DNA from: a virus
Virus record (IMG/VR): IMGVR_UViG_3300046318_000681
Coordinates: 1-33,028 of that record
DNA length: 33,028 bases
Strand: one strand, 5' to 3'
A program made the position numbers and the translations under genes. This document shows positions 1 to 33,028 of this stretch, in pieces; position 1 is the stretch's first letter, and each line of letters opens with the position of its first letter. The notes below the pieces were generated by a model. That model was not told the DNA's origin and searched no databases. It was given only the letters and a program-made list of their open reading frames with translations.

Positions 1-1
1 G

Positions 2-2437
2 GGTGACCAAGAAGAAGAAGCATCAAAACAAACCAAATCATATGCAGCGCAGATTAAAGCGTTAAAGGTTGAATTGGCCGGTCTTGGTGAAAGAACAAAT
101 GAAAATGCTGCTCAATATGACAGCTTACAAAATAGAATACGTGATTTAAGTGAAGCACAAGAAGAATTAAATCGTGGTGTTCAAAAATTAGATGACGCTC
201 TTGGACAATTACCCGGTCCTGTTGGAATGGTTGGTAGAGCATTTAAAGGTGTTGAAGATACATTCAAGAACGCAAGAGTTGCTTTCAAAGGATTAACTGA
301 TACATTCCCAATATTAAAGAACGCCATTGCCGCAACCGGTATTGGTGCTTTGGTTATTGTATTTGGTTTAATTGTTGCTGCGGTAATGAAAGCAGCAAAA
401 TCATTTGAGCCACTTCAAACCGCATTCGGTAAGTTTGGTAGATTGATTGATATTGTTATGAAAGGTATTAAACCTTTAACAGACTTTATCTTAAATGCAT
501 TCGTTGGTGCAATTGAGTTTGCAGCAAAAGCTATTGCATTCTTGACCGGTAACTTGGAGGAATACAATAAAGCAGCAGCCAATGAGGACGCAAACGCAAA
601 ACTTGAGAAGAACTTAAAACAACAAGAGATGTGGTTTGAAGCCAATGCTGACAAGTATGATGAGTTTACTCAACGTAAATTAAAAGCAGATATTGACTTC
701 AACAAGAAAAAACTTGAATTAAATCAAAAGTTTATCGACGGTGAGATTAAGACACAAGAAGAATTAGACAAACTGGTTGGTGAGTTTTATGCTAAAAGAA
801 ATAGAGAAATTCTAAAAGCAGATGAGGATAGAGGAAAGAAAGCGGATGAACTTGTTAAAACTGCTAATGAGAAACAAAAAGCGGCAAATGAGAAAGCATT
901 ACAAGCAAGAAGAGATTATGAGAACAAACTAAGAGAATTGCAAAACGGTAATGCTCTATTACGTATTAAGGATGAGAATGAGAAAGCAAGATTGCAAATT
1001 AAGCAACAGATTGAAAATGAAATAAAATCAATCAACGAAACTATTAAGAACGAAACAAGACGTAATATTTTAATTGCTGAGACAAGAGAAAAAGGTAGGT
1101 TAATGTTAAAGAACCTGAATGATAAAATCAGACAGGATGAGATTGATGCGTACATTGAACTTGATAAAGAAATTGAAAAGTTAAGAACTCAAGCAAATGA
1201 CAATACATTAAAAGCTGAAAGAAATTTATTCATACTACAATTAGGTGAAGAAAGAACCGCATTGGTTAAAAGATTGGATGCTATTAAAGGATACGTTGTT
1301 GATAAAGAAAAGATATTAGCTGATTATGATAAGACAGCTTCAGATAGATTAATGAAGTTTGACGAGCAAGTTTTATTAAATCAAATATTATCTTATAAAT
1401 CACAATTAAAACAAGATGCTCAATATTTTACAGCACTTGAGGAATTACAAAATACAAGAAATGCTAATATTATTTTAACACAATCTAAGTTTAGAGTTAG
1501 ATTTAGTAAAGAATACCAAGATTTTTTAAAAGACCAATTTGTTGCTATTGGTGATACATACGAAGCTGAATATAACTTAGTTGTGGCAGCATTAGAAAAA
1601 CAAAATCAATTATTGCAAGAAAATTACGATAAAGGTAAAATTAGCCTATTTGAATTTAATAAAACAAAAGAGGATTTAAGACAACAAGAATATCAAAATG
1701 AGGTATTATTTACTCAAAGACAAATTGCTTTAGACCAATTATTACTTCAATCAAAACAAGCAACTGCGGATAAGACTATTGAAATTGCATCAGCAGCATC
1801 AGGTTTATTAGCAGCAATTGCCGGTGATAACTTGGAGCTTCAAAAAGCAGCAGCTATTGCTGACGCAGGTATTGCTATTGCAAGAATTATTGTGGATACT
1901 CAAAGAGCTAACGTTGCATTTACCGCATCGGTTGCTCCATTAGGACCTGCCGGTGTACCAATAGCTGCAGCATATACTGTTAAGAATAGTATTGCCGCGG
2001 CATTATCAATTGCAACAATTGTAGCACAAGGTATACAGAAATTAGTATCAATCAATACCTCACAATTTAAAACACAAGGTAGTACTGCAGGTAATACCGG
2101 TGGAACACAATATGCAGATGGTAACTTTAGAGGTTATGCTGAAGGTGGTTTAATTGGTGGTAGAAGACACGCACAAGGTGGAACAGTAATTGAAGCTGAA
2201 GCCGGTGAAGCAATTATGACAAGAGGTGCTGTAACTTTATTTGGACCATTATTATCTGCCATCAATCAAATGGGTGGGGGAACATCATTTGGTTCAACTA
2301 TGGTATCAACATACGACAAACCAAAGTCAGAAGCAAGCGCAGAACAAACAACAATAATAAAAACATATGTGGTGGAAAATGAATTGACTACCGCACAACA
2401 AAGACAATCACGTCTTAAAGATTTAAGTACATTATAA
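2..2437 (+). CDS. Tape measure protein, 5' end cut by window
   Basis: Sets tail length and is threaded through the tail tube during assembly. It is open from the first full codon (position 2), so the true start lies outside the window; 811 codons are visible. The order is a charged coiled-coil-like start, a hydrophobic segment around visible residues 106-130 (rich in Ala, Ile and Val), a long Lys/Glu/Gln-rich helical middle, an Ala-rich hydrophobic stretch near 630-690, and a Gly-rich end with a GGxxxxAEAGEAIM-type motif typical of phage tape measure C-termini. The small basic gene follows after one base. The visible first 50 residues resemble the protein that starts at 32801 (shared QIK, LG-RT-ENA pattern), as if both belong to one N-terminal repeat region. 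Family call is firm; the exact homologue is not known. Confidence 0.88.
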   Translation, partial: GDQEEEASKQTKSYAAQIKALKVELAGLGERTNENAAQYDSLQNRIRDLSEAQEELNRGVQKLDDALGQLPGPVGMVGRAFKGVEDTFKNARVAFKGLTDTFPILKNAIAATGIGALVIVFGLIVAAVMKAAKSFEPLQTAFGKFGRLIDIVMKGIKPLTDFILNAFVGAIEFAAKAIAFLTGNLEEYNKAAANEDANAKLEKNLKQQEMWFEANADKYDEFTQRKLKADIDFNKKKLELNQKFIDGEIKTQEELDKLVGEFYAKRNREILKADEDRGKKADELVKTANEKQKAANEKALQARRDYENKLRELQNGNALLRIKDENEKARLQIKQQIENEIKSINETIKNETRRNILIAETREKGRLMLKNLNDKIRQDEIDAYIELDKEIEKLRTQANDNTLKAERNLFILQLGEERTALVKRLDAIKGYVVDKEKILADYDKTASDRLMKFDEQVLLNQILSYKSQLKQDAQYFTALEELQNTRNANIILTQSKFRVRFSKEYQDFLKDQFVAIGDTYEAEYNLVVAALEKQNQLLQENYDKGKISLFEFNKTKEDLRQQEYQNEVLFTQRQIALDQLLLQSKQATADKTIEIASAASGLLAAIAGDNLELQKAAAIADAGIAIARIIVDTQRANVAFTASVAPLGPAGVPIAAAYTVKNSIAAALSIATIVAQGIQKLVSINTSQFKTQGSTAGNTGGTQYADGNFRGYAEGGLIGGRRHAQGGTVIEAEAGEAIMTRGAVTLFGPLLSAINQMGGGTSFGSTMVSTYDKPKSEASAEQTTIIKTYVVENELTTAQQRQSRLKDLSTL

Positions 2438-2438
2438 T

Positions 2439-2567
2439 ATGGCAAAGAAAGCAACATCCGGTAACTCACAAAAGATTAGTTTCGGTAAAAAGAAGAAGGG
2501 TAAAGCTAAACGAGCATTTGGTCCTAAGGAGCAAAAACCTAAATCCTATAGAGGACAAGGTCGCTAA
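2439..2567 (+). CDS. Small basic phage protein (42 aa)
   Basis: Starts at the ATG of a TAATATG junction, one base after the tape measure stop. The product is very basic (about 14 Lys or Arg in 42), starts MAKKATSG, has a KKKKGKAKR patch near residues 17-25, and ends KSYRGQGR. Short basic proteins with a YRGQGR-type ending are, from memory, frequent beside structural genes in phages of Bacteroidota. The charge would suit nucleic-acid or virion binding, but the function is unknown. Codon use matches the neighbours and the reading frame is clean, so I take it as a real gene. Confidence 0.6.
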   Translation: MAKKATSGNSQKISFGKKKKGKAKRAFGPKEQKPKSYRGQGR

Positions 2568-2576
2568 CTAATTTTT

Positions 2577-2584
2577 TATATTTA
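2577..2584 (+). promoter_or_regulatory. TATATTTA start motif
   Basis: TATATTTA followed by ATAGT and then the ATG at 2590. It resembles the Bacteroidota -7 element TAnnTTTG with the last base changed, but no TTG lies about 20 nt upstream. The same octamer with the same 5-nt spacing precedes the gene at 29617. It could be a phage late promoter or an A/T-rich ribosome-binding leader. Confidence 0.4.
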
Positions 2585-2589
2585 ATAGT

Positions 2590-4575
2590 ATGATTAAGAA
2601 AGAGAGAATTTTTGAATTAAAAATTGAAGAGGATGATGAGTTATCAGGAATCGATTCAATATCATTGGTATCTGAACCGGCAATAGAAATCAATTGGTTA
2701 GCATTTAATAGAGAGTGTCAAGACGGTTGCGGTTTAAGCCACGATTTTTCTTCAGATGACCATAGATATGTCGAGCACATAATGACGAACGCAGAGACCG
2801 AGGAAGACCTGTTTAACGATGGATGGGTTGTTGATTCTTTTGAGATAGTTACCGGCAAAGAAAACTTTGTAAGCACAGAACCAAATGCTCCATCAATTGA
2901 AGATGAAGAAGAATATAAGGTAAGATACAAATATGTATTAAATCCATTGATTGACGGTCCTGCAATTATATCAACATCAAGAGCATTTTGTAGAGAACTT
3001 ATCGCACAAAATAAAGTATTTAGAATAGAGGATATTGAGAACGCAACAAACGATTATGGTCAATCTCCTTTGGTATATAGAAACTCGTGGAACTGCCGTC
3101 ACGTATGGCAAAGAATTAAGTATAGAAAAGATGCTGATATCATTAACAAAGCATCTGTCAATAAAGGTAAAGTAACCATTGCCGGTTTTCCAAATGATTT
3201 GGCTGACCCTGATTATAGAGTATTAGGTTACGACCAAGCAAATACTGCAACAAATAAAACAAAAGGTAATCCATCACCAAGAACTGAAAGAACTTTAGGT
3301 GGTATGCTAACACAAGGTGCCACTTTAAGTTTATCAAAAGATAAGTTTCAAGAAGAATGTCCTGAAGCAACACAGAACGTGGCTGTTAATTTAGAGAACA
3401 GACAGAGAGCAATTAATGAAGCACATTATGGTCCATTAAATCCTAATGAACCAAATGAGGAATATTGGAAAGCAAAAGCAAAGATGTTTAACGGTGATGT
3501 TGAATCAGCAAAGAAAGCAAGATGTGGAAACTGTGCATTCTTTGTTAAGACACCAAGTATGTTAGAATGTATTGCCGGTGGAATAAATGATGTAAATGAA
3601 TTGGATACCATTCAAGCCGCAGACTTAGGTTACTGTGAAGCATTTGATTTTAAATGTGCTGCAGCAAGAACTTGTGATGCTTGGGTTGTTGGTGGACCAA
3701 TTGTTGAAGAAAACTTAGGATATGACGTTTCTGCTTTACCTGCTTATAAGGATGAATTACCAACCGGTAAAACGGAGAGTTTTGAAAGTTATACTGATTA
3801 TCCTGAAGGTGCTAAGAACAATGCAAAGAGAGCATTAGATTGGGCGGAAAAGAATGGTTGGGGTTCTTGTGGAACACCTGTTGGAAAAGCAAGAGCAAAC
3901 CAACTTGCTAAGGGTGAAGCCATTTCAGAGGAAACGATTGCTCGTATGGCATCATTTGCAAGACACGCACAGAATAAAGATGTGCCATATTCAGAAGGAT
4001 GTGGTGGTCTTATGTGGGATGCTTGGGGTGGTACATCGGGAATTGAATGGGCTCAAAACAAATTAGAAAGAATTAGAAAAGAAAAGATGTCCAAGCAGAA
4101 GTTTGCGGCAACTGATGAAGAAAAAAGAATTGTGATTGGACCTGCAATGGTTCCACATCAAAAAATCATACGCAAAGATAAAATTACCGGTGAACCATAT
4201 TATGTATTCTTTTCTCCTGATACAATTAAAATGATTGCCGATAAGTATATGAAAAATCAGTACACACGTAACAACGATACTGAACACGATGGTAAAGCTG
4301 TCAATGATATATATGTAACGGAGTCTTGGATTGTTGAAGATGAGCGATACGATAAATCAAAGAAATATGGTTTTGAAGTACCGGTTGGTTCTTGGATGGT
4401 TGCAATGAAAATACCAAAAACACCAAAGGGTGAAGAGGTATGGCAGAAGATTAAAGCCGGTGAATTGAATGGCTTCTCCGTTAGCGGTTACTTTGAAGAG
4501 GTAGCCAAATTTAGTAGAGAAGAAATGTTCTTGTTTAAATTGGAACAAATACTAAAGGAAACTGGTAATAACTAA
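2590..4575 (+). CDS. Multidomain prohead protease (XkdF-like) fusion
   Basis: 661 aa, long for a head maturation protease because several modules are joined. Residues 15-40 hold the SLVSEPAIE motif common at the start of XkdF-like proteins. Around 130-175 lies a FCREL ... NCRHVWQ segment like those in Mu F-type head morphogenesis proteins. Around 310-380 is a Cys-rich module (CGNCAFF, GYCEAF, CAAARTCDAW), possibly metal-binding. Around 400-490 is a helical module with KRALDWAEKNGWG and RMASFARHAQ, which I know from proteases and capsid proteins of other phages. The C-terminus from about 510 matches the XkdF serine protease domain; His in NDTEHDGK (about 565) and Ser in GFSVSGYF (about 628) are candidate catalytic residues. 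It is followed by scaffold and capsid genes, as expected. Protease role is likely; the roles of the other modules are inferred. Confidence 0.72.
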   Translation: MIKKERIFELKIEEDDELSGIDSISLVSEPAIEINWLAFNRECQDGCGLSHDFSSDDHRYVEHIMTNAETEEDLFNDGWVVDSFEIVTGKENFVSTEPNAPSIEDEEEYKVRYKYVLNPLIDGPAIISTSRAFCRELIAQNKVFRIEDIENATNDYGQSPLVYRNSWNCRHVWQRIKYRKDADIINKASVNKGKVTIAGFPNDLADPDYRVLGYDQANTATNKTKGNPSPRTERTLGGMLTQGATLSLSKDKFQEECPEATQNVAVNLENRQRAINEAHYGPLNPNEPNEEYWKAKAKMFNGDVESAKKARCGNCAFFVKTPSMLECIAGGINDVNELDTIQAADLGYCEAFDFKCAAARTCDAWVVGGPIVEENLGYDVSALPAYKDELPTGKTESFESYTDYPEGAKNNAKRALDWAEKNGWGSCGTPVGKARANQLAKGEAISEETIARMASFARHAQNKDVPYSEGCGGLMWDAWGGTSGIEWAQNKLERIRKEKMSKQKFAATDEEKRIVIGPAMVPHQKIIRKDKITGEPYYVFFSPDTIKMIADKYMKNQYTRNNDTEHDGKAVNDIYVTESWIVEDERYDKSKKYGFEVPVGSWMVAMKIPKTPKGEEVWQKIKAGELNGFSVSGYFEEVAKFSREEMFLFKLEQILKETGNN

Positions 4576-4612
4576 AATAATTTATATATAATATTAGAAA
4601 ACAAATTTAAAT

Positions 4613-5431
4613 ATGTCAAACTCTAAATTAGCTGTAGAAAAAATCAAAGGACTTATGAAAGAGTTCGGATTTTTATCTGAGGAAAAGGAGTATCAATCTT
4701 TTGGTATTCTTGATGAAAACAAAACTATCGTTCAAGTATCTAAACTTGAAGTAGGAAATACAATAATGAAAATAAACGAAGAGTTCAATCAAGTTCCACT
4801 TGAGGACGGTACATTCAAATTAAAAGAAAACTTTGAGGTTTCAGTTGAGAACGGTGTTATTACATCTGTAAGAGAATTGTTCATTGATGCTAAATTGGTT
4901 GATGGTACTGAGATTAAAGTTGAAGGTGATTCATTAGTACAAGGTGCTAAGGTAGTTGTAAAAACTGCTGAAGGAGAAATTCCTGCACCAGATGGTACTC
5001 ACGAATTAGCTGATGGTACAAAGGTAAGAACCGTTAATGGTGTTATTGAGCAAATTGACGAGGTAGCAGAACCAATGAATCCATCTGAAGGTGATACCGC
5101 AGATAACAAAGAATTAATGGAAGATGCACAAGTTGTTGCAGATGAGATTAAGGATGATGAAGAGGTTGGTGTTGAAAACGAAGAAGATACTGCAAAGAAC
5201 ATTGAAATTGAATTATACGATATGTTGAAACAAATGTTGAAGAAGATGGAAGAGAAGATGGGTAGCATCGAATCTAAAGTTAGTTCAATGGAAAGTGAAT
5301 TCAACGCATTCAAGAAAGAACCGGCAGGAAAGCCAATCAAATCAGGTAAGACAGATTTCTCAGCAATTGAAGAGAAAATGAACTCTGAAGAAATGAAAAT
5401 TAAAGCCATTATGGCGTTAAAAAATAAATAA
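4613..5431 (+). CDS. Putative capsid scaffold protein
   Basis: 272 aa and very acidic. The N-terminal half has repeating short beta-like segments with DG turns (PLEDGTF, VDGTEIK, PDGTHELADGT). A Glu/Asp-rich stretch near 155-190 leads into an amphipathic coiled coil (DMLKQMLKKMEEKMGS and on) and a Lys-rich tail. A coiled coil ending in a basic C-terminus placed directly before the major capsid gene is the usual layout of a scaffold. No enzymatic motif is visible. It lies 37 bp after the protease gene and 21 bp before the capsid gene, so they are probably co-transcribed. The function is inferred from position and composition. Confidence 0.55.
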   Translation: MSNSKLAVEKIKGLMKEFGFLSEEKEYQSFGILDENKTIVQVSKLEVGNTIMKINEEFNQVPLEDGTFKLKENFEVSVENGVITSVRELFIDAKLVDGTEIKVEGDSLVQGAKVVVKTAEGEIPAPDGTHELADGTKVRTVNGVIEQIDEVAEPMNPSEGDTADNKELMEDAQVVADEIKDDEEVGVENEEDTAKNIEIELYDMLKQMLKKMEEKMGSIESKVSSMESEFNAFKKEPAGKPIKSGKTDFSAIEEKMNSEEMKIKAIMALKNK

Positions 5432-5452
5432 TAAATTAACAAATTAAAAAAA

Positions 5453-6421
5453 ATGAAAAAATATTCAAAAGAAGATTTTAGTTATGTAGTTTCAAGTATC
5501 ACTGGTTTTACTGACCAGTCATCTCAAGAATTGATGGCTAAAGCATTAATTGGAGCAACAACTCCTAAGTATGCAAACGTGAAGTTAGGTATCAAAGGTA
5601 CTCAAACTTTGAACTTGGTAGATTCTACACCGGCGTTCCAAGCAGGAGCCTGCGGATGGTCTGCATCAGGAACAACAACTTTGTTCCAAAGAAACATTAC
5701 AGTATGTCCTGAAAGAATCAACGAAGCATTATGTCCTGATTCATTATACGACACTTATCAGTCAATGTTATTAACTCCAGGTGAGACTGAAGAATCAGTT
5801 CCATTTGAGCAAGTAATTGCTGATTTGAAAGTAAAACAAATTCAACAAAGAATTGAACAACAATTATGGCAAGCTACTACAGGCGCTGGTGATTGTTTTG
5901 ATGGTTTCAAAGCGTTAATCGCTTCAGGCCAAACAGGTGTTGCTGTATCTGCTTCAGGTACAACTTTCTCACCATCAGCAGCTTACGGTGTAAATGGTAA
6001 CCCTATCACTGAGGTTGACAAATTAATCAACGCATTAGATGACAACGCAATGTCTCGTGAAGACTTAGTTGTATTTATGTCATATGCTAACTTCCGTTTA
6101 TACGTACAAGCATTAACTCGTGCTAACTTCTTTGCTAACTACATCGGTGGCACTTCAGTAACTGCTTCTATGGAGGCTGTACACCCTAACACAAACGTTA
6201 AGGTTGTTCCAACTATCGGTTTAGCAGGTTCAAACCAAATCACAATTGGTCCAAAAGAATACACAGTTGTAGGATTTGACTTGTTATCTGACCACGAGAA
6301 ATTAGACATTTGGTGGAGTAGAGACAATGACGAAGTACGTATTCGCGGTAACTATAATTATGGCGCTCAAATTGCAAAATTCGGTTCAACTGCATATTTC
6401 GCTACAAACGGTTTATCTTAA
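5453..6421 (+). CDS. Major capsid protein
   Basis: 322 aa, the usual size for an HK97-fold shell protein. It follows protease and scaffold and precedes a hairpin and a tail-tube-like gene. The sequence has the Gln-rich helix KVKQIQQRIEQQLWQAT around 122-138, which may be the spine helix, a mid region with INALDDNAMSREDLVVFMS, and a C-terminal RIRGNYNYGAQIAKFGSTAYF segment. The codon choice is more even than in neighbours, with more ACT, GTT and CGT, as expected for the most highly expressed gene. No decisive motif exists for this fold, so the call rests on order, length and composition. Confidence 0.75.
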   Translation: MKKYSKEDFSYVVSSITGFTDQSSQELMAKALIGATTPKYANVKLGIKGTQTLNLVDSTPAFQAGACGWSASGTTTLFQRNITVCPERINEALCPDSLYDTYQSMLLTPGETEESVPFEQVIADLKVKQIQQRIEQQLWQATTGAGDCFDGFKALIASGQTGVAVSASGTTFSPSAAYGVNGNPITEVDKLINALDDNAMSREDLVVFMSYANFRLYVQALTRANFFANYIGGTSVTASMEAVHPNTNVKVVPTIGLAGSNQITIGPKEYTVVGFDLLSDHEKLDIWWSRDNDEVRIRGNYNYGAQIAKFGSTAYFATNGLS

Positions 6422-6446
6422 GATTTAAGAACACAAAATAAAAACA

Positions 6447-6467
6447 GAGAGGGTGAAAGTCCCTCTC
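6447..6467 (+). terminator. Hairpin after capsid gene
   Basis: GAGAGGG, a 7-nt loop TGAAAGT, then CCCTCTC: a perfect 7-bp stem in the gap after the capsid gene. No T run follows on the plus strand, so it is a weak terminator at best. It may stabilise the capsid mRNA or cause partial read-through, setting a capsid-to-tube ratio. Confidence 0.45.
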
Positions 6468-6503
6468 AAACAAATAAATTAGAAAATTAAAATATAAAAA
6501 TAT

Positions 6504-7040
6504 ATGTCTTGTTATATCACAAGTGGTCAGGCGTTAGGATGTTCAGATTCAATCGGTGGTGTTAAAAAATTGTATATTGCCGGTGGACCTGGTATGGTTA
6601 CAGGTTATACTTATGATGCTGATGGAGCAATCACAGGTGCAACTTCAACAACTGGTACTACATTATACGGTTTTGAATTGAAGAGAGGAACTTCTTCTTA
6701 CACTCAAAATATTACCAAATCTTACGAGAACGGTACAATCTATTTTGAGCAAGTATTAGAAGCATCTTTCTACAAGTACGACCAACAAAAAAGAAATGAA
6801 TTGAAAGTTTTAAGTCAGAATGACAACTTACAAATTATAGTAATCGACCAAAACGATACTCAGTATCTAATGGGTCAAGTTAACTTCTCATACCTTTCAG
6901 GTGGAAGTGCTGCAACTGGTTTGGCATTAGGTGACAAAAATGGTTTCTCTCTTACGTTTACTGCGCAAGAATTTGAACCATCTCGTGTAATCGAAGGTCA
7001 ATTAGCAACTGTTTTTGCAGGTGCAACTATTAACGGATAA
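6504..7040 (+). CDS. Probable major tail (tube) protein
   Basis: 178 aa, rich in beta-type segments with few charged helices. An early IGGVKKLYIAG motif and a late GLALGDKNGFSLTFTAQE motif fit tail tube or major tail proteins of phages from Bacteroidota, where I recall similar DxNGxxLTFxG endings. It sits between the capsid gene and a strong terminator, as an abundant structural protein would. The start ATG at 6504 follows an A/T-rich leader. It could instead be a head decoration protein. Confidence 0.5.
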   Translation: MSCYITSGQALGCSDSIGGVKKLYIAGGPGMVTGYTYDADGAITGATSTTGTTLYGFELKRGTSSYTQNITKSYENGTIYFEQVLEASFYKYDQQKRNELKVLSQNDNLQIIVIDQNDTQYLMGQVNFSYLSGGSAATGLALGDKNGFSLTFTAQEFEPSRVIEGQLATVFAGATING

Positions 7041-7078
7041 TCTAAACCCGTTGAACGGTTTAATATCTATATAGAATA

Positions 7079-7109
7079 AAAGGGTGGACAGTAATGTTCA
7101 CCTTTTTTT
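7079..7109 (+). terminator. Rho-independent terminator
   Basis: GGTGGACA, loop GTAA, TGTTCACC (one G-T wobble), then seven T; preceded by A residues that can pair with the T run. It ends the capsid/tube transcription unit. Confidence 0.85.
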
Positions 7110-7137
7110 ATATATAACAATTCAATTTGCAAAAAAT

Positions 7138-7145
7138 TATATTTA
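7138..7145 (+). promoter_or_regulatory. TATATTTA start motif
   Basis: TATATTTA lies 17 nt before the ATG at 7163, directly after the 7079-7109 terminator, where a new transcription unit should begin. Confidence 0.4.
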
Positions 7146-7162
7146 CTAATATACATATCACT

Positions 7163-7528
7163 ATGATTTTATTACAGAAAGGACAAGTGAACGAATTGGT
7201 ACTAAATATCAATAATAATTCACGTACCGATTTTACAGGATATACATTAAACTTCAGACACGTCTTATCACAAAAGGTAAAGGACTACACAATCAGTACA
7301 TCAAACAATGCAGAATTTGGCGAGAATGATAGATACTGTGAAATTGTATTGGATTTTACAACCGATGATTTAGATTACGAAGGACAATACGAATTAAAAA
7401 TATACGGCAATGGAACCTCATTGGTTTACACCGGTATGGCAAGATTACTTGGAACACAAGAATTGCCATCATTTATTGAATACATTTCAACGAATGAAGA
7501 TAATGAAAACTTTATATATATAGAATAA
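7163..7528 (+). CDS. Beta-rich structural protein of unknown function
   Basis: 121 aa starting MILLQKGQVNELVLNINN; I choose this ATG because the longer frame upstream would need a TTG start inside the leader. The product alternates hydrophobic and polar residues like a beta-sandwich and has an EGQYELKIYG segment near 79-88. I recall similar small proteins in head or neck gene clusters of phages of Bacteroidota, without an assigned role. It ends one base before the portal ATG in a TAATATG junction, so the two are translationally linked. Confidence 0.5.
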   Translation: MILLQKGQVNELVLNINNNSRTDFTGYTLNFRHVLSQKVKDYTISTSNNAEFGENDRYCEIVLDFTTDDLDYEGQYELKIYGNGTSLVYTGMARLLGTQELPSFIEYISTNEDNENFIYIE

Positions 7529-7529
7529 T

Positions 7530-8882
7530 ATGAGCGAAGAAAAAGAAAAACCAAAATACGCCTTAAGCAAACAAACATTCACACAGGAACCGTTCTTACC
7601 GGTATTCAGTGAGATATTCAACAACAGACAACCTTGGGTTAGTTATGGTGAAAATAATATGATGCCAAATTATCTATTAAGCAGATATCAAAACTGTGCT
7701 ATACATAAGGCAATCATTACAAGTAAGAAAGAACAAATATTAGGTGACGGATTGGTCTCGGAGAATAATCCAATGGCAACTGTTAACCTAATCAATAAGA
7801 AAGAAAACGTAACTGAGGTTATGGCAAAGTGCGCATTGGACCTTGTATTATTTGGTGGATATGCATTAAATGTAATATGGACAAGAGATAAGCAATCAAT
7901 CGCTGAAATTTATCACGTTGACTTCTCAAGAGTTAGATGTGCCAAAGTTAATATGGACACCGATGAGGTTGATAGATATTACTACTCAGCAGATTGGGGT
8001 AATTGGAAAAAGTTTGGTGTTGAAGAATATCCGGCATTTTCACAAGATGCATCAGAAGCATCTCAAATCTATTACTACAAGCAATATGTACCATCACAGT
8101 TTTACTATCCTCAACCTGATTATTCAGGAGCATTAGCTGCAATTGAGATAGATGTAAATATCAAGGAATTCCACGCAAATAATCTTAAGAATGGTATGTT
8201 ACCATCTTTATGGATTGACTTCGTAAACGGTATACCGGGTGAAGAAGAGCAAAGACTTATCACACGTGGTCTTGAAGAACAATACTCATCAGTTAATAAT
8301 GCCGGTAGACCAATTGTATCATTCAATGAGTCAATAGAATTATCACCACGTATCACACAGATTGCTCCATCAGGAAACGATGGATACTACTCAACTATCT
8401 ATGAGGATATTGTACGTACAATCTTATCAGGACATAGAGTTTCATCAGGTGAGTTATTTGGTATTAGCACAGCTAACAAATTGGGTTCTAAAGATGAAAT
8501 CGATACACACATTATGTACTTCAGACGTACCGTAATTGAACCATATCAAAAAGAATTATTAAGAACATTTGATAAGTTGGTATCAATGAAATTTGAGAAA
8601 CCAACCACATTCCAAATCAAACCAATGACAATCTACGAGAGTGGTGATATCGTTCAGAATCCTTCGGTTGTAGATACGCCTGTAACACCGGTGGAAGCAT
8701 CTGCAGTTAATGAGAATATCAAAGCTTTAAAAGGTAGAGAATACCAAGCATTGATGAGAATAGTTCGTGAGTACAACAAAGAAAAAATAACAAGAGAGCA
8801 AGCAATGCAAATGTTAATGAGTGGATATGGTCTATCTCAAGATGAGTGTAGTGCGTGGCTTGGAGAAGAAGAAATTGACTAA
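7530..8882 (+). CDS. Portal protein
   Basis: 450 aa. It forms the dodecameric ring at the capsid vertex through which DNA is packaged and to which the tail connects. Portal-like traits are the early SRYQNCAIHKAIITSKKEQILGDG region (45-75), the FGGYALNVIW segment (about 109-118), the LKNGMLPSLWIDF segment and the later GELFGIST...LGSKDEIDTHIMYFRR helix region, all matching portals of this host group. The C-terminal 60 residues are a charged helix-turn-helix-like tail. Unusually, it comes after the capsid gene and far from the terminases. It is followed by a head-tail adaptor. Confidence 0.78.
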   Translation: MSEEKEKPKYALSKQTFTQEPFLPVFSEIFNNRQPWVSYGENNMMPNYLLSRYQNCAIHKAIITSKKEQILGDGLVSENNPMATVNLINKKENVTEVMAKCALDLVLFGGYALNVIWTRDKQSIAEIYHVDFSRVRCAKVNMDTDEVDRYYYSADWGNWKKFGVEEYPAFSQDASEASQIYYYKQYVPSQFYYPQPDYSGALAAIEIDVNIKEFHANNLKNGMLPSLWIDFVNGIPGEEEQRLITRGLEEQYSSVNNAGRPIVSFNESIELSPRITQIAPSGNDGYYSTIYEDIVRTILSGHRVSSGELFGISTANKLGSKDEIDTHIMYFRRTVIEPYQKELLRTFDKLVSMKFEKPTTFQIKPMTIYESGDIVQNPSVVDTPVTPVEASAVNENIKALKGREYQALMRIVREYNKEKITREQAMQMLMSGYGLSQDECSAWLGEEEID

Positions 8883-8888
8883 TACAAT

Positions 8889-9509
8889 ATGGCTAAGAAA
8901 TTATTAATATCAGAGGTTAAATTAAAAGCATTTACAAATATCAACAAGAACGTTGATATGGATGTTATACGCGCTGAAATAGGTGTTGCTCAAGATATAC
9001 ATCTTCAAAACTTATTGGGTACCAAATTCTATGAACATCTATTGGACCAAATTACCGCGACCGGTAATACGTTTAATGCGGATGAACTAATATTGGTTAA
9101 TGATTATATTGCGGACTATCTTATTCAAACAGCATACTTTGAGATGATACCGCAGTTACAATATAGAACAATGAACAGAGGTATTGTTGAAGGACAAATG
9201 GAATCAGCAACATCTGTGGATATTGAGACAATGAAGTATCTAAGAGGAATTCAAAAACAACGTTCAGATTTTTATCAACAACGTTTGACCGACTATCTTA
9301 TAACAGGACGTGGGCAGAACAAATTCCCTGACTATCTTTCGTATAGTAGCATTGACGGTATGTTACCGGACAAAGCTGCCAAATACAATTCACCAATAAC
9401 ATTATTTAACACAACGAGAACCGGTTATTCAAGAGAAAGAATTAGAAGAACTATGCCATCTTATTCTGAGATTGAATCATCAAATCCTCCTTGTCAAGAC
9501 TGCTACTAA
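8889..9509 (+). CDS. Putative head-tail adaptor
   Basis: 206 aa. Mainly helical: VIRAEIGVAQDIHLQNLLGTKFYEHLL near 26-52 and LVNDYIADYLIQTAYFEMIPQL near 68-89 resemble the gp6-like connector fold and a family of uncharacterised Bacteroidota phage proteins that follow the portal. The C-terminal end (RRTMPSYSEIES, then CQDC) is short and probably flexible. It starts 7 bp after the portal stop. Position and helical pattern support the adaptor call, not a specific motif. Confidence 0.5.
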   Translation: MAKKLLISEVKLKAFTNINKNVDMDVIRAEIGVAQDIHLQNLLGTKFYEHLLDQITATGNTFNADELILVNDYIADYLIQTAYFEMIPQLQYRTMNRGIVEGQMESATSVDIETMKYLRGIQKQRSDFYQQRLTDYLITGRGQNKFPDYLSYSSIDGMLPDKAAKYNSPITLFNTTRTGYSRERIRRTMPSYSEIESSNPPCQDCY

Positions 9510-9510
9510 T

Positions 9511-9762
9511 ATGGAAATATTATCAATTATAGTAACCGGTATTGTGGGATACATTGTTGGTTATAAAAAGAATCAAAAAGAAATTGAAGGTTCTCAATTA
9601 GATAATCTTGAGAAGTCAATTCGTATATACCAAGTGGTAATCGATGACTTATCAAAGAAAATCGAGGAGCTATCACTGCACGTGGTTAGATTAGAAGCAA
9701 CTATTGATAGTCTAAAGCAAGAGAATAAAAGATTAAAATCAAAGAAAGTAATACAAGAATGA
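9511..9762 (+). CDS. Small membrane-anchored coiled-coil protein
   Basis: 83 aa. The N-terminus MEILSIIVTGIVGYIVGY is a single membrane segment, followed by a Lys/Glu/Leu heptad-like helix through to the end. The start is set by a TAATATG junction with the adaptor gene. A membrane anchor followed by a coiled coil is the shape of an inner-membrane spanin or some holin-associated proteins, but no partner lipoprotein or endolysin is seen nearby, so lysis is only a possibility. It overlaps the next gene by 4 bases. Confidence 0.55.
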   Translation: MEILSIIVTGIVGYIVGYKKNQKEIEGSQLDNLEKSIRIYQVVIDDLSKKIEELSLHVVRLEATIDSLKQENKRLKSKKVIQE

Positions 9763-9965
9763 TAGAATTTTTACCAATACCAAACGAAGCGGAATTAAAT
9801 AACGATAAGGTTAATTATTTTGAAAGAATAATTGCATTGGATTTTGATGTTAAACATAAAATTGAGATGGGTGATTTATTAAAATGGATTCATCTAAATT
9901 ACCAATCGGTGTTTTTATATGACAAAGAAGTAAGCTATAAAGATTTTAGAAAAATGACAAAGTAA
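9759..9965 (+). CDS. Hypothetical protein (68 aa)
   Basis: The ATG overlaps the preceding TGA (ATGA), so it is translationally coupled. The product MIEFLPIPNEAELNNDK... is mixed alpha/beta with aromatic residues (FERIIALDF, LLKWIHLNYQSVFLYDKE). I do not recognise it. One base separates its stop from the next ATG (TAATATG). Confidence 0.5.
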   Translation: MIEFLPIPNEAELNNDKVNYFERIIALDFDVKHKIEMGDLLKWIHLNYQSVFLYDKEVSYKDFRKMTK

Positions 9966-9966
9966 T

Positions 9967-10293
9967 ATGAATAAGATTGAAATGATTAGACGCATTAAGT
10001 TAGAACTTAGCGGTGTTAAAAAAACTAAAATGGAAGAAGGTGGATTAGAAAACGCGTGTTGGGATGGCTACCAACCAATTGGTACGAAGATAACAGAAGA
10101 TGGTAGAGAAGTACCAAACTGTGTACCAATCAAAGAAGAACAATCCAAAATAAAAGAAGGATTTCCAATACCATCACCATCCGGTGATGAAGATGAGCAA
10201 GCATACATCTCAAGATGTATTTCAAATATTATTGATGAATATGGACAAGAGCAAGCAGCAGCTATCTGTTACAACAGATGGGAAAATAAGTAA
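9967..10293 (+). CDS. Small phage protein with VPNCVP and ICYNRWE motifs
   Basis: 108 aa. Two motifs occur widely in phage structural proteins: GTKITEDGREVPNCVPIK (about 39-56) and a C-terminal block FPIPSPSGDEDEQAYISRC ... EQAAAICYNRWE. The second usually lies at the end of head proteases or neighbouring head genes; here the two motifs form a free-standing protein at the end of the portal operon. The role is unknown. The same frame continues past the TAA for 25 sense codons that encode a Cys/His pattern (see 10294-10371). Confidence 0.5.
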   Translation: MNKIEMIRRIKLELSGVKKTKMEEGGLENACWDGYQPIGTKITEDGREVPNCVPIKEEQSKIKEGFPIPSPSGDEDEQAYISRCISNIIDEYGQEQAAAICYNRWENK

Positions 10294-10371
10294 ACTATAC
10301 CTCTTGACTGCGAGAATTGTCACCGGTTGGATTATAATTGCTTTAACCATACAATGTATCCAACTCTATAA
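10294..10371 (+). other. In-frame Cys/His-coding extension after a stop
   Basis: Directly after the TAA of the 108-aa gene the same frame reads TIPLDCENCHRLDYNCFNH and on to a second TAA. C-x-x-C ... C-x-x-H is a zinc-knuckle-like pattern. There is no ATG, GTG or TTG in frame ahead of the first Cys, so expression would need read-through or a rare start. It may be the remnant of a gene cut short by the stop. Confidence 0.25.
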
Positions 10372-10390
10372 AATAATGTCTTAAAACGAA

Positions 10391-10419
10391 AAACCCTATC
10401 CTTAAAAAAGATAGGGTTT
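10391..10419. terminator. Bidirectional terminator hairpin
   Basis: AAACCCTATC, 9-nt loop, GATAGGGTTT: a perfect 10-bp stem between the plus-strand portal operon and the convergent minus-strand genes. On the minus strand the stem runs into TTCGTTTT, on the plus strand into CTACATTT, so it can serve both sides and is stronger on the minus strand. Confidence 0.75.
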
Positions 10420-10506
10420 CTACATTTATGCTTTCTATTTATTATGATGTGTAAACTAATCTAATGGCAGTAAGAAAAACCACATCACATAACAATAATA
10501 TATAAT

Positions 10507-10905
10507 TTAATTTGGATTGTCAAGTATTCTTAAACTTGTCCTTATCCTTGTATCACCGGAATAATCATTAAAGACCTCGTGAACAAAATAATTATTATCA
10601 CATAGGTATCTCATTAATGTTTGTTCATTATCTCTTTGATAACGTTCAAATGCATTTGGTGGACCAATACCGTCCATAACATCTTGACTAATGACAGATT
10701 CAACTCTTATAACATTTGTATCAAACGTTGAAGAATATCTTTGAACAGTTTCATTTAACTCCTCATTTCTTATTGTTAGAGTTTCAATGTAATCTTGCAA
10801 ATCGTTAATCCTTTCCCATAGCGGTTGATAGTTACAATCACTTGAGTCGGGATAAGCGTGTGTTCCATCATTAGGATGGAAGAACATCCATCTCTTTACT
10901 CTCAT
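10507..10905 (-). CDS. Hypothetical minus-strand protein (132 aa)
   Basis: Starts MRVKRWMFFHPNDGTHAYPD. A predicted coiled coil lies at about 28-58 (PLWERINDLQDYIETLTIRNEELNET), and the C-terminus has an alpha/beta look (YLCDNNYFVHEVFNDYSG). I do not recognise the family. With the upstream 49-aa gene it is the only minus-strand transcription unit, driven by the promoter at 11047-11077. Its position beside the operator-like region suggests a control or early role, but nothing in the sequence proves DNA binding. Confidence 0.6.
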   Translation of the reverse strand: MRVKRWMFFHPNDGTHAYPDSSDCNYQPLWERINDLQDYIETLTIRNEELNETVQRYSSTFDTNVIRVESVISQDVMDGIGPPNAFERYQRDNEQTLMRYLCDNNYFVHEVFNDYSGDTRIRTSLRILDNPN

Positions 10906-11020
10906 ATTTTTCTTCGTTTACCGGTTCATCTTCCATTGATATTGGATATAACATTTCTGTTAAATCAACAATGGAATACATTTCTTGCATTTCAATAAGT
11001 AATTCTTTAATTGATGACAT
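10871..11020 (-). CDS. Small acidic protein (49 aa)
   Basis: ATG at 11020 reading leftwards; product begins MSSIKELLIEMQEMYSIVDL and ends KEMDVLPS. It is acidic and helical. Its 3' end overlaps the start of the 132-aa gene by 35 bases, a sign of translational coupling. It is the first gene behind the minus-strand promoter, with a 5' leader of roughly 20 nt. Function unknown. Confidence 0.5.
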   Translation of the reverse strand: MSSIKELLIEMQEMYSIVDLTEMLYPISMEDEPVNEEKYESKEMDVLPS

Positions 11021-11046
11021 AATTTTATTTATTTAAGTTTACTCTG

Positions 11047-11077
11047 CAAAGATATATTATATATATTTACCATCCAA
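11047..11077 (-). promoter_or_regulatory. Bacteroidota-type promoter (minus strand)
   Basis: On the minus strand: TTG (11077-11075), 20 nt, then TATCTTTG (11054-11047), an exact match to the -7 consensus TAnnTTTG with accepted spacing. Transcription should start near 11040 and reach the 49-aa gene at 11020. This is the only perfect match I noted in the window's gene-free DNA. Confidence 0.72.
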
Positions 11078-11248
11078 CCATTAGGTGATATTTCAATGTT
11101 AAGAAATTGTTAACAAATTGTTATGTAAAAACTTTTGATAAATCTTGGGATACTTATTATTATAGTTGGTATGTTCTATCAAAAAAACTACTATACTTTC
11201 AGTATTCCACTGATTGGTTCAGGCAAATGTTCCTATTGAACGATTAGA

Positions 11249-11287
11249 TTTTTTTCTTTTTTACCCGGTTTTTTCTTTTTTTTACCC
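11249..11287 (+). repeat. T-rich direct repeat ending ACCC
   Basis: Two copies of T(6-7)-C-T(6-8)-ACCC, at 11249-11266 and 11269-11287, head to tail immediately before the palindromes. The pyrimidine-only strand could be an easily melted or bent tract. Confidence 0.6.
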
Positions 11288-11304
11288 AGTATACTGGTAC
11301 CAGT
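11286..11304. promoter_or_regulatory. Overlapping palindromes (operator-like)
   Basis: CCAGTATACTGG (11286-11297) and ACTGGTACCAGT (11293-11304) are each perfect 12-bp palindromes and share the ACTGG between them. Such arrays are typical of dimeric repressor or initiator sites. Confidence 0.6.
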
Positions 11305-11353
11305 TACTTGATTATTAAAAAAAAATTGTGTAGTTTTTTACAAATCCAAATCA

Positions 11354-11375
11354 TTCTGGTTCTGGTTCCAGTATA
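11354..11375. promoter_or_regulatory. Second CCAGT site cluster
   Basis: Tandem TTCTGG, TTCTGG, then TTCCAGTATA. CTGGTTCCAG (11362-11371) is a short inverted repeat, and CCAGTATA repeats the left half of the palindrome at 11286. Confidence 0.45.
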
Positions 11376-11406
11376 TTACACCGGAAAGAAATAAGAAATA
11401 GAAGGG

Positions 11407-11434
11407 TTGAAGTTACTTATTTTACTTATATTTA
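11407..11434 (+). promoter_or_regulatory. Candidate plus-strand promoter with TATATTTA
   Basis: TTG (11407-11409), 17 nt, TATATTTA (11427-11434), then 15 nt to the ATG at 11450. The spacing is short for a host promoter and the last -7 base is A rather than G, so it may be weak, activator-dependent or phage-specific. Confidence 0.4.
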
Positions 11435-11449
11435 CAAAAAAATATATAT

Positions 11450-11665
11450 ATGAAACCAGTTACAGATAGAACACCGCTATGGAGAGATGGTTCAGTTGGA
11501 TTGAAAACATTTTATAGTTTTTCAACAGAACAAAGAAATGAATACATAAAAAGTATTCTTCAAGTACCAGTATTACAAAGAACATATCTTGATAATCATT
11601 TGATAAAGTTTTATAACGTAATGCCGGAGCAACCAGTAAAACACTGGTTATCAATTGAAGGATAA
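11450..11665 (+). CDS. Hypothetical protein (71 aa)
   Basis: Starts MKPVTDRTPLWRDGSVGLKT, with aromatic and basic residues spread through it (FYSFSTEQRNEYIKSILQV, HLIKFYNVMPEQ). I do not recognise it. It is the first plus-strand gene behind the control region and contains three of the CCAGT sites, including the inverted repeat at 11631-11649. A small regulatory or host-takeover protein would fit the position, without direct support. Confidence 0.5.
   Translation: MKPVTDRTPLWRDGSVGLKTFYSFSTEQRNEYIKSILQVPVLQRTYLDNHLIKFYNVMPEQPVKHWLSIEG
11631..11649. repeat. Inverted repeat AACCAGT/ACTGGTT
   Basis: AACCAGT, 5-nt spacer, ACTGGTT: perfect 7-bp arms inside the 3' end of the 71-aa gene. It belongs to the CCAGT family of sites. 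It could be an operator, or a weak hairpin in the mRNA just before the stop. Confidence 0.55.
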
Positions 11666-11715
11666 TTATTTTTAATATAATTTAACTTTTGTAATATTTC
11701 ATACTATTTATTAGT

Positions 11716-12099
11716 ATGGGAGAACAACAGTTATTTAATTTACTTAAATCCAATCTAATACCGGATTTAATAAAAACAGAACAATTTAATACTGCAGATG
11801 CAATAAGTAGTAAATACAATCTAACAATAGAGTTGAAGTGTAGAAACGAACACTACCCAACTTTATTAATTGAAAAGAAAAAATACAATAATTTAATTAA
11901 AAATCCCAAGTGCCGGTACATTGTCAGTACACCACTCGGGATTTTTTCATTTAATCTCAAGAAGTTACCGGAACCAAATTGGGAAAAGAAATGGATGCCG
12001 GATACTTATCATTTTGATAAACCGGAATATATATTAAAAGAAGTTGGTTATTTACATATTAATCAAGCAAAAGACATTTCATACTTGATTTCCAAATAA
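11716..12099 (+). CDS. Putative small PD-(D/E)XK nuclease
   Basis: 127 aa. The pattern DAISSKYNLTIELKCRN (about 28-44) supplies an Asp and then ExK (E39, K41), the core of PD-(D/E)XK nucleases, followed by YPTLLIEKKKYNNLI and a short beta hairpin (YIVSTPLGIFSFNL). I recall a family of small phage proteins with ELKxR followed by a YxTxxIxxxK segment that fits this well. It may process recombination or packaging intermediates or attack host DNA. Its ATG follows a CTATTTATTAGT leader close to the start motif seen elsewhere. A strong terminator follows. Fold inferred from motif spacing only. Confidence 0.5.
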   Translation: MGEQQLFNLLKSNLIPDLIKTEQFNTADAISSKYNLTIELKCRNEHYPTLLIEKKKYNNLIKNPKCRYIVSTPLGIFSFNLKKLPEPNWEKKWMPDTYHFDKPEYILKEVGYLHINQAKDISYLISK

Positions 12100-12142
12100 T
12101 TTATATTTATATTTTAATATCTGTTAATAATAAATATATATT

Positions 12143-12192
12143 CCCTCTGCCATTGGTTTACTACTCCCAAAACCAGCAGAGGGTTTTTTTTT
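12143..12192 (+). terminator. Strong rho-independent terminator
   Basis: CCCTCTGC (12143-12150) pairs with GCAGAGGG (12176-12183); after a 3-nt bulge TGGTTT pairs with AAACCA (12170-12175). Nine T follow. It isolates the two-gene unit at 11450-12099 from the next operon. Confidence 0.9.
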
Positions 12193-12234
12193 AACAATAA
12201 TAGCTTTTCAACTTTTCTCAAGTATTTATAGTAA

Positions 12235-12882
12235 ATGAAGTGTAACAAATGTAATCAAGATAAACCGGATACAGAATTCCAATCCTATTTCCATTCAAGT
12301 CAGAATGTATATAGAACAAGAAAACAATGTAACCAGTGTTTCAATGATGCAAAGAAGCAATATCGTTTATCAAAGAAAATGAGAATGTGTATATCTTGCG
12401 AAGAAGAAAAGTTGGTAAGTGATTTTCCAAATTTTAAATCATTGGGACCAAATGATAAACGTAGGAACATATGCAAGAAATGTACATCAATGCTTCAGAA
12501 AGAAAAAGGTATACATAACAAAAGAGAAGAGAACGGAGAAGTAGTTCCAATAAGACCAAATACATATAATTCAGAACAACAACGTATTGATGGTTTCCAA
12601 CTGATGGAAGCCCTTGGCTTCACATTCGTACCAGAGACCGGTCGTTGGCACAAGGAAGGGTTTAAGAACCCCGATGGTACATTTGTTCGTATCGAAGAAA
12701 AGAAACGTTTAGACAGAGAAAGAAAGCTAAAAGAAATTGAAGAATTTAATGTTTGGGATAAGATAAGATATTTACGAGAACAAGGTTATTCAATAAATAA
12801 AATATCAGAAGAGATTGGTGTTAATTACACCGCTATTTTTAAATTTTTACATTATGGCAAAGAAGTCAAACTCCGAAATTAG
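12235..12882 (+). CDS. Zinc-ribbon and helix-turn-helix protein
   Basis: 215 aa. Two C-x-x-C pairs sit at the start (CNKC at 3-6 and CNQC at 32-35) and two more at about 52-55 (CISC) and 80-83 (CKKC), so two zinc-binding units of the kind found in HNH-like or recombination proteins. The middle is Lys/Glu-rich. The C-terminus YLREQGYSINKISEEIGVNY resembles a helix-turn-helix of the resolvase type. DNA binding is likely; a regulator or nuclease accessory are both possible. The last 29 bases overlap the next gene. Confidence 0.5.
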   Translation: MKCNKCNQDKPDTEFQSYFHSSQNVYRTRKQCNQCFNDAKKQYRLSKKMRMCISCEEEKLVSDFPNFKSLGPNDKRRNICKKCTSMLQKEKGIHNKREENGEVVPIRPNTYNSEQQRIDGFQLMEALGFTFVPETGRWHKEGFKNPDGTFVRIEEKKRLDRERKLKEIEEFNVWDKIRYLREQGYSINKISEEIGVNYTAIFKFLHYGKEVKLRN

Positions 12883-13123
12883 AATAGAAGAACTTCTTCC
12901 AAGTGAATATCTGACCTTATCTGAAGAAGATAAGAAGATTGTTTGTCTCGCATCAATTAAATCGATGGTAGATGTTATGGCAGTTTCATTTGGAAAAGAT
13001 TACACCACACCGGATAGTATTAAGAATATTTTACAGTTAACAATGATTCAATATGAGAAAAATGAAAATTATGAAACTTGTATCATATTAAAAGATATGT
13101 TAACTTTGATTGATTTAATTTAA
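12854..13123 (+). CDS. Hypothetical protein (89 aa)
   Basis: Starts MAKKSNSEIRIEELLPSEYL; I chose the internal ATG at 12854 because the upstream part of the frame is out-of-frame reading of the preceding gene. Helical, with YLTLSEEDKKIVCLASIKSM and KNILQLTMIQYEKNENYETC. No known motif. It overlaps the zinc/HTH gene and is followed closely by the homing endonuclease. Confidence 0.5.
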   Translation: MAKKSNSEIRIEELLPSEYLTLSEEDKKIVCLASIKSMVDVMAVSFGKDYTTPDSIKNILQLTMIQYEKNENYETCIILKDMLTLIDLI

Positions 13124-13133
13124 AAAACATATT

Positions 13134-13670
13134 ATGCCAGCAAAAACAATTATTAAAAAAGGAGATAAATTTAATAGATTGACTTTTATTGAAGAAATAG
13201 AAAGACATCCAAAATTTGGTAGAATGGCTCGTTTTCAATGTGAATGTAATAATTTTATAAATAGATTAATTACCGCAGTTGTAACAAATAATACAAAATC
13301 TTGTGGATGTTTAAATGCTGAAAAACAAAAATCTTTTTGGACCTGTAATGTAAAACATAAAGAATCATTAAGTAAAAAACGAACTGTTGAATATATTACT
13401 TGGTGTAGTATGAGACAAAGATGTTTAAACATTAACGCTACTGGATATGAAAATTATGGTGGAAGAGGAATAAAAATATGTGATAGATGGATGCAAAAAA
13501 AAGGTATTGGATTTAGTAATTTTTTAGAAGATATGGGTAGAAAACCTGGACCAAAATATAGTATTGATAGAATAAATGTAGATGGTAATTACGAACCTGA
13601 TAATTGTAGATGGGTAACAATAGATATCCAAAACAAAAATAAAAGGAAAAGTATAATTAATGAGCTGTAA
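13134..13670 (+). CDS. HNH homing endonuclease
   Basis: 178 aa. After an N-terminal zinc-like region (CECNN, SCGCL) comes the block WCSMRQRC, YENYGGRGIKICDRW, FLEDMG, the Asp in SIDRINVDGNYEPDNCRWVT, which matches the YGGRGI/DNCRW family of phage HNH homing endonucleases. These make a break in an allele lacking the gene and spread by repair. It is more A/T-rich than its neighbours and has no CCGG, which is otherwise frequent here, consistent with recent arrival. Its last 11 bases overlap the sigma-like gene, so it is tightly placed in the operon without breaking a gene. Family call firm, activity inferred. Confidence 0.8.
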   Translation: MPAKTIIKKGDKFNRLTFIEEIERHPKFGRMARFQCECNNFINRLITAVVTNNTKSCGCLNAEKQKSFWTCNVKHKESLSKKRTVEYITWCSMRQRCLNINATGYENYGGRGIKICDRWMQKKGIGFSNFLEDMGRKPGPKYSIDRINVDGNYEPDNCRWVTIDIQNKNKRKSIINEL

Positions 13671-14175
13671 ATTAATAGAAGACTACATTGCAAAAAATTA
13701 TTATGTTTTAAACGGTATATCAAAGAATATCACCAAGGGACACGAACTCCATCAAGAATTATTACAAGAGGTGATACTTCAAATATTAGAGAGGGATAAT
13801 ATTGTATTAAAGAATTATACTGATAACGATATAAAATATTACATCACCGCCGCATTAAAGATAAATTGGCACTCAAAGACATCACCGTTCTACTACAAGA
13901 TAAGAAAAGAACGTTGCACATATACCGAGTTATCATTTGACTTAGAACACGATACCGAACAAGAATCATTTGAAAAGCAACAATTATTTGATATATTAGA
14001 ACAAGAGTTCACAGAATTGGACTGGTTTAGAAAATCTTTGATGGAAATGTATCTTACCCTTGGTAGTTTAAAGAAAGTCTCACAGAAGACAACAATACCC
14101 CTAACATCAATATCAAGATACATTAAGGAAAGCAAGGAGCAAATAAAGAATAATATTAAGAACAACTATGAATAA
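13660..14175 (+). CDS. Sigma-factor-like protein
   Basis: 171 aa. An N-terminal helix region HELHQELLQEVILQILERD (about 28-46) resembles sigma region 2, IKYYITAALKINWHSKTSPFYYKIRK is typical of a sigma-like family in phages of Bacteroidota, and the C-terminus GSLKKVSQKTTIPLTSISRYIKE is a region-4-like helix-turn-helix. It would redirect host RNA polymerase to phage promoters. The TATATTTA motif before several structural genes is a possible target. It overlaps the homing endonuclease at its start and the methyltransferase by 8 bases at its end. Confidence 0.6.
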   Translation: MSCKLIEDYIAKNYYVLNGISKNITKGHELHQELLQEVILQILERDNIVLKNYTDNDIKYYITAALKINWHSKTSPFYYKIRKERCTYTELSFDLEHDTEQESFEKQQLFDILEQEFTELDWFRKSLMEMYLTLGSLKKVSQKTTIPLTSISRYIKESKEQIKNNIKNNYE

Positions 14176-14707
14176 GAAGGAACAGTTTCTTCAAATGAGA
14201 GATATGCACTCAAGCAGTGCATTATTGGAGATGATATATTATATGGGTAATACCGGTAATATGAGTATGATTGAGATTGGTTCTTATATCGGTGAAAGCA
14301 CATTAATATTCTCTGACCATTTCAAAGCGGTAATATCTGTTGACCCATTTATCAATGACTATGATAAAAATGATGAAGCAACAAGATATAAAGATTTCAA
14401 TGATGTGTATATGGAATTTATTAAGAACATATCAAGAAAGAATAACATCAGTCATTTCAAATCAACATCAGATGAAGCGGCAACGATGTTAAGACCCATA
14501 TACGACTTTGTTTACATTGATGGGTTACACACATACGAACAAGTAAAGAAAGATATAATAAACTATAAAAAATTAATAAAACCCAATGGCTTTATTGGTG
14601 GACACGACTATCATCCTGAAGGATGGCCCGGTGTTGTTAAAGCTGTAAATGAAACCGTTGGTATTGATAAAGTATTCCCTGACGGGAGTTGGATAAAGAA
14701 ACTATGA
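14168..14707 (+). CDS. Class I SAM-dependent methyltransferase
   Basis: 179 aa. The Rossmann-type motif I IEIGSYIGEST is at 35-45, the acidic motif after the second strand is SVDPF (57-61), and FVYIDGLHTYEQVKKDI (about 119-135) with KPNGFIGGHDYHPEGWPGV matches the Methyltransf_24-like family, often found with glycan biosynthesis genes. It lacks DPPY or PC motifs, so it is not a typical DNA methyltransferase. It overlaps the glycosyltransferase start (ATGA), so they are probably co-translated and act on one product, perhaps a virion or host glycan. Confidence 0.72.
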   Translation: MNKKEQFLQMRDMHSSSALLEMIYYMGNTGNMSMIEIGSYIGESTLIFSDHFKAVISVDPFINDYDKNDEATRYKDFNDVYMEFIKNISRKNNISHFKSTSDEAATMLRPIYDFVYIDGLHTYEQVKKDIINYKKLIKPNGFIGGHDYHPEGWPGVVKAVNETVGIDKVFPDGSWIKKL

Positions 14708-15423
14708 GAACAGCATTAGTATGTATTGCAAAAAATGAAGATATCTATTTGGAAGAATGGGTAAAGTATAACTTAAAGATTGGGTTTGACCATATATACA
14801 TATATATGAATGATTGGAGAACAGACTTTGAACATCCCAATGTAACCAAGATTCCATTTGATGGACCGGTAAAACAATTAATAGCATATAACTCATTTAG
14901 AGTTAGCCACAAAGACCAATACGATTGGGTTGCATATTTTGATTGTGACGAGTTCTTATGTCTTAAGAAGCATAAGAGTGTCAAGGAACTAATTAAAGCC
15001 CACCAGAACGCAAATGCGATAGCCATAAATTGGTTTATGTTTGGCTCGGATAATGTACAAAAGAGAAAAGGTAAATCTCTATTAAAACTATTCACCAAAA
15101 GAAACAAAGATGTGAATCATCACGTTAAGGTAATTGTTAATATGAATGTTCCATCAATAATGGTATTGCCACATAATATCCATCTACCAATGACAGATAC
15201 AAATGGAAAGGAATTCAACGGACCATTTAATCCAAAAGGACCAACAGATGTATGTTACTTAGCACACTATCACAGAAAGACATACGAAGATTGGTTGAAT
15301 AGATGTGAGAGAGGTAGAGCAGACTGCAACCTATCATTCACACCCGAGCAGTGGTTAGAATCAATAAACGAAGATGTGGATGTAATTGATACATCAGTAA
15401 GAGATTTTTTATATGTTAAGTAG
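14704..15423 (+). CDS. Glycosyltransferase, GT92/GT2-like
   Basis: 239 aa. N-terminal ALVCIAKNEDIYLEEWVKYN is the typical start of this family, HIYIYMNDW ends the second strand, and WVAYFDCDEFL gives the nucleotide-sugar-binding DxD (D80, D82). A later HYHRKTYEDWLNR segment fits the C-terminal part of these enzymes. I take ATG 14704 because it overlaps the methyltransferase stop. It likely transfers a sugar to a phage protein, phage DNA or host surface glycan; the acceptor cannot be read from sequence. Confidence 0.78.
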   Translation: MRTALVCIAKNEDIYLEEWVKYNLKIGFDHIYIYMNDWRTDFEHPNVTKIPFDGPVKQLIAYNSFRVSHKDQYDWVAYFDCDEFLCLKKHKSVKELIKAHQNANAIAINWFMFGSDNVQKRKGKSLLKLFTKRNKDVNHHVKVIVNMNVPSIMVLPHNIHLPMTDTNGKEFNGPFNPKGPTDVCYLAHYHRKTYEDWLNRCERGRADCNLSFTPEQWLESINEDVDVIDTSVRDFLYVK

Positions 15424-15691
15424 AAGAGAAAGAAGATTTGCAGATAAACAAGCAGAAAAAATGCTTGCTGTACTAAAAAGAAAAAATAAAGAACTATTAG
15501 ACAAGCAACCAAAAATATTAAAACCAATTGAGGTTACTGATAATATGTTAGAAGAATTAAAACAATATCAAAATGAGCGGATGCGGATGCAAAAAACCAC
15601 CGGTGATTCAGAACCCACAACCAACTCCGGTACCAAAGGAGAAGTAGATAACTACTTTGATAATTTAGATGACTATCACTTTAATAAATAA
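15413..15691 (+). CDS. Hypothetical charged protein (92 aa)
   Basis: Starts MLSRRERRFADKQAEKMLAV with an Arg/Lys-rich helix, then MLEELKQYQNERMRM and a polar Ser/Thr/Gly tail ending DNYFDNLDDYHFNK. It overlaps the glycosyltransferase by 11 bases and ends one base before the next gene (TAATATG). Function unknown. Confidence 0.5.
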   Translation: MLSRRERRFADKQAEKMLAVLKRKNKELLDKQPKILKPIEVTDNMLEELKQYQNERMRMQKTTGDSEPTTNSGTKGEVDNYFDNLDDYHFNK

Positions 15692-15692
15692 T

Positions 15693-16001
15693 ATGGAAGC
15701 TGTAACAGTATTAAAAAAGAAACAAAGAGGATGTACATCTTGCAAGAAGAAGAACATCGAGATAACAGAACTACCATTGGTGAATGAATCAGATGATATG
15801 TTCATTCCAACACCTGAGGATATTAAGTTAGCATACGAAGAATTATATAATAAGAACTTGGAGCCACATAAAGAATTTATTAGTAAGGTTTATGCGTTTT
15901 TGTTTAATGAATCCTTTGACTTCAATTGTCGTAGCTGCGTTAATGCTCAAGCAATCAAATTAAAGAATTACATAACACATACATTAAAATTAAAAGTATA
16001 A
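15693..16001 (+). CDS. Small Cys-pair protein (102 aa)
   Basis: Starts MEAVTVLKKKQRGCTSCKKK. Two Cys pairs, CTSC near 14-17 and CRSC near 81-84, could bind one zinc. Between them is a helical segment (PEDIKLAYEELYNKNLEPHK). The stop overlaps the small terminase ATG by one base. It may be an accessory of packaging or of the sigma-like protein, but no assignment is possible. Confidence 0.5.
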   Translation: MEAVTVLKKKQRGCTSCKKKNIEITELPLVNESDDMFIPTPEDIKLAYEELYNKNLEPHKEFISKVYAFLFNESFDFNCRSCVNAQAIKLKNYITHTLKLKV

Positions 16002-16411
16002 TGGAAGAAGAACCTAAAGGTGCCGGTGGTCGTAAGACTAATGAAGCACAATATGAAGAAAGAATGGTTGAAGTATATGAGATGATACTTTATGATACCC
16101 TAAGTTATACCGAATTTAAAAGAGAAGCATCACGTAGATTTGGTATTACACCAAGACAAGCAGAATCGATTTACAAGGACGCAAAAGACCGGTTGAAGGA
16201 AAGATTCAGCCAAGAGAGAGAAGCTGTCTTAAATGACCAAATAATGAGGTTGCACGACCTGTTAAAGAGATGCCGTGACAATAATAATCGCAAGATTGAA
16301 TTGGAAACGCTTGCAACACTTAATAAGTTATATGGTTTGGACCAACCGGTTAAAGTTGATTTAACATCTGGTGGTGCTCCATTTGCAATTAATATTGTTT
16401 TAGATAAATAA
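16001..16411 (+). CDS. terS: Terminase small subunit
   Basis: 136 aa. Recognises phage DNA and loads the large subunit. It begins with an unstructured GAGGRKTN segment, then a helix-turn-helix FKREASRRFGITPRQAESIYKDA (about 40-62), then a helix for oligomer formation (RLHDLLKRCRDNNNRKIELETL) and a short beta tail (APFAINIVLDK). Size, HTH and position 12 bp before the large subunit fit. Overlaps the preceding gene by one base. Confidence 0.8.
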   Translation: MEEEPKGAGGRKTNEAQYEERMVEVYEMILYDTLSYTEFKREASRRFGITPRQAESIYKDAKDRLKERFSQEREAVLNDQIMRLHDLLKRCRDNNNRKIELETLATLNKLYGLDQPVKVDLTSGGAPFAINIVLDK

Positions 16412-16423
16412 AAAACTTCGTAA

Positions 16424-17749
16424 ATGCCTGATATTAAGTTAAGTAAAAGACAGACAGAGTGTTGGGAATATATCTTTGACAATAAAACATCGGAGATATG
16501 TTTCGGTGGTGGTGTATCCGGCGGTAAGAGTTATCTATTATGTCTATCAATTGCAACGATGGCAATACAAAATGCCGGTACAAGATACATCTTAGGACGT
16601 TCTGTATTGCACACACTAAAACAAACCACGTTGGTAACCCTATTCCAAGTATTAAAGGATATGGGATTATCACCGGACAAACACTTTACATATAATGGTC
16701 AAGACAATACCGTTAAGTTATTCAATGAATCAATCATTATCTTAAAGAACTTAGAGTATACACCCTCAGACCCAAACTATGAAAGACTACAAGGTTATGA
16801 AGTTACTGCCGTTGGTGTGGATGAAGCTTCACAAATATCAGAGACTTGTTATAATATTCTTAAGTCAAGGATAAGATACAAGCTAACTGATTATAATTTA
16901 ATACCTAAGATTATACTAACCTGTAATCCCGGTAACAATTACATCAAACGTATATTCTATATACCATTCCAAGAGAATAATCTACCGGAGAGCAAAGTAT
17001 TCATTCAATCACTAATCACAGACAACCCATATGTTAGTCAAGATTATATTGATATGTTACAGACCTTACCGGCAGAACAAAAGAAAAGATTGCTCTATGG
17101 TGATTGGTTCTTTACAGATGAGATTGGTAAGCTATTTGACTATGATGATATCGTTGCTTGTTCTTACAAGAACGCACCCAATCCAAATGATAAGAAATAC
17201 ATATCAGTCGATGTGGCCCGATTTGGCAACGATACAAGTATTGCAATTGTATGGGTTGGATTAACTGTGATTGAGATTGTGAGGTATAAGAAGTTGGATA
17301 CCATTGAGTTAAGTAATAATATCAAGGAACTAATTGCCAAGCACGGAATACATCCATCTCAAGTAATTGCAGATAGTGATGGTCTTGGCGCCGGTGTAGT
17401 AGATAACATTAGATGCACACCATTCGTCAATAACTCCTCAGCATTGCACAAACAGAACTTCGCTAACCTAAAGAGTCAAGCGTATGTAAAACTCTCTGAT
17501 ATGGTCAAGGAAGGAAAGATTAGTATTAATGTAATGGATAGTGCAATAGTAGAAGAATTAACACAAGAATTATTAACAGTTAAATTAAAAGATGTTGATA
17601 AAGATAATAAAGTACAAGTTATATCCAAAGACGAACAGAAGAAGATATTAGGAAAATCACCGGACTTAAGTGATGCTTTAATGTTTAGAATGTTTTGGGA
17701 AATAAAAGATATGAAAACAACCGGCAGATATGCCATAGCAAGAATATGA
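16424..17749 (+). CDS. terL: Terminase large subunit
   Basis: 441 aa, normal length. ATPase motor plus headful or site nuclease. Walker A GGGVSGGKS (28-36, K35); Walker B VGVDEAS (D/E near 133-134); coupling motif LTCNPG near 165-170. The RNase H-like nuclease has SVDVARFGND near 261-270, ADSDGLGAG near 315-323 and SPDLSDAL near 413-420, supplying the acidic residues for two metals. All motifs are intact. Its TGA overlaps the ATG of the next gene (ATGA). Confidence 0.95.
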   Translation: MPDIKLSKRQTECWEYIFDNKTSEICFGGGVSGGKSYLLCLSIATMAIQNAGTRYILGRSVLHTLKQTTLVTLFQVLKDMGLSPDKHFTYNGQDNTVKLFNESIIILKNLEYTPSDPNYERLQGYEVTAVGVDEASQISETCYNILKSRIRYKLTDYNLIPKIILTCNPGNNYIKRIFYIPFQENNLPESKVFIQSLITDNPYVSQDYIDMLQTLPAEQKKRLLYGDWFFTDEIGKLFDYDDIVACSYKNAPNPNDKKYISVDVARFGNDTSIAIVWVGLTVIEIVRYKKLDTIELSNNIKELIAKHGIHPSQVIADSDGLGAGVVDNIRCTPFVNNSSALHKQNFANLKSQAYVKLSDMVKEGKISINVMDSAIVEELTQELLTVKLKDVDKDNKVQVISKDEQKKILGKSPDLSDALMFRMFWEIKDMKTTGRYAIARI

Positions 17750-18569
17750 AAGATGTAGAATTTGAATTAAACGGGGTAGAATATAAACTACCGGATTTTA
17801 TAAGTATTGAGAATTATGTTAAAGTTTTCAAGATAAAGGAGATATTCTCTGACAGTTATTTGGCTGCAAAGATATTAAACATAGTTACCGGTGCTCCATT
17901 GGATTTACTATTAGAGGTTAACTATAACAAAATCAATTATTTATCCACATACATTATGGCTTTATTCCCAAAGGATAAACCAAACTTCAAGGATAGATTT
18001 ACATTAAATGGAGTTGATTATGGTTTCCTACCAACTTGGCAAGAAGTATCATTTGCTGAGTACGTAGACTTAGACACATTGATTACCAAGAAAGCTGATG
18101 AGATGTTAGATTACATTCATATCATCACAGCTATTATGTACCGGCCAATTATTAAAGATGATGGTGAGCATAAGTTCAAGATAGAGAAATATGACAGTGA
18201 TACGATGTTAGAGCGAGCAGAGCTCTTTAAAAAACAATTGGATATCAAGTTCTTCTTAGGAGGACAGTTTTTTTTTATTCAATTCGCAAAGAAGTACTTA
18301 GAGCGTTCCCCGGCATCTTCGACTTTGAACCTGACGACGATGGAGCAGCTAAAGATGATGTGGAAATACCGGAGGATAATATGGCTGAGTCTTTTGAACA
18401 AAGATTTGGATGGTTCTCAGTTCTCAATCGAATTACACAAGACGATGTTACAAAGCATACTGCCGTCTTACAAGGCTCCCTTGTGGGAGCGCTTAATCAA
18501 TTATTCTACCTCGTTGAAAAGGACAAGGAAATTGAAAAAAGAATGAAGCAACAAATGAAAACACACTAA
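17746..18569 (+). CDS. Tail-assembly-chaperone-like protein, -1 frameshift
   Basis: From ATG 17746 the frame codes for 177 residues of normal composition (MKDVEFELNGVEYKLPDF ... LFKKQLDIKFFLGGQFFF). Beyond the T9 run at 18268-18276 the same frame stays open to 18546 but uses codons rare in this phage (CGG, AGG, CTG) and gives an unnatural basic product. The -1 frame instead reads FPGIFDFEPDDDGAA, an acidic linker, then FGWFSVLNRITQDDV, LFYLVEKDKEIEKRM, a normal phage-like helical end, to TAA 18569. A -1 shift on the T run joins them into about 274 aa. Gene position after terL and before tail genes, and a two-part frameshifted layout, recall G/GT chaperones. A one-base sequencing error is the main alternative. 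Confidence 0.6.
18268..18276 (+). other. T9 slippery run
   Basis: Nine consecutive T in frame as TTT TTT TTT. It allows -1 ribosomal slippage (T TTT TTT) or RNA polymerase slippage, and is also the type of site at which read assembly errs by one base. Coding signal changes frame exactly here. Confidence 0.65.
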
Positions 18570-18578
18570 GTAATATTT

Positions 18579-18586
18579 TATATTTA
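18579..18586 (+). promoter_or_regulatory. TATATTTA start motif
   Basis: TATATTTA, 7 nt, ATG at 18594, at the beginning of the tail gene series. No -33 TTG in place. Confidence 0.4.
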
Positions 18587-18593
18587 ACTGTAT

Positions 18594-19607
18594 ATGAGTA
18601 TAACTAATTTTAAACAAATTATTCAAGACCTTAGTGGTATTGCTTACTATCATCCCCAAATCAATTCATTTGGGTTTGGGGATGTTACTCAAATCACTAT
18701 GGACGTTGAGACAAAGCAAGAGCCGGACTATCCGAGAATGTACGTTGTACCGGACACAGTATTGTTAAATCAAAATGCTTTACAGTATAATTTCTCAATC
18801 ATTATCTTAGACCAAGTCAACGATGATTTATCAAATCAAAGCGATGTGATGTCTGATAACTTGGAGATTGTCAAAGATATATTTACAATCTTATATCAAT
18901 CATATACAGCAAGTTTCGGTGGATTCACAAATTACTATGAACCATTATGGTCACCACCGGCAACACCCTTCTTAGAAAGGTTTGAAACCATATTAGGTGG
19001 ATGGACACTGAATGTGACATTGGAGCAACCATTTGATTATAATGTCTGTGTGTTACCAATACAAAACTTGAATTTACCAACATCGGTTAATCTTGTAAAC
19101 TACAAGCAAATATTAAGTGATTTTCAACAGATAGCATTTCATCACGAACAAGTTAATTCATACGGTTATGGTGACATTGAACAATTAACAAATGATATTG
19201 TAACGGAGAGAGAACCGGATTATCCAAGACTCTATGTGGTACCGGCAGATGTAACATTGGCAGAGAATGAAATGATTTATAATTTCCAAGTAATAGTAGC
19301 TGACCAATTGAATAGTGATTTATCAAATCAAAGGGATGTGATGAATGATACACTTGAGATTATTAAGGATTTTTTCACGGTATTATATTTATCAGAGTAT
19401 GAGAGTGAATGGGGAGCAAACGTTATTCCATTTCTTGAAAATTATGAGACAACCTTAGGAGGATGGACAATGAACCTTCAAATAACACAAGCATTTGATT
19501 ACAACAGATGTGATTTACCGGAATTACCATTCGTTACAGCAAATAAGAAATGGTATGAGCTTGCTGAGTTATGGAATCAAATATCAGAAAAATGGAGTAA
19601 AGTATAA
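18594..19607 (+). CDS. Tail completion-like protein, internally duplicated
   Basis: 337 aa made of two similar copies (about 4-155 and 165-310) and a short tail ending in WYELAELWNQISEKW. Shared marks in each copy: NFKQII / NYKQIL, then INSFGFGD / VNSYGYGD, EPDYPRMYVVP / EPDYPRLYVVP, DQVNDDLSNQSDVM / DQLNSDLSNQRDVM, LGGWTLN / LGGWTMN, FDYNVCVLP / FDYNRCDLP. The beta-rich repeat resembles neck or tail terminator proteins that cap the tube. A single copy would be about 150 aa, the usual family size. A duplication could give a pseudo-hexamer from three chains. The function is inferred from place and shape. Confidence 0.55.
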   Translation: MSITNFKQIIQDLSGIAYYHPQINSFGFGDVTQITMDVETKQEPDYPRMYVVPDTVLLNQNALQYNFSIIILDQVNDDLSNQSDVMSDNLEIVKDIFTILYQSYTASFGGFTNYYEPLWSPPATPFLERFETILGGWTLNVTLEQPFDYNVCVLPIQNLNLPTSVNLVNYKQILSDFQQIAFHHEQVNSYGYGDIEQLTNDIVTEREPDYPRLYVVPADVTLAENEMIYNFQVIVADQLNSDLSNQRDVMNDTLEIIKDFFTVLYLSEYESEWGANVIPFLENYETTLGGWTMNLQITQAFDYNRCDLPELPFVTANKKWYELAELWNQISEKWSKV

Positions 19608-19610
19608 AAA

Positions 19611-19625
19611 ATGAACAAAAAGTAA
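19611..19625 (+). promoter_or_regulatory. Four-codon leader ORF
   Basis: ATG AAC AAA AAG TAA, then T and the ATG of the fibre gene. It rebuilds the TAATATG junction used between coupled genes here, so it may be the device that loads ribosomes onto the 1034-aa fibre gene. Confidence 0.35.
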
Positions 19626-19626
19626 T

Positions 19627-22600
19627 ATGGGACAATTAACCAATTTATATGTATCACAATCCTACCAAGGATTAATAAAATTAGCGGACAGTACTAACGG
19701 AGTTACAAATACATTACAGTATACTCAAGATGGTAATGGTAACAATCTACCGCTACAAATAAGCGACACACAGGTAAATATTACCGGTTCTTTTACTGTT
19801 AATGGTGTACCTTTTACTAATGGTACGAATGGAACGTCAGGAACATCCGGTGCTAATGGCACATCAGGAAGTTCAGGGTCATCGGGCACAAATGGTATAG
19901 CAGGAACTAATGGAACTGCAGGTTCTTCAGGAAGCAGTGGCTCATCAGGAACCAATGGTGTAACAGGTTCATCAGGTTCTGCCGGTACAAGCGGTTCTTC
20001 GGGAACTAATGGAGCTGCCGGTGTTAATGGTACATCTGGTTCAAGTGGTAGCTCAGGCTCATCAGGAACTGACGGTGCAGCGGGAAGTAGCGGTTCAAGC
20101 GGTAGCAGTGGTTCATCAGGAAGTGCCGGTACTTCAGGTATCTCACCAACATTTGATAGTGGTAGTTATGCAACGACCGGTAGTAATACATTTAATGGAA
20201 CACAGACGATTCAAAGTGGTTCTTTAATTATACGTAATAATAGTGCTGTAATTGAAACAGGTTCAAATGTTAAATTATTTGGTGTAGCTGATTTTAGTGG
20301 ACTTGGTCCATCAACATTACAGTTCCATAGCGGTTCAGATGAGTCATCAAATAGATGGTTAAACTTTCAAGTAGTTCCCGGTGGTAATGGTGACGTAGCA
20401 ATTAGTGACTTCCCAAGTAATAACCACTTTATGTTCTATAGAATGAACGACCATACAATTGAATTTGAAGCACCAATTAAGGGATTAAGTTCTGCACCAT
20501 TAAGTGTTGAAAATGGTATTAGCTTAACAGGTTCAATTGATATTACCGGTGATTATTTAATCAATGGTGTACCTATCTCAAGTAGTACAATCAATACCGG
20601 TTCATTTGCAACAACAGGTTCAAACACATTCAACGGAACACAAACAATTCAAAGTGGTTCATTAAATATTAGACAAAATACATTAAATATTGAAACGGGC
20701 TCATTCATTAAATTGTATGGTGTTCAGAACTTTAGTGGTAGTGGACCGGCAGCAATCCAATTCTATTCAAGCAGTGATGCAACAAGATGGATTAATATGC
20801 AACCTGTACCGGGACCTGGTGATTTAGCGTTCAGTGACTTCCCAACTAATGACCACTTTATGTTCTTGCGTTTAGGTACACACGAAATTGAGTTTGAAGC
20901 ACCATTACGTTCAACAGGTTCAGCACCAATATTAATGAATAGTGGATTAAATATTGGAGGTAATCTTAATCAATATCAAGATGCATTAACTGTAACAGGT
21001 AAGACTTATCTTATTGGTGATGTTAGTGCTGATAGTAATTTATATGTAACAGGTAATTTTAAAGCAAATAATAGTGCAATTATTAGTGGTTCATTCCAAA
21101 CAGATGGAGGAGCAACCTTTGGTAATACTAACGCACAATATAATAGTATTAATATTGTAACAAGTAAAACAACATACCCTGGTAACTTATATAATTCATT
21201 CAATATCGATACTGATAATAATGGAGAATGGAGTGCAGGTTTATATGTGTCAACATACAATTCTTTTGGTTCAGAACCTGCAGTTGGTCTATACGGTGGA
21301 GGAACCGGTAATGCCGGCACAAACAACATTATGGAATCTTATGGTAACTTATTAAGAATTAATAAGAATACTCAAGTAACAGGTTCATTAGGTATCACCG
21401 GTTCTTTAATCGTTAACGGTCTGAATATTACAACAGGAAGTAACGGTACCTCAGGAACATCCGGTGCTAATGGCACATCGGGTTCTTCCGGTTCTTCAGG
21501 AACATCATTCGCATCACCATATGTTGGTAATGTAACAATAACAGGTTCAATCGTTGCAACCAGTGGAATTGCTGATATTGAAGATGCTTATGCAAACATA
21601 AGCGCAAAATCAAATACAGCCGCAGTTGGTGGTGCTTACTATGGTTTATACGTTACAGATACATCTGTAAACGATGGTCCAAACGATGCCGGATTTGTTA
21701 CATCAACATATAACTCTTATGCTGCAACATCATCAATTATATTCGGTGGTGGACCTGGTGGATTTGGAGATGATGGAAGACAAGCAATTGCTTTGGCTGA
21801 TGGTAACATCAAATTCTTAAAGAACGCACAGTTAACCGGTTCATTAAACATTAGCAACAGATTAGAAGTTGTTAATGGTATTACAGGTTCATTACAAGGT
21901 AGTGCATCATTCGCAGTTAATGCCGGTCAATTAGACGGTAAAGACGGTAGTGAATATGCTATTACAGGTTCAAACAATTTTGTTGGTGACCAATATATTA
22001 CCGGTGCATTAAACACCAATGGTGGTGCAACATTTGGTAATACAAATGCTCAATATAACAGTGTAAATATTGTTACAAGTAAAACAACATTCCCTGGTAA
22101 TGTATTCAATTCATTTAATATCGATACAGATAATGGTGGACAATGGAGTGCAGGTATGTACGTATCTGCTTATTCATCATTTGGTTCAGAGCCGTCATTT
22201 GGTATTTACGGTGGTGGTTTAGGTAATGCTGGTACAAATAACATTTTAGAATCATACGGTAACTTAGCAAGAATAAATAAGAACACTGAGGTTACCGGTT
22301 CACTTGGAATTTCAGGTTCATTATATGTTAATGGAGCACAGATTACACCGGGTGGTGCATCATTCCCTTATACAGGTAGTGCGGTGATTACCGGTTCATT
22401 GGTTGTAACAGGTTCAGCATCAGGTAATGTAAATGCATTATCAATTAGTTCTCAAACTGCATCACTTGATTTAAATAATGGTAACTTCTTTACACTTCAA
22501 TTGGTATCAGGTTCAGCAACTCATATATTACCAAGTAATATTAAACCGGGTCAAACTGTTAATCTTAGATTGGCAACAACAGGTAGTGGAACGGTTACAT

Positions 22601-22731
22601 TCCCATCATCTGTTGACCAAGCAAGTGGTTCGTCATATATTCCGACAACCACAACAGGAACTGATATAATAACATTGGTGAGTTTTGATAGTTCAACACT
22701 TTACTTAGCATCTGTAAAAAACTTAGTATAA
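19627..22731 (+). CDS. Collagen-like tail fibre
   Basis: 1034 aa. A short N-terminus (MGQLTNLYVSQSYQG) leads into a Gly-X-Y stretch at about 64-178 (GTS, GSS, GTN triplets), a short second one near 603-626, and two pairs of beta-rich repeats: STGSNTFNGTQTIQSGSL blocks near 183 and 330, and NGGATFGNTNAQYNS ... GSLGITGS blocks near 495 and 800. The end (HILPSNIKPGQTVNLRL, GTVTFPSSV) resembles a trimer-forming beta tip. Collagen-like triplets form thin trimeric stalks, so this is probably a side or central fibre that displays receptor-binding tips. It begins a run of adhesins and is preceded by the micro-ORF at 19611. Confidence 0.8.
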   Translation: MGQLTNLYVSQSYQGLIKLADSTNGVTNTLQYTQDGNGNNLPLQISDTQVNITGSFTVNGVPFTNGTNGTSGTSGANGTSGSSGSSGTNGIAGTNGTAGSSGSSGSSGTNGVTGSSGSAGTSGSSGTNGAAGVNGTSGSSGSSGSSGTDGAAGSSGSSGSSGSSGSAGTSGISPTFDSGSYATTGSNTFNGTQTIQSGSLIIRNNSAVIETGSNVKLFGVADFSGLGPSTLQFHSGSDESSNRWLNFQVVPGGNGDVAISDFPSNNHFMFYRMNDHTIEFEAPIKGLSSAPLSVENGISLTGSIDITGDYLINGVPISSSTINTGSFATTGSNTFNGTQTIQSGSLNIRQNTLNIETGSFIKLYGVQNFSGSGPAAIQFYSSSDATRWINMQPVPGPGDLAFSDFPTNDHFMFLRLGTHEIEFEAPLRSTGSAPILMNSGLNIGGNLNQYQDALTVTGKTYLIGDVSADSNLYVTGNFKANNSAIISGSFQTDGGATFGNTNAQYNSINIVTSKTTYPGNLYNSFNIDTDNNGEWSAGLYVSTYNSFGSEPAVGLYGGGTGNAGTNNIMESYGNLLRINKNTQVTGSLGITGSLIVNGLNITTGSNGTSGTSGANGTSGSSGSSGTSFASPYVGNVTITGSIVATSGIADIEDAYANISAKSNTAAVGGAYYGLYVTDTSVNDGPNDAGFVTSTYNSYAATSSIIFGGGPGGFGDDGRQAIALADGNIKFLKNAQLTGSLNISNRLEVVNGITGSLQGSASFAVNAGQLDGKDGSEYAITGSNNFVGDQYITGALNTNGGATFGNTNAQYNSVNIVTSKTTFPGNVFNSFNIDTDNGGQWSAGMYVSAYSSFGSEPSFGIYGGGLGNAGTNNILESYGNLARINKNTEVTGSLGISGSLYVNGAQITPGGASFPYTGSAVITGSLVVTGSASGNVNALSISSQTASLDLNNGNFFTLQLVSGSATHILPSNIKPGQTVNLRLATTGSGTVTFPSSVDQASGSSYIPTTTTGTDIITLVSFDSSTLYLASVKNLV
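20161..20960 (+). repeat. Tandem fibre repeat A (two copies)
   Basis: Copies at about 20161-20540 and 20600-20960 share the coding for NTFNGTQTIQSGSL, an SGxGP or LGPSxxQFHS strip, DFPSNNHFMF / DFPTNDHFMF and IEFEAP. Probably a duplicated beta-helical module of the fibre. Confidence 0.65.
21100..22335 (+). repeat. Fibre repeat B (two copies, separated)
   Basis: Copies at about 21100-21410 and 22010-22335 both code for ATFGNTNAQYNS, NIVTSKTT, FNSFNIDTDN, SAGxYVS, FGSEP, GNAGTNNIxESYGNL and INKN. Nucleotide identity is visibly lower than protein identity, so the duplication is old or under selection. Confidence 0.65.
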
Positions 22732-22732
22732 T

Positions 22733-24103
22733 ATGAATTATAGTCCAATAGCCATTCAGAATAATCCTGATAACCAAATGGTTACCGGTAGTATGTTAAT
22801 TAACATTGATGCTAAGTTAACATCATCTTATCCGGGAACCGGCACAACTGTATTTAACTTAGCAAATAACAATGGTTCTAATAATGGAACAATTGTGGCT
22901 ACAACAACATACACATCAAGTAATGTTTCTAATTGGCAATATGGTAATACGAGTGGTTACATAAGTTTCCCAAGCGGAACAAATGGTGCAGATTCTGATA
23001 GTTATACTTGGGGTGGTTGGTATAAGATTAATAATGCAGATAAAGATATATTCTTAAATTCAAGAGGGGCAGATGGTTCCGGTAGTGGATGGAACTTAAG
23101 TGTATATACAAATAATACGACAAAAAAATTGATAGTCGGTGTTGTTAAAACATCAGGAGGAACAGCATTAATTTCGGTTACACAGACTGATACATATACG
23201 GTAGGTCAATGGTATCATATTTACGCTGTATGGGCACCGGGCAAAAATATAATATTATATATCAATGGTGTGATGAATAATATATTCGCCACCACACAAA
23301 CAGGTTTAAGAAGTTCAACAGTTGGTTGGTTTACCGGAAAACAAAACGCATTATATAACAGCAGTAATAATTCTGATTTCCAAGTTTATAATAGAGCTTT
23401 AACCGCTAATGAAGTAAGAAATAACTTTAATGCGGAATGTGAATTATTTGGTTATAATAAAGTTTCAGGTAATATATCAACAGGTGGTTTACAATTATAT
23501 CTTGATGCAGGTGTTACAGCATCTTATGCCGGAACAGGAACAGCTTGGAATGATTTGAGTGGTAATGGTAATAACTTAACTTTAGTTAACGGACCGGCAT
23601 ATTCATCATCAAACGGTGGATTTTTCTTGTTTGATGGAACGAATGATTATGTAAGTAATTATACATATGGAACAACATTTTCAGCCAATGAATTTACTTA
23701 TCAAGCTGTGTTAAACTATAGTGGTAAAACAGCATACAATAACATATTTGATACGTATAACTCAGTAAACCCAATGATGTGGATTGATGCAAGTAATAGA
23801 TTGGAATTAAACCAAGCTGCATTGGTATCGGCTTTATCATACAATACACAAAATATTATGGTTACATTTGTACAACAGAATGCTAATCCGGGTTTACAAT
23901 TGTATATTAACGACACATTAATTGGTACGGTAACAACGGCACAAGGAACAATATCAAACTCAAGGTTTAACTTCTTTAGACGAGAAACCGCCGGACAGTA
24001 TTTTAAAGGTAGAGCATATAATGTATTAATATATAACCGTGTACTATCAGCCACAGACATAGCTAATAATTATAATCAATTTAAAACAAGATTTCCAATA
24101 TGA
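22733..24103 (+). CDS. Adhesin with two LamG-like lectin domains
   Basis: 456 aa. Two concanavalin A/LamG-type domains, about 20-235 and 245-455. First: GGWYKINNADKDIFLNSRG, a WYHIYAVW strand, IILYINGVMN, FQVYNRALTANEVRNNFN. Second: LQLYLDAGVTASYAGTGTAW, DLSGNGNNLTL, FDGTNDYV, LQLYINDTLIGTV, YNVLIYNRVLSATDIANNYN. The YNRxLSxxEI ending is a clear signature. Likely a virion lectin that binds host polysaccharide. It starts in a TAATATG junction after the fibre gene and overlaps the next ORF by 4 bases. Confidence 0.85.
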   Translation: MNYSPIAIQNNPDNQMVTGSMLINIDAKLTSSYPGTGTTVFNLANNNGSNNGTIVATTTYTSSNVSNWQYGNTSGYISFPSGTNGADSDSYTWGGWYKINNADKDIFLNSRGADGSGSGWNLSVYTNNTTKKLIVGVVKTSGGTALISVTQTDTYTVGQWYHIYAVWAPGKNIILYINGVMNNIFATTQTGLRSSTVGWFTGKQNALYNSSNNSDFQVYNRALTANEVRNNFNAECELFGYNKVSGNISTGGLQLYLDAGVTASYAGTGTAWNDLSGNGNNLTLVNGPAYSSSNGGFFLFDGTNDYVSNYTYGTTFSANEFTYQAVLNYSGKTAYNNIFDTYNSVNPMMWIDASNRLELNQAALVSALSYNTQNIMVTFVQQNANPGLQLYINDTLIGTVTTAQGTISNSRFNFFRRETAGQYFKGRAYNVLIYNRVLSATDIANNYNQFKTRFPI

Positions 24104-24324
24104 TAAATTATTTAATTTTAGATTTTAATGAAATTGATAAAGTAAATTTTGATGAGATATTAATAACATCAATCGATACTTTAAGGCTATCAAATGATAA
24201 GACTAAAACATTTATAAAATGGATTGGCGATGAACCATCGTTTATTTCAAATTTACAATCCAAATCTATTATATATAATAATGACGAAATATTAGAAATA
24301 CTTAATCAAGAAGAATGGACTTAG
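24100..24324 (+). CDS. Hypothetical protein (74 aa)
   Basis: ATG overlaps the LamG stop (ATGA). Product MINYLILDFNEIDKVNFDEI ... ends LEILNQEEWT; acidic, mixed alpha/beta, of the type of small uncharacterised proteins placed behind phage adhesins. It could be an assembly factor or chaperone for the LamG or fibre protein. One of the few TAG stops in the window. Confidence 0.5.
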   Translation: MINYLILDFNEIDKVNFDEILITSIDTLRLSNDKTKTFIKWIGDEPSFISNLQSKSIIYNNDEILEILNQEEWT

Positions 24325-24791
24325 AAAATATTGCACCCCTTATTGAAGAAAATATTAAAAAGGCGTTAGCTGAGAAACGTTACCCCTTTGGTATTAAAAC
24401 AAGACCGGGCATATCTAATAAGATAGCATCAAGTTCATTATACAACTCAGTTCAAGTACAACAAAGCAATAATGACACATTAGAAGTTCTAATGAATGAA
24501 TATTGGAAATATGTTCAGTCAGGAAGATTACCCGGTAAAAAAGGTGTACCAATTGAAGCTATTGAAAAATGGATTGGTGAAAGAAAATTATTAGGTAGAG
24601 ATGCAAAAGGAAGATTTATTAAGAAAAGAAGCTTTGCATTTGCAATACAAACCAATATTAAAAAGTTCGGAATACCACCATCTAATTTCTTGGATGTAGC
24701 TATTGAGAATATATTGGAAGATAAAAGAATAATAGAATTACTCGGAGACGCAGGTCTTGATGATTTAATAGATAAAATAGAAGGATTATAA
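24315..24791 (+). CDS. Putative tail/neck protein (gp10-like)
   Basis: 158 aa. Central pattern WKYVQSGRLPGKKGVPIEAIEKWI then GRDAKGRFIKKRSFAFAIQTNIKKFGIPPSNFLDVAIENIL is one that I associate with small tail-completion or HK97 gp10-like proteins of this phage group (basic loop, KKFG-like motif, helix). It overlaps the 74-aa gene by 10 bases and ends one base before the tail gene at 24793. Placement among tail genes supports a structural role. Confidence 0.45.
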   Translation: MDLENIAPLIEENIKKALAEKRYPFGIKTRPGISNKIASSSLYNSVQVQQSNNDTLEVLMNEYWKYVQSGRLPGKKGVPIEAIEKWIGERKLLGRDAKGRFIKKRSFAFAIQTNIKKFGIPPSNFLDVAIENILEDKRIIELLGDAGLDDLIDKIEGL

Positions 24792-24792
24792 G

Positions 24793-26376
24793 ATGGCATT
24801 TGGATACCCACAAATTTACGCAAATGGTTTAAATAACAACTCTCAATTGAGACGTTCAACTGATATGATTTATCAGAGAGGAGCCACATATCAAATTAAT
24901 TTAACCGGTGACACATATATACCGTCAATGGAATTGGATGTTGATTTATATGCAAATGATAGCAAGGTAGGCAGAATGTCGCTTGTTCCATTTGATGTAA
25001 CACAATCAGGTTCTACGTACACGTACAAGTTTAACTTAAGACCATATTCGTATATGTCAAATTATGTGCAAGCAGAACATTACGGTTACTATTGGTTAAA
25101 CGATTGGTTTACAACAAACAATACCGTTAACATACAAAACCCTTACCCAAACAATGTTAAAGCAAATTACAAATTTGGCTATAAATATTTAACAGGTTCA
25201 ACATTGGTTACAGAATATACCGGTAACCCGTCTAACAATTTAAACCATTATACTGACATTCCTTTCTCTGCAGCATCAACAGGATTTACTGCATCAGGAT
25301 TTACCAATACCGGTCAATACTTTGATTATGTGGGTGGAGCATTCCAAATGGATGTTGACCACTACATCTTACCAAACTACGACCAAGAAGTTGGAACAGT
25401 TATGGGAACCGGCAATACGATTAATACAATCAATGCCAACAGAAGATTAAGTCCAATGAGCCAATACCTTATGGATAATCCGATGTTACCGGAATATAGT
25501 GAGACATCAAGATTTTTAACTGATGCACCACGCATTCAATACATCCAAGAAAATGAGAACTATGTTCTATGGTTCTTGAATGGTCAGACCGGTGACAGAC
25601 AAGTGATTGAAGCAGACTATTTGGTGTTACAATTCTACAATGTGGATAATACACGTATAAATTACGTGCAACAACAAATTAATACAGCAGGAACAAAGTA
25701 TGCATCCCCAACAGGATATACTGACACATTACAAGTATTTGCATTGCCGGTAGGTCCTGCAGATATTGTTAATATGTATTCAGCAGTTGATTGGACAAAC
25801 GTTGCTTATTATACAGCACAGATATTCTATTCTTATCCAACCAATAGTGAGTTAAGAAATTCAGTAGGACCGGTTGGACCATTGTCTGAAGCATTCTATT
25901 TCTATCTTTACGATAACTGTTTACCTGAGGACACAAGACTCGCGTTTTTAAATGCTCGTGGTGGATTTGACTACTTCACATTTAGAAGCTATAGAAATGA
26001 CACCAAAAAGATTCAAACTGCAACATATGACTCAAGGTATTACTCAACCAATTTGAACTCACCAGACAGAGACTTTGGTAGGTCTATCAAGACATTCGAT
26101 ACAAATGTCAATCGTGAAATTGTATTGGAGTCAAATTATTTGTCAGTTGAAGAAGGAAATTGGTTGGAACAGTTGTTTTTCTCGCCACAAGTTTATATAA
26201 TGGGAGAGGATTATATTTCACCATTGGATAGACAAGATAAAATTTATAAGGATTTAACACCGGTACAAGTCTTATCAACAGAGGTAGAAAAAATAACAAA
26301 GAAACACAGAAAATTAAATAAGTATAGAATAACATTGGGTGTAGCAAATACATTCTTTGTTAATAAAGGATTCTAA
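24793..26376 (+). CDS. Tail/baseplate protein
   Basis: 527 aa, beta-rich with many Tyr, Asn and Asp and few charged helices. A block near 375-470, RLAFLNARGGFDYFTFRSYR, SIKTFDTNVNREIVLESNYL, WLEQLFFSPQVY, resembles a conserved tail protein found upstream of the hub-type gene in phages of Bacteroidota. The C-terminus (EVEKITKKHRKLNKYRITLG) is a typical strand-rich insertion domain. Probably a baseplate or distal tail protein. Stop and next ATG form a TAATATG junction. Confidence 0.6.
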   Translation: MAFGYPQIYANGLNNNSQLRRSTDMIYQRGATYQINLTGDTYIPSMELDVDLYANDSKVGRMSLVPFDVTQSGSTYTYKFNLRPYSYMSNYVQAEHYGYYWLNDWFTTNNTVNIQNPYPNNVKANYKFGYKYLTGSTLVTEYTGNPSNNLNHYTDIPFSAASTGFTASGFTNTGQYFDYVGGAFQMDVDHYILPNYDQEVGTVMGTGNTINTINANRRLSPMSQYLMDNPMLPEYSETSRFLTDAPRIQYIQENENYVLWFLNGQTGDRQVIEADYLVLQFYNVDNTRINYVQQQINTAGTKYASPTGYTDTLQVFALPVGPADIVNMYSAVDWTNVAYYTAQIFYSYPTNSELRNSVGPVGPLSEAFYFYLYDNCLPEDTRLAFLNARGGFDYFTFRSYRNDTKKIQTATYDSRYYSTNLNSPDRDFGRSIKTFDTNVNREIVLESNYLSVEEGNWLEQLFFSPQVYIMGEDYISPLDRQDKIYKDLTPVQVLSTEVEKITKKHRKLNKYRITLGVANTFFVNKGF

Positions 26377-26377
26377 T

Positions 26378-29300
26378 ATGTCTCAACAACAAACAGTATT
26401 ACGAGTACAAACAACACAACCAAGTGACATAACAGTAACCGGTGTTACATCATTATCAGTTACAGGTTCAACGACCGGTGTAACATATGGTGGTAGTGGA
26501 ACATTTGCAAGTCCATATACCGGCACTACTGATTTAAACAGTGGTGAGCAATCAATTGATTTTTTGGTTCAAGGTAATGGTATATTTTATTATGACGTTA
26601 CTGTTCCATTCCCTGCGATTGGTAGTAGTTATTTTAATGCTTATATCAAACACGCCGGTGATACGTCATTCAAGTTAATATTTAATACATTCGCGGCAAA
26701 TACAGCATCTAATTTTCAATTATTAAATGGTGATACAATTCGTTTTACCATTAACAATATTGCATTTGTTGACTCAAGCTTCTCTGTATATTTTGAGGGT
26801 AATCAAACAACAACAAATTTCTCAGTACCCAAGTTTGATTTCTTGGATTTGTACGATGATATTCCATTGAAGATTAATAAGTCTTTTGCGGAACTTCAGG
26901 ACATTGCAAAGAGAAACTCTGATTATTCTATTGGTGTAAGATTGCCCGGTAGCAAAAAGAACAATAGATTCTTTGAGGAGTTCTATAATGTTGATGCTCA
27001 ATCATTATATTTTGATGTTACCAATAAGGTTCAATGTCAAGTATTAATTGATGATGAGAGTTACTTCACCGGTTATCTTAAGCTAAATAAGGTATCCGTG
27101 TTAAACTCTAAGGTTGAGTATGATGTAACGTTATATTCAAACATTGGTGACTTATATGGTGCGATTGGTAATAACTTGCTAAAGGACTTAAACTATAACG
27201 ATGTTGATTATCATATCAATCACGTATTCAATCAGATGAATACAATCGCTGCTTGGAGATATGAGACATTAAAATCAACCAGTGAAGTACCAAGTCATTA
27301 CTTTTATCCTGTTAATCACAATGGGTATAACTACCAAACAAGTGGTAATACTACAGCAGTTCAATTAACCGGTGTTACAGGTACATCATTCTATACCGCA
27401 ACCAAAGTTGGTCAATGGGTTAATAATGCTGTGGCATATGCTAATGGTGTTCAAAGATATTATATCAATTCACCTGAAGATGGTGTAAGAGATAATCAAT
27501 TGAAACCGGCGCTTAACGTATATAGTTTAATTCAGTTGATGTTTAAGACTTATGGTTATACAATCAAGTCAGACTTTATGTCAACACCTTGGATGAAGTT
27601 ATTATATACTTATGGGTATTTCTCAAATAACTCAACCAAGTTTACATATCAAACACCACAAGCTCAAACATATGGTCTTGATGGTGTTGAAATAGTGTGG
27701 GTAGATGATATTGAAGCTTTAAGCGATACCGCTTGTACTACAACATATCCAAAAACAGTACACAACTGGTCATTATATGTGGTTAAGAAAGATACCGGTA
27801 TTCCCGTATTCTGTAATCAAGAAATCATATTGAATTGGAATTTTCGTTTCCAACCTTGTTATGGTGGTGTTCCCGTTGATTATTTGCAACAGGTAAAGAT
27901 ACCGGCAAATACGACTGGTAACACATTTAGCTTTACGCAAGAACAATATGTTGATTGTGGTAGTGGATGTCCATTCCAACCTGAGTACATATACAATCTT
28001 GGGTTTGAACCAACTGCATCAAATGTTGGTCTATCAAACAAATCATTAGCTTATTTACCTTTACCGGCAAATACGATAATTGAAGTAACTGATGGAACGT
28101 ATTTAGATTTTAGTTTAATCATTGACCAAAATATCAAACAGATTGATATACTTAGTTCAATTGCTAAGAAGTTTAATCTATTGTTTATACCGGACCCTGA
28201 TGTTCCAAATCAAATTATTATTGAGTCATACCCATATTATGTGGGAACCGGTAATGTATATGATTGGACGGATAAGTTATCATTCGATAAGGGATGGTCG
28301 GTTGAACCGGCATTGAACTATGTTGAGAGCGAATTAATCTTAACAGACTTGGAAGACGGTGATAGTGGTAACATTCAATTTAAGCAACAGAACAATAGAA
28401 TATACGGAGAGAATAAAGTATATAACCCAACTCAATTTAAGTCAACAACAAAAGAGATACAAACAACATTCTCACCACAAGTAATCCGTAAATGGAACCC
28501 GAACAACAATCCTCTATTGGAGCCTAATGCTGTTGGTATTCCTATGGGTATTAACTATGTTGAATCATCTCAAGAAGTTGGTAGCGGTGTTGCTTGGTTA
28601 TACAAGGGTATTAAGAGCAAACCAAAGTTAATGTATAACCTTGGTAACTTCTCACCATTCTTGGATACACTTGGTGAGACATTTGATTTGGTAGGTGCAA
28701 CCACATTTATGTTTAGAGTAACAGAAGATGATGGTGCAAACTCTGAACCGAGTTTAATATCACCGGTGATATCACACACAATGCCGATGGGTAATCCTGA
28801 TAGCAATAAAATAACAAATGATAGTATATCAATTTTATTTAACTCAGAAGAGCCGGTAACTATTGCCGGTGATAGTGTAAGTTTATTCAACGCATATACT
28901 AATCAAGATGCTTATAATTTATTCTATGAGAATAGGGTAAGTAATGTATTTGACAAGAACACAAGATTCTTATCAGGTAATTTTTATTTAAAGTTATCAG
29001 ATGTTAAGAACCTTAAACCCAACGACTTAATTAAAATTAATGACCAATATTTTACTTGGAATCAAATCAAAGAATATAATTTAACTAACGTAGAATTAAC
29101 ACAGGTTGAATTGATTCAGACTAACTATAATCCACAGGTATATCCTGATAGATATTTTAAGTATCAATATTGTGATAACACCGGTGTAACATATAATGTT
29201 AAGACCAACTTTACAGGTACAGAATCTATTCAAGAATCTTTATATTATTGGAGTATTCTTTATGACTATTTCGTTGGAGTATTAGGTGGTGACGGAGTTA

Positions 29301-29596
29301 CAGGTTATACGAGTTCATTCTTTAATGTAAGTGGTCAAAGTTTGCCGTATACTATTAGAGAAGTTACCAAAGCACAATATGATGCCGGTGGAACAGATTG
29401 GACCTCAGACCCACATAAGAATCAGTTTATTGGACAGATTCAGAACTTCCCATTGGATACCTATTATAATGAAGACAATGATGTTTGGTTAATAAATGAT
29501 ACCGGTCTACAAGGGACACTGAATGTGTTTACAGATTGTGCATCATTTATAGCTAAGGCAACAGAGATGGGTATTACGATTGGAAGTTCAACATAA
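26378..29596 (+). CDS. Large tail/baseplate hub-like protein
   Basis: 1072 aa. I take the ATG of the TAATATG junction rather than the slightly earlier start inside the preceding gene. Segments in order: a Gly/Ser/Thr-rich beta start; FVDSSFSVYFEGNQTTTNFS; RNSDYSIGVRLPGSKKNNRF; a helix-rich part (ALNVYSLIQLMFKTYGY); IDILSSIAKKFNLLFIPDPD with NVYDWTDKLSF near 590-640, which resembles hub proteins of Bacteroidota phages; and a late beta part. Likely the baseplate hub or central tail protein that links tape measure and fibres. No peptidoglycan hydrolase motif was recognised. Confidence 0.55.
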   Translation: MSQQQTVLRVQTTQPSDITVTGVTSLSVTGSTTGVTYGGSGTFASPYTGTTDLNSGEQSIDFLVQGNGIFYYDVTVPFPAIGSSYFNAYIKHAGDTSFKLIFNTFAANTASNFQLLNGDTIRFTINNIAFVDSSFSVYFEGNQTTTNFSVPKFDFLDLYDDIPLKINKSFAELQDIAKRNSDYSIGVRLPGSKKNNRFFEEFYNVDAQSLYFDVTNKVQCQVLIDDESYFTGYLKLNKVSVLNSKVEYDVTLYSNIGDLYGAIGNNLLKDLNYNDVDYHINHVFNQMNTIAAWRYETLKSTSEVPSHYFYPVNHNGYNYQTSGNTTAVQLTGVTGTSFYTATKVGQWVNNAVAYANGVQRYYINSPEDGVRDNQLKPALNVYSLIQLMFKTYGYTIKSDFMSTPWMKLLYTYGYFSNNSTKFTYQTPQAQTYGLDGVEIVWVDDIEALSDTACTTTYPKTVHNWSLYVVKKDTGIPVFCNQEIILNWNFRFQPCYGGVPVDYLQQVKIPANTTGNTFSFTQEQYVDCGSGCPFQPEYIYNLGFEPTASNVGLSNKSLAYLPLPANTIIEVTDGTYLDFSLIIDQNIKQIDILSSIAKKFNLLFIPDPDVPNQIIIESYPYYVGTGNVYDWTDKLSFDKGWSVEPALNYVESELILTDLEDGDSGNIQFKQQNNRIYGENKVYNPTQFKSTTKEIQTTFSPQVIRKWNPNNNPLLEPNAVGIPMGINYVESSQEVGSGVAWLYKGIKSKPKLMYNLGNFSPFLDTLGETFDLVGATTFMFRVTEDDGANSEPSLISPVISHTMPMGNPDSNKITNDSISILFNSEEPVTIAGDSVSLFNAYTNQDAYNLFYENRVSNVFDKNTRFLSGNFYLKLSDVKNLKPNDLIKINDQYFTWNQIKEYNLTNVELTQVELIQTNYNPQVYPDRYFKYQYCDNTGVTYNVKTNFTGTESIQESLYYWSILYDYFVGVLGGDGVTGYTSSFFNVSGQSLPYTIREVTKAQYDAGGTDWTSDPHKNQFIGQIQNFPLDTYYNEDNDVWLINDTGLQGTLNVFTDCASFIAKATEMGITIGSST

Positions 29597-29603
29597 GTTA
29601 AAT

Positions 29604-29611
29604 TATATTTA
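29604..29611 (+). promoter_or_regulatory. TATATTTA start motif
   Basis: TATATTTA, TTAGT, ATG: same 5-nt spacing and nearly the same spacer as at 2577. It marks the adhesin gene start after a gap. Confidence 0.45.
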
Positions 29612-29616
29612 TTAGT

Positions 29617-31878
29617 ATGAGTTATAATCCGGCAAATTATCCAATAGCAGATAGCGATGTTTTAAGAGGGTCATTGATAATTACCTTTAATAATCCAAAT
29701 AATGATGCGAATGCATATTATACGGTTAATGTTAATAGTACATTAAGAAATCAAGAATACTACGATAGTAACAGTTTGTTTACTACTTATCTATATGTTG
29801 GAGATGTTGTTACAGTAACAATATATGGTGGTGAGGTATCGGAATATCTTGATGTAATAAGAACTGATTTTACAACAGATGCTGAATATGGTGATAACGG
29901 AATTACAACCGTTAATGTTACAAGTGTGTCCGGTAGCGGTGAAGTAACGTTTACGGCGACAACTGTAAACACATCTTATAACTTTGAGTATCACGTTGAT
30001 ATGGGAACATTGATTCCACCAACTCCTACACCTACTCCAAGTATTACAGCAACAAATACTCCCACACCAAGTATTACTCCAACACTTAGTTTAAGTGCGA
30101 CACCATCTGTTACACCAACATTAACTCCAACAAATACCGCAACGCCAACACAAACAAATACACCAACAAGTACAGTTACTCCGAGTATTACTCCAAGTAT
30201 TACACCTACATCATTACCACCAGGTTTTGAAAATGATGGTAAATATGTACTTAGTGTTTCAACAACAAATGAATTATTTGTATCGGCAGACTATGGTGAT
30301 AGTTGGACACAAGTATATTTACCGTCAACTTACCCTGTTTATGATGCTTGTATTTCATCTAATGGTTATATAATGTATGTAGCATCAAGTGTTAGTGGTG
30401 GTATATTAAAGTCAATTGATGGTGGTTATAATTGGACACAAGTTTTTACAACAACAAATATGGAAGCTTGGGGTTCAATTGATTGTGATAGTTCAGGTAC
30501 ATATGTTGGTGCTGGTCAGGCAAATAATTTTTTTACCGGTAATCAATTTCAATATTATTATTCAACCAATGGTGGTACAAATTGGTCAGGTATTGATAGA
30601 GTACCTGGTGGTTCAACAGATTATGAAGCTGTATATGTTCAAAATGTTGTAAATAAAATAAATGGATGGCCACAATATAGTGTTGCATTTCCATATTATG
30701 AATTCCCAATTACCGGTTATCAAAATTTAGGTATTAGTAATAGTGGTGAAAGATTTTCAGCATATTTATCAGGTAATACAAATACAAGAATAGTTACATC
30801 TTTTAATAATAATATTCAAATGGTGGGTATTAAAAATAGTACATCATTTAAATATACTTCAAATGGTGGTAGTACTTTTACTACAAAATCAATCACAGGT
30901 CCAACCGGTGAAATTGATTTTGATATGAATTACAATGGTGCAGATATTATTGCTTGGGGTACAGGTAATGGTTTATGGAGAAGCACAGATTTTGGTGACA
31001 GTTGGACTAATGTAAAAAGTAATATTAATCCTGTTGATGCCGTAAATTCAGCTTCAGGTAAATATATTTATGTAGCTACAGGTTCAACAGGAACATATGT
31101 ATCAAAAGATTTTGGTGACACATTTACATTATCACCATTAACAAATAATATTAAAATAATAAGAACAAATAAAGATATTGGTACTTATCCACCACCATCA
31201 CCAACACCTTCTGTTACACCAACTATAACACCAACAAATACTGTAACAGCAACAGTGACGCCAACAATTACACCTTCAATTACTAAAACACCGACACCCA
31301 CAAGAACGGTAACAAGAACAGTTACACCTACACCAACAGTAACACCATCATCTGTTACACCAACACCTACGCCATCATTAACATCAACTATAACACCTAC
31401 TCCAAGTGTTACATCAACAATTACACCTACAATGTCAATGACACCAACACCAAGTGTAACACCAATACCTATTAATATAAAATATAGATATATTGGTCAA
31501 AATGGTAATACCACAACAAAAACAGTTTCAAGTAGAAGAATAGTTTGGGGTGGTGAAACATTTACAGTAGGATATAATACTAACTGGACAACTTCAGCGA
31601 ATACAGGAGAAATAAACCTTGGAACATCATATGTATTTTCAGGGTCAATGGCCGGTTATAGAAATATTTGTAGAAGTACAAGTGGTTCACAAACAATTAA
31701 TGATTATACGGTTAATATATATGTAAATGGTACATTGTATAAAACATATACAAATACAACAAATACACTTATAACAACTTGTCCAACACAAATTAATAGT
31801 AATCGTACATTTAGTGGATGTGATTTTACAGGCGGAGATAATGTGGTATTAGAATGGGTTGATAATATGGTATTCTAA
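29617..31878 (+). CDS. Adhesin with Asp-box propeller and Thr/Pro linkers
   Basis: 753 aa. N-terminal beta domain (about 1-130), a Thr/Pro/Ser linker (133-202, TPTP-type), a central domain, a second linker (525-618) and a C-terminal beta domain. The centre has six Asp-box (BNR) motifs, S-x-D/N-x-G-x-x-W/F, near 223, 266, 316, 414, 456 and 496, at spacings typical of a beta-propeller as in sialidases and sortilin. Catalytic Arg triad and FRIP are not evident, so binding rather than cleavage is likely. Probably an exposed receptor-binding protein on flexible tethers. Confidence 0.78.
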
Positions 31879-31897
31879 ATAACGAAATTTAATAAAT

Positions 31898-31905
31898 TAT
31901 ATTTA
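31898..31905 (+). promoter_or_regulatory. TATATTTA start motif
   Basis: TATATTTA, 8 nt, ATG at 31914, after a gap of 35 bp. Same octamer as before five other genes. Confidence 0.4.
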
Positions 31906-31913
31906 AAGATAAG

Positions 31914-32789
31914 ATGAGAAAATATATTCCACAAAGAACATTTAATGACTTTGTTTATCCAAATAACAATAAAGCACAATATGATGTAAATGATGTTGTT
32001 CAAAACATTAATCCAAATGTTGTTTCCGGTACGGTCACAAACTTTGTTGCTACATTAGTTGGTGGAAACTTAAAGGTTGATTTTAATTATACTTGGTCAA
32101 AAAATGGTGCGGAAATATTTACAAATCAAGCCGGTGATATTAATGTATTATCACTTCACGTAATGCCTGCAGGTGTTACCTATTTTAAACCTTGGAGATG
32201 TGTTGATAATTTGGATGCTGTTTCAGGTTCAACCGCAGCTTCCGGTGTTTATAGTGGAACGTTCTCAGCTTCATTATTAGGTGTTCCATCATTAAGTGGT
32301 GGTACATATTATTTTGAAATAAGAATGATTGGTCTATTGGAGAATTATATTATAACTCAACAATATACAGTTGCGCCACCCGCTACACCTACTCCTACAC
32401 CAACAAAGACAGCTACACCTACACCAAGTGTTTCAAGTAGTCCTGGTTCAAGTGCATCACCTACACCATCACCAACACCAACAATGAGCGTAACGCCAAC
32501 TATGAGTGCAACACCAACACCTACACCAAGTGCAACACCACCGGGAACTCACTTTACATTTAATATGACAGACGCACATCCGTCATCAGGAGCAGCTTGT
32601 GCTGAAGGTGTGGCAGTTATTCAAATCTATGGTGCTGTTAGCGTATTTTTAGATAACCCAATATTTTATTCTACACCATATTTAAATACACCTTTTGCTG
32701 GTGGTAGTTCATATTATAAAAATACTGCATTAAATGAATGGGTACAGATAGATAATAGTGGAAATAATATTGCAGAAGGAAGTTGTTAA
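31914..32789 (+). CDS. Thr/Pro-linker surface protein
   Basis: 291 aa. N-terminal beta domain of about 150 residues ([31 protein letters not shown]), a Thr/Pro/Ser linker at about 156-211 ([15 protein letters not shown]), and a C-terminal domain with [25 protein letters not shown] and a Cys-ended tail EGSC, which I recall from phage tail and Bacteroidota surface proteins. No signal peptide is visible, so it is probably virion-associated. It shares the linker style with the propeller protein and lies beside the tape measure gene. Confidence 0.65.
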
Positions 32790-32800
32790 TAAATTAAATT

Positions 32801-33028
32801 ATGGCTCAAAAAGAAGTATCGTTTAAGATAAAAGTTAATGGTGAAGAACTAACTGTCACCGGTAAACAAATTGATGTTTTTAAAGCGCAAATTAAAAGTA
32901 TGCGAGATGAGCTTACCAAGCTTGGTACTCGTACTGCTGAGAATGCCGAAATATTTGATAAATTAATTGGTGATTTAAATGCACTTGAGGAAGCATTCGG
33001 TGAAACAAAGACCGAGGTTATTCAGACC
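32801..33028 (+). CDS. Tape measure N-terminus, 3' end cut
   Basis: ATG 32801 to the window edge, 76 codons, all open. MAQKEVSFKIKVNGEELTVT, then FKAQIKSMRDELTKLGTRTA and LIGDLNALEEAFGETKTE: a beta hairpin followed by coiled-coil repeats as in phage tape measure starts. Its second half aligns with the beginning of the window (QIK-, LG-RT-ENA, and a following L-ALEEA / L-EAQEE pattern). Probably the start of the same gene seen at 2-2437, if the map is circular. Confidence 0.7.
   Translation, partial: MAQKEVSFKIKVNGEELTVTGKQIDVFKAQIKSMRDELTKLGTRTAENAEIFDKLIGDLNALEEAFGETKTEVIQT

What the first reader, a model, noticed from the sequence alone, without database searches (positions are those of the whole stretch)
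18268..18276. Coding frame changes by -1 at a T9 run in a chaperone-like gene
Before the run, frame 1 has normal codons and protein composition. After it, frame 1 turns to rare codons and an odd basic product, while the -1 frame gives an acidic linker and a helical domain (FGWFSVLNRITQDDV) of natural type ending at 18569. The unshifted frame stays open for a further 90 codons, so both products could exist. Position between terL and tail genes matches tail assembly chaperones, where programmed frameshifts are the rule; a poly-T run also permits transcriptional slippage.
Basis: partly seen in the sequence, partly recalled or inferred. Interest (0 to 1): 0.6.

Follow-up and report, generated by a model that had tools for sequence, protein, structure and literature searches.

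The report
Phage gene with two overlapping endings
A virus of Bacteroidota bacteria keeps a run of nine T's inside a probable tail-building gene so that some messages shift frame there, giving two proteins with the same front and two different tails written in the same stretch of DNA; the run and both tails are conserved in hundreds of related phages.

Summary
In 276 related phage loci (149 clusters, down to about 20-25% protein identity), 6 bacterial-genome loci and the isolated Nonlabens phages P12024L/S, the gene changes frame by -1 at a T run at the same place, always at least 9 T (128 clusters T9, 20 T10, 1 T12). No unbroken relative was found. The run sits in all three codon phases yet never drops below 9, although the ribosomal heptamer T_TTT_TTT would need only 8 (phase 1) or 7 (phase 2); this points to RNA polymerase slippage rather than, or on top of, ribosomal slipping. 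No RNA-structure or regular Shine-Dalgarno-like signal was seen. It stays open 68-99 codons where 14 are expected, and synonymous change in the -1 frame is halved exactly over its length and recovers at its stop. So the gene makes two isoforms: a shared 177-aa domain plus a 0-frame tail (89 aa here) or a -1 tail (97 aa). A tail-assembly-chaperone role is likely (weak HK97 chaperone fold match, tape measure gene in the genome) but not proven; no RNA or protein data exist.

The parts
17746..18276 (+). Shared N-terminal domain (177 codons, ATG 17746; overlaps the terL stop)
   Evidence: ORF; AF2 pLDDT mostly 92-98 over residues 11-180; conserved in 276 loci
18268..18276 (+). T9 run, the frame-change site (contains in-frame T_TTT_TTT)
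   Evidence: at least 9 T in all 276 loci and 149 clusters and in 6 bacterial-genome loci
18277..18546 (+). 0-frame C-terminal tail (89 codons plus TGA), basic, predicted helical; isoform of 266 aa
   Evidence: open far longer than expected; synonymous constraint over this overlap
18276..18569 (+). -1-frame C-terminal tail (97 codons plus TAA): acidic linker and helical FGWF domain; isoform of 274 aa
   Evidence: -1 tail found in all 276 loci by HMM
18277..18543 (+). Dual-coding overlap, both frames under purifying selection
16424..17749 (+). Terminase large subunit, immediately upstream
   Evidence: PHROG terL matches; nearest named phages Flavobacterium phage 11b and Cellulophaga phage phi10:1, 37-40% identity
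74..2437 (+). Probable tape measure protein (5' end cut by the contig start), presumed partner of the chaperone
   Evidence: Read from the translation: coiled coil, hydrophobic segment, Gly-rich C-terminal part; homologous long proteins in five other contigs that carry the gene

Best explanation
This is a programmed, dual-coding gene, most likely for tail assembly. RNA polymerase slips on the T9 run in a fraction of transcripts and adds one U (U10). Those messages are read in the -1 frame; unslipped messages are read in the 0 frame. The phage therefore makes two proteins that share a 177-aa domain but end in two different, overlapping C-terminal tails. By analogy with lambda gpG/gpGT, the pair most likely acts as tail assembly chaperones on the tape measure protein, with one tail recruiting a second tail component. 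Shown by comparison here: the conserved -1 switch (about 0.95 sure), selection on both tails, and the retention of at least 9 T. Inferred: that the polymerase rather than the ribosome slips (about 0.75), the ratio of the two products, and the chaperone role (about 0.7).
For: (1) 276/276 loci (149 clusters; 98 of them from searches with protein patterns that do not involve the run) have the two halves in the -1 relation with T9, T10 or T12 between them; 6/6 in bacterial genomes; same in isolated phages P12024L/S. (2) Scans for two unbroken forms of the junction gave no relative. (3) Run length, not only the heptamer, is kept: phases 0/1/2 occur in 91/55/3 clusters, with about 9 phase changes on the tree, never fewer than 9 T. 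In phase 1 the extra T begins 0-frame codons for Y, F, W, L, C and S, and all 40 Leu codons of the -1 frame there are TTR although TTR is 56% of Leu codons in the same genes. The position starts with T in 40/40 loci with T9 but in 1/15 loci where the run has T's to spare (Fisher 3e-12). (4) No downstream RNA structure (mean z -0.1 and -0.3); Shine-Dalgarno-like motifs in only 16/149. (5) E. coli RNA polymerase slips preferentially on poly(T) of 7 or more (PMC6260861); selection against A/T runs shows at 9 nt in many bacteria (PMC1088944). (6) Both tails selected: 0-frame open 72.6 codons against 14.3 expected (84 clusters); synonymous differences 0.282 upstream, 0.142 in the overlap, 0.279 after the 0-frame stop (ratio 0.50, 95% 0.45-0.56); codons 75-84 change at 0.333 where the 0-frame tail has ended and at 0.111 where it goes on. 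(7) The first ATG in the -1 frame after the run is at median codon 31, none within 10 codons, while -1 conservation starts right at the run: fusion, not internal initiation. (8) Best PDB fold match is the HK97 tail assembly chaperone 2ob9, weak.
Against: No RNA or protein data: neither slipped transcripts nor either product has been seen. T_TTT_TTT is always in frame too, so ribosomal slipping cannot be excluded; the two routes give the same protein. The fold match to the HK97 chaperone is weak (E 0.55, probability 0.44). The tape measure gene is not adjacent, as it normally is for G/GT genes. P12024-like phages have a 0-frame tail of only 16-25 codons, with no significant openness. Clusters are not fully independent, and on supported branches only 2 independent pairs remain for the compensation test.
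Confidence: 0.72

Rival explanations
1. Classical -1 ribosomal frameshifting at T_TTT_TTT makes the second isoform; the extra T's are incidental or help the ribosome slip.
For: The heptamer is in frame at every site; tail chaperone genes of other phages use ribosomal -1 shifts (PMC5009743); the two-isoform outcome is the same.
Against: A heptamer needs 8 T in phase 1 and 7 in phase 2, yet 0 of 58 such clusters have fewer than 9; the extra T is kept only when needed to reach 9; no downstream structure or regular Shine-Dalgarno-like signal.
Confidence: 0.22
2. Sequencing or assembly error, or a decayed gene: the true genome has T10 (or T7) and one frame.
For: Homopolymers are error-prone in general.
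Against: Same -1 relation in 276 loci from many metagenomes, in 6 bacterial-genome loci and in two isolated phages; T10 loci are also -1, by compensating changes; both frames under selection.
Confidence: 0.01
3. DNA-level phase variation: replication slippage at the run switches the gene between isoforms in different genomes.
For: Long homopolymers mutate quickly; the run length does vary (9, 10, 12).
Against: No locus was found in the unbroken state; all length variants keep the -1 relation.
Confidence: 0.02
4. Two separate proteins: the -1 reading frame is translated on its own from an internal start.
For: The P12024L record annotates the -1 half as a separate ORF, gp41.
Against: -1-frame conservation begins right at the run, while the first ATG comes at median codon 31 and the first ATG/GTG/TTG at median codon 22; start codons in the short open stretch upstream of the run occur in only 10 of 147 loci.
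Confidence: 0.03

Closest known systems
Lambda gpG/gpGT and HK97-type tail assembly chaperone frameshift (Xu, Hendrix and Duda; reviewed in PMC5009743)
   Same: Two proteins share an N-terminal domain; -1 change inside the coding unit; tailed dsDNA phage; weak fold similarity to the HK97 chaperone
   Different: In lambda the site is near the 3' end of g and the shift is ribosomal; here the 0-frame product carries its own 68-99-codon selected tail that overlaps the -1 tail, the site keeps at least 9 T in any codon phase, and the gene follows terL rather than preceding the tape measure gene
Transcriptional slippage genes: Thermus dnaX (A9), Shigella spa13/mxiE, bacterial IS elements (PMC1088944, PMC5009743)
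   Same: A/T homopolymer of about 9 as the slip site; two products from one gene
   Different: Those end soon after the site or extend one ORF; here both frames are long and both conserved, in a phage assembly gene
Potyvirus P3N-PIPO (PMC4552492)
   Same: Polymerase slippage reaches a long overlapping ORF
   Different: RNA virus replicase and a GAAAAAA site; unrelated protein and host
Nonlabens phage P12024L/P12024S gp40-gp41 (Inhavirus)
   Same: True homologue right after terL, T9, -1 relation
   Different: Annotated as two hypothetical ORFs; 0-frame tail only 25 codons

Membership tests
Phage tail assembly chaperone (G/GT type) | Programmed frame change giving two proteins with a common N-terminal part | tested here: met
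   By comparison: 276/276 loci -1, selection on both tails. Not tested at the bench.
Phage tail assembly chaperone (G/GT type) | Gene lies between major tail protein and tape measure genes | tested here: not met
   Gene follows terL; tape measure gene at 74-2437
Phage tail assembly chaperone (G/GT type) | Unshifted product ends soon after the slip site, shifted product adds a T domain | tested here: not met
   0-frame tail 68-99 codons in group A, about 57 in group B, selected
Phage tail assembly chaperone (G/GT type) | Fold of known chaperones | tested here: inconclusive
   Top PDB match 2ob9 HK97 chaperone, E 0.55, probability 0.44, TM 0.40 of target; two members match a PHROG 'tail protein'; no sequence match in the PDB
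Phage tail assembly chaperone (G/GT type) | Binds tape measure and major tail protein; absent from virions | not testable with these tools
   needs biochemistry
Programmed transcriptional slippage | Conserved A/T run long enough for slippage (about 9), independent of codon phase | tested here: met
Programmed transcriptional slippage | Heterogeneous transcript length at the run | not testable with these tools
   no RNA reads available
Programmed -1 ribosomal frameshifting | Slippery heptamer X_XXY_YYZ in frame | tested here: met
   T_TTT_TTT in frame in every locus, as any T9 would give
Programmed -1 ribosomal frameshifting | Downstream stem-loop or pseudoknot, or upstream Shine-Dalgarno-like stimulator (frequent, not obligatory) | tested here: not met
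   mean structure z -0.1 and -0.3 downstream; Shine-Dalgarno-like in 16/149; pseudoknots were not modelled

The most novel reading that the evidence does not exclude
A large clade of Bacteroidota phages makes its two tail assembly chaperone isoforms by RNA polymerase slippage on an obligatory run of at least nine T, with two alternative C-terminal domains encoded in the same 200-300 bases and both maintained by selection: a dual-coding, transcription-level counterpart of the lambda G/GT switch.
Probability: 0.55. Interest if true: 0.75.

Novelty: new variant of a known kind. Interest (0 to 1): 0.66.

Why it matters
Tail chaperone isoforms set tail assembly in most long-tailed phages, and the switch is described as ribosomal. 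Here a whole phage group seems to set the isoform ratio at transcription, and stores two alternative protein ends in one DNA stretch. It gives a natural test of how run length controls polymerase slippage in Bacteroidota. It also means that gene callers split or truncate this gene: in P12024L the -1 half is recorded as a separate hypothetical ORF.

Tried and rejected
Pfam gave nothing and PHROGs only phrog_32199 (unknown function) plus weak 'tail protein' hits. tblastn of the window protein against annotated phages gave no match; a divergent member was needed to reach the Nonlabens phages. A first structure job on the fused product without an alignment was useless (pLDDT 36). Two loci matching an unbroken-junction pattern are unrelated by HMM and by their reading frames. 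Considered and rejected: sequencing error, pseudogene, DNA phase variation, internal initiation. Flavobacterium phage 6H, a weak structural relative, has no such T run at the end of its N domain and its record seems to need two frame steps there; it was left out of the counts. Other T9+ runs in the loci (15 in 941 kb) fit the decline with length, so no avoidance is claimed. No paper describing this site was found.

Full report
What is there. The gene starts at ATG 17746, overlapping the terL stop codon, and reads CAG TTT TTT TTT ATT at 18265-18279. T9 is at 18268-18276. The unshifted frame continues for 89 codons to a TGA at 18544-18546 (266 aa in all). The -1 frame continues for 97 codons to a TAA at 18567-18569 (274 aa in all). 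A -1 ribosomal shift and one extra U in the message give the same protein, QFFFYSIRKE.

Is it conserved? A first scan found five relatives at 26-91% identity; all five have exactly T9 and the same change of frame. Two wider scans with protein profiles, whose patterns do not involve the run, and one scan with a T9 DNA pattern (biased by design) brought the set to 276 loci with both halves, in 149 clusters, 98 of them from the unbiased searches. All 276 have the second half in the -1 frame. Run length per cluster: T9 in 128, T10 in 20, T12 in 1, never less. Six loci in bacterial genome assemblies (Flavobacterium sp. MFBS3-15; MAGs named Winogradskyella, Flavobacterium, Flavobacteriales, Bacteroidetes and Pseudooceanicola) all have T9. 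The isolated Nonlabens phages P12024L and P12024S carry it too, right after terL, annotated as two hypothetical ORFs. Two pattern scans for an unbroken junction gave no relative. Error, decay and phase variation are therefore rejected.

Both tails are real. Substitution rates in 62 independent pairs of group A sequences (those like the window) show -1 codon position 3, which is 0-frame position 2, at 0.316 upstream, 0.178 in the overlap and 0.309 after the common 0-frame stop. Synonymous differences are 0.282, 0.142 and 0.279; the overlap/upstream ratio is 0.50 (95% 0.45-0.56) and after/upstream 0.99. A second, more distant group B gives 0.271, 0.128 and 0.275. The sharpest test: in codons 75-84 after the run, phages whose 0-frame tail has already ended change at 0.333, those whose tail goes on at 0.111 (453 and 90 codon comparisons). 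Independently, the 0-frame tail is open for 72.6 codons on average (minimum 68) where resampling synonymous -1 codons predicts 14.3 (84 clusters, all with P below 0.05); in group B 58 against 13. Only the P12024-like branch has a short tail (16-25 codons). It is basic in group A (mean net charge +11) but not in group B (-1.9).

Fusion rather than a separate gene. Coding-like conservation of the -1 frame begins at the run, while the first ATG lies at median codon 31 and never within 10 codons.

How the frame changes. Any T9 in any phase contains an in-frame T_TTT_TTT, so the heptamer alone cannot decide. But the heptamer needs only 8 T in phase 1 and 7 in phase 2. The phase has changed about 9 times and the run length about 12 times on the tree, and still none of the 58 phase 1 and 2 clusters has fewer than 9. 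In phase 1 the extra T opens 0-frame codons for six different amino acids and, in the -1 frame, 40 of 40 Leu codons are TTR although TTR is 56% of Leu codons in the same genes; in other conserved Leu columns the TTR fraction ranges from 0.07 to 0.76, and the 0.81 column is this one with the T10 loci included. Where the run already has T's to spare (T10 and T12 loci), the same position starts with C, A or G in 14 of 15 (one of these, L071, is not an inserted Phe). The T is thus kept when needed to reach nine. There is no downstream structure signal and no regular Shine-Dalgarno-like element. E. coli polymerase slips on poly(T) of 7 or more with a strong bias to poly(T) (PMC6260861), insertions rise with run length (PMC5574713), and selection against A/T runs shows at nine in many bacteria (PMC1088944). 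I put polymerase slippage at about 0.75 and ribosomal slipping alone at about 0.22. The +1 frame, which one lost U would give, closes after a median of 7 codons.

What the protein does. AlphaFold2 of the unshifted isoform with 101 sequences gives a confident N-terminal domain (pLDDT mostly 92-98) and a less certain helical tail (57-87). The top PDB match is the HK97 tail assembly chaperone 2ob9, but weakly (E 0.55, probability 0.44). In the viral library the strong matches are unnamed phage proteins and P12024S; weak ones include a T4-like baseplate hub protein and a tape measure chaperone. The window holds a portal, terL and a probable tape measure protein, and five other contigs with this gene also have a relative of the latter. 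A tail assembly chaperone is the best reading, about 0.7; gene order and the long unshifted tail differ from the standard G/GT type, so it is not filed as a plain member.

What is inferred only. The ratio of isoforms, the partner of each tail, and the polymerase as the slipping machine have not been observed. No paper describing this site was found in the library searched.

Noticed in passing
L295 (Flavobacterium phage 6H, KC959568) 10060-10927, minus strand: A weak structural relative of the N domain (R9VW65, 191 aa) stops at ...CFFYSTR*, but natural-looking sequence resumes in the two other frames (VFSIAPDNIL, then YGFYLYFASFQKYL...), as if two frame steps were needed; recoding or record errors, not resolved.
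   Followed up: partly
window 18594-19607: The next gene encodes two tandem copies of a domain of about 150 aa (SFGFGDVTQITMDVETKQEPDYPRMYVVP... and SYGYGDIEQLTNDIVTEREPDYPRLYVVP...).
   Followed up: no
window 19627-22731: 1034-aa protein with long Gly-Ser-Ser/Gly-Thr-Ser collagen-like stretches, probably a tail fibre.
   Followed up: no
window 2590-4572: 661-aa protein matching head maturation protease PHROGs at residues 505-638 and a portal PHROG at 97-198, although a separate portal lies at 7530-8882; a possible fused head gene.
   Followed up: no
L010 contig (G001) 3685-4158 and 37071-39326; L032 contig (G002) 11964-14612 and 44797-46794: Two tape-measure-like genes in one contig, both similar to the window's.
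   Followed up: no
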